Source: Paractinoplanes abujensis (GTDB taxonomy: Bacteria > Actinomycetota > Actinomycetes > Mycobacteriales > Micromonosporaceae). Taken from it: a stretch of 64,000 nucleotides of DNA. This document shows positions 1 through 64,000 of the stretch, piece by piece. The notes under the pieces were generated by a model. It was not told the DNA's origin and did not search any database. It worked only from the letters and a program-made list of their open reading frames with translations. The stretch lies in contig NZ_JACHMF010000001.1 of assembly GCF_014204895.1 (NCBI RefSeq), positions 8,866,001-8,930,000 of the forward strand. The letters run 5' to 3'. The position numbers and the translations under genes are program-made. The stretch's first letter is position 1, and each line of letters starts with the position of its first letter.

Positions 1-200
1 CGGCCGCTGCTGTCCCGTCGGCGCCCGCTCGCGTGGCCGCTGCTGTCCCGCTGTTGCGTGGTCGTGTGGCGGCCGTCGGGCCGCCGTTGCGTGCTCACGT
101 GGCGTCAGCTGTGCCGCAATCGGGCCCGCACGTGGCCACCGCTGTCCCGCCGTTGCGTGCTCGCGTCGCCGCTGCTGTGCCACCGGTTACGGTTCGCTCG
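1..200. repeat. 33-bp direct repeats
   Basis: About six imperfect 33-bp units run from the window edge to about position 200. Copies of GTGGCCGCTGCTGTCCCG-like sequence recur at 33, 66, 99, 132 and 165. The unit is a multiple of three, so every reading frame stays open across it; the open frame is therefore not evidence of coding. The array may continue left of the window. Confidence 0.85.
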
Positions 201-215
201 TCACGGCCTGTCTCG

Positions 216-644
216 CAGTCGTTCAGGCTGAGCCGAGCTGAGCAGCCTGTCACGCAGTCGTTCAGGTTGAGCGGTGTTGAGCGGCCTGGTGCGCAGTCGT
301 TCAGGTTGAGCGGTGTTGAGCGGCCTGGTGCGCAGTCGTTCAGGCTGGGCGGTGTTGAGCAGCCTGTCACGCAGTCGTTCAGGCTGGGCGGTGTTGAGCA
401 GCCTGTCACGCAGTCGTTCAGGTTGGGCGGTGTTGAGCGGCCTGGTGCGCAGTCGTCCAGGCTGAGCGGAGTTGAGCGGCCCGTTTCGGAGTCGTTGGGG
501 CTGGACGGTGTTGAGTGGCCTGTTTCGGAGTCGTTCAGGTTGAGCGGTGTTGAGTGGCCTGTTTCGGAGCCGTTCAGGCTGAGCGATGTTGGGCGGCCTG
601 TCACGCGGTCGTTCAGGCTGAGCGGTGCTGAGCGAGGTCGGTTG
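216..644. repeat. 39-bp direct repeats, about 11 copies
   Basis: Eleven 39-bp units start at 216, 255, 294, 333, 372, 411, 450, 489, 528, 567 and 606, each beginning CAGTCGTTCAGG or a close variant. Neighbouring copies differ by a few substitutions but not by length. A rightward open frame through the array would encode a 13-residue repeat (SFRLSGVERPGAQ-like) and would end in an ATGA overlap with the sirtuin start. Both strands are open and no signal peptide or ribosome site is seen, so I treat it as a spacer minisatellite rather than a gene. Confidence 0.9.
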
Positions 645-775
645 CGTCCGTCCGTCCGTTGGGGTTCGGAGCCGGGTGGCTTTCGGATCGGCCCGGTCGC
701 GGGCGGCCGAGCCCGTCCGGGCCGGCCCGCTGATATCGATCGCTACGGAGGTGGCGTGACAGGCACACTCGTGCG

Positions 776-1501
776 ATGAACACCCTGCAGCACGCGGCTG
801 AGCTCATCGCCGGAGCGCAACGTCTTGTCGTGTTCACCGGGGCCGGTATGTCGGCCGAGAGCGGCGTGCCCACGTTCCGCGACGCCCTGACCGGTTTGTG
901 GGCTCGTTACGACGCCCAGGCCTTGGCCACCCCCGAGGCCTTCCAGCGCGACCCGGCCCTGGTCTGGGGGTGGTACGAGTGGCGCCGCGAACTGGTCGAA
1001 CGCGTCGACCCCAACCCCGGCCACGAGGCGGTCGCCCGGCTGGACTGCACACTGATCACCCAAAACGTCGACCAGCTGCACGAACGAGCCGGCTCCGAAG
1101 ACGTGCTCCACCTGCACGGCAGCCTGTTCGAGCCGCGCTGCTCAGTCTGCGCCCAGCCGGCCCCGCCTCCCCCCGGCGCGGCCGGGTCCGGTGACGGTCC
1201 GCGCACACCTCCGGCCTGCGGCAACTGCGGTTCCCCCGTACGGCCGGGGGTGGTCTGGTTCGGGGAGGCGTTGCCGGTCGACGTGTTGGAGCGGGCCGTC
1301 GAGGCTGCCGCGGCCGCCGATGTGCTGATCACCGTGGGGACGGCCGGGGTCGTCTACCCCGCGGCCGAGATTCCGCAGGTCACGGCCAGGCTGGGCGGTA
1401 GCGTGATCCAGGTCAATCCGCAGGCCACCCCGCTCGACGAGGTTTGTGCGCTCAACCTGCGGGGCACGGCCGCGGAGGTGCTCCCGAAGATCATCAGGTG
1501 A
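776..1501 (+). CDS. Sir2-family NAD-dependent protein deacylase
   Basis: This is a 241-residue cytoplasmic sirtuin that removes acyl groups from lysines using NAD+. The Rossmann signature GAGMSAESGVPTFRD is near residues 21-35. QNVDQLHERAG follows at about 96-106, with the catalytic histidine in HLHGS at about residue 114. A zinc ribbon is formed by CSVC and CGNC, and the NAD-binding GTAGVVYPAA segment is near the C terminus. Length fits small bacterial sirtuins (class III/U type). The ATG at 776 has only a distant GGAGG, so the exact start is less certain. It stands alone between the repeats and a kinase gene. Confidence 0.93.
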   Translation: MNTLQHAAELIAGAQRLVVFTGAGMSAESGVPTFRDALTGLWARYDAQALATPEAFQRDPALVWGWYEWRRELVERVDPNPGHEAVARLDCTLITQNVDQLHERAGSEDVLHLHGSLFEPRCSVCAQPAPPPPGAAGSGDGPRTPPACGNCGSPVRPGVVWFGEALPVDVLERAVEAAAAADVLITVGTAGVVYPAAEIPQVTARLGGSVIQVNPQATPLDEVCALNLRGTAAEVLPKIIR

Positions 1502-1560
1502 ATGGTTGCAAACCTGGCGAACCGGCACCACGCACCCCTTAAGACGCGGATCATGTCGTC

Positions 1561-3609
1561 ATGGGTGTCATGGCTTACCCCCTCCGGTACGCACTTGCCG
1601 ATCTTGCCCTGGCGCTCAGCCGGGTCTCGCACGATCCTGCCGCTGTGCAGTCCACGGCCGCCCGCGCCGCCGCCGACATGATCGGGGACGGCGCGGGGGT
1701 GCAGCTCCTGCGCGACGACGGCCGCTACGACTCGATCACCTACCACCACATCGACGACGAGCGTTCGGCGTCCATGTCCCGGGTGCTGGACCACGTCGAC
1801 CAGCTCCCCGACGACGACTTCTCGACCGCGCTCGCGGCCAGCCGGCGCCCCCTCGTGCTGGCCGGCGACGGCGTCGAGCCGCTGGCGGGGGAGGAGCACG
1901 AGATCCATTCGGCGGTCCTGTGTCCCGTGATCGTCGACAACACGTACGCGGGTTATCTGGTCCTGACCCGGGAGACGCCCGGCTCGTTCTATTCGACGGC
2001 TGAGGTCGAGCTGGCCCGTGACATCGCGGGTGAGCTGGCCCTGGCCTGTTCGAGCGCCCGCGCCTTGGAGCGGCTGCGGGCCAGCGAGGAGCGCTACCGC
2101 CGGGTCTTGGAGACGATCCCCGAGGGTGTGCTTCAGCTCGATGCGGACGGCGTGGTCACGTACGCGAATGAACCGATCGGCGTGGTGCTCGGCATGCCGC
2201 GGTCGCAGCTGGTCGGCGTGTCCTTGCGGGGTTTCCTCAACGACCAGGGTCAGAAGGAGCTCAACCGCCGCATCAACGAGTGCCGGGAGGGTCGTTCCAC
2301 TGTCGGCGGCACCCGGTTGATGCGCGCCGACGGGTCGCAGCGCAGCGTCCGGATCAGCATGATGCCGCTGATGGGCGATCACGGCGAGTTCACCGGCGTG
2401 GTCTGCATGGTCACCGACACCACCGACCACATCGACGCCCGCGGGCTCAAGCGCCAGCTCGACCATCTGCGCCGGCTCGACAGCCTGGGCCAGCTGATCG
2501 GTGGCATCTCGCACGACTTCAACAACCTGTTGACCGTGGTCGGCGGCTCGGCCGAGATGATCTCGTCGTCGAGCGAGCAGGACAGCCAGCACCACCGCCT
2601 GGCCACCGACATCCTCGAGGCCGTCGGCACGGGGCGTTCGCTGACTCACCAACTGCTGGCGTTCGGCCGCAGCGACGGCAACCGCCCCGAGATCATCCCG
2701 ATTCCCGACCTGCTCACCGACGTCCAATCTTTGTTTTCCCGTACGCTCGGCGAGCACATCGGTCTGGACCTGGCTTTCGGTCCGGATGTCTGGGCGGTGC
2801 GCGCGGAGCGTGGCCCGTTGGAGCAGGCCTTGGTCAATTTGGCCGCCAACGCCCGCGACGCCATGTTGCACGGCGGCATGTTGCGGGTGGCCGCCATGAA
2901 CGAGGTCGTCGAGCCGGGTAAGGGCCCCGAGGGCATGCCCGCCGGCAAGCTGGTGCACATCGTCATCACCGACACCGGCGTGGGCATGACCGACGAGGTG
3001 CGGCAGCGCGCCCTCGAACCGTTCTTCACCACCCGGCCCACGGCGGCGGGTCTGGGCTTGGCCACCACGGCCGGCATCGTGCAGGGCATCGGCGGCCACA
3101 TCGAGCTGGAGTCGGAGCCGCGGATGGGCACCACGGTCCACCTCTATCTGCCCGCGGCCGAGGAGAAACCCGCCTCGGGCACGGGTCGTCAGGGCGCGCC
3201 CACGGTGATCGGCCGGGTCCTGATCGTGGAGGATCAGCCCGAGGTGGCGCAGCTGGTGCAGCGTCTGATCGAGCCGGCCGGGTACGCCATCACGGTCGCC
3301 ACCGACACGTTGCAGGCTGTAAGTTTGGTGGCCGCGGGTCAGCACCCGGACCTGCTGATCACCGATGTGGTGATGCCCACGATGACCGGCCCGGAGCTGG
3401 CCAACGCGCTGCGCACCCACCGGCCCGACCTACCGGTGCTCTACATGTCGGGTTACACCGCGGCGTCGCTCGGGCCGCAGCTGCACCTGGACGACAACAG
3501 CATGCTGATCGAGAAGCCGTTCACGAGGTCGACGCTGCTCGGGGCTATTCGCACGCTGGCCGGCACCCAGCCGTCCAGTGCTCCGAACGACCCCGCCACG
3601 GCCAAGTAA
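1561..3609 (+). CDS. Hybrid sensor histidine kinase (GAF-PAS-HisKA-HATPase-REC)
   Basis: This is a 682-residue soluble hybrid kinase with no membrane segment. A GAF-like domain spans about residues 15-165 and a PAS domain about 172-290. The H-box GGISHDFNNLL puts the phospho-histidine near residue 318. The ATP lid has NARDAM, DTGVGM (about 471) and GLGLAT. A C-terminal receiver domain begins at LIVEDQ, with the phospho-acceptor in ITDVVMP near residue 602 and the conserved Lys in EKPF. The HDFNN box is typical of HWE-unlike hybrid kinases that feed a phosphorelay; no partner gene is adjacent. An in-frame ATG at 1570 is an alternative start, and neither has a strong ribosome site. Confidence 0.93.
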   Translation: MGVMAYPLRYALADLALALSRVSHDPAAVQSTAARAAADMIGDGAGVQLLRDDGRYDSITYHHIDDERSASMSRVLDHVDQLPDDDFSTALAASRRPLVLAGDGVEPLAGEEHEIHSAVLCPVIVDNTYAGYLVLTRETPGSFYSTAEVELARDIAGELALACSSARALERLRASEERYRRVLETIPEGVLQLDADGVVTYANEPIGVVLGMPRSQLVGVSLRGFLNDQGQKELNRRINECREGRSTVGGTRLMRADGSQRSVRISMMPLMGDHGEFTGVVCMVTDTTDHIDARGLKRQLDHLRRLDSLGQLIGGISHDFNNLLTVVGGSAEMISSSSEQDSQHHRLATDILEAVGTGRSLTHQLLAFGRSDGNRPEIIPIPDLLTDVQSLFSRTLGEHIGLDLAFGPDVWAVRAERGPLEQALVNLAANARDAMLHGGMLRVAAMNEVVEPGKGPEGMPAGKLVHIVITDTGVGMTDEVRQRALEPFFTTRPTAAGLGLATTAGIVQGIGGHIELESEPRMGTTVHLYLPAAEEKPASGTGRQGAPTVIGRVLIVEDQPEVAQLVQRLIEPAGYAITVATDTLQAVSLVAAGQHPDLLITDVVMPTMTGPELANALRTHRPDLPVLYMSGYTAASLGPQLHLDDNSMLIEKPFTRSTLLGAIRTLAGTQPSSAPNDPATAK

Positions 3610-3721
3610 CGGGAATAGCGCGACTCCGACCGAAGGTGCGAAACCGGGCGTAAGGGCTTGCCAATCGATCCGGACAAAAAGCAATATTCCGGGGCACTGT
3701 CCGCTTCGGAAGGACCTTCGA

Positions 3722-5530
3722 GTGACCCAGGATCGCACGTCGGATCGGTCGAGCGCCGGAGTACGCGCCGACACGTACGGCACGTCGACCATGGACCTGA
3801 GCGGGCGGTGCGTCGGCAGCTCGTACGTGCTCCAACGCCCCATCGGGCAGGGCGCGACCGGCACGGTGTGGGAGGCGCTGGACCAGACCTCCGGCACGCC
3901 GGTGGCGGTGAAGCTGCTGCACGAGAGCCTGCTGCGGCAGCCCAAGCTGGTCACCCGGTTCGTGCAGGAGCGCACGATCCTGCGCATGCTGCGACACCGC
4001 AACGTCGTACGGGTGCGCGACCTGTTCAGCGTGGGCGAAACCCTCGGCCTGGTGATGGATCTGGTCAGCGGGGGCAACCTGCGCGACCTGCTGCGCGAGC
4101 AGCACACCGTGCCGCCGGGCGAGGCGGCCCGGCTCACCGCGCAGGTCGCGGCGGCGCTGGCCGAGGCGCACGACCTGGGCGTGGTGCACCGCGACCTCAA
4201 GCCGGACAACATCCTGCTGGCCGTCGAGAACGGCCGCCCCGACACCCGGCTGACCGACTTCGGCGTGGCCCGGATCCTCAACACGCCCAGCATGACCACG
4301 CCCAACGCGGTCGTCGGCACTCCGCACTACATGTCGCCCGAGGCGTTCCACGGCGCCACGGCCAACCCCGCCACCGACGTGTACGCGCTCGGCGTGCTCC
4401 TCTACGAGCTGGTCAACGGCCATCCGCCGTACCTCAGCGACTCGATCCCCGACCTGATGCGCCGCCACCTCGAAGGCAATCCCGTACGCCGCCCCGGCAT
4501 CCCCGGCCCGATCTGGGACGTGATCATGGCGTGCATGGAGCAGAAACCCCGGCTCCGTCCCAGCGCCGCCGAACTGGTGGCCGACCTCTCCGACGCCGCC
4601 CGCCGCTTCGCTGACGTGCCCGCCATGCCCGCGCCGTCGCTGGACTCGCTGTATGACGGGCCGTCCCGCCGCCCCGCGCCGATCCTGCAACCAGCCATCG
4701 ACCCCGTACGGTCCGAGCCCCTGCTGCCGCCGCACCCCGCCTCGATCCCCGCTCCGCGCCGGCCGTCCCCGTCGCGCCGCAACGCCGTCCCGAGCTGGCG
4801 CTGGGCCCGTCCCGGGGCCACCATGTCTTTGATCGCGGCCGCGATGGTCGCCTCCGCCGTCGCCACCACGGCCTGGCACATGGGCCGAGCCGACGACGAA
4901 CGCCGCGACCTGGCCGTGCCCGCCGTGGTCATCGCGCCCCTGTCGCAGGCGCCCTCGTCCCGTTCCGTCCCGACGGTGGCTCAGCCCCGCGCGGCCACGC
5001 CCACGTCCAGTCGCACCCTGACCGGCCATTCCCGTCCGCTCCCGCCACCGGTGGTCACCCCGAGGGCCTCGCCGGCGGCTCCTTCCGCCGTACGGGGAAA
5101 GCCCGCCGCGCGGCCCGCCGCGAAGCGGACGCCGACCCGATCGCCGCAGCCCGAGGCCAAGCCGTACGGCCCCTGGGAATGCAGCACGGGCGTGGCGGTG
5201 GACTGGTCGACCAGGACCGGCGTCGTCGCCAAGCCGTGCCGCATGACCGGTCGCGACGTCCGCTACCAAGCCTCGCTCACCGGCGCCGCGGGCGCGCGCG
5301 GTCGCATCACCATCGTCCTGCGGGAAAGCCGCACCGGCCGCACCGTGGGCACCCCGAAGACCTGCGACAACCTCGACTTCTCCGGCGAGCGCATTGCCAC
5401 CCGCAGCTGTGGCCCCGCCGCGGTCAAACCCGCACGGGGCCGCAGCTACGCGGTGGTCGTCTCGTTCAGCTACATGCGCGAGGGCCGCACCCTGACCGGC
5501 GAGTCCCGCGGTGAGAGCTTCACCTGGTAA
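3722..5530 (+). CDS. Membrane-anchored serine/threonine protein kinase
   Basis: A Pkn-type kinase of 602 residues. The kinase domain covers about residues 30-295, with GQGATGTVW glycine loop, VAVKLL lysine (about 64), HRDLKPDN with catalytic Asp about 158, DFG about 179 and GTPHYMSPE activation segment. A proline-rich juxtamembrane stretch leads to one membrane helix at about 366-388. The outside part has a Pro/Ser/Thr linker and a small C-terminal domain with four cysteines, a plausible ligand sensor. I chose the GTG at 3722 because GGAAGGA lies just upstream; the open frame begins earlier at 3578. The extracellular domain is not one I recognise (no PASTA repeats). Confidence 0.93.
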   Translation: MTQDRTSDRSSAGVRADTYGTSTMDLSGRCVGSSYVLQRPIGQGATGTVWEALDQTSGTPVAVKLLHESLLRQPKLVTRFVQERTILRMLRHRNVVRVRDLFSVGETLGLVMDLVSGGNLRDLLREQHTVPPGEAARLTAQVAAALAEAHDLGVVHRDLKPDNILLAVENGRPDTRLTDFGVARILNTPSMTTPNAVVGTPHYMSPEAFHGATANPATDVYALGVLLYELVNGHPPYLSDSIPDLMRRHLEGNPVRRPGIPGPIWDVIMACMEQKPRLRPSAAELVADLSDAARRFADVPAMPAPSLDSLYDGPSRRPAPILQPAIDPVRSEPLLPPHPASIPAPRRPSPSRRNAVPSWRWARPGATMSLIAAAMVASAVATTAWHMGRADDERRDLAVPAVVIAPLSQAPSSRSVPTVAQPRAATPTSSRTLTGHSRPLPPPVVTPRASPAAPSAVRGKPAARPAAKRTPTRSPQPEAKPYGPWECSTGVAVDWSTRTGVVAKPCRMTGRDVRYQASLTGAAGARGRITIVLRESRTGRTVGTPKTCDNLDFSGERIATRSCGPAAVKPARGRSYAVVVSFSYMREGRTLTGESRGESFTW

Positions 5531-5564
5531 ATCCGCGGGCCGGCCGGCGCTACCCGGGGCTTCG

Positions 5565-6179
5565 TCAGGCCCGCAGGCCGCTCAGGAGGCGGCCCACGTC
5601 GGTACGGGCCGCCGCGAGGGTCTGTTCCGGCGTTGCCGACTCGGCGATCGTTGCCGCCGCCTCGCAGACGGCACCCAGCACGAGCCTGGTGCGCAGGTCG
5701 TCGTCGCCCGCGCTGAGTTCGCCCGCTTCGCGAAGGCGCGTGAACGCGGAGCGCAGCAGGCCCGCGGTGTGCCGATCCTCGACGTCGCGGATGGTCGCCC
5801 GGTCGAGCACCCGCGGGCCGTCGACGACGACGATGCGTTGCAGCTCGGGCTCGGCGACCGCGGTCAGGAACTCGGCCACGCCGGCTTCGAGCTTTCCCCA
5901 GGCATCACCGGCGGTGGTGACGGCGGCCACCGTACGGGCGGCGATCCGCTCGTGGGCGGCGGCGTAGACGGCGAGGAACAGTTCGTGCTTGCCGCCGAAA
6001 TGGTGGTAGACCGCCCCCTTGGTCAGGCCCGCGGCCTCGGCCACGGCGTCGAGCTTGACGCGGTCGAAGCCGGCCGACCCGAACGCGGCGGTCGCGCGGG
6101 TGAGCAGCTCGGCGGTGGTGCCGGCGGATCGTTCGGCCTGGGTGCGGCGCGAAGGCAAGGGACTTCCTCGTCTTGACAC
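5565..6179 (-). CDS. TetR-family transcriptional regulator
   Basis: This is a 204-residue TetR repressor. The N-terminal helix-turn-helix contains FDRVKLDAVAEAAGLTKGAVYHHFGGK, followed by a helical ligand domain of unknown specificity. It is divergent from the SnoaL-like gene at 6247, and the short space between them holds a clear palindrome, so it most likely represses that gene and itself. The start is a GTG at 6179; a shorter start near the arginine-rich stretch is possible. Confidence 0.92.
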   Translation of the reverse strand: MSRRGSPLPSRRTQAERSAGTTAELLTRATAAFGSAGFDRVKLDAVAEAAGLTKGAVYHHFGGKHELFLAVYAAAHERIAARTVAAVTTAGDAWGKLEAGVAEFLTAVAEPELQRIVVVDGPRVLDRATIRDVEDRHTAGLLRSAFTRLREAGELSAGDDDLRTRLVLGAVCEAAATIAESATPEQTLAAARTDVGRLLSGLRA

Positions 6180-6201
6180 GGCAATCGGGACGCCTCAATG
6201 A

Positions 6202-6233
6202 TACATACCAAAGGTACGTACTCAAAGTATGTA
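6202..6233. promoter_or_regulatory. Palindromic TetR-type operator
   Basis: The outer arms TACATAC (6202-6208) and GTATGTA (6227-6233) are exact inverse complements around an inner GTACGTAC at 6214-6221; both are centred on 6217/6218. The site lies between the divergent TetR gene and the SnoaL-like gene, where a repressor would cover both promoters. That the adjacent TetR protein binds it is inferred. Confidence 0.75.
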
Positions 6234-6246
6234 AATGGAGGTCGCC

Positions 6247-6606
6247 ATGGCTGATTTCGTCGATCGATGGGCCGCGTTCTGGGCCGCGCCCGACCCGGCC
6301 CGGGTGGGCGACCTCGCCGCGACCGACATCGAGCTGCGCTATCCCGGCCTGCCGGAGCCACTGCGCGGCGTCGAGGCCTGGCGTGCGCGGGTGGCGTCGA
6401 TCGTGCAGCGCTTCCCCGACGTCCGGCTCACCGTCACCGCGCACGCCACCGCGGACGACCTCTGCTTCGTGAGCTGGCGCGGCACGGCCACCGCGGCCGG
6501 AAACCCGATCACCTGGGAGGGCATCGACCGCATGCGTCTGCGCGACGGGCTGGTCGTCGATTCGCTGGTCGCCTTCGACACCGCCGGCCTGCGCCCGGCC
6601 GTCTGA
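6247..6606 (+). CDS. SnoaL-like / NTF2-fold protein
   Basis: This is a 119-residue protein of the SnoaL-like NTF2 fold, a small alpha+beta cone used by hydrolases, isomerases and ligand binders. The motifs ELRYPGLPEPLRG, a central SWRGTATAAG strand and C-terminal DRMRLRDGLVVDSLVAFD fit the family. The start at 6247 is preferred over ATG 6235 because GGAGG at 6236-6240 gives a normal spacing. It is divergent from, and probably controlled by, the TetR gene at 5565. The substrate is unknown. Confidence 0.82.
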   Translation: MADFVDRWAAFWAAPDPARVGDLAATDIELRYPGLPEPLRGVEAWRARVASIVQRFPDVRLTVTAHATADDLCFVSWRGTATAAGNPITWEGIDRMRLRDGLVVDSLVAFDTAGLRPAV

Positions 6607-6742
6607 GACCCGGTCAGCGCTCCGCGACGGCGCACAGGCCGCAGTCACGGAGATCAGAGACGTCCGGGAAGCTCGGCATCGGTCCTTCACGCGGGCGGAA
6701 ATACATTCGCGGGGTTCTGTGTTTCGGCCTATCGTGATCCAC

Positions 6743-6826
6743 ATGTTCGCACTCGGTCTGCAGCTGCCCCTCGCGGCGGCTCCCGTGTGCGTGTTCTCGC
6801 TCAGCGGCGCCGATACGCGAATCTGA
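6743..6826 (+). CDS. 27-aa leader ORF upstream of the EF-Tu paralogue
   Basis: A short ORF starts at ATG 6743 and stops at TGA 6824-6826, encoding [14 protein letters not shown] followed by 13 more residues. It was found by reading the leader, not from homology. Its stop codon overlaps the first base of the left arm of a 10-bp stem (6826-6835/6854-6863), the geometry expected for ribosome-controlled attenuation. No repeated amino-acid codon run is present, so a general translation or antibiotic signal is more likely than amino-acid sensing. Its translation is unproven. Confidence 0.45.
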
Positions 6827-6913
6827 CCCTTCCCCACCAGCAGCAGAACCGTAGGGGGAGGGTGGTCGGACCCTGCGCGGTTCTGGCGCGTCCCTGCTTG
6901 GCAACAGGCGCGC
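6826..6913 (+). promoter_or_regulatory. Overlapping leader hairpins (candidate attenuator)
   Basis: Three stems can form in the leader. Stem 1 pairs ACCCTTCCCC (6826-6835) with GGGGGAGGGT (6854-6863), with one G-U pair. Stem 2 pairs CAGAACCG (6844-6851) with CGGTTCTG (6878-6885); its left arm lies in the loop of stem 1, so the two compete or form a pseudoknot. Stem 3 pairs GCGCG (6886-6890) plus CCTG with CAGG plus CGCGC (6905-6913). None is followed by a T run. A ribosome on the 6743-6826 ORF would block stem 1 and favour stem 2. The role in controlling the downstream EF-Tu gene is inferred. Confidence 0.5.
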
Positions 6914-6954
6914 AACCCACATTGCCCTTACATCCAGTGAGGACTGAGAAGATC

Positions 6955-8145
6955 ATGGCCAAGAGCCAGTTCGTTCGTACGAAGCCGCACGTCAACATCG
7001 GCACGATGGGGCACGTCGACCACGGGAAGACGACCCTCACCGCCGCCATCACGAAGGTCCTCGCCGACCGCGACCCGGCCTCCAACCGGTACGTGGCGTT
7101 CGAGGGCATCGACAAGGCCCCGGAGGAGGCCGCCCGCGGCATCACCATCACCATCGCGCACGTCGAGTACGAGACGCCCAACCGGCACTACGCGCACGTC
7201 GACATGCCGGGCCACGCCGACTACGTGAAGAACATGATCACGGGCGCGGCTCAGGTCGACGGGGCGATCCTCGTGGTGAGCGCGCAGGACGGCTCGATGC
7301 CGCAGACCCGCGAGCACGTGCTGCTGGCCCAGCGGGTCGGTGTGCCGCACCTGGTGGTGGCGCTCAACAAGAGCGACGCCGTGGACGACCCGGAGCTGCT
7401 CGACCTGGTCGAGCTCGAGGTCCGCGAGCTGCTGAGCGAGTACGGGTTCCCCGGTGACGAGGTGCCCGTCGTGCGGGTCAGCGCGCTCAAGGCCCTGGAG
7501 GGCGACCCGCGGTGGGTGAAGTCCATCGTGGACCTGCTCGACGCGGTCGACGAGTACGTGCCGATTCCGCCCCGTGAGCTGGGGGAGCCGTTCCTGATGC
7601 CGATCGAGAACGTGCTCACCATCAGCGGCCGCGGCACCGTGGTCACGGGCAAGGTCGAGCGGGGCACGCTGCGCGTCGGCGAGCCGGTCGAGGTTGTCGG
7701 GCTCGGGCCGACCATCGCGACGGTGGCGACCGGGCTGGAGACGTTCGGCAAGTCGCTCGAGACCGCCGAGGCCGGTGACAACGCGGCGATCCTGCTCCGT
7801 GGCATCAAGCGCGAGCAGGTGGAGCGCGGTCAGGTGGTGGCGATCCCGGGTTCCGTGACCCCGCACCAGAAGTTCGAGGCGCGGATGTACGCCCTGACCA
7901 AGGAGGAGGGTGGCCGGCACACTCCGTTCGAGGCGAACTACCGGCCGCAGTTCTACTTCCACACCACCGACGTGTCCGGCGGTATGGACCTCGGTGACGT
8001 CGACCTGGTCATGCCGGGCGACACGCTGGACAAGGTCACGGTGACGCTCGGCAAGCCGGTCGCGCTCGAGGTGGGCGTCGGTTTCGCCGTACGGGAGGGG
8101 AACCGGACGGTGGCCGCGGGCACCGTCACGGCGCTGCTCGACTGA
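6955..8145 (+). CDS. tuf3: Elongation factor Tu, divergent EF-Tu3-type paralogue
   Basis: This is a 396-residue EF-Tu, the GTPase that delivers aminoacyl-tRNA to the ribosome. All G motifs are intact: GHVDHGKT (G1), RGITI (G2), DMPGHADY (G3), NKSD (G4) and SAL (G5). Domains 2 and 3 follow in normal order. The sequence departs from housekeeping actinobacterial EF-Tu (for example [20 protein letters not shown] and [11 protein letters not shown]) and resembles Streptomyces EF-Tu3 as I recall it. The gene is monocistronic, not in a str operon with fusA. The ATG at 6955 is preceded by GAGAAG. Such extra copies are associated in the literature with stress or elfamycin tolerance; here that is inference. 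Confidence 0.88.
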
Positions 8146-8152
8146 GATGATC

Positions 8153-8187
8153 GAGGGGCGGCCGGCTTCACGGCCGGCCGCCCCTCT
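8153..8187. terminator. Bidirectional terminator hairpin
   Basis: A long stem pairs AGGGGCGGCCGGC (from 8154) with GCCGGCCGCCCCT (to 8185) across a tiny loop. It lies between the convergent EF-Tu and MFS genes and includes the MFS stop codon. There is no T run, as usual in such GC-rich genomes. Confidence 0.85.
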
Positions 8188-9298
8188 GCGTCGGGAAGAG
8201 AAGCAGTGCGAGCAGCATCAGCGGAATCACCACGGTCATGGTGGGAGCGAGGCCGATCCGGTCGGCGACCCCGCCGATCAGGGCCGGGCCGAGCAGAATC
8301 CCGCTGTACGTGAACGTGGTCAGCCGGGAGACCAGGGCTGCGGCCGAGGCGCCGGGCAGCCGCCCGACGGCGCTGAACGTCAGCGGCACCAGCACCGAGG
8401 AACCGAGCCCCGCCAGTGCGAACCCCGCCACGGCCACCCCGGGGTGCGGCGCCAGGACCCCGATCGTGAACCCGCAGGTGGCGATGGCCGCCCCGACCCG
8501 GAACAGCCGGTTGCGATCGGTGAACCGGTCCCCGGCCAGCCGGCCCAAGGCCTGCGCGCCGGTGTAGGCCGTGATCCCCACGGCGGCCAGGCTCAGCGAC
8601 GCGCCGCGTTCCTCGTGCAGGAAGATGCCGCCCCAGCCGAGCGCGGCCCCCTCGCAGATCATCAGCGCGGTCGCGGTCAGACCGAGCAGGACCAGCGGAC
8701 GGCTCCAGCCCGCTCGCGCCGGCGCGGAGGTCTCGGAGCGGCCGCTGTCCGGCAGCCGGCGTGCGGTGATCATTCCCGCGAGCAGCAGGACGGCAGCGGC
8801 CGTGATCAGGTGCACTGTCAGGGAGACGCCGGCGTGGGCCAGCGCGGCTGTGGACAGCGACGCGATGACCGCGCTGATGCTCCAGGCCGCGTGGCAGCCG
8901 TTGAGGATCGGGCGACCCGCCGCGCGTTCGACTGCCACCGCGCTCGCGTTCATCGCCGCGTCGGTGGCGCCGTGCACGCCGCCGAGCACGGCCGCCCCGG
9001 CCAGGTACCAGCGCGGGCCGGGCGCGACGGCCAGGCCGGCCAGCAGCAGAGGCATGACCGCGAGTGCGCAGGCGAGGATCGTACGGGTGCCGATCCTGGC
9101 GGCCAGCGGCCCGACTGCTTGCATGCAGACCAGCGCGGCCAGGGCGAACAACAGCCCGGACAAGCCGAACAGGGCGTCGCTCAGGGCATGGGTGCTTTTG
9201 AACGAAGGGGCGCGCACGATGTAGGTGGACAGCGTCAGGCCGTTGAGGAAGAAAACGGCGGTGACGGCCCATCGGCGGTCCAGTCGGGTGTCGATCAC
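8168..9298 (-). CDS. Major facilitator superfamily transporter
   Basis: This is a 376-residue inner-membrane MFS carrier with about twelve hydrophobic segments in two halves. The first half holds FGLSGLLFALAALVCMQAVGPLAARIGTR, the loop 2-3 motif region. GGVHGATDAAMNASAVAVE in helix 4-5 resembles a subgroup of sugar or drug exporters with an AAMN signature. The substrate cannot be told from the sequence. It is divergent from the HAD gene with an 88-bp gap and converges on EF-Tu. Confidence 0.88.
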   Translation of the reverse strand: MIDTRLDRRWAVTAVFFLNGLTLSTYIVRAPSFKSTHALSDALFGLSGLLFALAALVCMQAVGPLAARIGTRTILACALAVMPLLLAGLAVAPGPRWYLAGAAVLGGVHGATDAAMNASAVAVERAAGRPILNGCHAAWSISAVIASLSTAALAHAGVSLTVHLITAAAVLLLAGMITARRLPDSGRSETSAPARAGWSRPLVLLGLTATALMICEGAALGWGGIFLHEERGASLSLAAVGITAYTGAQALGRLAGDRFTDRNRLFRVGAAIATCGFTIGVLAPHPGVAVAGFALAGLGSSVLVPLTFSAVGRLPGASAAALVSRLTTFTYSGILLGPALIGGVADRIGLAPTMTVVIPLMLLALLLFPTQRGGRP

Positions 9299-9386
9299 GC
9301 GGGCCTCCCGGTCCGAAGACGTAATACATGTCTCCGACGAACGGCGAGACCCCGATCCGGACCGGCGCGGGATCTACAGTTGCCGC

Positions 9387-10001
9387 GTGATGTTGCCGCT
9401 GCCCGAGGGCGAGTTCGACGCGTACCTGTTCGACTGTGACGGCACCATCGCCGATTCGATGCCGATTCACTATCTGGCCTGGCAGCGGGCGCTGGCCGAA
9501 TACGGCGCGACGTTCCCCGAGGAATTGTTCTACGCGTGGGGCGGCCGCACCCCGGTCTCGGTGATCGAGGACCTGAACGAGCAGCAGGGCCTGGCCATGC
9601 CGGTCGACCTGGTCGACGAGCGCCGCGAGCAGGTCTTCCAGCAGTTGCTGCCCGACGTGCGAGCGGTCCCCGAGGTTCTCGAGCACATTCTTTCCTCGTA
9701 CGGGACATTGCCGTTCGCCGTCGTCTCGGGCAGCAGCCGGGAATCGGTGACGGCGTCGCTGAACGCGCTGGGCCTGCTCGACCGGTTCGACGTCATGGTG
9801 TGCGCGGGCGATTACCTGAACGGCAAGCCCGACCCGGAGTGCTTCCTGGCCGCGGCGCGCCTGCTGGGCGTTTCTCCCGGGCGCTGCCTGGTCTTCGAGG
9901 ACACCGATTTCGGGGTGCAAGCGGCCGCGGCGGCCGGGATGGCAGCCGTACGGGTGCCGCCACCGTGGCAGCGGCACCCGTCGGGCGTCAGCTCAGCGTG
10001 A
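9387..10001 (+). CDS. HAD-superfamily phosphatase, beta-phosphoglucomutase-like
   Basis: This is a 204-residue HAD subfamily IA hydrolase. Motif I is LFDCDGTIADSM with the nucleophilic and acid Asp pair, motif II is VVSGSSRES, and the C-terminal part has GKPDPECF and VFEDTDFGVQAAAAAGM. The helical cap between motifs I and II is typical of phosphoglucomutase- or sugar-phosphate-acting members. The start is GTG 9387 or ATG 9390; neither has a strong ribosome site. Its last 14 bases overlap the 3' end of the leftward GH30 gene. Confidence 0.88.
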   Translation: MMLPLPEGEFDAYLFDCDGTIADSMPIHYLAWQRALAEYGATFPEELFYAWGGRTPVSVIEDLNEQQGLAMPVDLVDERREQVFQQLLPDVRAVPEVLEHILSSYGTLPFAVVSGSSRESVTASLNALGLLDRFDVMVCAGDYLNGKPDPECFLAAARLLGVSPGRCLVFEDTDFGVQAAAAAGMAAVRVPPPWQRHPSGVSSA

Positions 10002-12195
10002 GGTAGTCCAGGTTGAAGCCACCGGTCTCGCAATGGACGGTGAGCAGCTGGTCCCCGGCGGCCAGGGTCACCGGCACGTGCACCGACTGGTAGGCGGCCC
10101 ACCCACCCGTGTCCGGCACCGAGACCGTGGCCAGCTTGGCGCCCGCGGCGTCGCGGAACGAGATCGCGTCGGTGGCCACCGCGCCCGTGCCGTTGGCGAC
10201 GCGCAGCTCCAGGTCGTACGTCCCGGCCCGGGCGACGTCGACGCGGTAGCTCAGCCAGTTGCCCGGGGCGGTCCAGCCGACGTTCTTGCCCCCGCTGGCC
10301 CCCGCGTTGCTCTCGACGAAGCTGGCGCCGCCCTCGGTCCAGCCGTTCTGCGCGGCGTACGACTCGGCTTCCACCCGTACACCCACCGGAGCGCCCTTCG
10401 GCTTCACGGTGACCTCGACCGTCACCGTGTCGCGGGCCGCTCCGTCGGTGACGTGGAAAGTGAGCCGCTGGGCTCCCGCGGTGGTTGGCTTGAGCGTGAC
10501 CACACCTGTGGACGCGTCCACCGACACACCTGTGGACAAGTCGGTGGCGTAGTAGGCCAGGCGGTCGCGATCACGGTCGGTGGCCGACAGGCGGAACAGG
10601 GTGGTGGCGTACTGGTCGACTGTCAGCGGCGGGACCTCGCGCAGGATCGGGGCATGGTCGCGGCGGGGCGGGTCGGCCCTCCACTGATAGGTGGCGTACG
10701 CGTTGGCGGGCACAGTGACCAGCTGCGTTTCGTCGCCCAGGACGATACGGACGACCTTCTGGGCCCCGGAGTTGGCCAGGATCGCCGTGAACCGGTCGCC
10801 GTCGCGGTAGACGACGTTGCTCACGCCCGCGGCGGGGGCGCTCGACTCGACGCGGACGTCGCGCGGGCTCAGGTAGCGGGCGAACTGGCCGAGTGGGTAG
10901 AGCTCATCCCGTACGGAGAAGGTCCGGGTCTCGGTGTTGACCTTGACGAGGCGATCGGGCCACTTGGTGGTGCGGCCGACCTCCTCCCAGTCGACGTTGT
11001 TGTCGCGCTTGTCGGTCCAGTGCAGTGTGCCGCCGGTCTGGTCGGTGGCCTGCGCCCACAGGGTGTAGCTGCTTGCGTTCAGCCGGAAGTAGCTGAGCAC
11101 CGTGGCCGGGTTGAGGTCGCTCGTCTCGGTCATGTGCACAGGCTTGCCGAACTGTTGATAAGCGTCGCGCATGACTGCCGGGTCACCCCAGTACGGGTGG
11201 AACGCGATCGCGTCAGCCGCCTGCCGGGTCTTCGGGTCGTTGAAGATCCGGTAGTAGTTCTTGGTGGCCGTGCTGTTCGGGTCGCGCCAGTCCCAGAAGT
11301 TGAAGTCGTGCACGTAGAGCTGGGCTTTCACGTGGGACCGGCGGAACTCACGCTTGATCGCGACGGCCAGCTTCTGCTGCTGCTCGACGCTGATGTCCAT
11401 GGCCGGGTAGACGACGTCCATGCCCGGCTCGTTGAGCATCGTGATCGCGTCAATGGTGATTCCATGTTGACGCATTGACTGGATGTACTTGACGTAATAG
11501 CGCGCGAACACGTCGATGCAGTCGTCCCGCAGCCGGCCGACCTGGTAATGCTCGGTCGTGCTGCCCGGCTTGAGCGCCACCTCACCGGTGAACCGGTTGT
11601 TGGTCTTCATCCAGGCCGGCGCGCTCCAGGCCGACGCGAAGAACGTGGCCTGCGGGTTGTACTTCTGGATCAGCTTGATCGTGTCGACCATGTGCAGGTC
11701 GATGTCGCGCTGGATCGAGAAGTACTTGAGCTCGAAGTCCTCGGTCACCCCCGGCGGCAACTCGTCGTACGACCAGAAAGGCAGATGCTCGATCAGGTCG
11801 GGGCTGCCGATGGTCAGCCGGAACCGGTCGAACCCGGCCCCCTCCCTGGGGTCGACCAGGAGCTTGACGGCCCTCTCACGCTCGGCCGGGGTCAGCTTCC
11901 ACAGGTTGGAGACGCTGGTCTCGTCGATCGAGAACCCGATGCCGCTGTAATGCTGCCGCTGCTGAGACGGGTCGACCACCACCGTGGCATCGGGTTGCGC
12001 GCCGCGCGGGGTGGTGGGCAGCGGGGCCCAGGCGTCAGCCGCGCCGGTCGAGTAGCTGCCGGTCACCCGCGGCTTGGCTGCGCCGGCCGCCGGGCCGTCG
12101 CCCCGCTGAGTTCCGGCCGCCGTTGCGGGCTGCCCGGCCAGCAGGGTTATCGCCGTCGACGCCACGGCCAGCGCCGCGGTCATGGATCGCTTCAC
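9988..12195 (-). CDS. Secreted GH30 glycosidase with Ig-like domain and CBM6
   Basis: This is a 735-residue exported enzyme. An N-terminal signal peptide ends near PATAAG. A GH30 (beta/alpha)8 and side beta domain follows, with GIGFSIDETSVSNL at the start, acid/base Glu in MLNEPG at about residue 256 and nucleophile Glu in HMTETSD at about residue 357. A cadherin/dystroglycan-like Ig domain comes next, then a C-terminal CBM6 (VEAESYAAQNGW to NLDYLTLS). GH30 enzymes cleave beta-1,6-glucan, glucosylceramide or xylan; which applies is not visible. It starts with GTG 12195 preceded by GGGGGAG. A small palindrome at 12210-12229 may be its operator. Confidence 0.92.
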   Translation of the reverse strand: MKRSMTAALAVASTAITLLAGQPATAAGTQRGDGPAAGAAKPRVTGSYSTGAADAWAPLPTTPRGAQPDATVVVDPSQQRQHYSGIGFSIDETSVSNLWKLTPAERERAVKLLVDPREGAGFDRFRLTIGSPDLIEHLPFWSYDELPPGVTEDFELKYFSIQRDIDLHMVDTIKLIQKYNPQATFFASAWSAPAWMKTNNRFTGEVALKPGSTTEHYQVGRLRDDCIDVFARYYVKYIQSMRQHGITIDAITMLNEPGMDVVYPAMDISVEQQQKLAVAIKREFRRSHVKAQLYVHDFNFWDWRDPNSTATKNYYRIFNDPKTRQAADAIAFHPYWGDPAVMRDAYQQFGKPVHMTETSDLNPATVLSYFRLNASSYTLWAQATDQTGGTLHWTDKRDNNVDWEEVGRTTKWPDRLVKVNTETRTFSVRDELYPLGQFARYLSPRDVRVESSAPAAGVSNVVYRDGDRFTAILANSGAQKVVRIVLGDETQLVTVPANAYATYQWRADPPRRDHAPILREVPPLTVDQYATTLFRLSATDRDRDRLAYYATDLSTGVSVDASTGVVTLKPTTAGAQRLTFHVTDGAARDTVTVEVTVKPKGAPVGVRVEAESYAAQNGWTEGGASFVESNAGASGGKNVGWTAPGNWLSYRVDVARAGTYDLELRVANGTGAVATDAISFRDAAGAKLATVSVPDTGGWAAYQSVHVPVTLAAGDQLLTVHCETGGFNLDYLTLS

Positions 12196-12209
12196 CAGGT
12201 CTCCCCCAG

Positions 12210-12229
12210 AGATAGATCAATCGCTATCT
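12210..12229. promoter_or_regulatory. Short dyad upstream of the GH30 gene
   Basis: AGATAG (12210-12215) and CTATCT (12224-12229) form an inverted repeat with an 8-bp centre, 15 bp before the GH30 start. The surrounding DNA is unusually AT-rich for the window, as expected of a promoter. No regulator is assigned. Confidence 0.4.
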
Positions 12230-12280
12230 GCCAGGAGAGTTTATTGATACCTTTAACTAACACGCAACGCCGTCGAAACG

Positions 12281-12311
12281 CTCCCTCCCTCCCTCCCTCC
12301 CTCCCTCCCTC
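12281..12311. repeat. CTCC tetranucleotide microsatellite
   Basis: CTCC is repeated without interruption almost eight times. It lies about 86 bp upstream of the GH30 start, outside any gene, so copy-number change could alter promoter spacing but not a protein. Confidence 0.95.
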
Positions 12312-12384
12312 GCGAGCGGCCCGTCCGGCCACCGTGGACTATCGAGGCGGACATCCTCGGACTCCTTGCGCGGACATCCCCGAA

Positions 12385-13200
12385 GTTGACCGCGCAGCCA
12401 CCGCGTCCTGCGCCCGCCGGCGTCCGCGGGTCTCGCCGCGGCTGCGTCCGCGTCTCTCGCCTACGCTTGCGCCTGCACCCTTGCCTGCGGCTGCGCCTCT
12501 CGTGCACGCCGGTGTCGTCGCCTGGGCCTGTGCTTCTCGTGCACGCCGGTGTCCTTGCCCTGGGGCTGCGCCTCTCGTCTACGCCTGGGCCTGCGCCTCT
12601 CGTGCACGCCCGTTTCCTCGCCGGTGCCTGCGTCTCTTGCCGCGCCCGGGAGGCCGTCGTCGAACAGGCTCTACTCCTGCGCTTCGCCCTATGCTGACGC
12701 TGCAGGTCGGGTGTTGCGCCCCAACTGCACCCTGGTGCTCACCCTGTGACGGCGTCCGGTGGCCCGCCTGCGCACGTCGATATTCGATATTGCATGTAGC
12801 TCTAACCCGCGCCGTGTGTCGGCGTCCGGGTGTTTGCGCATCGCGCCGAGGACCTCGAAGCGCGCGCTGTGTCGGTGTTCGGTGTGGGGCCTCACGTCGG
12901 CATCGCGTAGTTCGTTCCGCGCGCTGTGCCGGCGTTGGGCCTTGGAACTCATGCCGCGCTGTGCCGGCGTTCCGTATCGCGCGTAGCTGGTGCCCTGCGC
13001 CGTGTCGGTGATCGGTGTTGTGCGTAGCTCGTGCCACGCGCCCGGGTCGGCGTCCGAATGGTGCACGTTGCGGCGGGCCTCGAAGCTCGTGCCGAGCGCC
13101 GTGTCGGTGTTCGCGGTTGGCCGTTGCGTCGGCGTCTCGCAGTTCGTGCCCACGCCGGTTGGCGTGCGGTGTTGCGGGCTGCCGTATTTGCGGCGCGTCC
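12385..13200. repeat. Degenerate repeat-rich spacer
   Basis: This stretch has no convincing gene. The left part (12480-12660) repeats a CCTCTCGTGCACGCCGGTGT-like unit every 37-39 bp. The right part (12810-13170) repeats a GTGTCGGCGTTCGG core and a CGTAGCTCGTGCC core at irregular spacings of roughly 27-66 bp. Long open frames exist on both strands, but they encode low-complexity Arg/Ala-rich sequence and follow the repeats. Confidence 0.75.
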
Positions 13201-13245
13201 GGGCTCGCCCCGTGGGGCGGACCCGGGCGCGGTTGAGCCGTGTGG

Positions 13246-13476
13246 TCAGCGGGCGAGAGCGAGGCCCTGCTTGTCGGAGAACTTGCCGATGATGATCATG
13301 ATGAAGTCGATAAGCGCCCAGACGCCGAAGCCGCCCAGGGTGACCAGCATGAGCAGGCCGGTCCCGATCTTTCCGACGTAGAAGCGGTGGGCGCCGATCA
13401 CGCCGAGGAAGAAGCTGAGCAGCAGGGCGACAACCCAGGACTTCTGGCCGGTCGCAGCAGTGGTCGTGGCAGTCAT
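13246..13476 (-). CDS. TM2 domain membrane protein
   Basis: This is a 76-residue protein with the TM2 fold: two membrane helices (VVALLLSFFLGVIGAHRFYV and GFGVWALIDFIMIIIGKF) joined by a short turn, with the signature GAHRFYVGK and the downstream D in ALIDF. TM2 proteins are small membrane proteins of unclear role. The open frame extends far upstream, but residues before MTATTTAA are not protein-like, so I start at ATG 13476. It sits alone next to the repeat spacer. Confidence 0.85.
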   Translation of the reverse strand: MTATTTAATGQKSWVVALLLSFFLGVIGAHRFYVGKIGTGLLMLVTLGGFGVWALIDFIMIIIGKFSDKQGLALAR

Positions 13477-13847
13477 ATCTATGTCCGTTCTGAGGGTCGG
13501 CTTGAAAAGCTGCCGCACCATAGCGAACGCCGCTGTCTGTCCACAACGGCAGGTCAGCCGCGGTTTGAGGCCCTCACCGATGGGTGATGCATCGTCGTGC
13601 TGAGGAACCGGTCGGCGCGGGAGACGGTCACAGCAGCACCGCCTCGACGGCCGAGTCAGCCAGGCGCGCAGGAATTGGCCGGCGGTGGGAGATGGCCGTG
13701 CGCTCGGGGTCGCCAATGGGCGCAGATGGCCGTGTGCTGGGGAGTGTCCAGCGGCGGGGGTGTGGTCACCCGCTGAGGTTTGAGCGACCGGCCGGGGACG
13801 GCGCGAATATTTCGAGAACGTGACAAGACATCGATGGCTTGCGATGA

Positions 13848-13861
13848 TGGGAGCGCTCCCA
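13848..13861. promoter_or_regulatory. CelR/CebR-type operator
   Basis: TGGGAGCGCTCCCA is a perfect 14-bp palindrome identical to the operator known for actinobacterial cellobiose-responsive LacI regulators (CelR, CebR). It lies 79 bp upstream of the secreted GH5 cellulase gene. The 463-bp gap 13477-13939 holds nothing else I can support. The cognate regulator is not obviously in this window, since the LacI gene at 50152 sits by a different box. Confidence 0.85.
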
Positions 13862-13939
13862 GCGGATGGGAGGTGGCGCTGGGCGGGGATGACGGTTTGT
13901 CCGACGGCGGCAGCGCCTGGGATTGACGAGAGGGTGACC

Positions 13940-15553
13940 ATGTCATCGAGATTGAGGAAGGCCGGGCTCGCGTTCCTCGCCGCGACCGTGGCCTTCGCCG
14001 GCACGTACGGCGTGACCAGGTCCGCCTCGGCGGACGCAGTGGCCCAGTTGAACGCGTCGCAGCTGGTGGCCGACATGGGTGCCGGCTGGAACCTGGGCAA
14101 CTCGCTGGAGGCCAACAACAACGGCATCCCCGGCGAGACGGCCTGGGGCAACCCGGTGGTGACCCAGGCGCTCATCGACCGGGTGCGCGCGTCGGGTTTC
14201 AAGACGATCCGGATTCCGGTCTCGTATCTCGGCAACATCGGGGCCGGCCCGAACTACACGGTGAACGCGGCCTGGCTGAACCGGATCCAGGAGGTCGTCG
14301 ACTACGCCCACAGCCGCGGGCTGTACGTGCTGATCAACATGCACGGTGACGGCTACAAGACCGTCACGGGGTCGTGGCTCATCTGCGACGCGGCCGACCA
14401 GACCACGATCAGGGACAAGTATCAGAAGGTCTGGCAGCAGGTGGCGACCAAGTTCCAGAGCTACAACGACCATCTGATCTTCGAGTCGATGAACGAGAAC
14501 TTCGACGGCCAGTACGGCAACCCGACTCAGCCGTGCTACTCGAACATCAACGCGTACAACCAGATCTTTGTGGACACCGTACGGCGGACCGGTGGCAACA
14601 ACGCGGCGCGCTGGCTGCTGACGCCCGGCTGGAACACGAACATCGACCACACGGTGGGCAGCGGCTTCGTGCTCCCGACCGACCAGTACAGGTCGTCCAC
14701 CATCCCCGCCAACGAGCAGCGGATCATGATCTCCGTCCACTACTACGACCCGTGGGACTTCGCGGGTCAGGAGGACGGCACCATCACGCAGTGGGGGCCG
14801 GGCGCGACCAACCCGGCCAAGAAGTCGACGTGGGGTCAGGAAGACTTCATGGACGGCCAGTTGAAGAAGGTGTACGACAAGTTCGTTTCGCGCGGCTATC
14901 CGGTGTTCGTCGGTGAGTACGGCTCGATCGACAAGACGACGTACGACTCCACGAACAACCGCTACCGTGCGGATTACGCGCGCACCCTGGTCGCCACGGC
15001 CAAGAAGTACGGCGCGGCCACCGCCTACTGGGACAACGGCTGGAACGGGCAGCACGGTTTCGGCCTGTTCAACCGCAGCTCCGCCACGGTGACCCAGCAG
15101 GGCATCATCGACGCCATCATGGGCGCCGTCGGTGGCACCCCACCCACCACGCCGCCCGCGACCACACCCCCGGCGACGACTCCGCCGCCCACCACACCCC
15201 CGGCGACCACCCCGCCCGCCACCACCCCGCCTGCGGGTAACGGGGCCTGCCGGATCAGCAGCACGGTCAGCGCCTGGAACTCCGGCCTGACCAACTCCAT
15301 CACGATCACCAACACGGGCACCGCCGCCGTCAACGGCTGGTCGTTGGCCTTCACCCTGGCCGCCGGGCAGACCATCGTCGGCGGGTGGAACGCCGCCTAC
15401 GCGCCGTCCAGCGGCACGGTGACCGCGACCAACGTCAGCTACAACGGCACGCTGGCGCCGGGTGCCTCGACGAGCATCGGCTACCAGGCCAACCACACGG
15501 GCAACGCCGCCGCCCCGACGGGCTTCCGGCTCAACGGCGTCACCTGCAACTGA
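13940..15553 (+). CDS. Secreted GH5 endoglucanase with CBM2
   Basis: This is a 537-residue exported cellulase. The signal peptide ends near SASADA. A GH5 TIM barrel follows with MGAGWNLGNSLEA, IRIPVSY, acid/base Glu in SMNEN (about 186), HYYDPWDF and nucleophile Glu in VGEYGS (about 326). A Thr/Pro linker (PPATTPPATTPP-type) joins it to a C-terminal CBM2 with its Cys pair (GACRIS and VTCN) and surface Trp residues. The ATG at 13940 has GAGAGGG just before it. The perfect CelR/CebR box upstream implies induction by cellobiose and repression otherwise. Confidence 0.94.
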   Translation: MSSRLRKAGLAFLAATVAFAGTYGVTRSASADAVAQLNASQLVADMGAGWNLGNSLEANNNGIPGETAWGNPVVTQALIDRVRASGFKTIRIPVSYLGNIGAGPNYTVNAAWLNRIQEVVDYAHSRGLYVLINMHGDGYKTVTGSWLICDAADQTTIRDKYQKVWQQVATKFQSYNDHLIFESMNENFDGQYGNPTQPCYSNINAYNQIFVDTVRRTGGNNAARWLLTPGWNTNIDHTVGSGFVLPTDQYRSSTIPANEQRIMISVHYYDPWDFAGQEDGTITQWGPGATNPAKKSTWGQEDFMDGQLKKVYDKFVSRGYPVFVGEYGSIDKTTYDSTNNRYRADYARTLVATAKKYGAATAYWDNGWNGQHGFGLFNRSSATVTQQGIIDAIMGAVGGTPPTTPPATTPPATTPPPTTPPATTPPATTPPAGNGACRISSTVSAWNSGLTNSITITNTGTAAVNGWSLAFTLAAGQTIVGGWNAAYAPSSGTVTATNVSYNGTLAPGASTSIGYQANHTGNAAAPTGFRLNGVTCN

Positions 15554-15561
15554 CCTCGTCA

Positions 15562-15609
15562 CCCCACCGAGAAAATCTGGTGTCCAGAACCTAGACTTTC
15601 TCGGTGGGG
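15562..15609 (+). terminator. Terminator after the GH5 gene
   Basis: CCCCACCGAGAAA (15562-15574) pairs perfectly with TTTCTCGGTGGGG (15597-15609), a 13-bp stem with a 22-nt loop, starting 8 bp after the cellulase stop codon. Confidence 0.82.
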
Positions 15610-16040
15610 GCAGGTAACGTTGCCTCCGTTAATGCAGATATCGGGATAAAACGCCGATAAGCGGACCGAGCGTCAAGCAGGGCCCGGATCACTCCGTGGC
15701 TCGCCCGGCCGCCGCGGTGGAAGCCTCACCGCGAGCAAGGTAAGTACGAGCAAGGAAGGCAAGACCCGAGGAAGAGCACGACAAGACCTTGACGTCATTC
15801 CAGGTCAGGGCAACCGCAGGCGGGGCCGATGCAGGTTCGGGGCTCAGCCTGAAGCAACAGGGTGCGGGGGCCATGAAGTCGCGTGGGCTCCGGCACCGGC
15901 AGTCAAGTGAAGAGAAACAGAGGAAAGGGAGGGCTGAACACCGTTGGATCGCCCGCCGCCAGGACGTTGTCCGAGTCGCGCGGTGGACACCGTAGTCCCA
16001 TCGAATGAGAGGTGGTCTCCGGTCACGCTTATGCGATCCT

Positions 16041-16155
16041 CGCACCCCATATCGCCCATAGCGATGCGGTGCGGAAAAGAGAACCCGGCGAACCTGCCGG
16101 TAGATGGTGGTTTCAACCTGTAATCCCGGGCCCCGGCGCGTCAGCGCCGGGGCCC
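16041..16155 (+). promoter_or_regulatory. Structured leader or small RNA before the MerR-like gene
   Basis: The spacer 15610-16172 has no credible ORF, but its last 115 bp is densely foldable. CGCACC/GGTGCG with inner ATCGC/GCGAT forms a hairpin at 16041-16073. CCGGC/GCCGG follows at 16085-16100 and GGTT/AACC at 16109-16118. A perfect 12-bp stem GGGCCCCGGCGC/GCGCCGGGGCCC with GTCA loop closes it at 16128-16155, 17 bp before the next start codon. It could be a riboswitch or attenuator, or a separate small RNA with its own terminator. I do not match it to a known family. Confidence 0.5.
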
Positions 16156-16172
16156 TCGTCATGGAGAAATGT

Positions 16173-16478
16173 ATGGCCCAGTCCGAGGACATGCTCGGCG
16201 ACGACGACTATCCCGCCTACACCATGGGCCGCGCCGCGGAGATCGTGGGCGCCTCGCAGGATTTTCTGCGCCGCCTCGACGAGGCCAAACTGTTCACCCC
16301 GTTCCGCTCGGCCGGCGGCCACCGCCGATACTCCCGCTATCAGCTGCGACTCGCCGTACGGGCCCGGGAGATGGTCGACCAGGGCACCGCGCTCGAGTCC
16401 GCCTGCCGGATCATCATCCTCGAGGACCAGCTCGAGGAGGCTCTCGAGCTCAACCGCAAACTTCAGGGCGGCGAGTAG
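16173..16478 (+). CDS. MerR-like helix-turn-helix regulator
   Basis: This is a 101-residue small DNA-binding protein. YTMGRAAEIVGASQDFLRRLDEAKLFTP is a MerR-type winged helix, and GGHRRYSRYQLRLAVRAREMVDQG completes the wing. The short C-terminal coil IILEDQLEEALELNRKL replaces the usual effector domain, so it likely acts without a ligand pocket. Similar one-domain proteins are widespread in actinobacteria. GGAGA at 16163-16167 supports ATG 16173 over ATG 16161. The structured leader just upstream suggests RNA-level control. Confidence 0.85.
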   Translation: MAQSEDMLGDDDYPAYTMGRAAEIVGASQDFLRRLDEAKLFTPFRSAGGHRRYSRYQLRLAVRAREMVDQGTALESACRIIILEDQLEEALELNRKLQGGE

Positions 16479-16505
16479 GGCGAAGGCCGTCGGCCACGAA
16501 CCCCC

Positions 16506-16532
16506 CCCCCGGCGGGGTGTGGCCGCCGGGGG
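16506..16532 (+). terminator. Terminator after the MerR-like gene
   Basis: CCCCCGGCGG (16506-16515) pairs perfectly with CCGCCGGGGG (16523-16532) across a 7-nt loop. A run of ten C bases begins at 16501, a likely spot for sequencing or replication slippage. Confidence 0.75.
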
Positions 16533-16566
16533 TCAGGGCGCCAATGAGGGTGGCGGGGGCTGACGG

Positions 16567-16926
16567 TCAGGCGTCCAGGTCGCGCTCGCGGATGGCGGTG
16601 GTCAGGGACTTCAGGAACGCGGGGTTGTCGTCGGGGGCCACGAACACCGGGCGTGCCCGCAGGGGGACGGCGGTGACCGGGCGGCCCTTGACGAACCACG
16701 CGATCGCCCCGATCGGGGAGATCAGCAGGATGGCGAACATCCACGCCGCCCAAGGTGCGGTGCGGATGGCGCTCTCGTCGGCGCGGAGGCAGTCGACCAG
16801 GGCGATGAGCACCAGCGCGACGTCGAGCATCAACAGCAGAGCGATTACCTGAGCCATGACGAAGACGATCCTGGTCGTCGGCGTGATCCAGCGGTCCCGG
16901 ACGGGTGCGTTTAGGGAGGTGCGCAT
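16567..16926 (-). CDS. Small PLDc_N-domain membrane protein
   Basis: This is a protein of up to 119 residues with two membrane helices around VALVLIALVDCLRADE and WAAWMFAILLISPIGAIAWF, ending in a short cytoplasmic tail. The pattern, including the closing W(F/Y)xxxGRP, matches the PLDc_N segment found at the start of cardiolipin synthases but here as a stand-alone protein. Function is unknown. The start could be ATG 16926 or ATG 16857; neither has a clear ribosome site. Confidence 0.75.
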   Translation of the reverse strand: MRTSLNAPVRDRWITPTTRIVFVMAQVIALLLMLDVALVLIALVDCLRADESAIRTAPWAAWMFAILLISPIGAIAWFVKGRPVTAVPLRARPVFVAPDDNPAFLKSLTTAIRERDLDA

Positions 16927-16967
16927 CCAGCGGAGGCGCACCCGCCCGGGAGGAACTCTGACGGTGG

Positions 16968-17759
16968 CTACAGCGCGCTGACCAGGGCGGGCAAATAGCC
17001 GTTCGTGTAGCCGGCGAGGTTGGGGTGGAAGGAGTTCTGCGGCGGCACCACGGTGAGGCCGTGCAGGTAGGGGTTCGCCGAGCAGATGCCGTGGCCGGCG
17101 AACTCGTCGCGTACGTCGGAGAACGTGAGACCGGCCGCTGCGGCCCGGGCCGCGATCACCTCGTTGAGCACCTGGGCGCCCTCGTTGAGCGAGCGCCGTT
17201 TGGCCAGGCTCATCCCGATGATGCCGCACGACGCCGACGAGGTGTCGAACAGCGCGGGATAGCCCAGGACGATCACTCGCGCGCCGGGGGCCTTGCGCTT
17301 GATGGCCGCGTACGTCGCGTCGAGCTTGGCCGGCAGCGTGGAGGTGATGTCCGTACGGGCCGAATTGACCTTGGCCGCGCAGGCGGCGTCGGTGCCGGTC
17401 TGGCAGCCCAGCACGGTCGAGGCGAAGCCCGCGTCGTTGCCGCCGATCGTGATGCTGATCAGGTCGGCCGACCGGCTCAGGAACGGCACTTGCAGGTTCC
17501 GTACGTCGGAGGTCTCGGCGCCCCCGCAGCTGAGGTCGGTGAAGGATTGGGGTTGGTTGCGCGCCGCCCACTGGCCCGGGTAACCCTGGGCGCTGCGGAA
17601 GCACAGGATGCTCTGGCCGGGCGCGCCGACTCCCGAGGAGTAGGAGTCGCCGAGCGCGACGTAGTCGATCGACGAGGCCGCGCGGGCGGGTGCGGCCAGG
17701 GTGAACGTCAACAGGGTCGTGACGACCAGACAGGCTAGGAGGGATAGGCGTCTGCCCAT
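16968..17759 (-). CDS. Secreted SGNH/GDSL esterase-lipase
   Basis: This is a 263-residue exported hydrolase of the SGNH fold, like Streptomyces lipases of this family. The signal peptide ends at ARAASS. Block I is LGDSYSSG with the catalytic Ser, block III is IGGND with the oxyanion Asn, and the C-terminal FHPNLAGY carries the catalytic His. Paired cysteines (for example LSCGG, GCQTG/ACAAK, SCGI/GICS) fit three disulfides. ATG 17759 follows GGAGG. Two palindromes upstream (17792-17819) are likely control sites. Confidence 0.92.
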   Translation of the reverse strand: MGRRLSLLACLVVTTLLTFTLAAPARAASSIDYVALGDSYSSGVGAPGQSILCFRSAQGYPGQWAARNQPQSFTDLSCGGAETSDVRNLQVPFLSRSADLISITIGGNDAGFASTVLGCQTGTDAACAAKVNSARTDITSTLPAKLDATYAAIKRKAPGARVIVLGYPALFDTSSASCGIIGMSLAKRRSLNEGAQVLNEVIAARAAAAGLTFSDVRDEFAGHGICSANPYLHGLTVVPPQNSFHPNLAGYTNGYLPALVSAL

Positions 17760-17791
17760 GGGATGGCCTCCGGTCCGGGTGGGAGAGGAAG

Positions 17792-17819
17792 CCGGAGCGC
17801 TCCGGTTACCGAACGGTAA
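17792..17819. promoter_or_regulatory. Two adjacent palindromes before the SGNH gene
   Basis: CCGGAGCGCTCCGG (17792-17805) is a perfect 14-bp palindrome with the AGCGCT centre typical of LacI-family operators. TTACCGAACGGTAA (17806-17819) is a second perfect 14-bp palindrome directly abutting it. Both lie 33-60 bp upstream of the esterase start. A third, looser one (GTTAC/GTAAC, 17857-17872) is further out. Confidence 0.6.
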
Positions 17820-17978
17820 TTCAGGTCGCGAACAAAAGACAGACGGTGACTTTGCCGTTACGGAGTAGTAACGTGCATCGATGTGACCTGCGTCGATGGC
17901 TGGTCGTGACAAGAGATTCACACGAGTGCCACAGCCGATCTTCAGGCTGTCCTCAGGCCGTGCGACTACGTTCCTCAC

Positions 17979-18365
17979 ATGGAAGAAGAACGGGCACGGC
18001 GGATCGTCGACACGCTGCGAGCGCGCAACGTCTTCGCCCATGTGAAGCTGCCGCAGGCGGGCATCACGCAGTACGGCATTCGCGTCACGCTCCCCGACGG
18101 CCGCGAGGCGATCTGGGACAACGACGGCACGGCCGGTCTCGAGGCCCAGATCATGCGTAACGGCATCCTCGTCGGCTTCGTCCCCTCGATTCCCGAGTCG
18201 GAGAATTTCGGCGACGGCCAGATCATCGAGGCGATCGCCACCGCCGACTACGACCGCCCGGTCGGCCGGTCCAGCCCGTCGTCGTCACCGCGCCCGGCCC
18301 CGTCGTCCCGGCCACCGGCGCCGGTGTCCCTGGCCCAGCGGCTGAGGAGCGGCTTCCGTAACTAG
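17979..18365 (+). CDS. Conserved-looking small protein of unknown function
   Basis: This is a 128-residue soluble protein I do not recognise. The first 90 residues look folded, with a helix (EERARRIVDTLRARN) then strands (HVKLPQAGITQYGIRVTLPDG, REAIWDNDG). The tail is a Ser/Pro-rich linker ending in a basic helix (LAQRLRSGFRN). There is no signal peptide. It converges on the helicase operon. Confidence 0.65.
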   Translation: MEEERARRIVDTLRARNVFAHVKLPQAGITQYGIRVTLPDGREAIWDNDGTAGLEAQIMRNGILVGFVPSIPESENFGDGQIIEAIATADYDRPVGRSSPSSSPRPAPSSRPPAPVSLAQRLRSGFRN

Positions 18366-18395
18366 GGCCCGCCATTGAAGTACCAGGGCCGGCGA

Positions 18396-20132
18396 TCAGG
18401 AGTCCGGATTGATCATGTCGATCAGGCGGTCCAGCGCCACCGGCCACAACTCCGGCGTGAGGTTCGCGAGCAGCGTCTCAGCGAGCGCGTGAGCCACCAT
18501 GTCGATCTGTTCTTGCACCTGGGGATCAAGGGGAGCGGGCGGCGCCGGCGGTTCGGGGGAAGGGGGTTCCTCCACCGCCGGCGCCGCGATGGCGACAGGC
18601 TCCCCGGCCGGCAGGTCCTCGGGTGCGCCGACGAGGTGCAGGTGGCCCGTGGCCCGGGTCAGCGCCGTGTAGAGCAGCCGATGCCCGCGCGGGTCGTCGT
18701 CGACAATGAACCCGGGCTCGACCACGATCGCCGCGTCGAACTCCAGCCCCTTCGCCTCGTGCGGCCCCAGCAGCGTGATCGCCGGGCTGCGTTCGTCGCC
18801 GGGAGCCGTACGCCAGGGCAATTCCTCGGCCCGCAGCAGCGCCTCCACCTCCTCGCGGCAGCGCGCCGGGCAGATGATCGCCACCGAGCGCCCGTCGGCG
18901 GCGTGATCGGCCGCGGCCGCCACCACCACACCGGCCCTGTTCTCGGGGTCGACCGGCGCGATCATCGGGTCGGCCGGCCCTTCCCGTACGGTCGTGGGCG
19001 GCTGCACGCTCGGCGCCGCGGTGGGCAGCAGCTCGGCCGCCAGCTCGAAGATCTGCCGCGGCACGCGATAGCCGAACCGCAGCTCGCGGTGCACGTGCGG
19101 CATCTCCGAGGGCAGGTGCGCGAGCACGTCGTGCCAGTCGTCGCGGGCCCACGGCCCGGTCGACTGGGCCATGTCGCCGACCACGGTCAGCGAGCCGTTG
19201 GACGAGCGCCGCGAGATCGCCCGCAGCTGCATGGGGGAGAGGTCCTGCGCCTCGTCCACCACCACATGGGCGTACGTCTGCGGCTCCTGACCCGACAGAT
19301 GTTCGGCCTCGTCCAGCAGCGGCAGGTCGGCCTCGCCGAACGGGGGCTCCTCGCCGTCCAGCCGGTACAGCGCGTTGATCTCACGGTCGGTGAACTCGCC
19401 GCCGGCCGCCGCGGTCAGCAACGCCCGCGAGCCGAACAGCTCGGTCAGGAACGTCGGCGCGTCGAACTCCGGCCACAACCGATCGGCCAGCATGTCGGCG
19501 GCCTCGAGGATCAGCCGCGGGTCCTGGGTGCCCGACACCAGCGCGGCCCGCAGCAGGCGCCGCCGGTCGCTCGGGGTCGCCTCACTCGCCTTGGCCGTGG
19601 TCATCACGCGTTGGATGGTCGCCGGGTCGAGGGTCACCACCTGCCCCCGTACGGCGATCAGGGCCGGCACTTTGGCCCGCTGCTCGCGGTGTTTGTCGAG
19701 CGCGCGGCCGAGCAGACCGGCCATCCGCGCCTCGCCCTTGAGCCGGGTCACGTGCGGCGCCTCGGGACGGCCGGTGGACGCCTTGGGCAGCAACCCCTCG
19801 ATCGAGCTGTGCGCCACCCCTGCGCAGCCCCACGCGTCGAGCAGGCCGCGGGTGCGCTGGGCGAAGGCGTACGACGGCCCCACCACCAGCACCTCGGGCG
19901 CGCTCAGGCCCAGGTCGGGCTGGCCGAGCAGCCAGGCCACCCGGCGCAGCGCGGTGTCGGTCTTGCCGGTGCCCGGCCCGCCCTGAATGATCAGCACGCT
20001 CTCGGGCGCCGTACGGATCAGCTCGTCCTGGTCGGCCCGGATGGTGGCCACGAAGTCCGGCCCGGCCTCGGCGACGGCCGTGGCCATCTCGGCCAGCAAA
20101 GGGTCGTCGGGCGGGCCCTCCCCGGCGGTCAA
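18396..20132 (-). CDS. HelD/UvrD-like superfamily 1 helicase, short form
   Basis: This is about 578 residues of an SF1 ATPase. IRADQDELIR gives the Q motif, QGGPGTGKTDTALRR is Walker A, VVVDEAQDLSPMQL is motif II, VVGDMAQST motif III, and EAKGLEFDAAIVVEP plus LLYTALTRAT motifs V and VI. It aligns with the core of HelD (RNA polymerase recycling factor) from DPLLAEM onward but lacks HelD's N-terminal coiled-coil arm. I place the start at TTG 20132, 3 bp after the DUF6510 stop; ATG 20087 is the alternative. It is the last gene of an operon with two redox genes. Confidence 0.8.
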   Translation of the reverse strand: MTAGEGPPDDPLLAEMATAVAEAGPDFVATIRADQDELIRTAPESVLIIQGGPGTGKTDTALRRVAWLLGQPDLGLSAPEVLVVGPSYAFAQRTRGLLDAWGCAGVAHSSIEGLLPKASTGRPEAPHVTRLKGEARMAGLLGRALDKHREQRAKVPALIAVRGQVVTLDPATIQRVMTTAKASEATPSDRRRLLRAALVSGTQDPRLILEAADMLADRLWPEFDAPTFLTELFGSRALLTAAAGGEFTDREINALYRLDGEEPPFGEADLPLLDEAEHLSGQEPQTYAHVVVDEAQDLSPMQLRAISRRSSNGSLTVVGDMAQSTGPWARDDWHDVLAHLPSEMPHVHRELRFGYRVPRQIFELAAELLPTAAPSVQPPTTVREGPADPMIAPVDPENRAGVVVAAAADHAADGRSVAIICPARCREEVEALLRAEELPWRTAPGDERSPAITLLGPHEAKGLEFDAAIVVEPGFIVDDDPRGHRLLYTALTRATGHLHLVGAPEDLPAGEPVAIAAPAVEEPPSPEPPAPPAPLDPQVQEQIDMVAHALAETLLANLTPELWPVALDRLIDMINPDS

Positions 20133-20134
20133 CG

Positions 20135-20407
20135 TCAGCTGCCTTCGAGCGGCACTTCGAGCCGTACGCTGCCCCGTAGGTCGAGGAAGACCCGATCGGG
20201 CGCGCGCACGACGGTGACCACGACGTCCCCGCAGCTCGGGCAGCGCGCCACCAGGCCCGGGGACTGGTGCCACAGCAGCAGCGTGCCCACCGCGTCGGCG
20301 TGGGTGCAGCCCGCGCACACATAGCGCGCCGCCGTCACGTCCACGGCGAAGATCTCGCGCAGGTCACCGGCCATCGCGTTGCCGTCGAGCGGTGTCCCGT
20401 TCGTCAC
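20135..20407 (-). CDS. DUF6510 zinc-ribbon-like protein
   Basis: This is a 90-residue protein with two CxxC-type pairs (YVCAGCTH and ARCPSCGD) that probably bind zinc. Its GTG start at 20407 overlaps the stop of the flavin reductase gene by 4 bp (GTGA), so the two are translationally coupled. As I recall, DUF6510 proteins commonly accompany this molybdoenzyme/reductase pair in actinobacteria. Its function is unknown. Confidence 0.8.
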   Translation of the reverse strand: MTNGTPLDGNAMAGDLREIFAVDVTAARYVCAGCTHADAVGTLLLWHQSPGLVARCPSCGDVVVTVVRAPDRVFLDLRGSVRLEVPLEGS

Positions 20408-21159
20408 GACGTACCCCCGAAGCGTTCGGTGCGGATCCGGCGCGGGTCGTGACCGAGCGCCACCAGGATGTCGGCGGCGGTCTCGACGAACGTGGTGGGA
20501 CCGCAGACGTAACAGTCCGGCTCGAAGTCCGGCGGCCAACCGTACGTGTTCAGCGCGGCCACGTCGATCCTCTTCGGGGGCGAGGGCCATCCGTCGGGAG
20601 TCTTGCGGGTGTAGACGTAATGGACGTCCAGACCGGCGTCATCCCGTACGCGTCGGCGCAGCTCGTCGGCGTAGAGCACATCCTCCGGCGTACGGACCGA
20701 ATAGAGCAGCCGGAAGGGTTGCCGCGCGCTCGCCGTGGCCCGGGCCCGCACCATCGCCATCAGCGGCACCACGCCTGAGCCGCCCGCCACCAGCAGCACC
20801 GGCGCCGGCTGCTTGTCACGCCAGACGAACCAGCCGCCCACCGGGCCGCGCAGCTCGATCTGCTCGCCCGGCTCGACCACGTCGGTCAGGTAGGGCGACA
20901 CCTCGCCGTCGTCGAGCCGCTGGATCGTCAGCTCGACCCTGCCCTCGGGGTGCGGCCAGGCCGAGGCGATCGAGTAGCTGCGCTGCGCGCGATACCCGTC
21001 CTCGGCCGTCAGCCGCACGTCGATGTGCTGGCCGGGCAGGTGGCCCGGCCAGTCCGGCACGTCGAGCACGAGCGTGCGCGCCGTCGGCGTCTCCCACCGG
21101 GCCTCGGCCAGCGTGGCCGCCCGCCAGGTCAGTCGCCCTGATACCGCTGTTCGCGCCAT
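20404..21159 (-). CDS. FAD/NAD(P)-binding ferredoxin-reductase-type oxidoreductase
   Basis: This is a 251-residue flavin reductase. An FAD-binding barrel carries QRSYSIAS and the NAD(P) lobe carries VLLVAGGSGVVPLMAMVR, LLYSVRTPEDVLY and CYVCGPTTFVETA. No iron-sulfur domain is attached. It overlaps the molybdoenzyme gene upstream by 31 bp and DUF6510 downstream by 4 bp, so it is likely the electron donor to the molybdenum enzyme. Confidence 0.9.
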   Translation of the reverse strand: MARTAVSGRLTWRAATLAEARWETPTARTLVLDVPDWPGHLPGQHIDVRLTAEDGYRAQRSYSIASAWPHPEGRVELTIQRLDDGEVSPYLTDVVEPGEQIELRGPVGGWFVWRDKQPAPVLLVAGGSGVVPLMAMVRARATASARQPFRLLYSVRTPEDVLYADELRRRVRDDAGLDVHYVYTRKTPDGWPSPPKRIDVAALNTYGWPPDFEPDCYVCGPTTFVETAADILVALGHDPRRIRTERFGGTS

Positions 21160-21728
21160 GGGTCTCCGTACATGTGATAGCCCGCGGCCTCCCAGAAGCC
21201 GGGCTCATCCTCATTCATCAGCTGCAGGCCGTTGACCCACTTCGCCGATTTCCAGAAATAAAGGTGCGGAACGACGAGCCGGGCCGGGCCGCCGTGCTCG
21301 GGTTCGAGGTCCTCACCATCGAACTTGTACGCGATCCACGCCTTGCCGTCGAGGAGATCTTCCATCGGTACGTTCGTGGTGTATCCGCCGAAGCTGTGCA
21401 CCATCGTGTAGTCGGCGGCCGACTCGACGTTCTCCAGCAGGGTGTCGAGCGAGACACCGCGCCAGGTCGTGCCGAGTTTCGACCACTTGGTCACGCAGTG
21501 GATGTCGACCGTGACGTCCTCGGCCGGCAGCGCCTGGAACTCCGTCCAGTTCCAGCTCGTCTTCTCGCCGGTCTCGGTGGTGACGGTGAAGCGCCAGCGA
21601 TCGAGCGGGATGCGCGGGGTAGGCCCGGCCGACAACACCGGGAAGTCGTGCGTCAGATATTGACCGGGCGGCAGGCCGGGCACCGACTCACGCCGCCGGC
21701 CGCCGAATCCCCTGGAGATGATGCCCAT
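21129..21728 (-). CDS. Sulfite-oxidase-family molybdopterin oxidoreductase
   Basis: This is a 199-residue protein of the sulfite oxidase/MsrP molybdopterin fold. The molybdenum-ligand cysteine is in DIHCVTKWSKLGTTWRG; HSFGGYTTNVPMEDLL and EHGGPARLVVPHLYFWKSAKW line the cofactor site. There is no Tat signal, heme or dimer domain, so it is a minimal cytoplasmic form. It is the first gene of an operon with a flavin reductase, DUF6510 and a helicase. The substrate is unknown. Confidence 0.9.
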   Translation of the reverse strand: MGIISRGFGGRRRESVPGLPPGQYLTHDFPVLSAGPTPRIPLDRWRFTVTTETGEKTSWNWTEFQALPAEDVTVDIHCVTKWSKLGTTWRGVSLDTLLENVESAADYTMVHSFGGYTTNVPMEDLLDGKAWIAYKFDGEDLEPEHGGPARLVVPHLYFWKSAKWVNGLQLMNEDEPGFWEAAGYHMYGDPWREQRYQGD

Positions 21729-21771
21729 GGTTGAGAAGTAAACCGCATGATCATTTCCTGGGACAGCGCTC

Positions 21772-23469
21772 TCAGAGCCGGATCACGTCACTAATCGTCC
21801 CGGCCACGACGACCCGGTGGTCCAGGCCGGGGACAAGTCCGTCAAAACGTGCCACCTTCGTCGCGGTGCAGGTCAGGATCGTCGTCCACTCCTCGCCGTC
21901 CCGCCGCTGGATCTGGACGGGAACGCCCTCGACGCCGAGGACGAACACGGCGAGCCGGCCGGCGCCGGGACGGACCAGCCGGATCACCGGGCCCTCCGGA
22001 GTGGCCGGCGCGGGTGTGGGCGTAGCGGTGGTGGTCGGGGCAGGCGTGCCGGTGGTCGGTTCAGGCGTGGCGGTGGTCGGGGCAGGCGTGGGCGAGGCGG
22101 TCGTCGGGACGGGCGTCGCCGTGGTGATCGCCGGGGCCGGCGCGGGCTCGGCCGACGGGGTGGTCGTGGGTCCGGCAGCGGGTCCGGTCGTCGGCTCGGT
22201 GGTCCCGGGCGCGGTCGCCTCCGGCGTGGGCTCGGTGGACGGGCCGGCCGGAACCAGGGTGGCCAGCGCGGCGGAGGCGTCGATGCGGCCCGCTCCGAAG
22301 TCGGCGTCGCGGCCGGGCGCGCCCAGGTCGACGGCGGAGGCGGTGATCGCGTGCTCCACCTGGTCCGGCGTGAGACCCCGGTCGGCCCCCTTGAGGAGCG
22401 CGGCCAGGGCGGCCACGTGCGGTGACGCCATCGAGGTGCCGTTCATCCGGCCGTAGCGGTAGCCCGGGTACGTGCTGGTGATGTCGCTGCCCGGGGCGGC
22501 CACGTCGACGTAGTCGCCGCGGTTGGAGTAGACGGCCACGGAGTCGTCGGCGGCGGTGGCGGCCACCGCGATCACGCCCGGGTCGGCCGCGGGGTAGGCG
22601 GCAGGGCTGCCGGAGCGGCGCATGTTGCCGGCCGCCGCGACGACCACGACACCCTTGCCGCGGGCGTACGCGACGGCGTTGGTCACCGCGCCGACCTGAT
22701 CGGTGGCGCTGACCGAGAGGTTGATGACGTCGGCGCCGTGGTCGGCCGCGTACGCGATGCCGTTGGCCACGTCCGACATGTAACCGGTGCCGTTGGGTCC
22801 GAGCACCCGTACGGGCAGGATCGACGCGTCCGGAGCCATCCCCGCGATGCCCTCGCCGTTGCCGGTCAGAGCCGCGATCGTGCCGGCCACATGGGTGCCG
22901 TGTCCGTACGGGTCGGTCGAAACGCCCTCGGTGCCGGTGATGAAGTCGGCGCCGGGCAGCACGTGCCCGGCCAGGTCGGGGTGCGCCGCGTCCACGCCGC
23001 TGTCGATCACGGCCACGGTCACGCCGGCGCCGGTCGAGCGGGGCCACGCGCCGTCCACCCGTACGCGGGCCAGATCCCACTGCTCGGGCAGCAGCGGGTC
23101 GACGGCGGCCGCCCGTACTTCGACATCGGTCTCGACACTGACCGCGCCGGGCGCCCGCTGCCCCTGCGCGATCAGGACCGAGGCGGTGGCGCGGTCGGTG
23201 GCGGTGCGGACCGACACGACGGGCCGGCCCCGGTTGATCGAGGTGGTCACCACCCGTACGGGACGGGTCGGGGAGACGGCGGCCGGGAGCAGGCGCTCGG
23301 GCTGCGCACGGAGACCGTGAGTGACCGGCTGCCACACCGGCTCGCGCTCGGGCTGCACGCGGAGCCCGTGAGTGATCGACTGCCACACCGGCTCGTTCCC
23401 GGGCATCGACAGGGTGACCCCGCCTGCCATCGCACCGAACACCAGGAGACCCGCACCGAGCTTCCGCAC
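21772..23469 (-). CDS. Secreted subtilisin-like serine peptidase (S8), copy 1
   Basis: This is a 565-residue exported peptidase. After the signal peptide an inhibitor-like propeptide contains a 17-residue tandem duplication (EPVWQSITHGLRVQPER). The catalytic triad is Asp156 (VAVIDSGVD), His190 (GHGTHVAG) and Ser346 (GTSMASPH), with the oxyanion Asn in AAAGN. A long Pro/Thr-rich linker leads to a C-terminal beta domain (VQIQRRDGEEW to ISDVIRL) shared with copy 2. The GTG start 23469 is 140 bp from the divergent start of the membrane-anchored CWR protein, suggesting a regulatory or enzyme-partner pairing. Confidence 0.9.
   Translation of the reverse strand: MRKLGAGLLVFGAMAGGVTLSMPGNEPVWQSITHGLRVQPEREPVWQPVTHGLRAQPERLLPAAVSPTRPVRVVTTSINRGRPVVSVRTATDRATASVLIAQGQRAPGAVSVETDVEVRAAAVDPLLPEQWDLARVRVDGAWPRSTGAGVTVAVIDSGVDAAHPDLAGHVLPGADFITGTEGVSTDPYGHGTHVAGTIAALTGNGEGIAGMAPDASILPVRVLGPNGTGYMSDVANGIAYAADHGADVINLSVSATDQVGAVTNAVAYARGKGVVVVAAAGNMRRSGSPAAYPAADPGVIAVAATAADDSVAVYSNRGDYVDVAAPGSDITSTYPGYRYGRMNGTSMASPHVAALAALLKGADRGLTPDQVEHAITASAVDLGAPGRDADFGAGRIDASAALATLVPAGPSTEPTPEATAPGTTEPTTGPAAGPTTTPSAEPAPAPAITTATPVPTTASPTPAPTTATPEPTTGTPAPTTTATPTPAPATPEGPVIRLVRPGAGRLAVFVLGVEGVPVQIQRRDGEEWTTILTCTATKVARFDGLVPGLDHRVVVAGTISDVIRL
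23293..23394. repeat. 51-bp tandem duplication inside the peptidase propeptide
   Basis: Two 51-bp copies start at 23293 and 23344, both opening GCGCTCGGGCTGC. They encode the repeated 17-residue EPVWQ(S/P)(I/V)THGLR block in the propeptide of S8 copy 1. The duplication is in frame and the copies are slightly diverged, so it is not a recent assembly artefact. Confidence 0.85.
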
Positions 23470-23609
23470 GCCTGACCCCGCCCTCTCGTTGTCCTTCGGT
23501 CAGGCATTTCGGACCGGTCGGGTGCCGTGGCGGGAAGCAGTTCGGTGCACTTCGGTGTCGGGCGTTTTTGTGAGCTTTGTCCTTGTTGGGTGGCAGCATG
23601 GGAGCCGAG

Positions 23610-24311
23610 ATGACGGATGACCACGGGCTGGCCGCGATGACAGTGCACGACGAGAACGGCGTCTACCGCTCGGGAATGCGGGAGCGGCGCATTCAGCGCC
23701 GCAAACAGCTCGGCGTGGCGGTCGCCGGGCTGGCCGTGTTCGGGGCGGCCGGGCTGTTCGTGGTGCAGGGGATCCAGCTCGCCCAGAACACCGTCGCCCT
23801 GGAACCGCCGGTCGTCGTGACCCCGTCGCAGTCGCCGGCACCCTCGTCCGCGCCGGCTCCCTCCCGGACGAAGGCCCGCACCGGGCCGGCCGGCCCCGGC
23901 AAACCGAACCGGTCGGGCGCCCGGCAGGAGACGAGCCCCACGCCGACGCCGACGCCGACGCCCACGCCGTCACCCTCGGCGTCCGGCATGGCCGTCGCGG
24001 AAGTGATCAACCGGCACGACGAGCCGGCCACCGGTGGGACGATCCGGGTCACGTCGGCCGGCTTCGACCTCACCGGCGAGCCGGAACTCGCGCTCGCGGG
24101 CGACGACGGCTGGGCCGTGGGGCGGGCCCGGTGCACCCGGACCGTACGCAACGAACCCGGTGCCCGGCCCCGGGTGGTGCCCTCGACGCTGGTCTGCTGG
24201 CGGGTGTCGCCGCGGCGCAGCGTCGTGACGGTCGCGATCACGTCGCAAGGGCGGCCATCGTCGGGAGAGACGGTGGCCGCCCTGGAACGCGAATGGGCCC
24301 GGCTGAACTAG
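23610..24311 (+). CDS. Membrane-anchored CWR-domain protein, paralogue 1
   Basis: This is a 233-residue protein I do not recognise by name. A short cytoplasmic N terminus with a basic stretch (RERRIQRRKQ) precedes one membrane helix (LGVAVAGLAVFGAAGLFVV). A Pro/Thr/Ser linker (TPTPTPTP) follows outside. The C-terminal domain has TIRVTSAGFDLTG, then RCTRTVR and, about 20 residues on, TLVCWRVS; the two cysteines probably bond. The same domain is in the proteins at 26530 and 27307. GGGAG at 23600-23604 supports ATG 23610. Its stop codon overlaps that of S8 copy 2 (CTAG). Confidence 0.8.
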   Translation: MTDDHGLAAMTVHDENGVYRSGMRERRIQRRKQLGVAVAGLAVFGAAGLFVVQGIQLAQNTVALEPPVVVTPSQSPAPSSAPAPSRTKARTGPAGPGKPNRSGARQETSPTPTPTPTPTPSPSASGMAVAEVINRHDEPATGGTIRVTSAGFDLTGEPELALAGDDGWAVGRARCTRTVRNEPGARPRVVPSTLVCWRVSPRRSVVTVAITSQGRPSSGETVAALEREWARLN

Positions 24312-26323
24312 GCGATCTTGACGGCCGCGGTCGTCAAGCTGGTGACGGAGCTCGTGGCGGGGAAGACCACCCGGACCGTCGCGCCCGAGGGCAGGCCGGT
24401 CACGGTGGTCACACCCGGGGCCGCGGTGAAGCTCTTCACGGTGACCCACTTGTTGTTCTCGTACCGCTGGACCTGACCCGGGCGACCGGCCGGGCCGTTG
24501 ACCTTGACCGACAGCTTGCGCGCGGCCGGGCTCGACACGGTGGCCGACGAGCGGACCGTGAACGAGGTGACAGCCGAGGTGGTCGCGTTGGACGCGTCGG
24601 TCCCCAGCACCTGCAGGCGGACCTGGAAGTGGGCCGTGGCCCTGACCTGGACGGTGAGCTTGCCGTTGGCGTCGGTCGTGAAGCGGGTCCAGCTGATGCT
24701 CGACGAGCCGGTGCCGTTGACGCCGATCTGGACGGGCTTGCCGGCCCAGGGGGCGGTGCCCGCCGTGACCGTGTACGTGACCGTGGCCGCGCTGCCGTAG
24801 ACGACCGAGGTCGACGGGGTCGCGACCTGGACCACCGGGGTGACCTTGGTCTTGCCCGGCGTCGGCGTGGCGGTCGGGCTCTTGCTGGGCGTCGGCGTGG
24901 CGGTCGGGCTGTTACTCGGCGTCGGCGTGGCGGTCGGGCTCTTGCTGGGCGTCGGCGTGGCCGTCGGGCTCTTGCTCGGCGCCGTGGGGGCGGTGGTGGT
25001 GGGCGGCGTCGTCGTGGCCGGGGCGGTGGTCGGGGCCACGGTGGTCTGGCTCGGGGTGGCCGTCGCGGTCGGGCCGGCCGGTGCGGCCGGGCTCGTCGTG
25101 GTCGGCGTGACCGCGGCCAGCGCGGCGGCGGCGTCGATCCGGCCGTAGCCGAAATCGTTGTCGCGACCCTTCGGGCCCAGGTCCACGGCCGAGGTGGTCA
25201 GTGCGCTCTCCACCTGGTCGGGGGTCAGCGCGGGCTGGTACGCCACGAGCAGCGCGGCCACGGCGGCCACGTGCGGCGACGCCATCGAGGTGCCGCTCAT
25301 GGTCGTGTAGCCGGTCCTGCTGCCCAGCGCGGTCGGGTAGGTGCTGAGGATGGCCGAGCCCGGCGCGGCCACGTCGACGTAGCTGCCCGCGTTCGAGTAG
25401 CTGGCGATCTTGTCGGCCGAGTCGGTCGCGGCCACGCCGATGACCCCCGCGTCGGCGGCCGGGTAGCTGGTCGGGCTGCCCTTGGCCCGTTCGTTGCCGG
25501 CGGCCGCCACCACGACGACACCCTTGCTGCGGGCGTACGAGATGGCGTTGCTGACCGCCGTGACCTTCTCCGACGACCCCAACGACATGTTGATCACGTC
25601 GGCGCCGTGGTCGGCGGCCCAGATGATGCCCTCGGCGGTGTCCGACATGTAGCCGGAACCGTTCGCCTTCAGCACCCGCACGGGCATGATCTTGGTGTTG
25701 GGCGCGATCGCGCTGACCCCGACACCGTTACCCGTGACGGCCGCGATCGTGCCCGCCACGTGCGTGCCGTGCCCGTTGGGGTCGGTGGTAGCCCCGTCGG
25801 TGTTGGCCACGGCGTCGTAACCGGCCACCATGTTGGCCGCCAGGTCGGGGTGGGTGGCCTCCACACCGGTGTCGAGCACGGCCACGGTCACCCCGGCGCC
25901 GGTCGAGGTCTTCCAGGCGCCGGCCACGGAGATCTTGCTGAAGTCCCACTGCTGACTGCGGTAGGTGTCGCTGCCGGTGGGCACCTCGCTGGCGGTGGCG
26001 ACGGCGTCGAGCTCGACCCCGACGGCGCCCTTCGCGGACTGCCCGGCCTTGACGGCCTGCTCGGCGCCCGGCTTGCTGGTAGCCGTGGTCACCTTGACGA
26101 CGGGCTTACCGTCAGCGCCGACACTGGTCGTGACCACCCGAACCGGCTTCTGCTCGGAGACGGTCGCCGGCAACAACGTGTCGGCCGCCGCGGTCAGGTT
26201 GTACGAAGCCGGCTGCCACTCGGTGGCCGCAGTGGTGTTGGCGGGCAGGGCGATGGCGCCTACGCCGGCGATCGCGCCGACAGCAAGAGCGCCAATGGAA
26301 TAGCGGCGCAGGTGCTTCCTCAA
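24308..26323 (-). CDS. Secreted subtilisin-like serine peptidase (S8), copy 2
   Basis: This is a 671-residue exported peptidase, paralogous to the gene at 21772. The propeptide has PVRVVTTSVGADGKPVVKV; the triad is Asp151 (VAVLDTGVE), His185 (GHGTHVAG) and Ser346 (GTSMASPH). A linker of repeated SKSPTATPTP units is followed by an Ig-like beta domain (VVYGSAATVTYTVTAGTAPW) and the same C-terminal domain as copy 1 (GQVQRYENNKW). Start is TTG 26323 with GGGGAGGA at good spacing. It is divergent from CWR paralogue 2. Confidence 0.9.
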   Translation of the reverse strand: MRKHLRRYSIGALAVGAIAGVGAIALPANTTAATEWQPASYNLTAAADTLLPATVSEQKPVRVVTTSVGADGKPVVKVTTATSKPGAEQAVKAGQSAKGAVGVELDAVATASEVPTGSDTYRSQQWDFSKISVAGAWKTSTGAGVTVAVLDTGVEATHPDLAANMVAGYDAVANTDGATTDPNGHGTHVAGTIAAVTGNGVGVSAIAPNTKIMPVRVLKANGSGYMSDTAEGIIWAADHGADVINMSLGSSEKVTAVSNAISYARSKGVVVVAAAGNERAKGSPTSYPAADAGVIGVAATDSADKIASYSNAGSYVDVAAPGSAILSTYPTALGSRTGYTTMSGTSMASPHVAAVAALLVAYQPALTPDQVESALTTSAVDLGPKGRDNDFGYGRIDAAAALAAVTPTTTSPAAPAGPTATATPSQTTVAPTTAPATTTPPTTTAPTAPSKSPTATPTPSKSPTATPTPSNSPTATPTPSKSPTATPTPGKTKVTPVVQVATPSTSVVYGSAATVTYTVTAGTAPWAGKPVQIGVNGTGSSSISWTRFTTDANGKLTVQVRATAHFQVRLQVLGTDASNATTSAVTSFTVRSSATVSSPAARKLSVKVNGPAGRPGQVQRYENNKWVTVKSFTAAPGVTTVTGLPSGATVRVVFPATSSVTSLTTAAVKIA

Positions 26324-26529
26324 AGTCGTCCTCCCCTAGGTCAGTCGGGGAGTCGAATCGGCCGGGCTTCGGCATCCAGCAGACTTTTGCCCGGTGCAGA
26401 TCCGTTGCCGCTGGACGCGAAGGGCTCGACTCCGGGGTTTTCGACCTATTTGTCGGGTGACCTGCCAGCATGAAGGTGATCGGGGTTCGCTGTGGCGGGC
26501 CGTATCCGAGCCTTCGAGGATCGATAAGC

Positions 26530-27273
26530 ATGAGTGTTTCTGACGACGAGCAGACCGTGTCCAGCGGCGACCGCAACCGCCACCGCAAACTGGCGGTGGC
26601 CGGTGCGACCGGCCTGGTCGTGGTGGCGGGGGTGGGCGCTGTTCTCCTGACGAACAGCGACGACACCACGGCCCTGCCCAGGCTGGACGCGGCGCCGCCG
26701 ATCGTCGTGCCCACCTCGGAACCGACCTCCGCCGCAGCGCCGTCCCTGACGGCGGCGGTGGCGGTTCCGTCGGCGGCGGTCGCCTCGGCTGACTCCGCGT
26801 CCAGCAGGACGACGAAGTCCGCGACGCCCACCACGCCCGCCGTCGACCAGGGGACGGTGCGTAAAGAGATCGAGACCGCCCGGGCCAAGGCCGCCCGCGA
26901 GGGACACCCTCTGCAGCGGCCGATCACCGCGCCGCCGCCGGCGGTCCTCAAGAATGCCGACTCGCTCGTCGAGGAGACCCGTGACCTGCCCGACGGCGGG
27001 ACGATGCGGATTGTTTCGGCCCGGTACGACCTGAGCCGGCAGCGCGAGATGCTGCTCGCCGCCGACGAGGGGAAGCCTGCCGGCGGCGCGCGCTGCACCC
27101 AGAACATCCGCTTCGCCCAGGGCGCGAAGCCCACGATGCGTCCCAACATGCTGCTCTGCTGGCGCATCACCGAAGACCGCAGCGTGGTCGTGCTCTCCGT
27201 CTCGCGAGGTGCCGACCCGGCTCAGACGCGGACCCTCAACGCCCTCGACACCACCTGGGACCGGCTGGGATGA
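26530..27273 (+). CDS. Membrane-anchored CWR-domain protein, paralogue 2
   Basis: This is a 247-residue protein with the same plan as paralogue 1: basic N terminus (RNRHRK), one helix (LAVAGATGLVVVAGVGAVLL), Ala/Thr/Pro-rich linker, then the C-terminal domain with TMRIVSARYDLSR, RCTQNIR and MLLCWRIT. ATG 26530 is chosen over ATG 26470, whose added 20 residues are not conserved. It starts 207 bp from the divergent S8 copy 2 and is followed after 33 bp by paralogue 3, probably in one transcript. Confidence 0.78.
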   Translation: MSVSDDEQTVSSGDRNRHRKLAVAGATGLVVVAGVGAVLLTNSDDTTALPRLDAAPPIVVPTSEPTSAAAPSLTAAVAVPSAAVASADSASSRTTKSATPTTPAVDQGTVRKEIETARAKAAREGHPLQRPITAPPPAVLKNADSLVEETRDLPDGGTMRIVSARYDLSRQREMLLAADEGKPAGGARCTQNIRFAQGAKPTMRPNMLLCWRITEDRSVVVLSVSRGADPAQTRTLNALDTTWDRLG

Positions 27274-27306
27274 AGGCCGGCGAACTCGTGAAGGAGCTGA
27301 GAAACC

Positions 27307-27987
27307 ATGCCCCAGCGGACGTCTGACAAGCCGCGGCGTCGTCGACAGGTGATGGCCGGTACGGCCGGCCTCGTCGTGGTCGGCGTCGGCGCCTTCCTGC
27401 TCACCACGAGGCCGGGTGGGTCGCAGGACACAGCCGTCCTGGAGACGGCTACGCCCGCCCCGGCCGTGAGCTCGCCGGATCCGAGGGTCACCGCCGATGC
27501 GGTGACGTCACCGACCTCGCCGCCGCCCTCGTCGGCTCCCCCCGTGTCGACGCCGTCGCCGTCAACGGCGGAGCAGAAACAGAAAGCGGTGGAGGGGAAG
27601 GCCAAGAAGGACGAAAAGGTGAACGTCAAACGGCCCTTGCCGCAGACGAAGGTCTGGGCAGCCGCATCCGAGCTTAAGCGCAGCGAGACCAAGGTCGGCG
27701 CCGACCACATCCGGATCACCTCGGCGGCCCAGGACCTGACCGGCCAGCACGAACTCAGCTGGGTAGCCGGCGAGGCGGACAAGCACGGCGACGTCGAGTG
27801 CACCAACCGCATCCGGCTGAGTCAGGGCGCGCCCGTAGTGGTCCGGCCGACCCTGCTGGTCTGCTGGCGCACGAGCGCACGGCAGAGCGTCTTCACGATC
27901 TCGACGAACACTGCCGGCCGGCCCTCGTGGAAACTTGCCGCCGATCGCATCGACAAGGAGTGGAAGCGCCTGACCGTCGGCGGGTGA
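27307..27987 (+). CDS. Membrane-anchored CWR-domain protein, paralogue 3
   Basis: This is a 226-residue protein. The basic start (KPRRRRQ) leads to a membrane helix (VMAGTAGLVVVGVGAFLL), a Ser/Pro linker, a lysine-rich stretch (EQKQKAVEGKAKKDEKVNVK) and the C-terminal domain (HIRITSAAQDLTG, ECTNRIR, LLVCWRTS). It follows paralogue 2 closely with AAGGAG upstream. Unlike the other two it has no divergent peptidase of its own. Confidence 0.78.
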   Translation: MPQRTSDKPRRRRQVMAGTAGLVVVGVGAFLLTTRPGGSQDTAVLETATPAPAVSSPDPRVTADAVTSPTSPPPSSAPPVSTPSPSTAEQKQKAVEGKAKKDEKVNVKRPLPQTKVWAAASELKRSETKVGADHIRITSAAQDLTGQHELSWVAGEADKHGDVECTNRIRLSQGAPVVVRPTLLVCWRTSARQSVFTISTNTAGRPSWKLAADRIDKEWKRLTVGG

Positions 27988-28006
27988 GCTCCGGCGTGCA
28001 CAACGG

Positions 28007-28040
28007 GCGGTGGCCCGGAGCTTTCGCTCCGGGCCACCGC
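28007..28040. terminator. Terminator after CWR paralogue 3
   Basis: GCGGTGGCCCGGAGC (28007-28021) pairs perfectly with GCTCCGGGCCACCGC (28026-28040) around a TTTC loop. It separates the CWR genes from the convergent TIG gene and can serve both. Confidence 0.88.
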
Positions 28041-28059
28041 TCTTAGTGGTACGTGGGGA

Positions 28060-29307
28060 TCAGTAGTTCGCGACCGTGAATGTGGAGCCGCTGGAGATGT
28101 CCGAGACGGTGATGCCGGCCGGGGTGACGGTCGGAGTCAGCGTCGGGTCGTTGGTGGCACCGGTCTTGGTGGCGCCGTTCGACACGACGGTCAGGGTGTA
28201 GGTGCCCTCCGGCACGATGGCGTTAGCCGCGGCGCCGGTCGTGCTGGTCAGCTTGCCGGTGGCCAGGTTGAGCTGGCAGATCAGCTCGCTGTCGCTGATG
28301 ATGACGACACCGGTGCAACGGGCGACCGGGCCGTTCGTGTAGACCGACGTGGTGGTGCCGGCGTTATACGCGCCGTCCACGAGGAAGACCTGCGAATTGG
28401 CGTTCGCGGACGCCCCGTTGGGAGCGTCCGTCGCCGCTGTGAAGCTACCAAAGTTCTGGGCGAGGAAGTTCGACCCCAGAACGTCGACGTAGACCGGGTT
28501 GGACGAAGTGGCAAGCGTGTTGCTGGCCGTGTTGGGCGAGATCACGATGCCGTTGGAGAACGTGAAGGCGTTCTGCTTGGTCACGGTGCCGGCGGGCGTC
28601 GTGACCGCCAGCGCCACCGTGCCCGAGGCGCGGTACGGGGTGACGGCGGTGAAGCTGGTGCTGCTGATCGGCGTGATGTTGGTCAGTGCCACGCCGCCCA
28701 GCGTCGCGGAGATCTGCCCGGCCGTGGTCGGGAAGCCCGTACCGGACACCGTGATCGTGCTGCCGCCCAGCGCCGGCCCGGAGGCCGGGGAGACGGCAGT
28801 CGAGGCGAGGGTGGCCGGTGCGGCGACCGAGTAGGTGGCCGAGCCGATGATCGGGTCGTTCGCCGTCGAACTGGCGTAGATGCAGACGTTGTATCGCGTC
28901 GTCGCCGCCGAGGACGGCGACAGCGGCAGCGGGGGCACGGTGATCGTCGCCTTGTTGTTGGAGATCTTGACCGTGTCGCTGGCGCCGGTCAAGACGTTAC
29001 CGGCTGTCGCCGTGGTCGGCGTGACGGCGGTCGACTGCGCGGTGGTGTACGTCGACGCGCAGGCAGGGAGCGAGAAGGTGGTGACTGGGGCGGTGACGCC
29101 GGTCAGCCACGCCGTCGTCGCCGAAGCAGTGATCGTGACGGCGGGGTTGGGAGTCCCGGACGGACCCGTGGACGAGCTCAAGGTCAGCGGCACGTTGGCC
29201 GCGAACGCCGGGCTGATGGTCGCCGCGGTGACGGTCACCGTCGCTGCCGCCGTGGCGAGGCCGGCGCGGACCAGCCGCGACCGGACGCTGGACTGAGTCT
29301 TGCTCAT
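28060..29307 (-). CDS. Secreted IPT/TIG-domain protein, copy 1
   Basis: This is a 415-residue exported protein. The signal peptide ends at ISPAFAAN. The mature part is Thr/Ala/Ser-rich beta sandwich. One clear IPT/TIG domain is seen at STAVSPASGPALGGSTITVSGTGF with VGGVALT-type strand pairing (LGGVALTNITPIS), followed by a segment with NGIVISPNTA and paired cysteines (ARCTGVV and LICQLN). No catalytic motif is visible; a surface or matrix binding role is likely. AGGAGG precedes ATG 29307. It is divergent from a paralogue at 29588. Confidence 0.82.
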   Translation of the reverse strand: MSKTQSSVRSRLVRAGLATAAATVTVTAATISPAFAANVPLTLSSSTGPSGTPNPAVTITASATTAWLTGVTAPVTTFSLPACASTYTTAQSTAVTPTTATAGNVLTGASDTVKISNNKATITVPPLPLSPSSAATTRYNVCIYASSTANDPIIGSATYSVAAPATLASTAVSPASGPALGGSTITVSGTGFPTTAGQISATLGGVALTNITPISSTSFTAVTPYRASGTVALAVTTPAGTVTKQNAFTFSNGIVISPNTASNTLATSSNPVYVDVLGSNFLAQNFGSFTAATDAPNGASANANSQVFLVDGAYNAGTTTSVYTNGPVARCTGVVIISDSELICQLNLATGKLTSTTGAAANAIVPEGTYTLTVVSNGATKTGATNDPTLTPTVTPAGITVSDISSGSTFTVANY

Positions 29308-29587
29308 GCGATGTCCTCCTGCGGTTCTGGAAAACCGCTTCGGTCAAGTGGGTGAGGCCCATGCAGATCAACATCGCCGGGCCATCTCGCGACGAAGCGT
29401 AACTTGCGGTATCTGAGTAATTGCCCAGAGTTACAAAGTTTGTTGGGTCTGACCGTATGGGTCCGGTATGACGGCGTTGCCGGGTACTGCCAACGGCTTT
29501 CGCGTTCTCCGCAATTCAGGAGCAAGGCTGTCGTTACGCTGCTGACGGCTGCTCGAGACCCGTCACGTTTGAGGAGGTCGGCCGCCC

Positions 29588-30823
29588 ATGACTTCGCGTA
29601 CCGCCCGGCTCGCCGGCGGTGGGGTGGCCTTCGTCACCCTCACCGCCCTGATGCTGGCCGCCTCGACGCTTCCCGCCTCCGCCGCTGCGCTGCCTATGAC
29701 GCTGAGCAGCGTCACCGGCCCCAGTGGCGGTGGCAGCACTGTTCTCGGCTCGGTCACGGCCACTTCGTCCGTGCCGATACCGTTCCCGGCCGGAACGCAA
29801 CCGACGGTCCAGTTCCAGTACGCCGCCTGCAGCGCCTCGGCCCAGCCGGTCACTCAGATCGCCGGCACCGGCACGACCCTGACCGCGGGCGTGCTGACCG
29901 TCGATCCGGCTACGGTCAAGCGGGTCACCACGACGAAGGTCCTGTTCCAGGTGCCGTCCGGCCCGTACCCCGCCCAGGATGCCGACGGTAATCCGAGCAC
30001 CGTGAATCCCGGCGGGCTGGTCCTGGTCGGCGCGCAGACCTCGGCCAGGTGGAACGTCTGCGTCTATGACAGCGGGTCGACAACCGCGAGCACCTTGTTG
30101 GCCACCTCGTCGTACACGGTGGCCGTGCCACCGACGATCACGTCGATCATTCCGGCCAGCAGCCCGGCCGGCGGTGGGCAGCTGATCACGGTTAACGGCA
30201 CAGGGTTCACGGCGGCGGGCACCACGGTCTCGATCGATGGCGTCGCTCTCACCGATGTCAGGGTCGCGGCGAACGGTCTGAGCCTCAGCGCCACGACGGG
30301 GCCGCATGCCGCGGCGAGCGGTCTGGCGCTGACTGTCAGCACGCCGGGCGGACCAGTGAGCAGTCTCAACCCCGACAACGACGACACCACCGCCGATGCG
30401 CCGATCCCGTTCGCCTACAGCAACGGCATCGTGATCGCCCCGAACACGGCGGTGTCCGGCTCGGCCGTGACGCTCGATGTCGGTGGCGCTGGGTTCTCGC
30501 AGCTCACCTTCGACCAGGGCGGTACGCCGACGAGCGGCCAGGCCCACGTCTTCCTAGTCAAAGACGCGTACGACCCAGCGGCGAACCGGGGGGTCGCGGA
30601 GTGTGTCGTCCTCTCGGTGATCAGTGACAACGAGTTGGTGTGCTCCCTCGACCTGTCCGCCGACCAGTTGAACCCGAGCGACAGCTCGACCGTGGCCGGC
30701 GTTCCCGTGGCCGAGGGCGCCTACATCGTCACAGTTGTCGCCAGCGGAGACCCGGCCGCCGGGTCCACGGCCAAGCCGACGATCGTGAGCAGTGGCGCGA
30801 CGTTCACTGTTGGACCCTACTGA
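29588..30823 (+). CDS. Secreted IPT/TIG-domain protein, copy 2
   Basis: This is a 411-residue paralogue of the protein at 28060 with the same order of parts. Signal peptide to TLPASAAA; LPMTLSSVTGPSGG opening strand; RWNVCVYDSGS; TIG domain at TSIIPASSPAGGGQLITVNGTGF; NGIVIAPNTA; cysteine pair AECVVLS and LVCSLDL; ends SGATFTVGPY. GAGGAGG lies 9 bp before ATG 29588. The 280-bp gap to copy 1 is relatively AT-rich and holds a GCGGTT/AACCGC dyad at 29321-29338; both promoters must lie there. Confidence 0.82.
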   Translation: MTSRTARLAGGGVAFVTLTALMLAASTLPASAAALPMTLSSVTGPSGGGSTVLGSVTATSSVPIPFPAGTQPTVQFQYAACSASAQPVTQIAGTGTTLTAGVLTVDPATVKRVTTTKVLFQVPSGPYPAQDADGNPSTVNPGGLVLVGAQTSARWNVCVYDSGSTTASTLLATSSYTVAVPPTITSIIPASSPAGGGQLITVNGTGFTAAGTTVSIDGVALTDVRVAANGLSLSATTGPHAAASGLALTVSTPGGPVSSLNPDNDDTTADAPIPFAYSNGIVIAPNTAVSGSAVTLDVGGAGFSQLTFDQGGTPTSGQAHVFLVKDAYDPAANRGVAECVVLSVISDNELVCSLDLSADQLNPSDSSTVAGVPVAEGAYIVTVVASGDPAAGSTAKPTIVSSGATFTVGPY

Positions 30824-30869
30824 CCGTAGCGGGGCGGGACCGTTCCCGACCGCGCCGCTTTGTGCTAGG

Positions 30870-30906
30870 TTCTTCTCATACCGAGAATTACTCGTACTGA
30901 GAAGAA
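30870..30906. promoter_or_regulatory. 37-bp dyad operator before the Nudix regulator
   Basis: The arms TTCTTCTCA (30870-30878) and TGAGAAGAA (30898-30906) are exact inverse complements. Inside, CGAG (30882-30885) and CTCG (30891-30894) are also symmetric about the same centre at 30888. The site ends 13 bp before the start of the NrtR-like gene. Its position and length suit an autoregulatory operator; a terminator for the TIG gene is the other reading. Confidence 0.7.
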
Positions 30907-30919
30907 CTTGGAGCCGGGA

Positions 30920-31654
30920 ATGGACGAGAAGGACTTCCTCGCCGGGTACGACCCGCGGGCCTTTCCGGCGGTTGCCGTCACCACCGACGTGGTGGCGTTG
31001 ACCATCCGGGCCGAGCGGCTCTGTGTGCTGCTGGTCGAGCGGGGTGAGCAGCCCTTCGCCGGGCGTCGGGCGCTGCCCGGCGGGTTCGTCCGGGGCGAGA
31101 CGCTCGACGAGGCGGCGCTGCGGGAGCTCGAGGAGGAGACCGGCGTGCACCTCGAGCGGGTGCATCTGGAGCAGCTCAAGACGTACGGGAATCCGGATCG
31201 TGACCCCCGGATGCGCGTGTTCTCGGTGGCCTACCTGGCGTTCGCGCCGAGTCTGCCCGAGCCGGAGTCCGGCAGCGACGCGTCCGGGGCCTACTGGGTG
31301 CCGGTCACCGAGGCCACCGGCCTGGCCTTCGACCACGACACGATTCTGGCCGACGGGCTCGACCGGGCCCGTTCCAAGATTGAGTACACGCCGCTGGCCA
31401 CGGCGTTCGCGGGCGACGAGTTCACGATCTCGGAGTTGCGGCAGATCTACGCCGTGGTCTGGGGGGAGGAGCTGCACGCGGGCAACTTCCATCGCAAGGT
31501 GCTCTCGGTGCCGGGCTTCGTGGAGAGCACGGGCGAGACGGCGGCCAGGGGCGGGGAGCGGGGCGGGCCCAAGCCCAAGCTCTACCGGGCCGGCGACGCC
31601 CGGTTGTTGCATCCGGCGCTGCTGCGGCCCACGCGCGAGGACGACGTGCGATGA
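30920..31654 (+). CDS. NrtR-like regulator (Nudix domain plus winged helix)
   Basis: This is a 244-residue protein. A Nudix fold covers about residues 15-150, with the box region GGFVRGETLDEAALRELEEETG nearly canonical, so hydrolysis is possible. The C-terminal winged helix (FTISELRQIYAVVWGEELHAGNFHRKVL) is the DNA-binding part of NrtR regulators, which sense ADP-ribose or related nucleotides. ATG 30920 follows GGAG at 6 bp. Its stop overlaps the next start (ATGA), making it the first gene of a four-gene operon behind its likely own operator. Confidence 0.88.
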   Translation: MDEKDFLAGYDPRAFPAVAVTTDVVALTIRAERLCVLLVERGEQPFAGRRALPGGFVRGETLDEAALRELEEETGVHLERVHLEQLKTYGNPDRDPRMRVFSVAYLAFAPSLPEPESGSDASGAYWVPVTEATGLAFDHDTILADGLDRARSKIEYTPLATAFAGDEFTISELRQIYAVVWGEELHAGNFHRKVLSVPGFVESTGETAARGGERGGPKPKLYRAGDARLLHPALLRPTREDDVR

Positions 31655-32532
31655 GGTTCGCGGAGGCCGTGGCCCGGATCGAGCGGGCCCGCACGTTCGC
31701 CGAGCTGGGGGAGACGTACCGGGAGCTCGCGAAAGCCGTGCACCCGGACGCTGTGAGCGAGGCCGAGAGCGCGACCGCCACCCGCGCTTTCGCCACGCTG
31801 TCGCGGCTCTACAACGAGCGGGCCCGGGTGGTTGTCACCGGTGACATCGCCGATCTGGTGGTGGACGGGGGCACCCTCAACAAGATCCCGCGCAGCCCGG
31901 GCGACAACGACCTGATGGAGGCCGAGGCGGCGGCCCTGACCGGGCTGCACGCGCAGGGCGATCCGAAGTATCGGTTCTATGCGCCGCGGCTGCGGGACAG
32001 CTATCTGCACGAGGATCACGAGCGGAAGCGACGCCGGGTCAACACCATCGAGCGGCTGGACGGGTTCGTCGCGCTGAGCGAGCTGAAACGGGCGATAGAT
32101 CCGCGCGACGCGGCCTGGATGTGGCGGCGGCTGCTGGTCGGGCTGGGCTGGGCCCACCGCGCCGGCGTGATCCACGGGGCGGTGCTCGAGGAGCACGTGC
32201 TGATCGATCCCGAGAAGCACGGTCTCGCGCTCGTCGACTGGTGTTACTCGGGCCCGCGGGTCAAGGCGATCGTCGCCCGGCAGCGGGAGGCGTACCCGCC
32301 CGAAGTTCTCACGTCCAAGACCGCCGGGCCGGCCACCGACATCTACATGGCCACCGGGCTGATGACCCGGCTGATGCACGACCCGCCCCGGGCGCTGCGG
32401 CGGTTCGCCGACGGCTGCCTGTACGACGCGCCGCGGATGCGCCCGCAGGACGCCTGGCGGCTGCTGCACGAGCTCGACGAAACCCTCCACAACCTTTACG
32501 GGCCGCGTGAGTTCCGGCCCTTCCAGTTCTAG
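31651..32532 (+). CDS. J-domain / pseudokinase fusion protein
   Basis: This is a 293-residue cytoplasmic protein. Residues about 15-55 (YRELAKAVHPDAVSEAES then FATLSRLYNE) form a J-domain-like helix pair with an HPD motif, the element by which J proteins stimulate Hsp70. Residues 70-290 resemble a protein-kinase fold: LNKIP in the VAIK place, MEAEAAAL for helix C. The catalytic loop reads HGAVLEEHVLI, lacking the HRD aspartate and the Asn, and DFG is replaced by DWC. It is thus probably a pseudokinase. It is coupled to the Nudix gene by ATGA and lies 12 bp before the VWA gene. Confidence 0.75.
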   Translation: MRFAEAVARIERARTFAELGETYRELAKAVHPDAVSEAESATATRAFATLSRLYNERARVVVTGDIADLVVDGGTLNKIPRSPGDNDLMEAEAAALTGLHAQGDPKYRFYAPRLRDSYLHEDHERKRRRVNTIERLDGFVALSELKRAIDPRDAAWMWRRLLVGLGWAHRAGVIHGAVLEEHVLIDPEKHGLALVDWCYSGPRVKAIVARQREAYPPEVLTSKTAGPATDIYMATGLMTRLMHDPPRALRRFADGCLYDAPRMRPQDAWRLLHELDETLHNLYGPREFRPFQF

Positions 32533-32544
32533 AAGGAGCAAGTC

Positions 32545-33501
32545 ATGGGAAGCGGACGCTGGTCCACCGATGTCTACACCGCCGCCGACAACTACCGCCG
32601 GGCCACCGGGGCGAGCGCCTTCGCCTACAGCGACAGCGGCGCCCGCAAGGCCCACCCGGCCCTCGACCCCAAGGGTGTGACCGAGCGGGAGAGCCGCGAC
32701 AGCGACGAGCACCCGTTCAGCACCCCGATCGCCGTGTTGTTCGACGTCACCGGTTCGATGGGGGGCGTGCCGCGGGTACTGCAGACCAAGCTGCCGCAGC
32801 TGCTGGGCCTGCTCACCCGCAAGGGTTACGCCACCGACCCGCACATCCTGTTCGGTGCGGTCGGCGACGCCACCTGCGACCGGGTGCCGTTGCAGATCGG
32901 CCAGTTCGAGTCGGACAACCGGATGGACGAGGACCTCGCCCGCATCGTGCTGGAGGGCGGGGGCGGCGGTCAGATGACCGAGTCGTACGAGCTGGCCATG
33001 TACTTCATGGCCCGGCACACCGCGCTCGACTCGTTCGAGAAGCGGGGGCGGCGCGGCTACCTGTTCCTGATCGGCGACGAGATGCCGTACCCGAAGGTCA
33101 ACCCGCGTGAGGTCGAGAAGTTCCTGGGCGAGCGCACCCAGCCGATCAGCACCGAGGAGCTGGTCGTCGAGCTCCAGCGGACGTTCGACGTCTACTACCT
33201 GCTGCCCACCGCGGCCGGTCACGGCGGCAACCGTGACGTGCTGCGGCGGTGGCGCGGGCTGCTCGGACAGAACGTGCTGGAGCTCGACGACCTCGACGCG
33301 GTGTGCGAGACGATCGCGCTCACCGTCGGTCTCGGCGAAGGCACCATCGACCTCGACGCCGGGCTGGACGACCTGGTCGAGTCGGGCTCCGCTTTCTCGG
33401 CCACCGTCGGCAAGGCCCTGGCGCCGCTGCAGCGTGGGGGCGTGGTGCGGCGGGGGACGCTGCCGATCGGCAACGCGGCGTCGGGGAACGAACGGCTGTG
33501 A
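32545..33501 (+). CDS. VWA-domain protein
   Basis: This is a 318-residue soluble protein. The MIDAS motif is FDVTGSMGG at about residues 71-79, and GDEMP near residue 175 probably supplies a later metal ligand. The N-terminal 60 residues (ADNYRRATGASAFAYSDSGA) are unfamiliar but look conserved. There is no export signal, so it acts inside the cell, likely as a metal-dependent scaffold. AAGGAG precedes ATG 32545. Its stop overlaps the GTG of the PurA-like gene. Confidence 0.88.
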   Translation: MGSGRWSTDVYTAADNYRRATGASAFAYSDSGARKAHPALDPKGVTERESRDSDEHPFSTPIAVLFDVTGSMGGVPRVLQTKLPQLLGLLTRKGYATDPHILFGAVGDATCDRVPLQIGQFESDNRMDEDLARIVLEGGGGGQMTESYELAMYFMARHTALDSFEKRGRRGYLFLIGDEMPYPKVNPREVEKFLGERTQPISTEELVVELQRTFDVYYLLPTAAGHGGNRDVLRRWRGLLGQNVLELDDLDAVCETIALTVGLGEGTIDLDAGLDDLVESGSAFSATVGKALAPLQRGGVVRRGTLPIGNAASGNERL

Positions 33502-34700
33502 ACGACCACGTCGCGGTGGTCGACCTCGGTTACGGGGACGCCGGCAAGGGGACCGTGGTCGACGCTCTGTGTGCGTACTCGGCCAAACGGGCGGTCCTGC
33601 GCTTCAACGGGGGAGCGCAGGCCGCGCACAACGTGGTCACCGAGGACGGCCGGCAGCACACGTTCGCGCAGTTCGGGTCGGGCACGCTGCGTGGTGTCCC
33701 GACCCACCTGACCCGGTACGTGGTGGTCGACCCGCTCGCGCTGGCGGCCGAGGCGGCGGCTCTGGGCAACCCGTTCGAGCTGCTCACGGTGGACGGGGAC
33801 GCTCTGCTCGCCACTCCGTGGCATCGTGCGGCCAACCAGCGGCGGGAACGGGCGCGCGGCGGGGACCGTCACGGTTCGTGCGGCATGGGCGTGGGCGAGA
33901 CCATGGCGTACGCAGCGAGTCACCCCGGCGCGCCACGAGTGTCGGACACCCTTTCCCGTACGAGGCTCCGGCGTCGGCTGGCCGCGGTGGAGTCCGACCT
34001 CGGGCCGGCCGGGGTGCCGCTCGACGACGTCGTGGACGCGTTCCGGGCGTTCGGCCGCACCGTGGCGATCGTCGGCCCCACGTACGGGGAAAGGTTGTTG
34101 CGGGAAGGCCCGTGCGTGTTCGAGGGCGCGCAGGGTGTGCTGCTCGACGAGTGGCGCGGCTGGCACCCGCACACCACCTGGTCGACCACGACGTTCGGCA
34201 ACGTGTCGGAGCTGTGCGGCTCGTTCACCCGGATCGGCGTCGTGCGCACCTACACGACCCGGCACGGGGCCGGGCCGTTCGTGACCGAGGACGCGACGCT
34301 CGACCTGCCCGAGGGGCACAACGCGACGGGGGAGTGGCAGGGCGCCTTCCGGGTCGGGCACTTCGACGCGGTCGCCCACCGGTACGCGGTCGAAGTGGCG
34401 GGCGGGGTCGACGGGCTGGCCGTCACGCACCTCGACGTCCCGGAGCGCTGCCCGGCCCTGCGGATCTGCGAGTCGTACACGATCGACGGCCGGCCCTGGA
34501 CCCGGATCGTTCCCGGGCCCCCTCGCGATCTCGGTTACCAGGAGGCGCTCACCGCCCGCCTGCACCAGGCCCGGCCGGGCCCGCTGACCCGCCCCGACGA
34601 CTGGGCCGCGGCCATCGAGAACCTTCTGTCGGCCCCGGTGGAGATCGAGTCGTACGGGCCCGGATCGGCCGACAAGAAACTTCTGAATCGCATTCCTTAG
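33498..34700 (+). CDS. Adenylosuccinate-synthetase-like (PurA-like) enzyme
   Basis: This is a 400-residue member of the adenylosuccinate synthetase family, which uses GTP to join a nucleotide and aspartate. It differs from housekeeping PurA: the GDEGKGK loop reads GDAGKGT, RFQGGNNAGHT reads RFNGGAQAAHN, and the IMP-binding GTTxRGIGP region reads GSCGMGVGE. FEGAQGVLLD and STTTFG resemble the family's later motifs. It is probably not the purine-pathway enzyme but acts on another nucleotide or ligand. It is the last gene of the Nudix/J-pseudokinase/VWA operon. Confidence 0.83.
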   Translation: MNDHVAVVDLGYGDAGKGTVVDALCAYSAKRAVLRFNGGAQAAHNVVTEDGRQHTFAQFGSGTLRGVPTHLTRYVVVDPLALAAEAAALGNPFELLTVDGDALLATPWHRAANQRRERARGGDRHGSCGMGVGETMAYAASHPGAPRVSDTLSRTRLRRRLAAVESDLGPAGVPLDDVVDAFRAFGRTVAIVGPTYGERLLREGPCVFEGAQGVLLDEWRGWHPHTTWSTTTFGNVSELCGSFTRIGVVRTYTTRHGAGPFVTEDATLDLPEGHNATGEWQGAFRVGHFDAVAHRYAVEVAGGVDGLAVTHLDVPERCPALRICESYTIDGRPWTRIVPGPPRDLGYQEALTARLHQARPGPLTRPDDWAAAIENLLSAPVEIESYGPGSADKKLLNRIP

Positions 34701-34715
34701 GTGCGCCTTACCTAA
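34697..34715. promoter_or_regulatory. Iron-box-like site (DmdR/IdeR type)
   Basis: TTAGGTGCGCCTTACCTAA matches the actinobacterial iron-box consensus TTAGGTTAGGCTAACCTAA at 15 of 19 positions, with both outer arms intact. It overlaps the PurA-like stop codon and lies 88 bp upstream of the DUF1540 gene start, so it probably controls that gene. Confidence 0.65.
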
Positions 34716-34802
34716 TCAAATAAAATCGTGGTGTAGTTTCGGCATTTCCGGGAAATGGTTTATCGTCGACGTGACCGGGTTGCGAAAATGGAGGCGATGA
34801 CG

Positions 34803-35093
34803 ATGACTCAGATGCTGGAAATGCCCCGCGTGCAGACCTGCACCGTGACGAGCTGTGGCTACAACCACGACGGCTGCACCGCCTTCGCGGTCACTATCGG
34901 CAGCGCCATCTCCGCCGAGTGCGACACCTACGTGACCGGTGACAAGGGCGGCACGGGCAAGGCGTTGGCGCAGGTGGGCGCGTGTAAGCGCTCCGACTGT
35001 ACGCACAACCAGAACCTCGAGTGCAAGGCCCCCGCGATCGTGGTCGGCGAGTCCGGCGACAAGGCCGACTGCATGACGTACGAAAAGGGCTGA
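34803..35093 (+). CDS. DUF1540 protein with two cysteine-rich domains
   Basis: This is a 96-residue protein made of two DUF1540 units. Each has four cysteines: CTVTSCGYNHDGC with CDTY, and CKRSDCTHNQNLEC with CMTY. The pattern suggests metal binding. GGAGG at 34790-34794 fits ATG 34803 better than ATG 34797. An iron-box-like palindrome upstream suggests repression when iron is plentiful. Its own terminator follows. Confidence 0.85.
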   Translation: MTQMLEMPRVQTCTVTSCGYNHDGCTAFAVTIGSAISAECDTYVTGDKGGTGKALAQVGACKRSDCTHNQNLECKAPAIVVGESGDKADCMTYEKG

Positions 35094-35111
35094 CCATACG
35101 CTCGGTAATGC

Positions 35112-35150
35112 GCCCGCCGTTGCTCATCGCGACGGCGGGCACATTTATTT
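35112..35150 (+). terminator. Terminator after the DUF1540 gene
   Basis: GCCCGCCGT (35112-35120) pairs with ACGGCGGGC (35132-35140) and is followed by the T-rich tail ACATTTATTT, one of the few classical T-tailed terminators here. Confidence 0.85.
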
Positions 35151-35163
35151 AGGCTAGCCTTCG
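35149..35163. promoter_or_regulatory. Second partial iron-box-like site
   Basis: TTAGGCTAGCCTTCG contains the palindrome AGGCTAGCCT and matches the right part of the iron-box consensus at 12 of 15 positions. It lies between convergent genes, so a promoter role is less obvious than for the site at 34697. Confidence 0.35.
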
Positions 35164-35175
35164 TTTACTGCTCGT

Positions 35176-36321
35176 TTACAGGTACATACCCGTACTGGGT
35201 TCCGGCTTCGGAACCGTCACCGGCTCACTGCCGTTCTTGAGCGCGTACAATTCGGCCAGCGTCGCCCCGTGCGCGGCGATTCCGCGCGAGGCGCCCAGCC
35301 ATTCGACCGCCTCCGTGTACGGCAGGCGGCCGACCTCGATGCTGGCCAGGCACCGGCCGGGCCGCACGACGGCCGGGTGCAGCGACGCCAAGTCCTCGTT
35401 CGTGGTAATCGCGATCAGCGCGTTGCGGCCCTGACCGAGCAGGCCGTCGGTCAGGTTGAGCAGCCGCGACAACGACTGCCCGGCGCTCGCCTTGGCCTCG
35501 CCGCTGATCAGCTCGTCGCAGTCCTCCAGCATGAGCAGCCGCCAGCGCGGCTCGTCCTCGTCGTCGCTGCCCAACGCCACGCTCATCAGATAAGCCGGGT
35601 CGTTGAACAGCCGCTCCGGGTCGAGCACACAATCGACCTGGCACCACGAGCGCCACTGCTGAGCCAGTGCCCGCAACGCCGTCGTCTTGCCGGTGCCGGG
35701 CTCGCCGTGCAGCAGCAGGAGGCGACCGTTGATCGTCTTGCCGTCGAGCTCCATCAGCCGTTCCAGCGTGGCCGCGACCGGGCTGGCGTAGTTGCGCCGG
35801 ATCGACTCCCACGGCGCGGCGTCGATCTCCCGGGCAGCGCGGCGCGGACCGTGCTGCCCGAAATGCCAGAAGCCGATGGGGACGTTCTCGGGGGAAGGTT
35901 CGGGGGCCTGGACGGCGTCCTTCACGGCCGCCTCGAGGATCATGTCGGCCAGTTCGGCGCTGACCGCGGTGACCGTGACCCGGGCCCGGCGGCTCTGCTT
36001 CCACCGGTTCACGTGCAACGTCCAGCCGTCGCCCACGGCGAGCAGACCCTGCCCGTCCTCGTCGAGCGCGTCCCGGACCGTGCGCGCGCCCTCAGCGGTC
36101 AACGGCGCGTCGGCGCGCACATTTTCCAGATACTTACTGCGCCCGTACGGCTCCCGGCCGGTCACGAAAGCGTCGAGCGCCAGCAGATCCACCACGTCGA
36201 CCAGGCGGTCGCCGTCATCCACCGCACCGGCCAGCGGCAGGGCGGCCGACACGGGCGCGACCGGCGCCTGCTCGACGTGCCGGCTGCCGAGCCGGTCGAC
36301 GGACTGGTGGGGAGTACGCAT
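35176..36321 (-). CDS. AAA-family ATPase (DUF5925 type)
   Basis: This is a 381-residue ATPase. The N-terminal 170 residues have no motif I know (DUF5925-like). The AAA domain follows with Walker A GEPGTGKTTA at about 210, Walker B LLMLEDCDELI, sensor ITTNED and the arginine-finger region VVRPGRC. There is no membrane or export signal. It converges on the DUF1540 gene and is separated from the next genes by tandem repeats, so no partner is obvious; its closeness to two VWA operons may be meaningful. Confidence 0.85.
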   Translation of the reverse strand: MRTPHQSVDRLGSRHVEQAPVAPVSAALPLAGAVDDGDRLVDVVDLLALDAFVTGREPYGRSKYLENVRADAPLTAEGARTVRDALDEDGQGLLAVGDGWTLHVNRWKQSRRARVTVTAVSAELADMILEAAVKDAVQAPEPSPENVPIGFWHFGQHGPRRAAREIDAAPWESIRRNYASPVAATLERLMELDGKTINGRLLLLHGEPGTGKTTALRALAQQWRSWCQVDCVLDPERLFNDPAYLMSVALGSDDEDEPRWRLLMLEDCDELISGEAKASAGQSLSRLLNLTDGLLGQGRNALIAITTNEDLASLHPAVVRPGRCLASIEVGRLPYTEAVEWLGASRGIAAHGATLAELYALKNGSEPVTVPKPEPSTGMYL

Positions 36322-36420
36322 ACACCGATGATCGTCCGTCGATGCCCGGATGGCACCCGATTTTCCCTCAGTTCACCCGCGTCCCTCGCCGCTCGGCGGG
36401 GGTGTCCGCAGCTCGGTCCG

Positions 36421-36600
36421 CGCCGCTTGTCGCTGGGCCGTGTCGCCCGTTGCTTGGCTGCTCGGCCGCGCCACCTACTGCTCGGCCGCGTCGCTCGCTG
36501 CCCGATCGCGTCGTCTACTGCTCGGCCGCGTCGCTTGCTGTCCGGCCGCGTCGTCTACCGCTCGGCCGCGTCGCTCGCTGCCCGGCCGCGTCCTCTACCG
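36421..36600. repeat. 20-bp tandem repeats
   Basis: Units of exactly 20 bp, CTCGGCCGCGTCGCTCGCTG and variants, run from 36461 to 36600 (seven copies), with looser copies back to about 36421. Alternate units are more alike than neighbours, giving a 40-bp higher-order period. The array reaches into the last codon and stop of the nitroreductase gene (36595-36597). The rest of 36322-36420 holds nothing I can support. Confidence 0.9.
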
Positions 36601-37029
36601 GCGCGTGAGGACGAACACCGGGATGAGCCGCTCGGTTTTCTCCTGGTACGAGGCGTAGTTGGGGAACGCCGCGACGGCGCGCTCCCACCAGACGGCGCGC
36701 TCGTCCCCCTCGACCTCGCGGGCCACGTAGTCGTGTTCCTCGGTCCCGTCGCGCAGCTCGACGTGCGGGTTGCTGCGCAGGTTGTAGACCCACACCGGGT
36801 TCTTGGGCGCGCCACCAAGTGAGCCGACGGCCGCGTACTCACCTTCGTGCTCGACCCTCATCAGCGGCGTCTTGCGCAGCTTGCCGGTCTTGGCGCCCAC
36901 GGAGGTCAGCAGCACCACCGGCTTGCCGTGCAGCTCGTTCCCGGCGGTGCCACCGCTTTCCTCGATCTTGTCGGCTTGCTTGCGGGCCCAGTCGGAGGGG
37001 CTGGGCGCATATTCTCCAGTCAACGGCAC
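36595..37029 (-). CDS. F420-type (DDN-like) nitroreductase-family oxidoreductase
   Basis: This is a 144-residue split-barrel protein of the deazaflavin-dependent nitroreductase family. [36 protein letters not shown] is the cofactor-binding core, and [19 protein letters not shown] and the C-terminal [11 protein letters not shown] are family hallmarks. It likely uses reduced F420 on an unknown substrate. The start is GTG 37029. Its 3' end is made of the 20-bp repeat array. Confidence 0.9.
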
Positions 37030-37087
37030 GCCGCCAGCCTATGCCCACGCCCCGCAGCCGCGGCACGACTGAGAGTGTGCCGCTCGC

Positions 37088-37195
37088 CTCACCGCGCCGC
37101 GCCCTCACCGCGCCGCGCCCTCACCGCGCCGCGCCCTCACCGCGCCGCGCCCTCACCGCTCCGCGCCCTCACCGCTCCGCGCCCTCACCGCTCCG
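37088..37195. repeat. 16-bp tandem repeats
   Basis: CTCACCGCGCCGCGCC is repeated about 6.7 times without length change; the last three copies carry a G-to-T change (CTCACCGCTCCGCGCC). Sixteen is not a multiple of three, so this array cannot be a protein repeat. The spacer to 37380 continues with degenerate GCTC/CGCG-rich sequence and no gene. Confidence 0.93.
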
Positions 37196-37380
37196 CCGAC
37201 CTCCGCTGCTCCGCCCGCGGCACCACTTCGGCAAGCCGTGCCGCTCCGCCCGCCTCAGCGCGCCGTTCAGCTCGGCGCGCTGCTCATCTCGGGGTGCTGC
37301 TCAGCTCAACGGCGCGTTGCTCATCGCGACGCCCATCAGGTGTCTCGGCCACGCTGCTTGTCGCCGGGGGCGGGCCTGCC

Positions 37381-38142
37381 TCAGCGCAGGCCCACGACCG
37401 CCGCGTCGGTGCCGCCGCGCCACAGGACGCCGGCCTCGCTGAAACCGGCCACCCGCAGCGCGTCGACGTGCCACAGCGCCGGCGGCGTCCACTCGTGGCT
37501 GTGCCGGGTCTGCGGGTAGATGCGTTCACGCTCGACGGCCCGGGGCGCCAGGAACTCGTCGGCCGCCGCCGCGGCCCACCAGTCGGGCCAGGACGTTGCC
37601 GCGCCCGCGGCGTAGCGGGCCTCCCGCTCGGCCCGGCCGTGGTCGCGGAGCCGCTGTGACAGGGTGGGCAGCGATTCCTCGGGCATGTGGTCGGCGTTGA
37701 CGAAGATGCCGCCGGGCCGCAGCACCTCGCGGACCTCGCCGTAGAGCGCCGCCACCCGCTCGGCCGGCAGCCAGTGCAGCGCCGTCGCGGTCAGCACGGC
37801 GTCGAAACCTTCCTCAGGCAGCTTCGCCCGCCACCCCGGGTCGCCCAGGTCGGCGTCGACCACTGTGCCCCGGTCGCGCAGCGACGCCGACGCGATCGCC
37901 ATGAGCACCGGATCCTGGTCGAGCACGGTGACCCGCGCCCCGGGGAACCGGGCCAGCGTGCGCAGCGAGATCGTGCCCGTGCCGCCGGCCAGGTCGAGCA
38001 CCCGCGGCGCCGGGCCGTCGGTGGTGGCGGCGACCGCCTCGAGCATCGCGGCGAACCGTTCCTCACGGTCGGGCAGGAACGCCTGCTGTTGCCGGTCCCA
38101 GCTTTCCTGCCACACGCGCGGGTTGCTCAAGTAAGCACTCAT
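37381..38142 (-). CDS. Class I SAM-dependent methyltransferase
   Basis: This is a 253-residue methyltransferase. Motif I is VLDLAGGTGTIS, motif II VTVLDQDP, and motif IV FDAVLTATALHWL, followed by LRPGGIFVNADH. The N-terminal SAYLSNPRVWQESWDRQQ helix is typical of small-molecule methyltransferases. The substrate is unknown. ATG 38142 is used; GTG 38151 is an in-frame alternative. Confidence 0.87.
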   Translation of the reverse strand: MSAYLSNPRVWQESWDRQQQAFLPDREERFAAMLEAVAATTDGPAPRVLDLAGGTGTISLRTLARFPGARVTVLDQDPVLMAIASASLRDRGTVVDADLGDPGWRAKLPEEGFDAVLTATALHWLPAERVAALYGEVREVLRPGGIFVNADHMPEESLPTLSQRLRDHGRAEREARYAAGAATSWPDWWAAAAADEFLAPRAVERERIYPQTRHSHEWTPPALWHVDALRVAGFSEAGVLWRGGTDAAVVGLR

Positions 38143-38172
38143 AGCCTTCACGCTAGTTACCGCGCCTCGCCG

Positions 38173-39435
38173 TCACAAGGCGCGCTCGGTGGCGAATCGC
38201 TCCGCGAACGCCTTCAGGTCGCGGCGTTCGATCGCGGCCGCCATGAGGTCGGGGAACGCGTCCGGCGTACAGGCGAAAGCGGGCACCCCGAGGGCCGCCA
38301 AGGCCGCCGCGTTCTCGTGGTCGTAGGCCGGGGCGCCCTCGTCGGAGAGCGCCAGCAGCACCACGACCTGCACGCCGGCCGCGGTCATCTCGGCCACCCG
38401 GCGCAGCATCTGATCGCGTACGCCACCCTCGTACAGGTCGCTGATCAGCACGAAAATGCTGTCCCGGGGCCTCGTGATCAACTGCTGGCTGTACGCGATG
38501 GCCCGGTTGATGTCGGTGCCCCCGCCCAGCTGCGTGCCGAACAGGACCTCGACCGGGTCCTCGAGCTGCTCGGTCAGGTCGACCACGGCCGTGTCGAAGA
38601 CGACGAGCGACGTGCGCAGCGACTTCATCGACGCCAGCACGGCCGCGAACACGCCGGAGAACACGACCGACGCCGCCATCGAGCCGGACTGGTCCACGCA
38701 GAGCACGACGTCGCGCTGCACGGCGGAGGTGCGCCGCCCGTACCCGATCAGCCGTTCCGGGATGACCGTACGGTGCTCGGCCTGGTAGTGCTTGAGGTTG
38801 GCCTGGATCGTGCGGTTCCAGTCGATGTCGGCGTGGCGCGGCCGGTTGATCCGCGCGGCCCGGTTGAGCGCCCCGGTCACCGCGGCCCGGGTCTTCTGCT
38901 CGATCCGCTTCTCCAGCTGCTCGACCACCGTCCGTACGACCTGGCGGGCCGCGTCCTTGGTCTGGTCGGGCATCACCCGGTTGAGCGAGAGCAGCGTGCC
39001 CACCAGGTGCACGTCCGGTTCGACCGCGCTCAGCATCTCGGGTTCGAGCAGCAGCCGGGTCAGGTCGAGCCGCTCGATCGCGTCCTGCTGCATCACCTGC
39101 ACAACAGTGCTCGGGAAGTATTCGCGGATGTCGCCCAGCCAGCGGGCCACCTTGGGCGCCGACCCACCCAGCCCCGCGGACCGGCGGCTGCTCCGCTCGC
39201 TGTCACCGTCGCCGCCCTGGTCGTAGAGCGCCGACAACGCCGAATCCATCGCACCGTCCCGCCCTTCGGCCTTGCCCAGCGATTCCTCGGCGGGGCCGCC
39301 GAGCACCATCCGCCACCGTCGCCGCCGTTCCCGGGCCGCCTCGTCGTCGCTCACGGAACCTGCGACTTCAACAGGGACGTCGTCGCTCATGGAACCTCTG
39401 GAACCTCCCGCCCCAGCGGGGACGTCGTCGCTCAT
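38173..39435 (-). CDS. VWA-domain protein of the SWIM-MoxR-DUF5682 system
   Basis: This is a 420-residue cytoplasmic protein. The VWA domain is C-terminal with MIDAS DQSGSM, GGGTD and SDLYEGG. The middle helical region (MQQDAIERLDLTRLLLEPEML) is the usual partner segment of such VWA proteins. The N terminus is a short acidic repeat (MSDDVP twice, then VSDDEA). It is the last gene of the operon and its start overlaps the DUF5682 stop by 4 bp (ATGA). It probably receives client proteins remodelled by the MoxR ATPase. Confidence 0.9.
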   Translation of the reverse strand: MSDDVPAGAGGSRGSMSDDVPVEVAGSVSDDEAARERRRRWRMVLGGPAEESLGKAEGRDGAMDSALSALYDQGGDGDSERSSRRSAGLGGSAPKVARWLGDIREYFPSTVVQVMQQDAIERLDLTRLLLEPEMLSAVEPDVHLVGTLLSLNRVMPDQTKDAARQVVRTVVEQLEKRIEQKTRAAVTGALNRAARINRPRHADIDWNRTIQANLKHYQAEHRTVIPERLIGYGRRTSAVQRDVVLCVDQSGSMAASVVFSGVFAAVLASMKSLRTSLVVFDTAVVDLTEQLEDPVEVLFGTQLGGGTDINRAIAYSQQLITRPRDSIFVLISDLYEGGVRDQMLRRVAEMTAAGVQVVVLLALSDEGAPAYDHENAAALAALGVPAFACTPDAFPDLMAAAIERRDLKAFAERFATERAL

Positions 39436-41771
39436 CGGATCTCCCGCCCCAGCAGGGCGCTCAGGGTGGGCAGCACCAGATCGGCGCGGGCCGGATCGAA
39501 GCCGAGCCCGCCCGCGGCCCGCCCCGCGCCGCCCGTGCGCGGCCCGGCCACGCGCTCGCCGATGGCCCGCCGCTCACCCGCCTCGAACGCGCCGAAGGTG
39601 CGGCGCAGCAACGGCAGCACGTCGTCGAACGCGTCGGCCGCGATGTCGGCCAGCCAGTCGTCGAGCACTGCCAGCAGCGCCTCGTCGTGCACCAGCAGCA
39701 GCCCGCCGCCCGACAGGAAACCCTCCACCCAGGCGGCAGCGTGTGCCGGTGCCGTGCCCACGGTCAGCGGCAGCCGCAACCGGCGGCGCACCTCCGCCCC
39801 GTCGAGCCGGCCCGCGTCGAGCAGCAGCCGGGTCAGCCGGCCGGCCAGCAGCCCGTGCAGATCGGCCCGCCCGGCCAGCGACTCCAGCGTGGACAGCCAG
39901 CGGTCGCGCAGCTCGTCGTCCTCCAGCAGGCCGACCGCGGAGTGCACGCCGTCGACCCGGTCGCGCAACACCTTGGCCGCCTCGTCCGACAGTGAGCCGA
40001 CGGCGGAGGGCAGCGCGGCGCACACCCGGACGAGCAGGCTGCTGGTCACGGTGGCCAGCCCGGCCACATCCGTACGCCGGACGTCGCCGTACCGCAGGGT
40101 GCGGGCCAGCGCCGGGATCGCCGCCATCAGGTGGTTGACGTCGGCGTCGAGCGCGGCCCGGGTGTCGAGCGCGGCCAGCACCTGCGGATACGCCTCGGCC
40201 AGGTCGGCCAGCAGGCAGGTCTCGACCAGCGCGGTCACGTCGGCCAGCGTCTCGGCCCGGTGCGCGGCCCGCACCACTTTGGCCGTGGCCGCCGCGACCA
40301 CCGTGGTGCCGTACATGCTGCCTTCGACGAGGCGGATCGCGAACTCGGGCTGCCAGCGCAGGCGCCACTCCTCGCGGAACGTGCCCGTGCCGCGGCGGGT
40401 CGACGTGGGCTCGCCCCACGGCACCCCGATCGTGCGCAGCCGGTGCAGCAGGCGGCTGCGCCTGAGGTCGGTCTCCTTGCGCAGGTCGAGTTCCAGCGCA
40501 CGTTCCAGCGCCTCCGGTTTGAGCCGGGCCGCCCGCTGCTGGGCGGCCAGATCCTTGGCCAGCGGTACGGCGGGCATGTCGTCGGGCACCCCGCCCAGGC
40601 GCTCGCCGACCACCAGCTTGCGGGTGATCAGTTCGACGCGCAGGGGCTCGCCGTCGCACATGACCGACTCGGCCGCCTCGGTCACCTCGGACAGCCCGGC
40701 CAGGGGTCGTCCCCGCAGCGCGGCCAGCGCCTCGGCCAGGCGGGCGGCCTCGATGATGTGCGCCGACGACGTGGGCACCCCCTCGGCCCGCAGCACCCCG
40801 GCCGCGTCGACCAGCCAGCGCGGCACCACCTCGTCGGCCGACGTGAACAGGTGGTGATACCAGCCCGGCGACGTGACGCCCGCGCCGTAGCCCGACCACG
40901 ACGCCAGCCGCCCGTACGTCCACGGCACCCAGGTGAAGTCGACCTTCGCCTTCTTGCGCCCCTTGAGCAGCGCGGTGTCGTCCTTGACGGCGACCTTGCG
41001 GGCCAGGGCGGGCACATGCCACGCCCCGCACACGACGGCGATGTCCTCGTACGTCTTGCGCACCTCGCGCAGCACCCCGCGCATGTACGCCTCGCGCACG
41101 AGATCGTCGGGGTCCTCGGGCGACTGCTCGCGAATGGCCGTCATGGCCTCGGCGATGGCCTCGAACGCGGGCATCCCCCGATGCTCGACCACGTCCTCCC
41201 ACCAGCGCTCGGGGTCGTCGTAGCCCGCCGCGGCGGCAAGCTCGCCGATCGGATCGACCGGCCGCCGCGGTTGCGCCCGCTCGCCCTCCGCCTCCGCCGG
41301 GGCCGCCGCCGCATCCGGTCCGCCCGGATCGGTGCCTGTGTTCGGCTCGCCTGAACTCGGGTCGCTCGAACTCGGCCCGTCCGGCCCCGGCAATGGCTGA
41401 GTCAGCGGCCCCGCCGGAGCGTCAGGCGCATCAGGCGGTGAAGCCCGCCTCTCATCGGTCAGCCGGTAGGCGAACGGCAGGTCGAAGAACCGCACCGGAA
41501 TCCCGCGTTCGACGGCCCACCGGATCGCCTGCCATTCCGGCGAGAACACCGCGAACGGCCAGAACGCCGCCCGCCGCGGATCGTCGGCCGCATAGCCCAG
41601 CAGCGCCACCGGCGGCTCCAGCCCCGCGTCGGCCACCCACCGCACCAGCGCGTCGGCCTCGGGCGGCCCTTCGACCAGGAGCACGTCGGGCGGTTGCCGT
41701 TCGAGTTCCTGCACCACGGCCCGGGCCGACCCCGGGCCGTGGTGGCGAATGCCGTAGAGACGCTCAGGCAT
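39432..41771 (-). CDS. DUF5682 protein
   Basis: This is a 779-residue soluble protein. The N terminus LYGIRHHGPGSARAV then VLLVEGPPEADAL resembles the His/Gly-Ser and Glu motifs of the TraB/ChaN/EreA-like hydrolase fold, so an enzymatic role is plausible. YDDPERWWEDVVEHR and AVVCGAWHVPAL are further conserved-looking blocks, and the C-terminal half is helical. It overlaps the MoxR gene by 8 bp and the VWA gene by 4 bp. The hydrolase reading is inference from short motifs. Confidence 0.83.
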   Translation of the reverse strand: MPERLYGIRHHGPGSARAVVQELERQPPDVLLVEGPPEADALVRWVADAGLEPPVALLGYAADDPRRAAFWPFAVFSPEWQAIRWAVERGIPVRFFDLPFAYRLTDERRASPPDAPDAPAGPLTQPLPGPDGPSSSDPSSGEPNTGTDPGGPDAAAAPAEAEGERAQPRRPVDPIGELAAAAGYDDPERWWEDVVEHRGMPAFEAIAEAMTAIREQSPEDPDDLVREAYMRGVLREVRKTYEDIAVVCGAWHVPALARKVAVKDDTALLKGRKKAKVDFTWVPWTYGRLASWSGYGAGVTSPGWYHHLFTSADEVVPRWLVDAAGVLRAEGVPTSSAHIIEAARLAEALAALRGRPLAGLSEVTEAAESVMCDGEPLRVELITRKLVVGERLGGVPDDMPAVPLAKDLAAQQRAARLKPEALERALELDLRKETDLRRSRLLHRLRTIGVPWGEPTSTRRGTGTFREEWRLRWQPEFAIRLVEGSMYGTTVVAAATAKVVRAAHRAETLADVTALVETCLLADLAEAYPQVLAALDTRAALDADVNHLMAAIPALARTLRYGDVRRTDVAGLATVTSSLLVRVCAALPSAVGSLSDEAAKVLRDRVDGVHSAVGLLEDDELRDRWLSTLESLAGRADLHGLLAGRLTRLLLDAGRLDGAEVRRRLRLPLTVGTAPAHAAAWVEGFLSGGGLLLVHDEALLAVLDDWLADIAADAFDDVLPLLRRTFGAFEAGERRAIGERVAGPRTGGAGRAAGGLGFDPARADLVLPTLSALLGREIR

Positions 41772-42825
41772 CGCGGGCGGCCCGATAGAAGTCGCGCCAG
41801 TCGGTCCGCTCGCGCACCACGGTCTCCAGGTATTCGCGCCAGACCACCCCGTCGGAGACCGGGTCCTTCACGACCGCGCCGACGATGCCCGCGGCCACGT
41901 CGGCCGGGTGCAGCCGCCCGTCGCCGAAGTGCGCCGCCAGCGCCATGCCGTTGGTGATCACCGAGATGGCCTCGGCCGTGGACAGCGTGCCGGTGGGCGA
42001 CTTCAGCTTGGTGCGGCCGTCCTCGGTCAGGCCGGTGCGCAGCTCGCGGAAGACCGTCACCACGCGGCGGATCTCGTCGAGCGCGGCCGGCACCTCGGGC
42101 AGGTCGAGCGACTGGCCGAGCTGAGCCACCCGCCGCGCGACGATGTCGACCTCGTCGTCGGCCGAGGCCGGCACGGGCAGCACGACGGTGTTGAACCGGC
42201 GGCGCAGCGCGCTGGACAGCTCGTTGACGCCGCGGTCGCGGTCGTTGGCCGTGGCGATCAGGTTGAAGCCGCGCTGCGCCTGCACCTCGGTGTTGAGCTC
42301 GGGCACCGGCAGAGTCTTCTCGCTCAGGATCGTGATCAGCGCGTCCTGCACGTCGGAGGGCACGCGGGTCAGCTCTTCCAGCCGGGCGATCGTGCCCGTC
42401 TGCATGGCCCGCATGATCGGGCTGGCCACCAGCGCCGCCTCGGAGGGCCCCTCGGCCAGCAGGCGCGCGTAGTTCCACCCGTACCGGATCGCCTCTTCCG
42501 CCGTGCCCGCGGTGCCCTGCACCAGCAGCGTCGAGTCGCCCGAGACGGCCGCCGCGAGATGCTCGGAGACCCACGTCTTGGCCGTGCCGGGCACGCCGAG
42601 CAGCAGCAGCGCCCGGTCGGTGACGAGGGTGGACACCGCGACCTCCATCAGGCGGCGCGGCCCCACGTACTTCGGGGTGATCTTGGCGCCGTCGCCGAGC
42701 AGGTAGGTCACCACTGCCTGCGGGGAGAGCCGCCAGCCGGGCGGGCGGGGCCGGTCGTCGGCGGCGGCGAGCAGGGCCAGCTCCTCGGCGTACTGGTCCT
42801 CGGCGTGCGGGCGCAGAGCGGTCAC
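41764..42825 (-). CDS. MoxR-type AAA+ ATPase
   Basis: This is a 353-residue AAA+ ATPase of the MoxR group. Walker A is LLGVPGTAKTW, Walker B region IARLEELTRVP, sensor 1 IATANDRDRG, and ALRRRFN supplies the arginine-finger region. MoxR ATPases work with VWA proteins to remodel or activate targets. The start GTG 42825 has TTTGGAG at 6 bp; the upstream TTG 42837 is less likely. It sits between the SWIM and DUF5682 genes. Confidence 0.92.
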   Translation of the reverse strand: MTALRPHAEDQYAEELALLAAADDRPRPPGWRLSPQAVVTYLLGDGAKITPKYVGPRRLMEVAVSTLVTDRALLLLGVPGTAKTWVSEHLAAAVSGDSTLLVQGTAGTAEEAIRYGWNYARLLAEGPSEAALVASPIMRAMQTGTIARLEELTRVPSDVQDALITILSEKTLPVPELNTEVQAQRGFNLIATANDRDRGVNELSSALRRRFNTVVLPVPASADDEVDIVARRVAQLGQSLDLPEVPAALDEIRRVVTVFRELRTGLTEDGRTKLKSPTGTLSTAEAISVITNGMALAAHFGDGRLHPADVAAGIVGAVVKDPVSDGVVWREYLETVVRERTDWRDFYRAARDA

Positions 42826-42846
42826 GTGCAACTCCAAAGGTGAAAG

Positions 42847-45624
42847 TCAGGAAGCCGTTGTCAGCTCGTCGAACATCTCTTGGCGGAACGTGAGGGTGCG
42901 GGCCAGCTCGGCCACCGGCCGCACGCGGGAGGGGTCGGCCGGCTCCTGGTCGAGCTGCAGCGCCAGGCGGCTCACCAGCTCGGCGTAGCCCGGCGGCATG
43001 GCCAGGCCGGCCTCGCGGCACAGCTCACCCAGCTGCCAGCTGTGGCGGTCGGTGCGGGCGCGGTGGGCGATCGTCTCCAGCACCGCCACCGACAGCTCCT
43101 CGGGCCAGTGGCCGGGATGGATCGCCAGCAGCCGGTTGGCCAGGCCGTCGTCACGGCGCAGGGCGTCGGCGGCCAGCCGTCCCAGCTCCGCGGGCGGCAG
43201 AACCAGATGCAGATCCCACCGCACGGATTCGCGCAGCGCGCCGGACACCTCGGTCAGCAGCGCGCCGGCCCAGGCCGGGTCCTGCTGGACGACCGCGGCC
43301 TTGGCCCAGCCGTGCAGCAGCGGCGTCTCCCAGTCGTTGCCGCGGGCCAGCCGCAGCATCGTCGCCGGGTCGGACCAGGTGTCGAGGGGCGTGGCCGCCA
43401 CGACCTCCTCCAGCAGCCAGGCGCTGACGCCGATGCCGCGGGCCGGGGTGGACGCCACGCCGTCGCGGCGCAGGGCGGCGTCGAGCTCCTCGGGCGGCGT
43501 CACGACGAGCCGGTCGGCGCCGAGCATCCGGCGCTCGCGGCGCACCAGCGTCCGGGCGCGCTCGGCCATGCGGGCGCGCAGCCGCGAGCCGGGCAGCCGG
43601 CGCAGCAAATCGAGCGCCGCCTCGCGGACCTCCTTGCGGCGGTCGTCGAGAGCCCGTTCCAGGAAGGGGTCGTCGTCGGCGGACAGACTGGTGGCCAGCA
43701 CGCCGACGAACCGGGCGCGGTCGTCGGAGGACTCCTCGGCCCACGTGCTCTCGAGAAGCTCGCGGGCCCGGCCCGGATCGGTCTGGCGCAGCCGGGTCAG
43801 GTGGCCCACGCGCTCGCCGGAGCTGCCCATGTGCCAGTCGGGGAGCTCGGCCACCACTGTCGTCTCGTCGCGCAGCCAGCGCCAGTCGGCCCGCATGCCG
43901 GCCAGCCATGCGCCCCGGCGGCCGGCCACCCGGGCCAGCGCGGGCCGCACGATCGAGTTGCGCCGGCCCGCGTCGAGCAGCGCCGGCAGCGCGGCCGGGG
44001 GCACATGCCCGCCCCGCTCGGCCGCGGCGGCGAGCCACTGGCCGAGCAGCTCCTGCGCGAGCTGGGCGCCGCCGGGCACAGCCCCGCCCAGGATGCGCAG
44101 CAGGCGCGCGCCGGCCGGGGTGGGCAGCGGCGCCTGCGTCTCGGCGGGCGTGGCCGGCACCACCTCGTGACCGTCGCCGGGCAGCACGCCGGCCCGATGC
44201 CGGGTCAGGGCCACGGCGGCCGCCTCGAGCAGGGAGGCCTCACCCGTCCAGGGGCGGCGGTTGGTGCCGACCAGGGCCGCGGCCAGCAGCTCGGGCGGCA
44301 GCTCGGGGTGGCCGGTGCGACTGGGGTCGGGTTGCGGGGGAGCGGCTGCCACGAACCGGCCCTCGACCCACGCCGCGAGCGGGCGCAGACCGGCCGGCGA
44401 CCACTCGGCGGCCACCGTGGCCGGGTGTCCGCCGGCCGCGGCCAGCAGCCACCACGGCTCGCGATGGCCGGGGGCGAGCGGCAGGGCGGCGCCGGACTCG
44501 TCGACCAGCCAGGCGTCGCCGCTGGGGACGACGCCGGACAGCAGGACCGGCGCGTCGAACCGCCACGGCTCGGCGGCCACGGTCGCGCTGTAACCGGCCA
44601 GGGCCGCGGCCAGCGGCAGGGCGCCGCTGGGCTCGCGGAACGGCTCGGCGGCGCTCGCCTTCTCGGCGACGAGGGCGCGCAGCGGGGCCGCACCGGGGTA
44701 GAAGGCCAGCTCGCCGCGGAACTCCGTGCCGGCGACGAGGTCGGAGGTCATCGGCTGGCCGGGCGCGGCGAACGAGAGCACCAGCGCGAACCGGCCGGTC
44801 GTCTCGCCCCGCAGCCAGGTGCGCCGCGTGGTCAGCGCGCCGTCGTCGGACTCGACCTGGCCCAGCACCTGCCACCGGTCGGTCACGCGGGGACCGGCCA
44901 GCACGTCGTCGGTGGCCACGGGGAAGCCGATCCGGCTGCGCACGGTGGCCGCCAGCTCGGGCGGGAGGTCGGCCAGCCGGTCGTAACCCGAGACGAGCAG
45001 CCGCAGCAGGGCCAGCTCGCCGAGCAGACGGTCGGCCCAGTGCGGCCCGATGCCGGCGATCGAGCCCAGCCGGCGCACGGCGCTCGCCGCCGCCGGGGCC
45101 TGCGCGTCGACCAGCCGGGCGGCCATGGCCTCGAACGGCTGCGGCCCGCTGCGCTGGGCGCCCGCCAGGCCCTGGCGGATCTGGTCGTCGAGCCAGCGGC
45201 GCAGCTCGGTCAGGCCGCCCGCGACCCGCTCGGCCCGCTGCTCGGCCCGCTTGGCGGCGGCGGCCGGATCGGGGCCCGCACCGGGCTCCTTGGGCTTGGC
45301 AGCGGCCCGCGCCGCCCGTGCGGCCTGCCACTCCCGGGCGAACTCGGCCGGCGGTGCGTCGGCCACATCGGACTCGGCCCAGAGCAGTAACAGCGCCAGC
45401 GAGTGCTTGCAGGGGATCTTGCGGCTGGGACACGAGCACTTGAACGCGGGGCCGGTCAGGTCGACGCAGACCTGATAATTGCGGCACTGTCCCCACAGGA
45501 TGTCGTCGAGCCGCCCGGTCGCCGACCACGAGGCCGGGAAGGACAGGCTGCGAGCGGCCTTGACCGACGAGGCATCGGGAGCGAGCGTCTCGACCTGAGC
45601 GGCCGACCAGCGTTCAACGGGCAC
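42847..45624 (-). CDS. SWIM zinc-finger protein with DUF5691 region
   Basis: This is a 925-residue protein, first in the operon. A SWIM zinc finger near the N terminus reads FKCSCPSRKIPCKH (CxC...CxH), likely for nucleic acid or protein binding. A basic Ala/Lys-rich stretch follows, then a long helical repeat-like body to the C terminus (DUF5691-like, with RPWTGEASLLEAAAVAL). It starts with GTG 45624 and is 21 bp from the MoxR start. It is probably the recognition part of the ternary system. Confidence 0.88.
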   Translation of the reverse strand: MPVERWSAAQVETLAPDASSVKAARSLSFPASWSATGRLDDILWGQCRNYQVCVDLTGPAFKCSCPSRKIPCKHSLALLLLWAESDVADAPPAEFAREWQAARAARAAAKPKEPGAGPDPAAAAKRAEQRAERVAGGLTELRRWLDDQIRQGLAGAQRSGPQPFEAMAARLVDAQAPAAASAVRRLGSIAGIGPHWADRLLGELALLRLLVSGYDRLADLPPELAATVRSRIGFPVATDDVLAGPRVTDRWQVLGQVESDDGALTTRRTWLRGETTGRFALVLSFAAPGQPMTSDLVAGTEFRGELAFYPGAAPLRALVAEKASAAEPFREPSGALPLAAALAGYSATVAAEPWRFDAPVLLSGVVPSGDAWLVDESGAALPLAPGHREPWWLLAAAGGHPATVAAEWSPAGLRPLAAWVEGRFVAAAPPQPDPSRTGHPELPPELLAAALVGTNRRPWTGEASLLEAAAVALTRHRAGVLPGDGHEVVPATPAETQAPLPTPAGARLLRILGGAVPGGAQLAQELLGQWLAAAAERGGHVPPAALPALLDAGRRNSIVRPALARVAGRRGAWLAGMRADWRWLRDETTVVAELPDWHMGSSGERVGHLTRLRQTDPGRARELLESTWAEESSDDRARFVGVLATSLSADDDPFLERALDDRRKEVREAALDLLRRLPGSRLRARMAERARTLVRRERRMLGADRLVVTPPEELDAALRRDGVASTPARGIGVSAWLLEEVVAATPLDTWSDPATMLRLARGNDWETPLLHGWAKAAVVQQDPAWAGALLTEVSGALRESVRWDLHLVLPPAELGRLAADALRRDDGLANRLLAIHPGHWPEELSVAVLETIAHRARTDRHSWQLGELCREAGLAMPPGYAELVSRLALQLDQEPADPSRVRPVAELARTLTFRQEMFDELTTAS

Positions 45625-45703
45625 GGGAAAACCCTAGGCCGCGGGTACGACAATTTCCTCCGCCCCTGCTCACGTCGTCGGGCCGCGGTGAAATGATCGG
45701 ACC

Positions 45704-46348
45704 ATGAAGGTCGTGGTCTTCGGGGCAACGGGCATGGTCGGCCAGGGTGTGCTGCGGGAATGCCTGCTCGCGCCCGACGTCGAGGAGGTGCTGGCCGTCA
45801 TCCGGACGCCCACCGGCCTCACCCATCCGCGCCTGCGCGAGGTCCGCCTGCACGACTTCGCCGACCTCGAGCCGATCAGGGACGAGCTGCGCGGCTTCGA
45901 CGCCTGTTTCTACTGCCTGGGCGTCTCCTCGATCGGCCTGGACGAGGCCGCCTACACCCGCGTCTCCTACGACTACCCGATGGCCGCCGCGCGCACGTTC
46001 GCCGAGGTCAACCCCCAAACTACTTTCGTGTACGTCTCGGGGGCGGGCACCAACGCCGAGGGGCGGCAGATGTGGGCCCGGGTGAAGGGCCGGGCCGAAC
46101 GCGACATCATCGAGCTGCTGCCCGATGCGTACGCCTTCCGGCCCGCGATGATTCAGCCGAAGCACGGCATCCGCTCCAAGACGGGGTGGTACAACACGCT
46201 CTGGACGGTCACCGCGCCGCTCATGCCCCTACTGGACCGGGTTGCCCCCCAATACGTGACGTCCACCGACCGGGTGGGCCGGGCCATGCTGCGCGCCGCC
46301 CGGATCGGCTTCCCCGAGCGCATCGTCGAGAACGGCGGCCTCCGCTGA
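45704..46348 (+). CDS. Atypical SDR, NAD(P)-binding epimerase-like protein
   Basis: This is a 214-residue Rossmann protein. The N-terminal VVVFGATGMVGQGVLREC binds NAD(P); FYCLGVSSIG and FVYVSGAGTN follow. YxxxK is not clear, so it may bind rather than reduce. It is divergent from the SWIM operon (79-bp gap). Its last 120 bp overlap the end of the EamA gene on the other strand. Confidence 0.85.
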   Translation: MKVVVFGATGMVGQGVLRECLLAPDVEEVLAVIRTPTGLTHPRLREVRLHDFADLEPIRDELRGFDACFYCLGVSSIGLDEAAYTRVSYDYPMAAARTFAEVNPQTTFVYVSGAGTNAEGRQMWARVKGRAERDIIELLPDAYAFRPAMIQPKHGIRSKTGWYNTLWTVTAPLMPLLDRVAPQYVTSTDRVGRAMLRAARIGFPERIVENGGLR

Positions 46349-47227
46349 CTCGGGCTGGGGCACGGGCGGCGTCTGCAGGGTCGGTGGTCGGGTCCGCTGG
46401 CCCCAGGTGACGGCGGCGAAGGCGACGACCATGCCGATCACCTGCAGCGTCGTCAGGCTCTGGCCCAGCGCGGCCCAGCCGACCACCGTGGCCACCAGCG
46501 GGGAGAGCAGGCTCAGCAGGGCGAGCCGGGCGGCCGGAAGGCGTTCGAGGCCCCAAAACCACAGCGAGTAGCCCAGGGCGGTGCCGATCACGGAGAGGTA
46601 GGCGTAGCCCGCCAGGTTGGTCGCGGTCAGCCGGGGCGGGAGGCCTTCGACGACCAGCATCACCGGCAGCAGCACGAGCCCGCCGGCCACCAGCTGCCAG
46701 CCGGTCGAGGTCAGCAGCGGTACGTCGGGACGGCCCCAGCGTTTCGTGAGCACCAGGCCGAGCGCCATGGAGGCCGCGCCGACCAGGCCCGCGATCAGTC
46801 CCGCGGCGTCGAGCCGGGCCGAGGCCGTGAGCACCGCCAGGCTGACCCCGCCCGCGCCGAGCACCGCCGCCACCACCGTACGCAGGGCGACGCGTTCGGT
46901 CAGCAGCAGCACTGTCAGCCCGGCCACGATCAGCGGCTGGGCCGCTCCCAGCACCGCGGCCATGCCACCGGGCAGGCGATAGGAGGCGACGAACAGCATC
47001 GCGAAGAACAGCCCGATGTTGAGCGTGCCGAGCACCGCCGATCGCCACCACCACGAGCCGCGCGGAAGCCGCCGGGTGAGGGCGAGCAGCAGCAACCCGG
47101 CGGGCAGGGCGCGCAGGACACCACCGAGCAGCGGGCGGCCCGGGGGCAGGAATTCGGTGGTGACCGCGTAGGTAGTGCCCCAGACGGCGGGGGTGATCGC
47201 GGTGAGCAGCAGGACCGGTGACCGCAT
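46229..47227 (-). CDS. EamA/DMT-family transporter
   Basis: This is a 332-residue membrane protein with ten predicted helices in two EamA repeats (for example SPVLLLTAITPAVWGTTYAVTTEFLPPG and AGYAYLSVIGTALGYSLWFWGLERLP). Such proteins export metabolites or drugs. After the last helix (GMVVAFAAVTWGQ) about 50 odd residues are encoded opposite the SDR gene end. GAGGGAG fits ATG 47227. The MarR gene is divergent and its operator sites lie between. Confidence 0.88.
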   Translation of the reverse strand: MRSPVLLLTAITPAVWGTTYAVTTEFLPPGRPLLGGVLRALPAGLLLLALTRRLPRGSWWWRSAVLGTLNIGLFFAMLFVASYRLPGGMAAVLGAAQPLIVAGLTVLLLTERVALRTVVAAVLGAGGVSLAVLTASARLDAAGLIAGLVGAASMALGLVLTKRWGRPDVPLLTSTGWQLVAGGLVLLPVMLVVEGLPPRLTATNLAGYAYLSVIGTALGYSLWFWGLERLPAARLALLSLLSPLVATVVGWAALGQSLTTLQVIGMVVAFAAVTWGQRTRPPTLQTPPVPQPESAEAAVLDDALGEADPGGAQHGPAHPVGGRHVLGGNPVQ

Positions 47228-47249
47228 CACGAACTCCCTCGACACCAAG

Positions 47250-47310
47250 TATCTCGACATCAAGATAAAACCGCGCGGGGTCTCTCGTTGTCAAGAAGCT
47301 CGACATCGAG
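47250..47310. promoter_or_regulatory. Two MarR-type operator sites
   Basis: TATCTCGACATCAAGATA (47250-47267) is an imperfect palindrome, and CTCGACATCGAG (47299-47310) is a related, nearly perfect one; both share TCGACATC. They lie between the divergent EamA and MarR genes, the second 12 bp before the MarR start. Binding by that MarR protein is inferred. Confidence 0.7.
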
Positions 47311-47321
47311 ACAATGGTGGG

Positions 47322-47813
47322 GTGACAAGCGACTCAGGCGACCGGGTGGATCTGATCGTCCGCCAGTGGGCGCGGGAACGACCCGACCTCGAGACGACGG
47401 CCATGTCGGTGTTCGGGCGGATCTTCCGGCTGGCCCGGCTGGCCGGCGACCGGATGGAACGGGCCTATTCCCCGTACGGGATCGGCCGGCCCGAATTCGA
47501 CGTGCTGGCCACGCTGCGCCGGGCCGGCGATCCCTATCAGCTCTCCCCGGGTGAGCTCGCGGCCTCGATGATGCTGAGCACCGGCGGCACCACCGCCCGG
47601 CTCGACCGGCTGGAGAAGGCGGGCCTGATCGAGCGGCTGCCCTCACCCAGCGACCGGCGCAGCGTGCTGGTGCGGCTCACCCGGCCCGGCTTCGACACGG
47701 TCGAGCAGGCGGTCGGGGCCGGCCTCGCCCAGCAGCAGGACATGCTGGCCCACCTCTCGCCGGAGAAGCAGCGTCAGCTGGACGCCCTGCTGCGCGAGGC
47801 GCTCAGGGGGTGA
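47322..47813 (+). CDS. MarR-family transcriptional regulator
   Basis: This is a 163-residue winged-helix repressor. The DNA-binding part is LSPGELAASMMLSTGGTTARLDRLEKAGLIERLPSPSDRRSVLVRLT, with the conserved D-R pair of the wing. It likely represses the divergent EamA exporter and itself through the two sites at 47250-47310, released by the exported compound. The start is GTG 47322. Its 3' end overlaps the next leftward gene by 11 bp. Confidence 0.9.
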   Translation: MTSDSGDRVDLIVRQWARERPDLETTAMSVFGRIFRLARLAGDRMERAYSPYGIGRPEFDVLATLRRAGDPYQLSPGELAASMMLSTGGTTARLDRLEKAGLIERLPSPSDRRSVLVRLTRPGFDTVEQAVGAGLAQQQDMLAHLSPEKQRQLDALLREALRG

Positions 47814-48810
47814 CGCCGTGGCCCGCCGGCACCACCTCGGCCGGCGGGGGCGGGGGCGGCGGCGTGCCGTCACCGAAGGGCCGCCCGCCCAGCTTCTCGC
47901 GGCCGTGTTCGGTCAGCCAGCCGGAGAGATCGGGGCCCGCCGGGACGATCCCGGTCGGATTGATGTCCTTGTGCACGATGTAGTAGTGCTGCTTGATGTG
48001 CACGAAGTCAGTCGTGTCGCCGAAACCGGGCGTCTGGAACAGGTCCCGGGCGTACGCCCACAGCACCGGCATCTCGGTCAGCTTGCTGCGGTTGCACTTG
48101 AAGTGGCCGTGGTAGGCGGCGTCGAACCGGGCCAGCGTCGTGAACAGGCGCACGTCGGCCTCGGTGATCGTGTCGCCGACCAGGTAACGCTGCCCGGCCA
48201 GCAGCTCCGACAGTTTGTCGAGACGGGCGAAGAGCCGCTCGTACGCCGCCTCGTAGGCCTCCTGGGTGCCGGCGAACCCGGCCCGGTAGACGCCGTTGTT
48301 GACGTCCGCGAAGACGAACCGGTTCACCTTGTCGATCTGGTCCCGCAGCTCCTCGGGGTAGAGCTTCGGAGCACCCGTACGGTGGAACTTCGTCCACTCT
48401 CCGGAGAGATCGAGCGTGATCTGGGCGAAGTCGTTGGTGACGACCTGCCCGGTCGGCACGTCGACGATCGCGGGCACGGTGATCCCCTTCTCGTAGCCCG
48501 GGATCCGTTTGAAGTACGCCTCCTGCAGCCGCTCGATGCCGAGCACCGGGTCACGGCCGTCCGGGTCCAGGTCGAACGTCCAGCTGCGCTCGTCGTGGGT
48601 CGGCCCGGCGATGCCCATCGAGAGCACGTCCTCCAGGCCCAGCAGGCGACGCACGATGATCGCCCGGTTGGCCCACGGGCAGGCGCGGGCGACCACGAGC
48701 CGGTAGCGGCCGGGCTCGACCGGGTAGCCGTCCCGGCCGTCGGCGGTGATCCGGGTCGTGATGTACCGCTGATCCCGGTTGAATTCGCCCTGGGGGTTCA
48801 CATACGCCAT
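47803..48810 (-). CDS. Glutathionyl-hydroquinone-reductase-like GST (Xi class)
   Basis: This is a 335-residue ECM4/YqjG-type thiol transferase. The catalytic Cys is in RACPWANR; the N-terminal thioredoxin fold has TVPAIVD and the helical C-terminal domain has YLVGDTITEADVRLFTTLARFDAAYHGHFKCN. In actinobacteria, which use mycothiol, the homologue probably reduces mycothiolyl- or related quinone conjugates. The tail is a Pro-rich run. ATG 48810 starts it. Confidence 0.9.
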   Translation of the reverse strand: MAYVNPQGEFNRDQRYITTRITADGRDGYPVEPGRYRLVVARACPWANRAIIVRRLLGLEDVLSMGIAGPTHDERSWTFDLDPDGRDPVLGIERLQEAYFKRIPGYEKGITVPAIVDVPTGQVVTNDFAQITLDLSGEWTKFHRTGAPKLYPEELRDQIDKVNRFVFADVNNGVYRAGFAGTQEAYEAAYERLFARLDKLSELLAGQRYLVGDTITEADVRLFTTLARFDAAYHGHFKCNRSKLTEMPVLWAYARDLFQTPGFGDTTDFVHIKQHYYIVHKDINPTGIVPAGPDLSGWLTEHGREKLGGRPFGDGTPPPPPPPAEVVPAGHGVTP

Positions 48811-48896
48811 GAACCCATCCTGCGACCTGCCGGACGGAAACGCCCGGCGAACGGGTCTGGAACCCCGATCCGCCCCGCATCTGCCAGAGTGGGCGG

Positions 48897-49997
48897 GTGG
48901 CTGCCTCGATCCGAAGCTATCTCACGCAATGGACGGTGTTCGTTCCGATCGTCGCTATTGTCGCCCTCGTCTTCACGTGGGGCCGCGACCTGCCGTCGGC
49001 CGTGGTCGTGGTGGCCGCCCTCCTGCTGGGCGGCGCCGTGCTGGCCGCCGTCCACCACGCCGAGGTGGTCGCGCACAGGGTAGGCGAGCCGTTCGGCTCA
49101 CTCGTCCTGGCCGTGGCGGTGACCGTCATCGAAGTCGCCCTCATCGTCACCCTGATGATCAGCGGTGGCGAGAAGGCCCAGTCCCTGGCCCGCGACACCG
49201 TCTTCGCCGCCGTGATGATCACCTGCAACGGCCTGCTCGGCATCTCGTTGCTGGTCGGAGCCTTGCGCCGGCACGTCTCGGTCTTCAACGCCGAAGGCAC
49301 CGGCGGCGCCTTCGCCACGGTGGCCACCCTGGCCACGCTCTGTCTGGTCCTGCCCAGTTTCACCACGAGCCGCACCGGCCCGCAGTTCTCGCCGGCCCAG
49401 CTCACCTTCGCCGCCGTTGCCTCGCTGTGCCTCTACGGCCTGTTCGTCACGGTTCAGACCCGCCGCCACCGTGACTACTTCCTCCCGATCACCACCGCCG
49501 GCCAGGTCATCGACGTGGAGGAACATCTGGACCCGCCCTCCACCCGGACCGCGCTGGTCAGCCTGGCCACGCTGATGGTCGCCCTGATCGCCGTGGTCGG
49601 CCTGGCCAAGGGCGTCTCCCCCGCCATCGAGTCCGGCGTGGCCGCGATCGGCCTGCCCCAAGCGGTCGTCGGCGTGGTGATCGCCCTGCTGGTCCTGCTC
49701 CCCGAGACGATCGCCGCCGTCCGGGCCGCCGCCCGCGACCGCGTCCAGACCAGTCTCAACCTTGCCGTGGGTTCCGCGATGGCCAGCATCGGCCTGACCA
49801 TTCCCGCCATCGCCATCGCCATGATCTGGCTCGAGGGCCCGCTGCTGCTGGGCCTCGGCGGTACCCAGATGGTTCTGCTGGCCCTCACCGTGGGCGTGGG
49901 CACCCTGACCATCGTGCCCGGCCGGGCCAACGTCCTCCAGGGTGGCGTGCACCTGGCGCTGCTGGCAGCATTTCTGTTCATGGCGGCCAGCCCGTAG
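48897..49997 (+). CDS. Ca2+/H+ antiporter (CaCA family, ChaA-like)
   Basis: This is a 366-residue membrane protein with about eleven helices. The two inverted alpha repeats are visible: GEPFGSLVLAVAVTVIEVALIV and VVGVVIALLVLLPETIAAVRAA with TSLNLAVGSAMASIGLTIP, which carry the ion-binding Glu residues. It exports Ca2+ (or Na+/K+) in exchange for protons. The start is GTG 48897; the ribosome site is weak. Confidence 0.9.
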   Translation: MAASIRSYLTQWTVFVPIVAIVALVFTWGRDLPSAVVVVAALLLGGAVLAAVHHAEVVAHRVGEPFGSLVLAVAVTVIEVALIVTLMISGGEKAQSLARDTVFAAVMITCNGLLGISLLVGALRRHVSVFNAEGTGGAFATVATLATLCLVLPSFTTSRTGPQFSPAQLTFAAVASLCLYGLFVTVQTRRHRDYFLPITTAGQVIDVEEHLDPPSTRTALVSLATLMVALIAVVGLAKGVSPAIESGVAAIGLPQAVVGVVIALLVLLPETIAAVRAAARDRVQTSLNLAVGSAMASIGLTIPAIAIAMIWLEGPLLLGLGGTQMVLLALTVGVGTLTIVPGRANVLQGGVHLALLAAFLFMAASP

Positions 49998-50151
49998 CGG
50001 GCCCGCCATCTTGCCACTCACCCGCGCGCGGTGGTGCGCTCATGCCTTCCCGCAGGGGCACAGGTCGCTCCGGCCCGCGCACAGGTGAACGTTTGCCGGC
50101 GCCGGCCCCGCGTTGTTGGGCGTTTGCGCGCGCAGGGGCAGAGCTGCGCAG

Positions 50152-51186
50152 TTATGCGGAGTCGCGGGTGATCAAGGCGGGTTCGTAGATGACTGAGGAC
50201 ACGCGCATGGCGGGGTCTTCGATGCGGGCCAGCAGGAGGCGGGCGGCCTCGGCGGCCATGTCCTCCAGGGGGTGCCTGATCGTGGTGAGGGCGGGCGAGG
50301 CGGCCACGGCGGCGCTGCTGTCGTCGAAGCCGACCACTGCCACGTCGGTCGGGACGGAACGGCCGGCGTCGCGCAGTGCGGCCAGGGCGCCCAGGGCCAT
50401 CAAGTCGTTGGCGGCGAACACACCGTCCAGGAAAGGGTTGCCGGCCAGCAGGGTGCGCATGGCGGTTTCGCCGCTGTCGCGGGTGAAGTTTCCTGTCTCG
50501 GTGGGGACCCAGCCGTGGCCGCGGCGGGCCAGCGACCGGCGGAAGCCGGCGATGCGGTCGCTGCTGGCGGGGACGTCGGCCGGGCCGGAGATCATGGCGA
50601 TGCGCTGGCAGCCGCGGGCCAGCAGGTGGTCGGCGGCCAGCGCGGCGCCGGTGTCGTTGGCCAGGTCGACGTAGTCGATGGGGACCGGGTCGGCGGGGCG
50701 GCCGATCAGCACGGCGGGGACGCCGCCCTCGGTGAGCATGCGGGGCAGCGGGTCGACGGGCGGCAGGGACAGCACGATCGCGCCGTCGGCCTGACCGTTG
50801 CGCAGGTCGCCGACGAGGCGTCTGCGCTGGTCGTCGGTGCCGACGATCTGCAGGGCGAGCTGGACGCCTTTGTCGCGCAGGACGCTCATCAGGCCGCCGA
50901 CGACGCGCCCGAAGTAGGGGTCGGCGAAGAAGCGGCCCATGAACGGGTCGTCGTCGTGCATCTCGGAGTCGGAGACGACCAGCGCGACGGTGCCTGTGCG
51001 GCGGGTGACCAGCGAGCGGGCGAGCCGGTTGGGCACGTAACCGGTGCGGCCCACCGCATCCCACACGACTTCGTGCAACTGCGGGTCGACGTTGCGGATC
51101 CCGTTGATGACGCGGGAGACGGTGGCTCGGGACACCCCGGCCACGCGGGCGACGTCCTCGAGGGTCGGGAGCCGCTCGGTTCGCAT
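50152..51186 (-). CDS. LacI-family transcriptional regulator
   Basis: This is a 344-residue LacI repressor. The N-terminal helix-turn-helix and hinge (LPTLEDVARVAGVSRATVSRVINGIRNV, YVPNRLARSL) lead to a periplasmic-binding-like sugar domain (VALVVSDSEMHDDD, AIVLSLPP, AANDLMALGALAAL). The reading frame stays open upstream, but ATG 51186 is the family start. A perfect palindrome CGGAGAGCGCTCTCCG is 21 bp before the start, implying self-control. The same core is found before 51345 and 56769, so it likely represses both secreted proteins. Confidence 0.92.
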   Translation of the reverse strand: MRTERLPTLEDVARVAGVSRATVSRVINGIRNVDPQLHEVVWDAVGRTGYVPNRLARSLVTRRTGTVALVVSDSEMHDDDPFMGRFFADPYFGRVVGGLMSVLRDKGVQLALQIVGTDDQRRRLVGDLRNGQADGAIVLSLPPVDPLPRMLTEGGVPAVLIGRPADPVPIDYVDLANDTGAALAADHLLARGCQRIAMISGPADVPASSDRIAGFRRSLARRGHGWVPTETGNFTRDSGETAMRTLLAGNPFLDGVFAANDLMALGALAALRDAGRSVPTDVAVVGFDDSSAAVAASPALTTIRHPLEDMAAEAARLLLARIEDPAMRVSSVIYEPALITRDSA

Positions 51187-51206
51187 AGACGTCTTTATAG
51201 CACAGC

Positions 51207-51222
51207 CGGAGAGCGCTCTCCG
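51207..51222. promoter_or_regulatory. LacI operator before the regulator gene
   Basis: CGGAGAGCGCTCTCCG is a perfect 16-bp palindrome with the central CG typical of LacI-family operators. Confidence 0.8.
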
Positions 51223-51279
51223 ACCGTACGGCCGGGACTGCGCGCGAAGTTCCGGAACCAGCGGAAACCCGCGTACGTA

Positions 51280-51324
51280 TTGACGCCCTTGACATCGCGG
51301 CGTAACACTCGGAAAGCGCTCTCC
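51280..51324 (+). promoter_or_regulatory. Promoter with overlapping LacI operator
   Basis: TTGACG (51280-51285), 17 bp, then TAACAC (51303-51308) form a sigma-70-type promoter. GGAAAGCGCTCTCC (51311-51324) begins 3 bp after the -10 box, so a bound repressor would block the start site. The same arrangement occurs at 56803-56858 on the other strand. Confidence 0.75.
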
Positions 51325-51344
51325 AACCCCCAAAAGGAGACCTG

Positions 51345-52742
51345 GTGAATCCCCATCGACCTAGACGCATTCTGACCGTGAGCGCGGTCGCGGCCCTCAC
51401 CGTGACCGCCCTGCTCACCGGTGTCCGGACCGCTCAAGCGGCCGACACCCTGCTCTCCCAAGGCAAACCTGTCCTCGCCTCGTCGACCGAGAACGGTGGC
51501 GCCCCGGCCGCCGCGGCCGTCGACGGCAATTCCACCACCCGGTGGGGCAGCACGTGGAGCGACCCGCAGTGGCTCCGCGTCGACCTCGGCAGCACGGCCG
51601 GCATCAGCCAGGTGAAGATCATCTGGGAGGCCGCGTACGCCAAGGCCTTCCAGCTCCAGACCTCGGCCGACGGCACCACCTGGACGAACGTCTACAGCAC
51701 GAGCACCGCCACGGGCGGCACGCAGACGCTGAACGTGAGCGGCAGCGGCCGCTACGTCCGGGTGTACGGAACGCAGCGGGGCACCGGCTACGGCTATTCG
51801 CTGTACGAGTTCCAGGTCTACGGCTCGTACGCGACGCCGCCGCCGACCACGGGCCCCGGTTACGTCATGGCCAACCCGCCCGTGACGGGTGTGGTGCCGT
51901 CGACCGCAGTGCCGCCGGCCACCAACCCGCCGACGACCCACCGCGAGTTCCAGATGAACTGCTCGGTGAGTCGCGGCAACCTGAACGACGACCCGATCGT
52001 CTTCCCGAACATGCCGGGTGCCTCGCACTCGCACACGTTCATGGGCAACACCACCACGAACGCCGCCACCACGGTCGCCAGCCTCAAGGGCGGCAGCACC
52101 TCGTGCATCACACCCGGTGACAAGACCGGTTACTGGATGCCGACGCTGCTCAACGGCACCACCGCGGTGCAGCCCGTGGGCCGGCAGACGATCTACTACA
52201 AGTCCGGGGTGATCGACTACCGCAGCGTGCGCCCGTTCCCCGAGGGTCTGCGCTACGTGGTCGGCAGCCCGACCGCCACGCTGGAGGACTTCCGCAACCA
52301 CCCGGGCGCGGTGGAGGGCTTCGAGTGCGGTGACCTGTCGTTCCAGTGGGACATTCCGGCCAACTGCGTGGCGGGCAGCCAGCTCAACGTCCGCTTCCAG
52401 GCCCCCAGCTGCTGGAACGGGCTGCACCTGGACACGCCCGATCACAAGAGCCACATGGCGTACCCGGTGCTCGGGGTCTGCCCGGCCTCACATCCGGTGG
52501 CCGTCCCGATGATCGAGTTCAAGATGGCCTGGCCGGTCAGCGGCAACATGAGCAACGTCCGCTTCTCCAGCGGCCGCGGCTACTCCTTCCACTACGACGT
52601 CTTCAACGCGTTCGACCCGCCGACACTGGCCGCCCTCGTCCGCCACTGCATCAACGGCGGCCTGCAGTGCGACCCGCGCGGCTTCGACCTTTACAAGCCC
52701 GACCGCGGCGCCGCGCTCAACGAGAACTACGAGCTGCCGTAA
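51345..52742 (+). CDS. Secreted F5/8C carbohydrate-binding plus DUF1996 protein
   Basis: This is a 465-residue exported protein. The signal peptide ends at TAQAAD. An F5/8 type C (CBM32-like) domain spans about residues 36-165 (GKPVLASSTENGG to GYGYSLYEFQVYG). The C-terminal DUF1996 domain has EFQMNCSVSRG, MPGASHSHTFMGN, GYWMPTLLNG, PSCWNGLHLDTPDHKSHM and SFHYDVFNAF, with several Cys and His. DUF1996 proteins occur in fungi and actinomycetes with unknown, possibly polysaccharide-related, function. AAGGAGA precedes GTG 51345. Confidence 0.9.
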   Translation: MNPHRPRRILTVSAVAALTVTALLTGVRTAQAADTLLSQGKPVLASSTENGGAPAAAAVDGNSTTRWGSTWSDPQWLRVDLGSTAGISQVKIIWEAAYAKAFQLQTSADGTTWTNVYSTSTATGGTQTLNVSGSGRYVRVYGTQRGTGYGYSLYEFQVYGSYATPPPTTGPGYVMANPPVTGVVPSTAVPPATNPPTTHREFQMNCSVSRGNLNDDPIVFPNMPGASHSHTFMGNTTTNAATTVASLKGGSTSCITPGDKTGYWMPTLLNGTTAVQPVGRQTIYYKSGVIDYRSVRPFPEGLRYVVGSPTATLEDFRNHPGAVEGFECGDLSFQWDIPANCVAGSQLNVRFQAPSCWNGLHLDTPDHKSHMAYPVLGVCPASHPVAVPMIEFKMAWPVSGNMSNVRFSSGRGYSFHYDVFNAFDPPTLAALVRHCINGGLQCDPRGFDLYKPDRGAALNENYELP

Positions 52743-52752
52743 GCATCCAAGA

Positions 52753-52789
52753 AACGGGCGCCGTCGAAGCGACGGCGCCCGTTTTCGCG
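52753..52789 (+). terminator. Terminator after the DUF1996 gene
   Basis: AAACGGGCGCCGTCG (52753-52767) pairs perfectly with CGACGGCGCCCGTTT (52771-52785) across an AAG loop and is followed by more T, a strong terminator 11 bp after the stop. Confidence 0.93.
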
Positions 52790-52799
52790 TTGCCGGAAA

Positions 52800-53366
52800 T
52801 CACGGGGAACTGCTCGGGATCGCCGACAACGCCACTTCCCTCGTGCGCAGAATCTGTAGTGCCAAATCGCGCGTCCGGGCCTCGGCTCCCGATTTGTCCT
52901 CGCTGCGGGCCAGGCTCTGACCCTGCACCAGATGGGCCCGGATGAGCTTGGTCACGGTCTGGTCGAACGCCGCGCCGACCAGTTGCTGGACGCCGGTGAT
53001 GTCTTCCGGGGTGACCATGCCCGGCATCGGCATGCCCTTGTGCGGGTTCTCCGCGGGCAGGCCGGCCAGGGTGTGCAACTGCCGCAACACGTTCAGCTCG
53101 GCCTCGGTGAACGACTTGACCTGCAGCGCGAGGGCGAGCGTGGCCGGATCCTGCGTGTGTTTCGGGGTAAGGTCGAGCAGCGGCAGGAGCTCCTCGTTCA
53201 TCGCGATGTTGATTTCGATCCAGGCCAGATCGGTGCCTCCGAAGCCGGCCGCCTGCGCCGGTGCCGAAGCGTTCGCGGTGGGGGTGGCCGCGTCGCCGGA
53301 CCCCGTCGCCGAGCAGCCCGTCAATCCGAGCGTGGCGACGAGCAGGAGCCGGGGAATGTATTTCAC
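52800..53366 (-). CDS. DUF305/DUF4142-like lipoprotein
   Basis: This is a 188-residue lipoprotein: the lipobox LTGC lies at about residues 15-18. The mature part is two similar four-helix halves (DLAWIEINIAMNEELLPLL and FDQTVTKLIRAHLVQGQSLA) linked by HKGMPMPGMVTPEDI. The layout resembles DUF305, but the paired histidines usual there (HHxxA) are missing in both halves, so metal binding is doubtful. The start is GTG 53366. Confidence 0.72.
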   Translation of the reverse strand: MKYIPRLLLVATLGLTGCSATGSGDAATPTANASAPAQAAGFGGTDLAWIEINIAMNEELLPLLDLTPKHTQDPATLALALQVKSFTEAELNVLRQLHTLAGLPAENPHKGMPMPGMVTPEDITGVQQLVGAAFDQTVTKLIRAHLVQGQSLARSEDKSGAEARTRDLALQILRTREVALSAIPSSSP

Positions 53367-53475
53367 GTTCGCGAGTCTGGCCGTTTAATGGCATCACTGT
53401 CAATGATTCGATATTGATGGATGGCAACGGGACCGTAACAAGGGTCATCGACTCATAGAGCGTTCTGAGTTTATG

Positions 53476-53640
53476 TTATTCGGAGCTGCGAACTCCGTCA
53501 CAGTGACCGGCGATGATCTGCTCCACGTTCTTCCACAGGCCGATCAGGTTGCCCTCGGTGTCGTGGAAGTGCTCGCCGCCTCCTCGCCCAGACCCTGGAA
53601 CCGCGACCGGGACGGCAGAAGGGCCGAAAGTACGGGGCCG
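53476..53640 (-). pseudogene. Fragment of a VOC/glyoxalase-family gene
   Basis: On the minus strand a short stretch reads GGGEHFHDTEGNLIGLW before KNVEQIIAG and a stop at 53476-53478. That is the typical last strand of VOC (glyoxalase/bleomycin) proteins, including a metal-ligand Glu. TFGPSAVPVAVPG lies in frame just before it. The front two-thirds of the gene is missing and no start is seen. The rest of 53367-53727 holds nothing else. Confidence 0.6.
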
Positions 53641-53727
53641 GAGAAGTTCCACCGGAGGTGAGCAGCCGGCGGCACACGAGAAAGGGCGCCGCGGCCGTGA
53701 CCGCGACGCCCGCCCTCCGGGCGATGC

Positions 53728-56700
53728 TCAGCGCCGATAGACGCCGAACTCGTAGAGCGAGTAACCGTACGTGGTGGCCCGCGTCAGTCCGTTCATCCGG
53801 ACGTAGCGGCCGGAGCCCGAGACGCTGACCTCGTCGAACCCGCCGTCCCCGCTCGTCGTCGCGTAGACCGTCGTCCAGGTGCTGCCGTCGTTGGACGTCT
53901 GGATCTGGTAGCCCGTGGCGTAGGCCGCCTCCCACGCCAGCCGCACGTGGTTGAAAGACTGCACCGAGCCCAGGTCGACCTGCAGCCACGCCGTGCCGAC
54001 CCACTCGCTGGCCCACCGCGTGCCGTAGTCGCCGTCGGTGGCGTACGAGGGCAGTTGCGGCCCGTTCGTGCCGGTCGGCTGATAGGTGGACGCGGTCGTG
54101 GTCCTGCCGCGCGACAGGTTGGTGCCGGTCTCCGGCGGCGCCACCACGCGGATCGATTTCTGCTCGATGCCCACGTTGCCCTGCCCGTCGAAGGCGTAGA
54201 CGTAGACCTTCCACACGCCGAGCTTGTCGGGCGCCTTGGCCGTGAAGGAGCCGTTGCCGTTGTCGGTGAAGGTGACGTTCGTCAGCCCGGTGCCGCCCCC
54301 GGCGTACTTGTCGGAATACATCAGGTTGTAGCGGATCAGGTCGCCCTGCGGGTCCGTCGCGTTGACCGACACGTTCAGGGTGCCACCAGCCGGTACGGCG
54401 GTCTGGTTGCTCACGGTCATGCTGGTGATCTCGGGCGGCGTGTTGGCCGGTGTCTGCCCGGTCCAGGCCCGCTTGAGCGAGTAGTAGCCGTGCCGCCGCC
54501 ACCCACCGGTCGTGGTGTTGAGCCACACGCCGCCGAAGTCGTTCTCGAGTCCGTAGTGGAACTCGGTCGCGCCCAGCGCCACCGTCGGGTGCGCGTTGAT
54601 CGTGGCCCAGCTGCTGGCGTACTGGTCCCGCTTCTTCAGGTCGCTGGGCTCGGTCGGCACCCCGTTGACGTCGTTGGGCACCTCCCATTCGCCCTCGGGC
54701 CCGGCCTCGGTGACGATGTACGGCTTGGTGTAGCCGCCGGACTGCCAGTCCGAGTAGATGTTGCCGATCGCACCGTAGGAGTTGACCGCGAGCAGGTCGA
54801 GCGCCGGGGCGTACTGCTTGTAGTAGGGCCACGCGCCGGTGTAGGCGTCGGTCGACGTCACCGGGTGGTTGGGGTCCGCGGCGTGGATGGCCACCGCGAC
54901 CTCGTTGACGAACTTCGCGTAGCCGACCCGCCGGGCCTCGACCTCGGCCGCCGACAACCCGTGGTCCTGCATGGTCAGGATGACCTCGTTGCCGACGTCC
55001 CAGAGCAGCACACCCGGGTGGTTCTTCAGGGTGTTGACCCGGGCCACGATCTCGGCCTTGACCGAGTTCTTGTACGCGGTGTCGTTGACGTAGTCGGCGC
55101 CCTGGTTGAGCCAGTGCCCGACGATCACCTTGATGCCCTGCCGGGAGGCCCGGTCGAGCAGCGTCGGGGTGTTCGCGTCGTCCACGCCCCACGTGCGGAT
55201 CGTGTTGACGCCCATGTTCTTCAGGTCCCGCATGTATCCGTCGGCGGCCGCCTGCGGGGGACCGTACGTCAGGCCCTTGACCTGGTACGGCGAGCCGTTG
55301 ACCTGCAGCTGCCAGTTGCCCTGGCTGCCGGTCACCTTGACGACGCTGGGCTGGGTCGGCGCGGCCGGGTCGGTCATCGCCGGCGGGACGGTGCCGGTGG
55401 CCGTGCGGGCCACGCTGACCGAGTCGACGCTGAGCACGCCGCCCGAGGTGGTGTCCGGGGCCGGGGTGGTGCGGCCGGCCACCGCGTTGGGCAGCGAGCC
55501 GCCGATGGCCAGGTCGAGCCGCAGGAAGAAGCCGTGGTGCACGGCCGCGTTCCAGGCCGACACGCCGACCTGCGACTGGCGCACGATCCAGGTCTGGCGC
55601 CCGTCGAGATAGAAGCGGATCTCCTCGTCGGTCTTGGTGCGGTCGATGATCTGGGTGTACTCGTGATAGCCGGTCTGGCAGCTCGTGCAGGTGGCGAAGC
55701 CGGACGACCGCCCGTTGTACTCGGCGCACACCCCGTCGGGCGCGGTGCCGCAGTGCAGGGTCTGCGCGAGCTGGCTGCGGCCGTTGACGTTGGTCATGAT
55801 GTCGGTCTCGCCGACGCCGGGCCAGTTGTTGTAGTTGCCGCGGTAGGCCGCGCCGGTCGCCCGGAAACCCGGCCAGTAACCGAGCGCGTTGGCCACGTCG
55901 GGCTGCTTGAGCACGGCGGTGAACTTAGTCTGCTGCCCGGCCAGGGGCTCGAAGTCGGTGCGCTGCGTCTCCAGGCGGCCCGACGTCCAATTGCCGCTGC
56001 CGTCCTTGAGGGCCTTGATGCTCAGCCGCCCGTTGCCGTCGAGCGAGACGTTGGCCGTGCTGTTGCTGGCCGTCTCGACCTCACCGGTGCCCCAGTTAGC
56101 GGCTCCACCGGGATACTGCGTTCCCGTACGCAGGAGCCAGTTCGCCGACGACGGCGAGGAGCCGGCCGGGCCGTCGAACTTGTCCTCCCAGATCGTCGTG
56201 AAGTTGCCCGGCGGCGGTGTGGTCGGTGGGGGAGTGGTCGGCGGCGGGTCGGTCGGCGTGGTGCCGCCGGTCGAGCCGTAGACCTTGAACTCCCACAGCG
56301 AGTAGCCGTAGCCGCCGTTGCGCGTGGTGCCGTAGAGGCGGACGTAGCGGCCGCTGCCGTTCACGGTGAGCGTCTCGGTGCCGCCGGTGCCCCCGGTCCT
56401 GGTGTAGATCGAGGTCCAGGTGGTGCCGTCGGGCGAGGTCTGGATCTGGTAACCCGTGCCGTAGGCGTTCTCCCACTGCAGCACGACCGAGCTGATGGTC
56501 GCGGTGGCGCCGAGGTCGACGCGCAGCCACTGAGGGTCGGAGAACTGGCTCGACCAGCGGGTGCCCGGGTTGCCGTCGGTGGCGTTGGCGGCCACGGTGT
56601 CGGCGGTCTCGTTCGAGGAGGAGGTGGTGGGTTTGCCCTGCGAGAGCAGGGCATCGGCCGCGTAGGCGCTGCCGTGCGCCGTCACGGCGAGGCCGGCCGC

Positions 56701-56769
56701 GACGAGGGCCGTGGTCAGGGGGATGGCGAGGCGGCGCCACAGGCGCGGCGGGGAGGAAGCCGAGTTCAC
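53728..56769 (-). CDS. Secreted two-enzyme glycoside hydrolase (F5/8C-GH16-TIM barrel-Ig-F5/8C)
   Basis: This is a 1013-residue exported protein. After a signal peptide (to GSAYAAD) come an F5/8C domain (about 40-165), a Thr/Pro linker, a GH16-like beta sandwich (about 195-455), a GH2/GH5-like TIM barrel (about 475-790), an Ig-like domain and a second F5/8C domain. In GH16 the motif ExDxxE reads GETDIMT: Glu321 and Asp323 are present but the acid/base Glu is Thr326. The barrel has both glutamates (WDVGNEV, about 595; IVTEAGPEG, about 688). AGGAG precedes GTG 56769. A LacI operator lies upstream. Confidence 0.9.
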   Translation of the reverse strand: MNSASSPPRLWRRLAIPLTTALVAAGLAVTAHGSAYAADALLSQGKPTTSSSNETADTVAANATDGNPGTRWSSQFSDPQWLRVDLGATATISSVVLQWENAYGTGYQIQTSPDGTTWTSIYTRTGGTGGTETLTVNGSGRYVRLYGTTRNGGYGYSLWEFKVYGSTGGTTPTDPPPTTPPPTTPPPGNFTTIWEDKFDGPAGSSPSSANWLLRTGTQYPGGAANWGTGEVETASNSTANVSLDGNGRLSIKALKDGSGNWTSGRLETQRTDFEPLAGQQTKFTAVLKQPDVANALGYWPGFRATGAAYRGNYNNWPGVGETDIMTNVNGRSQLAQTLHCGTAPDGVCAEYNGRSSGFATCTSCQTGYHEYTQIIDRTKTDEEIRFYLDGRQTWIVRQSQVGVSAWNAAVHHGFFLRLDLAIGGSLPNAVAGRTTPAPDTTSGGVLSVDSVSVARTATGTVPPAMTDPAAPTQPSVVKVTGSQGNWQLQVNGSPYQVKGLTYGPPQAAADGYMRDLKNMGVNTIRTWGVDDANTPTLLDRASRQGIKVIVGHWLNQGADYVNDTAYKNSVKAEIVARVNTLKNHPGVLLWDVGNEVILTMQDHGLSAAEVEARRVGYAKFVNEVAVAIHAADPNHPVTSTDAYTGAWPYYKQYAPALDLLAVNSYGAIGNIYSDWQSGGYTKPYIVTEAGPEGEWEVPNDVNGVPTEPSDLKKRDQYASSWATINAHPTVALGATEFHYGLENDFGGVWLNTTTGGWRRHGYYSLKRAWTGQTPANTPPEITSMTVSNQTAVPAGGTLNVSVNATDPQGDLIRYNLMYSDKYAGGGTGLTNVTFTDNGNGSFTAKAPDKLGVWKVYVYAFDGQGNVGIEQKSIRVVAPPETGTNLSRGRTTTASTYQPTGTNGPQLPSYATDGDYGTRWASEWVGTAWLQVDLGSVQSFNHVRLAWEAAYATGYQIQTSNDGSTWTTVYATTSGDGGFDEVSVSGSGRYVRMNGLTRATTYGYSLYEFGVYRR

Positions 56770-56802
56770 GGAAACTCCTGGGGATGTCGGGACGACGCTC
56801 GG

Positions 56803-56858
56803 GGAAAGCGCTCTCCATGAATGGCCGCAGTGTTACGCCGGGCTTTCATGTGTGTCAA
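56803..56858 (-). promoter_or_regulatory. Promoter and LacI operator of the GH16/TIM-barrel gene
   Basis: Read leftward: TTGACA (56858-56853), 17 bp, TAACAC (56835-56830), then GGAGAGCGCTTTCC (56816-56803), the reverse complement of the operator at 51311. The start codon is 34 bp further. The spacing of -35 and -10 and the -10 sequence are the same as before the DUF1996 gene. Confidence 0.78.
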
Positions 56859-56939
56859 TAGTGCGCCGCGAGTCGTGCCCGTGAAGGCCCCCTGAAAGCG
56901 GGCAATAACGGCACCGCGGGGACCGTCGGGCCAGAGTTC

Positions 56940-56953
56940 GGAGAGCGGTTTCC
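56940..56953. promoter_or_regulatory. Second LacI-type site upstream of the GH16/TIM-barrel gene
   Basis: GGAGAGCGGTTTCC differs from the GGAGAGCGCTTTCC operator by one base. It lies 137 bp upstream of the first site, a distance that would permit looping. The rest of 56770-57040 has no gene. Confidence 0.55.
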
Positions 56954-57040
56954 AAGCCCGGGAGGCGTGGCCGCGAGGGGAGTGCCGATACGACTCGGCG
57001 GATCGGCCCGCGTCGGGGGTGAGGCCCGCAGGAGACCCGG

Positions 57041-57817
57041 CTACTGGAGGAAGGCGCCGAGCGGGGACAGCAGCAGTTTGTTGACACCCGCGGCCGTGGT
57101 GTCGAGCGTCGTCCGCTCCCGGTCGGTGGCGTTCATGTCGTGTCGCAGGCCCCACAGCTTCTGCGCGTTGCGCCAGGCCACGTTGCGGGTGTACTCGACG
57201 GCTTCGCCCTGCCACCAGTCGTCCAGGCAGCCGTTCATCATGTCGATGAGCAGCTGCCACTTCTCCAGATAACCGCGGCGCAGCCCGGGGATCGACTCCG
57301 CGAAGATCTCGTTGATCTCGAGGTAGTCGTGGTGCTGCTCGCTGTCGTCGATGGGGTCGCGGCCCAGGTGGTCGAAGGTGGTCACCAGCGCGAACGGCAG
57401 ATCGAAGTTGATGTGCGCGTTCACCCCGGCGCAGGCCGAGGGCAGGGGGCGGCAGTCCGGCCCGGGGATCCGGGTGAACAGCGCCGCCCACACCTGCGGG
57501 CACCGCGGGCTCGCCCCGTTGCCGGCCCAGGCCCGCAGAGCGTCGAAGTAGCGCGCGGCGAACTCCACGTCGAGCCGGGACAGGAACGCCGGATCCTTGA
57601 ACTTGCCGGCGTACAGCCGCTCGAGCACACCTTCGGTGATGGTCAGGTAGAGCTGGTTGAAGTCGCACAGCGGGTTCTGGCCCAGCAGCGGTGGCACCCG
57701 GGTCAGGATCGTCTGCAGCTCACGAAGCTGCTCGACCACTCCTGGGACGTCGTCGGGGTGGTTGCTCAGAAGATCCGCCATCTCCTGCTGCGCCGGCCCC
57801 CAGACCGACTGGTTCAT
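57041..57817 (-). CDS. DUF5995-family protein
   Basis: This is a 258-residue soluble protein, all alpha by appearance. DFNQLYLTITEGVLERL, GVNAHINFDLPFALV and DYLEINEIF carry His and Asp residues that could bind metal. I place it in DUF5995, whose role is unknown. GGAGGAG lies 5 bp before ATG 57817. It stands alone, with a terminator hairpin upstream from the LuxR gene. Confidence 0.82.
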   Translation of the reverse strand: MNQSVWGPAQQEMADLLSNHPDDVPGVVEQLRELQTILTRVPPLLGQNPLCDFNQLYLTITEGVLERLYAGKFKDPAFLSRLDVEFAARYFDALRAWAGNGASPRCPQVWAALFTRIPGPDCRPLPSACAGVNAHINFDLPFALVTTFDHLGRDPIDDSEQHHDYLEINEIFAESIPGLRRGYLEKWQLLIDMMNGCLDDWWQGEAVEYTRNVAWRNAQKLWGLRHDMNATDRERTTLDTTAAGVNKLLLSPLGAFLQ

Positions 57818-57852
57818 CGGTTCTCCTCCACAACCTAGGCGGAGGGCCCCCT

Positions 57853-57888
57853 AGCACCACCCGGCGGCGGTGGCCGCCGGGTGGTGCT
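57853..57888 (-). terminator. Terminator after the LuxR-family gene
   Basis: AGCACCACCCGGCGGC (57853-57868) pairs perfectly over 16 bp with GCCGCCGGGTGGTGCT (57873-57888) around a GGTG loop, about 100 bp beyond the LuxR stop codon. Confidence 0.85.
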
Positions 57889-57984
57889 CCCCCGTGGCCA
57901 CAGACTTCCAAAGGCGACCTACGTAGGGATCGGTAGAACGACGTAGTTCGACGTACGCGTTCGCGCGCGAAGATAACGAAAGGG

Positions 57985-60783
57985 TCACGCCGCTGTGAGA
58001 AAGACCCGGCTGGCCTGTACGCGGGTGCGCACCTGAAGCTTGTCGAAGATGTGCCCGACGTGGACACCGACCGTGCGTTCGCTGATGAACAGCCGCTCGC
58101 CGATCTCACGGTTGGTCAGGCCCTCGGCCAGGGCGGCCAGCACCTCGCGCTCGCGGGTGGTGAGCATGCCCAGCTCGTCGGCCGGCCCGGGCGCGGGCGC
58201 GGGCATCTCGATCGTGGGCGCGTCGTCGGCCAGCGTCACCCGGTAACGCCGGGCGACGGTGACGATCTCGTTGGCGAACGGCCGGGCGCCCATCGCGATC
58301 GCCGTCGCGTACGCCTCCCGCAGCGCCGTGGTCGCCACGGCCTTCCGGGCCCGGCGTTGCAACGCCGCCTCGGCCTGGCGCAGCCGGGAGTAGGCGGCCG
58401 GATAGGGCTGCCGGCGAGTGTCCCAGGCCGTGGCCGCCTTGGCCCAGAGCGCCGGGTCGGGCCGGCCCTCGGCCCGGCTCAGCTCGGCCGCGCACAGGTC
58501 GAGATAGCCGTCGATGGTGGCCCGCACCGGCGCCGCGGCGTTGCCGACCCCGGCCGCCATCCGCTCGACGGCCGCCGTGAGCCGGCGCAATGCGCCCGGG
58601 TCGACCGGCTGCCCAGCCGCGTGCGCCTCGGCCTCGGCGCGCAGGCCGTGCCAGGCCAGCACCCCGATCAGCACCAGGTCGTCGGAGCGGGTCTCGGTCA
58701 GCCCGCGCTGCACGGCGGCCCGGGCCTCGGCGTGCCGGGCCTGCCACATGGCCAGGCCGGCCCGCAGCGTGAGCATCGGCAGCACGTGCCGGGCTCCGCC
58801 GCCGGCCAGCAGCGTGGCCACCGCGTCGAGGTCGCGGTGGGCGGCGTCGACGTCACCGAAGCCGACCCAGAGCTGGCAGCGCGAGAGCAGCAGTTCGACG
58901 GCGTCGGCGCCGGACGGCCGGTGCCGCATCGCGTCGTCGAGCACGGTGTCGGCCTCGGACCATTGGCCCACCCGGAACAGGCCCTTGGCGGCGATGGCGA
59001 GCAGACGGGTCTGATAGGTGCGGCCGGCCCCGAGCGAGGCCAGCCGTTGCGCACCGCGGCGGGCGACCAGCACTCCCTCCTCGATGCTGTTGAGCGGACC
59101 GGTGAGCAGCTCCGCGAGGTGCAGATAGGCCACGCCGAGCTCGTCCGGGTGGCCGCTGCGCTCGGCGATCTCGACCGCGTGCCGGATCACGGCCAGGCCG
59201 GCGTCCGGGTCCTCGCGGAAGGCCGCGCTGAACCCGAGGGCGGCCGACGCCCGTACGAGGTCGGCGGTCGAGCCGTTGACCTCGGCCATCTCCAGCGCCT
59301 CCTGGGCGCGGGCGTTGGCATCGGCGTACCGGCCCAGATGCAGCAGCAGCTCAGCCAGGTAAGCCGCGGCCGAGGCGCGCTGCTTGGGCGAGCATTCGGG
59401 CGAGTCCAGGACGCGCTCGTACTCCTCCTCGGCGGTGGCCGTCCGACCGGCCGCGGCCAGATAACGCGCGCGGCGCAGGTGCAGGTCGCAGGCCCCGGGC
59501 GCGTCGGGCCGCAACGCCAGCGCGTCCAGGCCGGCCAGGGCGCGCAGGTGCTCGCCGCACAGGTGGGCCGCCTCGGCCGCGTGGGCCAGCAGCTCGGTCC
59601 GTTCCGGGGCGTCGTCGCTGATCAGTTCGAGCGCCGACGACCAGTAGCGATGCGCCTCGGTGAAGCCGTAGAGCTCCTCGGCGGCCCGGGCCGCGGCCAC
59701 CACCGAGGGCAGCGCCCGGGCCGGCTCGCCCGCCCGCTGCCAGTGATGGGCCAGCCGGGCGTGGTCGCCGGCCGCGTCGTGCTCGAGCGCCTCGGCGAAG
59801 CGGCGGTGCCGGGCCGCGGCCTCGGCCGGCAACACCTCGGCCGCCAGCACCTCGGCGACCAGGCGGTGCCGCAGCCGGTAGCCGTCGTCGGCGCCGGTCA
59901 CGAACCGGTGCGCGACCGCGGCCCGGACGGCCTCGAGCAGCTCGGCCTCACCCAGCGGCACGACCCGGGCCAGCACGGCGTGCTCGACCGGCTCCACACC
60001 GGCCGCGACCGCGTGCACCACGGCATGCGCGTTGGGCGGCAGCTCGTCGATGCGGGACAGGAAGATCTCGCGCAGCGTGTCGGACAGCTCGACCCGGCCG
60101 TCGCGCAGGTCACGGGCCAGTTCCTCGGCCACGAAGGGGTTGCCGCCGCTGCGCTTGTAGACCCGGTCGGCGTCCTCGGTGTCGACCGACTCGCCGGCCA
60201 CCGCGGCCACCAGCTCGACGGTCTGGTCACGGTCGAGCGGCGCGAGGTCGACGACCCGTACGGATCGGAGACGGCGCAACTCGGCCAGCACCTTGCGCAG
60301 CGGGTGGGCGCCCTGCAGGGCCTCGGCGCGGACGGCGGCCAGCACGGCGATCTTGACGTCGCTCAGGCCGGCCAGCAGATAGAGCAGCAGCTGACGGGTG
60401 CTGCGGTCGGCCCACTGCAGGTCGTCCAGCACGAGCAGCAGGCGCCGGTCACCGGCCACCGTGAGCAGGTCGCGCGAGACCCGGTCGAGCAGATCGGCGG
60501 CGTCGGCGGCGCCACTGTGGCCGGACTGCCGCAGCGCCTGCAGCACCGGGTGCAGAGGGGAGGCGTCGCCGATGTCGAGGCAGGTGCCGGACAGCACGGC
60601 GAAACCCGCGTCGCGCATCGCCCGGGCGGTCTCGCGCAGCAGCCGGCTCTTGCCGACACCGCTCTCCCCGGTGACGAACACCGCGGAGGTCCCGCCGGGG
60701 CCCGCGTTGCGCAGGTCGGATTGGACTTGGGTCAACGTGCCGGCACGTCCGACAAGTGGCCCGTCCTCCTCCTCGCTGGCCAT
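57985..60783 (-). CDS. LAL-type LuxR-family regulator (ATPase plus helix-turn-helix)
   Basis: This is a 932-residue large ATP-binding LuxR regulator. LVGRAGTL opens an AAA/NACHT-like ATPase with Walker A TGESGVGKSRLLRE and Walker B RLLLVLDDLQWAD. A long helical, TPR-like middle follows. The C-terminal LuxR helix-turn-helix is LTTREREVLAALAEGLTNREIGERLFISERTVGVHV. Such regulators activate secondary metabolism or sugar use on ligand and ATP binding. I take ATG 60783 (AGGGTG upstream); the frame runs on to 60957 but the extra residues are not protein-like. It is divergent from a cyclase gene. Confidence 0.92.
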   Translation of the reverse strand: MASEEEDGPLVGRAGTLTQVQSDLRNAGPGGTSAVFVTGESGVGKSRLLRETARAMRDAGFAVLSGTCLDIGDASPLHPVLQALRQSGHSGAADAADLLDRVSRDLLTVAGDRRLLLVLDDLQWADRSTRQLLLYLLAGLSDVKIAVLAAVRAEALQGAHPLRKVLAELRRLRSVRVVDLAPLDRDQTVELVAAVAGESVDTEDADRVYKRSGGNPFVAEELARDLRDGRVELSDTLREIFLSRIDELPPNAHAVVHAVAAGVEPVEHAVLARVVPLGEAELLEAVRAAVAHRFVTGADDGYRLRHRLVAEVLAAEVLPAEAAARHRRFAEALEHDAAGDHARLAHHWQRAGEPARALPSVVAAARAAEELYGFTEAHRYWSSALELISDDAPERTELLAHAAEAAHLCGEHLRALAGLDALALRPDAPGACDLHLRRARYLAAAGRTATAEEEYERVLDSPECSPKQRASAAAYLAELLLHLGRYADANARAQEALEMAEVNGSTADLVRASAALGFSAAFREDPDAGLAVIRHAVEIAERSGHPDELGVAYLHLAELLTGPLNSIEEGVLVARRGAQRLASLGAGRTYQTRLLAIAAKGLFRVGQWSEADTVLDDAMRHRPSGADAVELLLSRCQLWVGFGDVDAAHRDLDAVATLLAGGGARHVLPMLTLRAGLAMWQARHAEARAAVQRGLTETRSDDLVLIGVLAWHGLRAEAEAHAAGQPVDPGALRRLTAAVERMAAGVGNAAAPVRATIDGYLDLCAAELSRAEGRPDPALWAKAATAWDTRRQPYPAAYSRLRQAEAALQRRARKAVATTALREAYATAIAMGARPFANEIVTVARRYRVTLADDAPTIEMPAPAPGPADELGMLTTREREVLAALAEGLTNREIGERLFISERTVGVHVGHIFDKLQVRTRVQASRVFLTAA

Positions 60784-60955
60784 GCAGGTCACCCTAGTGC
60801 CCACCGACCTGGAACGTTCTCGGCGGTTCGGTCTGTTCTCCGTCACATGAGCGGCGGGCCGGCCAAGTGTCGGAGATACGTCGTTCTGCAGATCCGGTAG
60901 TGGACTGCGCCTGACACCGTTCTTCCGGGGCACAGAACTGGGGGAGCGTGAAGAC

Positions 60956-61588
60956 ATGACCGCAATCGCTATGGCGGAGCAGGAGCGGCGTCAGACCGTC
61001 ACCGTCCTTTTCATCGACATCGTGGGATACACCTCACTGATCGACGACCTGGACTGCGCGGTTGTCCGCGCACTGCAGCGGGACTACTTCGGCATCGCGT
61101 CCGAGGTGATCCGCGCGGGTGGCGGAGTGGTGGAGAAGTACGTCGGGGACGCGGTGATGGCGGTGTTCGGCACCGGCACCGCGGGCTTCGGCGCGGAAGC
61201 GGCCGCTTCGGCGGTCCGGGTGGGCCTGTCGGTCCAGGAGGCGTTGAGGGGGCAACTCCTGGCCGGCAGGTTCGCCGTACGGACGCGGGCCGGGCTCGCG
61301 ACCGGTGACGTCATCGTGGACCTGACGGCGGCCCACGACGGCGGACAGGTGATGATCAGCGGCAGCGTGGTCAGCACGGCGGCCCGCCTGCAGGCGTTCG
61401 CGCCGCACGACACCGTGGTGGTGTGCTCGCAGACCCGGGAGGCGGCCGGCGATCTGATCGCCTTCCAGGAGCTGCCACCCGTACGGGTCCCCGGCAAGCC
61501 CCGGGCGCTCGACCTCTATCGGGCGCTCGAGCCGCACCGCGTACGGCCGGCCAAGCGCCATCTGTACGCACTGCCGGTCGCGGCATAG
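60956..61588 (+). CDS. Class III adenylate/guanylate cyclase-domain protein
   Basis: This is a 210-residue stand-alone cyclase domain. The metal Asp residues are present in VLFIDIVGYTSL and KYVGDAVMAVFG, and the purine-contact Lys is in VEKYVG. The later specificity block, usually GDxVNxAAR, reads GSVVSTAAR: the Asp and the ribose-contact Asn are both Ser, the Arg is kept. It may use another nucleotide, have low activity or be a sensor. It is divergent from the LAL regulator; in other actinobacteria the same two domains occur as one protein, so they may work together. Confidence 0.85.
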   Translation: MTAIAMAEQERRQTVTVLFIDIVGYTSLIDDLDCAVVRALQRDYFGIASEVIRAGGGVVEKYVGDAVMAVFGTGTAGFGAEAAASAVRVGLSVQEALRGQLLAGRFAVRTRAGLATGDVIVDLTAAHDGGQVMISGSVVSTAARLQAFAPHDTVVVCSQTREAAGDLIAFQELPPVRVPGKPRALDLYRALEPHRVRPAKRHLYALPVAA

Positions 61589-61596
61589 AAGCTGAC

Positions 61597-61631
61597 CGAC
61601 ACGGGTACGTCAGCCCCTCGTACCCGTGTCG
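61597..61631 (+). terminator. Terminator after the cyclase gene
   Basis: CGACACGGGTACG (61597-61609) pairs perfectly with CGTACCCGTGTCG (61619-61631) across a 9-nt loop, 9 bp after the cyclase stop. Confidence 0.88.
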
Positions 61632-61772
61632 TAGCTCACCAGCCGTTACTTTTGCCCGTATCATCCCGTTCATGTGTGGGCCGTCCCGGCTCGGCGAACG
61701 AGAGTTGTCGGGGGGTCCCGGTAGGCTCGCCGCGTTCTGACCACCACCTGGGCCGATCGGGAGTGCCACCTC

Positions 61773-63824
61773 GTGACCGCGGAGATCCTGTACGGGGCCG
61801 ATGACCTCACGCACCTGGAGGGGCTGGACGCCGTCCGGAAACGCCCGGGCATGTACATCGGCTCGACCGACAGCCGAGGCGTCAACCACCTCGCCAACGA
61901 GATCATCGACAACTGCACCGACGAGGGCGTCGGCGGGCACGCCACCAAGGTGTCGGTGATCCTGCACGCCGACGGGTCCGTGCAGGTCGACGACGACGGC
62001 CGGGGCATCCCCACCGCCGTCAACACCAAGTCCGGCCTCAACGGCGTCGAGCTCGTGCTGACCCGCCTGCACGCCGGCGGCAAGTTCGGTGGCTCGGGCT
62101 ACAAGACCTCCGGCGGCCTGCACGGCGTCGGCGCCTCCGCGGTCAACGCGCTGGCCCTGCGGTTCGACGTCACGGTCAAACGCGACGGCAAAGTCCACGA
62201 GATCTCGTTCCAGCGCGGCGTCCCCGGCTCCTTCGACGGCCCCGGCCCGCAGGCCCGCTTCCACCCCGAGTCCGGGCTGCGCGTCGTCCGCCGGATGAAA
62301 CGGGGCGAGCCCACCGGCACGTCCATCCGCTACTGGTACGACGCCCGCTACTTCGAGACCGGCGCCCGGCTCGACGTCGACAACGTACGGGCCAAACTGC
62401 GCAACACGGCCTTCCTCGTCCCCGGCGTGCTCTACTCGCTGCGCGACGAGACCGCCGAGGAGACGACGAACGAGACCTTCCACTTCCCGCACGGGCTCAC
62501 CGACATGGTCGAGTTCCTCACCCACGCGGGCGACAAACCGGTCTCCGGCATCCTCCTGGTCAACGGCGAAGGCACGTACAAGGAAAACGCCGCCGACGAG
62601 AACGGCGTGATGCAGTCCAATGTCGAACGCCGGGCCGAGGTCGAGATCGCGTTCCGCTGGGGCACGGGCTACGAACGTACGGTCGAATGCTTCACCAACA
62701 CCATCCGCAACATGCACGGCGGCACCCACCGCAAAGGCTTCGAGCGCGCCCTGGTCCGCGCCCTCACCGAGGCCATCCGCAACACGCGCGGCCTGCTCAA
62801 GCCCAAGGAGGACCCGCCCGTCCTCGACGACCTGCTCGAGGGCATGACCGCGGTCATCCACGTCCGCATCCCCGAGCCCCAGTTCACCTCGCAGACCAAG
62901 GACGAGCTCTCCACCGCCGGCATCACCCGGGTCCTCCAGGGCCTGGTCGAGGCGCACGTCAAGGAGTGGATCGACGGCCGCAAGACGAAGGCCGAAGCCC
63001 GTACGGTGCTGCAGAAGGTCGTCGACGCGGCCCGCGTCCGGCTCACCCAGAAACAGCAGAAGGACGCGGCCCGCCGCAAGACCGCCCTCGAGGGCGCCTC
63101 GATGCCGCCCAAACTGGTCGACTGCCGCGCCACCGGCATCGCCCGCTCCGAGCTCTACATCGTCGAGGGCGACAGCGCGCTGGGAACCGCGCGCATGGCC
63201 CGAAGCTCCGAGTACCAGGCGCTCCTGCCCATCCGCGGCAAGATCCTCAACGTGCAGAAGGCCTCGCTGCAGCAGGTTCTCGACAACAACGAGTGCTCGG
63301 CGATCGTGCAGGTGCTCGGGGCCGGCTCGGGCCGCACGTTCGAGCTCGGCGCGATGCGCTACGGCCGCGTCATGATCATGGCGGACGCCGACGTCGACGG
63401 CTCACACATCCGCACCCTGCTGATCACCCTGTTCGCCAAGTACATGCGCCCGGTGATCGAGCAGGGCCGCCTGTTCGCCGCCATGCCCCCGCTGCACAAG
63501 GTCGTCACCAAGGGCCGCAACTCCCAGACGATCTTCACCTACACGCAGCAGGAGATGGAGTCGACGGTCGCCCGCTTCGAGCGCGGCGGCACCCAGGTGC
63601 AGAAGCCGGTGCCCCGGTTCAAGGGCCTCGGCGAGATGGACGCCGACGAGCTCTGGGACACCACGATGAACCCGGCGACCCGCACGGTCCGCCGCATCAC
63701 GCTCGACGACGCCGAACGCGCCGAGGCCACCCTCGAGCTGCTGATGGGCGAGCGCGTCGAACCCCGCAAGAACTGGCTGATCGAGGCGGCGGGCCGCATC
63801 GACCAAGAGACGATCGACGCCTGA
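61773..63824 (+). CDS. Type II topoisomerase subunit B (ParE/GyrB family)
   Basis: This is a 683-residue GHKL ATPase subunit. VRKRPGMYIG, EIIDNCTDEG (ATP/Mg Asn-Asp region), DDGRGIPT and GGLHGVGASAVNAL form the ATP site; the TOPRIM domain has VEGDSALG and ADADVDGSHIRTLL. C-terminal FKGLGEMDADELWDTTMNP contacts the A subunit. Together with the A subunit gene 14 bp downstream it makes a heterotetramer that relaxes or decatenates DNA. With one A/B pair here and no recF or gyr context, a topoisomerase IV-like second enzyme is more likely than gyrase. The start is GTG 61773. Confidence 0.92.
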   Translation: MTAEILYGADDLTHLEGLDAVRKRPGMYIGSTDSRGVNHLANEIIDNCTDEGVGGHATKVSVILHADGSVQVDDDGRGIPTAVNTKSGLNGVELVLTRLHAGGKFGGSGYKTSGGLHGVGASAVNALALRFDVTVKRDGKVHEISFQRGVPGSFDGPGPQARFHPESGLRVVRRMKRGEPTGTSIRYWYDARYFETGARLDVDNVRAKLRNTAFLVPGVLYSLRDETAEETTNETFHFPHGLTDMVEFLTHAGDKPVSGILLVNGEGTYKENAADENGVMQSNVERRAEVEIAFRWGTGYERTVECFTNTIRNMHGGTHRKGFERALVRALTEAIRNTRGLLKPKEDPPVLDDLLEGMTAVIHVRIPEPQFTSQTKDELSTAGITRVLQGLVEAHVKEWIDGRKTKAEARTVLQKVVDAARVRLTQKQQKDAARRKTALEGASMPPKLVDCRATGIARSELYIVEGDSALGTARMARSSEYQALLPIRGKILNVQKASLQQVLDNNECSAIVQVLGAGSGRTFELGAMRYGRVMIMADADVDGSHIRTLLITLFAKYMRPVIEQGRLFAAMPPLHKVVTKGRNSQTIFTYTQQEMESTVARFERGGTQVQKPVPRFKGLGEMDADELWDTTMNPATRTVRRITLDDAERAEATLELLMGERVEPRKNWLIEAAGRIDQETIDA

Positions 63825-63838
63825 GAGGTCGAAGCTTC

Positions 63839-64000
63839 ATGGCACGCCGTAAGAACACCGACAACCGCGTCGACCTGTCCGCCTTCGACCAGGCCGGCGC
63901 CCGCGTCATCGACAACCCGCTGACCACCGAGGTCGAAGACTCCTACCTGGAGTACGCGTACTCGGTCATCCACTCCCGCGCCCTGCCCGACGCCCGAGAC
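63839..64000 (+). CDS. Type II topoisomerase subunit A (ParC/GyrA family), 5' part
   Basis: Only the first 54 codons are in the window; the gene runs off the right edge. After a basic start (MARRKNTDN) the sequence EVEDSYLEYAYSVIHSRALPDARD is the N-terminal arm and first helix of GyrA/ParC; the catalytic Tyr lies beyond the window. ATG 63839 is 14 bp after the subunit B stop, so the two are co-transcribed. Confidence 0.9.
   Translation, partial: MARRKNTDNRVDLSAFDQAGARVIDNPLTTEVEDSYLEYAYSVIHSRALPDARD

Follow-up and report, generated by a model that had tools for sequence, protein, structure and literature searches.

The locus described here raises the question of what a relative of PurA does when it is encoded together with a J-domain protein of kinase fold, a VWA protein and an NrtR-type regulator. 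The window is a stretch of 64,000 nucleotides from Paractinoplanes abujensis, a soil bacterium. At its positions 30869-34700 lie a predicted operator and four co-directional genes, which we call N, K, V and A:

30869..30907, no strand: predicted 39-bp operator, recognised by its sequence and its conservation in bacterial loci
30920..31654, plus strand: N, NrtR-type regulator with Nudix and winged-helix domains, 244 aa, assigned by Pfam and an intact Nudix box; a TTG start at 30908 is possible
31651..32532, plus strand: K, J-type region (residues 1-57) and protein kinase fold (residues 58-293), with HPD at residues 31-33
32545..33501, plus strand: V, protein of VWA/integrin-betaI fold, 318 aa, assigned by predicted fold and MIDAS-like residues
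33498..34700, plus strand: A, PurA-superfamily enzyme, 400 aa, assigned by its PF00709 match, a tree and active-site comparison
33534..33554, plus strand: altered P-loop-like motif GDAGKGT within A, where PurA has GDEGKGK

The first-pass annotation had described these genes as a single regulated unit joined by an ATGA, a 12-bp gap and a GTGA. All three joints were found, at 31651-31654 (N/K overlap), 32533-32544 (K/V gap) and 33498-33501 (V/A overlap), and the results support the reading as one unit. The start of N is most likely the ATG at 30920, with GGAG at 30910-30913, rather than the TTG, because relatives begin with a similar M.e..FLA.YDP.

The dyad reported earlier in front of the operon is real and conserved, although it spans 39 bp and not 37 bp. 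The element reads GTTCTTCTCA-N19-TGAGAAGAAC, contains two tandem 11-bp palindromes of the type CTCANNNYGAG, and ends 12 bp upstream of the ATG of N. In 80 related bacterial loci, which are kin, so that their sites are not independent, a spacing of 19 gave 65 sites, compared with 0–2 at nine other spacings, and a control with reversed halves gave none. The conservation of the operator is beyond chance. The element is present in 63 of the 80 loci and lies within 90 bp of the regulator start in 62 of these 63 (within 80 bp in 60, and at 83 and 89 bp in two); in the remaining locus, L048, it does not precede N. With up to three mismatches allowed, the P. abujensis genome matched at one place only, with one mismatch there, and a backwards control likewise matched one place. 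A palindromic operator at the regulator's own operon is a trait of the NrtR family, and the 39-bp element appears to provide it; its form as a double palindrome at a single genomic place sets it apart from that family.

The regulator itself fits that family. N matched NUDIX (1e-19) and then NrtR_WHD (2e-11), both over the cut-offs, in the domain order and sequence type of NrtR proteins, in support of the earlier assignment. Residues 5-220 align to structure 3gz5, a Shewanella NrtR, and the solved relatives of N include the AraR and NadQ regulators. The strict Nudix box is kept in just 52 of 83 N-type proteins.

For K, the Pfam matches to DnaJ (E 3e-4) and Pkinase (E 5e-4) are below the curated cut-offs. 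A helical N-terminal region with HPD in a J fold and a bilobal protein kinase fold are both predicted, in agreement with the proposal of a J-domain joined to a kinase fold. The further claim that the kinase fold had lost both HRD and DFG held for the first motif only: HRD has become HGA, leaving K without the catalytic Asp of an active protein kinase, whereas DFG reads DWC and retains its aspartate (D196), and the VAIK lysine (K78) and alphaC glutamate (E92) are likewise present. Counting proteins within set lengths only, HPD occurs in 64 of the 66 K proteins from bacteria and in 61 of the 69 from viruses; the HRD Asp is replaced by Ala in all 66 bacterial proteins and is Asp in 1 of 69 viral ones. 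Viral K proteins keep the VAIK Lys in 36 of 69 cases and the DFG Asp in 26 of 69. Because many of them have lost both residues, ATP binding cannot be general in K.

A Pfam search with V gave no match. The predicted model (pLDDT 90.9) has a VWA/integrin-betaI fold, Rossmann-like and with the MIDAS-like residues D67-x-T69-x-S71 and D178, which bears out the suggestion of a VWA protein with MIDAS. The fold search reported the best domain only, so that the absence of other families from it carries no information, and the structure alignments covered loci other than L003-L007.

The last gene encodes an evident member of the PurA superfamily (Adenylsucc_synt PF00709, E 2e-55, 188.7 bits against a cut-off of 27). 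A separate, ordinary PurA is encoded in the same genome (E 7e-176), and A is therefore not the organism's only PurA. The analysis of A used the single best protein per locus. A 44-row tree placed A in one clade of 34 rows with support 100/100, apart from five PurA rows and four PurZ rows. The residues were compared in E. coli PurA numbering. Like PurA, A keeps the catalytic residues Asp13, Lys16 and His41, as well as Gln224 and the GTP-site Asp333. Its motif GDAGKGT retains Asp13 and Lys16 and has lost Lys18, and the substrate site departs from PurA, as the altered motifs had first indicated. Among the 5'-phosphate ligands, Asn38 is replaced by Gln, Thr129 by Cys or Val, and Arg143 is lost, in nearly all rows; among the acceptor or aspartate ligands, Thr301 is replaced by Gln and Arg305 mostly by Phe, again in nearly all rows; Val273 has become His. 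A thus lacks the ligand set of an IMP:aspartate ligase. It retains Thr239 and an Arg next to Arg305, and its phosphate and acceptor sites are therefore not wholly lost. PMC8342488 describes roles for the Arg143 equivalent and for Arg303. PMC12884076 assigns 251 of 767 PF00709 sequences to PurA and 151 to PurZ; the remainder presumably include the A clade. Copies of A are annotated mostly as adenylosuccinate synthetase or PurA-like, and the phage copies bear the PHROG name 2-aminooxy adenylosuccinate synthetase.

Beyond what had been noticed earlier, the core of the locus is the three genes K-V-A, common to bacteria and many large phages. It is conserved in actinobacteria, and it occurs on plasmids of Rhodococcus, Tsukamurella and Agrobacterium as well as in phages, including 189 Mycobacterium phage records. 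Among 80 viral loci, V and A are present in 78, the order K-V-A in 64 and V-A only in 11; the Rhizobium and Vibrio phage loci L006 and L007 have V and A with no K match. Among 80 bacterial loci, K is missing in 6, A in 1 and N in 2 (three of these loci, L068, L094 and L099, are truncated by contig ends). Among 30 loci of the order taken from genomes with V, that of P. abujensis included, K is present in 29 and A in 30. Across 200 genomes of the order, A was found at E<=1e-60 in 27, all within the 32 that are V-positive; four of the other five have A beside V, and the fifth, G122, lay outside the loci examined. The genes were not scattered in relatives in any of the loci examined. A phylum-wide search found 2 of 396 genomes, a figure that scores five candidates per genome and is hence not a frequency. 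The pairwise divergences of K, V and A are correlated (r 0.89–0.94 in 68 viral loci, 0.77–0.85 in 73 bacterial loci, maximum 0.19 in 999 permutations). Most phage copies are without N, which for this reason we place outside the core; it is the usual bacterial regulator of K-V-A. The phage copies strengthen the proposed link to phage-host conflict.

Clusters of neighbours reached at most 23 of the 80 bacterial loci and were mostly confined to a single genus. In the 80 phage loci, after exclusion of clusters of 52 and 22 loci whose representatives were antisense ORFs over V, the widest cluster beyond K, V and A covered 17. Neither a widely conserved flanking gene nor a lyase or further enzyme of a pathway conserved beside the module was seen there. 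A scan of 141 chosen plus-strand flank proteins out of 496 listed, with the best 25 of 74 families considered, gave R2K ATP-grasp, DNA ligase, HAD_SAK_2, Rv2179c-like and Radical SAM, each matching 3–6 of the 141.

A link to NAD had been proposed from the NrtR family, and two phage operons strengthen it. NARP2 is a phage pathway of NAD+ replenishment by NAMPT and an NMN adenylyltransferase. In these operons, L143 and L171, genes for NAMPT, a Nudix protein of NMN-adenylyltransferase type and an NrtR-type regulator accompany K, V and A; L006 and L140 carry a NADAR gene close to V. In contrast, such NARP2 genes are absent from the operon in the window and were unseen beside most K-V-A loci; in the scanned flanks NAMPT stood beside K-V-A in two loci, L143 and L171. 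We compared 49 of 83 carrier phage records (short viral contigs dropped) with 34 of 87 DNA-polymerase-picked control contigs (>70 kb), a control set with larger genomes of which 2 of 34 carry V: NADAR was present in 14/49 carriers vs 7/34 controls, and NAPRT/NAMPT in 7/49 vs 18/34. This comparison does not support a genome-wide link, and beyond the local context the connection to NAD is weak.

Known systems resemble the locus only in part. PADLOC has no family for V or A and gave weak matches for K (kinase-type, best 7e-7) and N (1e-5), and a known defence system was set aside. Section 3.8 of Iyer et al. 2022 (PMC9503650) describes ARG-centred systems with Nudix or WYL-TF regulators and vWA chaperones. 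Those systems resemble the locus in placing a vWA protein and an NrtR-like Nudix regulator together in one conflict-type operon; the locus differs by its PurA-like enzyme and J-pseudokinase and by having no ARG, phosphatase or ARPP. No Pfam match to an ARG domain was found in the four proteins, and the terms 'PurA', 'adenylosuccin', 'DnaJ' and 'J-domain' are absent from the main text of that paper. We found no published description of the K-V-A set or its phage copies in the accessible literature, in line with the initial statement that no described pathway with this set was known to its author; one may exist elsewhere, since most subscription journals and bioRxiv lie outside that literature.

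We propose, tentatively and at somewhat less than an even chance, that the locus is a repressor-controlled nucleotide-ligase module in which K and V are chaperone-type partners of A, perhaps linked to NAD or ADP-ribose. N would bind the 39-bp operator before its own start and hold the operon off until released by a nucleotide-type ligand; the NrtR family makes ADP-ribose, or else a different nucleotide derived from NAD, the leading guess. Since the N of the window has an intact Nudix box, it may also hydrolyse the ligand and so reset the switch. The retained Asp13, Lys16, His41, Gln224 and Asp333 suggest that A, like PurA, would activate a 6-oxo purine with GTP. Its substrate is probably not IMP, because three 5'-monophosphate ligands are changed, and its acceptor site appears altered, with Gln for Thr301 and Phe for Arg305. 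V would be a metal-dependent VWA protein, and K would join a J domain to a kinase fold that is catalytically dead and probably able to bind nucleotides; as regular partners of A, the two most likely present or remodel A or its target together with host DnaK. The product of A may serve NAD- or ADP-ribose-linked nucleotide repair or signalling in stress or phage attack.

J domains and VWA proteins are protein-handling families by fold and motif, phages keep the order K-V-A with no widely conserved metabolic neighbour, and MoxR-VWA pairs have been proposed to act in virion assembly (PMC7824862). These points suggest a chaperone-type assembly or modification machine, in which a protein is the target of K and V, and A modifies proteins in a nucleotide-dependent way instead of acting on metabolites. 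We consider this unlikely, although it deserves attention: bacteria also carry the module on the chromosome, under a Nudix-type regulator of its own, A keeps residues of small-molecule chemistry, and AAA+ was not seen among the best 25 of 74 families in the phage flanks. The retention of the 6-oxo catalytic residues while the three 5'-monophosphate ligands change would also suit an enzyme that aminates a 6-oxo purine bearing more than a 5'-monophosphate (ITP/dITP-type or deamino-NAD), for detoxification or counter-signalling, for example against deaminase-based immunity. The spread of the module across phages and bacteria is consistent with this idea, but the lack of a widely conserved flanking gene in the 80 phage loci counts against it, and we regard it as improbable.

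Phage relatives of PurA are known to make modified-base precursors for DNA, and that precedent, together with the phage annotation and PHROG name, could point to a similar role for A, which like PurZ and PurZ0 of Z-genome phages is a phage-borne PurA paralogue with an apparently changed substrate. However, the 5'-phosphate Arg, Thr and Asn are conserved in the four PurZ rows, which have Ser for Asp13, and A shows the reverse (Asp13 in 109/109 bacterial and 77/78 viral proteins, the remaining one a gap). The clades are separate, the neighbour clusters hold no widely conserved candidate for datZ, mazZ or a Z-polymerase, and bacteria carry chromosomal copies. PurZ-type DNA modification was rejected on Asp13 and the separate clade, and we give it very little credence. 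It is equally hard to believe that A is a spare PurA making adenylosuccinate under different control. The shared Pfam family and the GTP-site Asp would agree with that, but nearly every row has substitutions at several IMP-phosphate and aspartate ligands, phages carry A with V and mostly K, and the ordinary PurA is present; the replaced ligands and the ordinary PurA led us to drop it as the main reading.

Returning to the ligase module, a bolder form of it, which is possible but rather doubtful, is that A adds a third chemistry to the PurA superfamily, as a GTP-dependent ligase that is coupled to chaperones and acts on a purine larger than IMP (NAD/ADP-ribose-type or a triphosphate), with an acceptor site unlike that of PurA. 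With the J-pseudokinase and the VWA protein it would form a portable unit, carried by phages and, NrtR-switched, by bacteria, on both sides of a nucleotide-based conflict.

In most organisms PurA serves to make adenine nucleotides; its best-known phage offshoot, PurZ, rewrites DNA. A is another deep offshoot. It occurs in hundreds of viral and bacterial contigs besides the 189 Mycobacterium phage records, and it goes together with the same VWA protein and, as a rule, the same J-pseudokinase. This flags a mis-annotation as PurA across many genomes. The carrier mycobacteriophages grow in Mycobacterium smegmatis, and deletion and metabolite assays can therefore be done already. A new nucleotide, if A makes one, would reveal a new currency of phage-host conflict; if it does not, the module would teach how one enzyme is served by a J-pseudokinase and a VWA protein.

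The window lies in a 9.33-Mb actinobacterial genome on one contig, whose proteins have their closest named relatives in Actinoplanes/Paractinoplanes, the genus to which we assign it. It carries four genes head to tail, joined by a 4-base overlap (N/K), a 12-bp gap (K/V) and a 4-base overlap (V/A).

28060-30823, opposite orientation, two IPT/TIG-domain proteins immediately upstream of the operon
30869-30907, dyad of 39 bp ending 12 bp ahead of the ATG of N
30920-31654, same direction as K, V and A, gene for N, an NrtR-type Nudix and winged-helix regulator
31651-32532, same direction as N, V and A, gene for K, a J-domain/kinase-fold protein
32545-33501, same direction as N, K and A, gene for V, a VWA-fold protein
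33498-34700, same direction as N, K and V, gene for A, a PurA-like enzyme
34755-35093, DUF1540 protein close downstream of A, outside the conserved unit

Pfam matched three of the eight neighbouring ORFs (the two IPT/TIG proteins upstream and the DUF1540 protein downstream); the other five had no Pfam match.

The first-pass annotation had proposed these genes as a four-family unit, and the survey of other bacteria bore this out. In the best 80 of at least 542 confirmed named bacterial loci, all actinobacteria by title, K was missing from 6, A from 1 and N from 2, three of the loci so counted ending at contig edges. Within the order, 32 of the 200 genomes sampled had V, and within the genus 49 of 60 did, both counts including this genome; loci drawn from V-positive genomes of the order contained K in 29 and A in 30 of 30. 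When nine candidates per genome were scored for A across the 200 genomes, all 27 with A at E≤1e-60 belonged to the 32 with V; among the remaining five, A adjoined V in four, the four looked at. Plasmids of Rhodococcus, Tsukamurella and Agrobacterium also carry the genes, N being placed downstream or divergently there, and K, V and A were all confirmed in the three plasmid loci examined.

A putative operator, GTTCTTCTCA-N19-TGAGAAGAAC, to which the 39-bp dyad corresponds, gave 65 sites spread over 63 of these 80 bacterial loci (spacing 19, up to 4 mismatches); 17 had no site at that threshold. Nine other spacings gave 0-2 sites, and reversed halves gave none. Its consensus, GTTNTTCTCANNNYGAGW-N3-WCTCANNNTGAGAANRAC, consists of two tandem 11-bp palindromes. 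The distance to the extrapolated start of N was at most 80 bp in 60 of the 63 loci and 83 and 89 bp in two; in an Actinoplanes locus (L048) the operator precedes K rather than N, whose matched gene is found some 3 kb upstream. When 61 genomes of the family were scanned blindly for the pattern, 12 of them (this genome among them) had the operator, at a single place in every case, and the control gave 0. The other 11 occurrences all stand before the same regulator, which is followed by K in nine cases and by V in two. Searched with up to 3 mismatches, this genome had one operator place (1 mismatch), and the backwards control also matched one place. These findings make N a dedicated switch, most likely one that represses itself. 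None of 80 viral loci contained the operator. In a Streptosporangium locus (L109) the operator stands twice, ahead of the operon and again 52 bp ahead of V, with K and N further upstream.

The three-gene core is also found in phages. Of 50,697 phage records, 208 had a match to V, 191 to K and 225 to A, the last number including some ordinary PurA, and duplicate records of one phage being counted twice; Mycobacterium phages made up 189 of the matches for each protein, and the one such record examined, TinyTim, is a Bixzunavirus. V was encoded in 275 of 302 pattern-matched stretches of viral contigs. The gene order in the best 80 viral loci was K-V-A in 64, V-A in 11 and K-V in 2, with N-type genes too in 3; the Rhizobium and Vibrio phages examined had V and A and no K match. 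Pairwise distances of K, V and A correlated at 0.89-0.94 across 68 viral loci, above all 999 permutations, a result for which shared descent is as good an explanation as contact. In the tree of A, actinobacterial rows are nested within phage rows, and an Agrobacterium plasmid row groups with those of Rhizobium and Vibrio phages. This nesting suggests at least two transfers between phages and bacteria, whatever their direction.

In many Mycobacterium phage records (e.g. H243-H259) the V match is limited to residues 1-173, and some carry an HNH endonuclease annotation on the V match or on the gene next to A (CharlieB gene 252; Pinkcreek gene 241). A homing element seems to have invaded the V gene of these phages. 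In the published note on the Pinkcreek genome, a PurA-like gene is listed close to genes for a serine/threonine kinase and an HNH endonuclease (PMC9476963). Near phage K-V-A, two families of R2K ATP-grasp protein are met repeatedly, as are DNA ligase and RNA-repair proteins of the HAD_SAK_2 type, each at 3-6 of 141 flank proteins.

A was further compared with PurA and PurZ. In a 44-row maximum-likelihood tree, which has some long branches and is midpoint-rooted for drawing only, the 34 A-type rows form one clade (support 100/100, stem 2.29 changes per site) separate from the five rows of PurA and the four of PurZ; the PurA row of a 735-kb phage adjoins it with weak support (88/82). A PurA homologue of Flavobacterium phage MaF61 (L221, 2959-4302), with the Ser motif GSSGKGK, adjoins a terminase gene and clusters with PurZ. 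Residues were surveyed in A rows from bacteria (109) and viruses (78), with E. coli PurA numbers in one comparison and those of this organism's own PurA, one lower in the later part, in the other. A retains Asp13 and Lys16 (each 109/109 bacterial, 77/78 viral), His41 and Gln224 (each 108/109, 77/78) and Asp333 (107/109, 76/78), as well as Thr239 and the Arg directly after Arg305. Asn38 is replaced by Gln (108/109, 76/78), Val273 by His (107/109, 77/78), Thr301 by Gln (107/109, 73/78) and Arg305 mostly by Phe (90/109, 56/78). Thr129 is Cys in 107/109 bacterial rows and Cys in 42 or Val in 32 of the 78 viral rows, Arg143 is His in 85/109 bacterial rows and various others elsewhere, and the position after Thr239 is Trp or Arg in most. 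The four PurZ rows show the reverse, with Ser at Asp13 and with Asn38, Thr129, Thr301 and Arg305 retained; Arg still stands at the Arg143 place in the printed alignment. PMC8342488 describes pairing of the Arg143 equivalent with the phosphate of the substrate, and contacts of Arg303 with ribose and aspartate. For the other compared residues, the ligand and catalytic roles are those generally assigned in PurA. The retained residues, together with the changed ligand positions, indicate that A most likely keeps the GTP activation of the 6-oxo group seen in PurA, but with a different purine and a different acceptor site.

The NAD linkage proposed in the first-pass annotation found partial support. 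In its favour are the regulator family of N and two phage loci in which K, V and A share one polycistron with NAD-salvage genes, adjacent genes overlapping or lying 2-75 bp apart. A third phage locus also counts in its favour.

L143, 6243-12611, NrtR type, V, NMN adenylyltransferase/Nudix type, NAMPT, A, K (adenylyltransferase half inferred from length and order, Pfam matching just the Nudix part)
L171, 2039-9073, NrtR type, NMN adenylyltransferase/Nudix, NAMPT, two small genes, K, V, A
L007 (Rhizobium phage), 1257-5265, metallophosphatase, HAD hydrolase, PRTase_3 and Nudix genes near V
L007, 7679-7996, HIRAN gene adjoining V

The L007 cluster is reminiscent of nucleotide biosynthesis modules of the Ter type. 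In two further loci (L006 and L140) V has a NADAR gene nearby. Over whole phage records, NADAR occurred in 14/49 carriers versus 7/34 controls and NAPRT/NAMPT in 7/49 versus 18/34, the controls being chosen by polymerase motif, including larger genomes and carrying V in 2 of 34. Because of these counts, the NAD link is suggestive and local, and a general link was not upheld.

By parts, the nearest published relatives are the ARG-centred Nudix-TF/vWA systems predicted in section 3.8 of PMC9503650, a paper whose main text names neither PurA nor J-domain proteins, together with NARP2 (PMC11984713, PMC12028318) and PurZ (PMC12884076, PMC8342488). The literature searched for the N-K-V-A set, with partial coverage, yielded no description of it. 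Every single fold is already known; it is the assembly that appears new.

Several explanations compete for this assembly. That A is a spare PurA is very improbable; A is not the organism's only PurA, an ordinary one being encoded elsewhere in the genome (E 7e-176, against 9e-55 for A in the same search). A role in DNA modification is just as improbable, removal of deaminated purines is doubtful, and a protein-handling machine, though unlikely, is a better candidate than these. We favour, tentatively and at somewhat less than even chance, an N-switched operon in which A is a GTP-using purine ligase with K and V as partners; our confidence is somewhat lower because K is absent from part of the phage loci and less conserved there. 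From the observed parts, order, operator, residue changes, predicted folds and joint inheritance, N would repress the operon until freed by a nucleotide ligand, and A would use GTP to join an unusual purine. K and V would be chaperone-type partners of A, K acting via DnaK, and the whole may serve nucleotide repair or signalling under phage-host or other stress.
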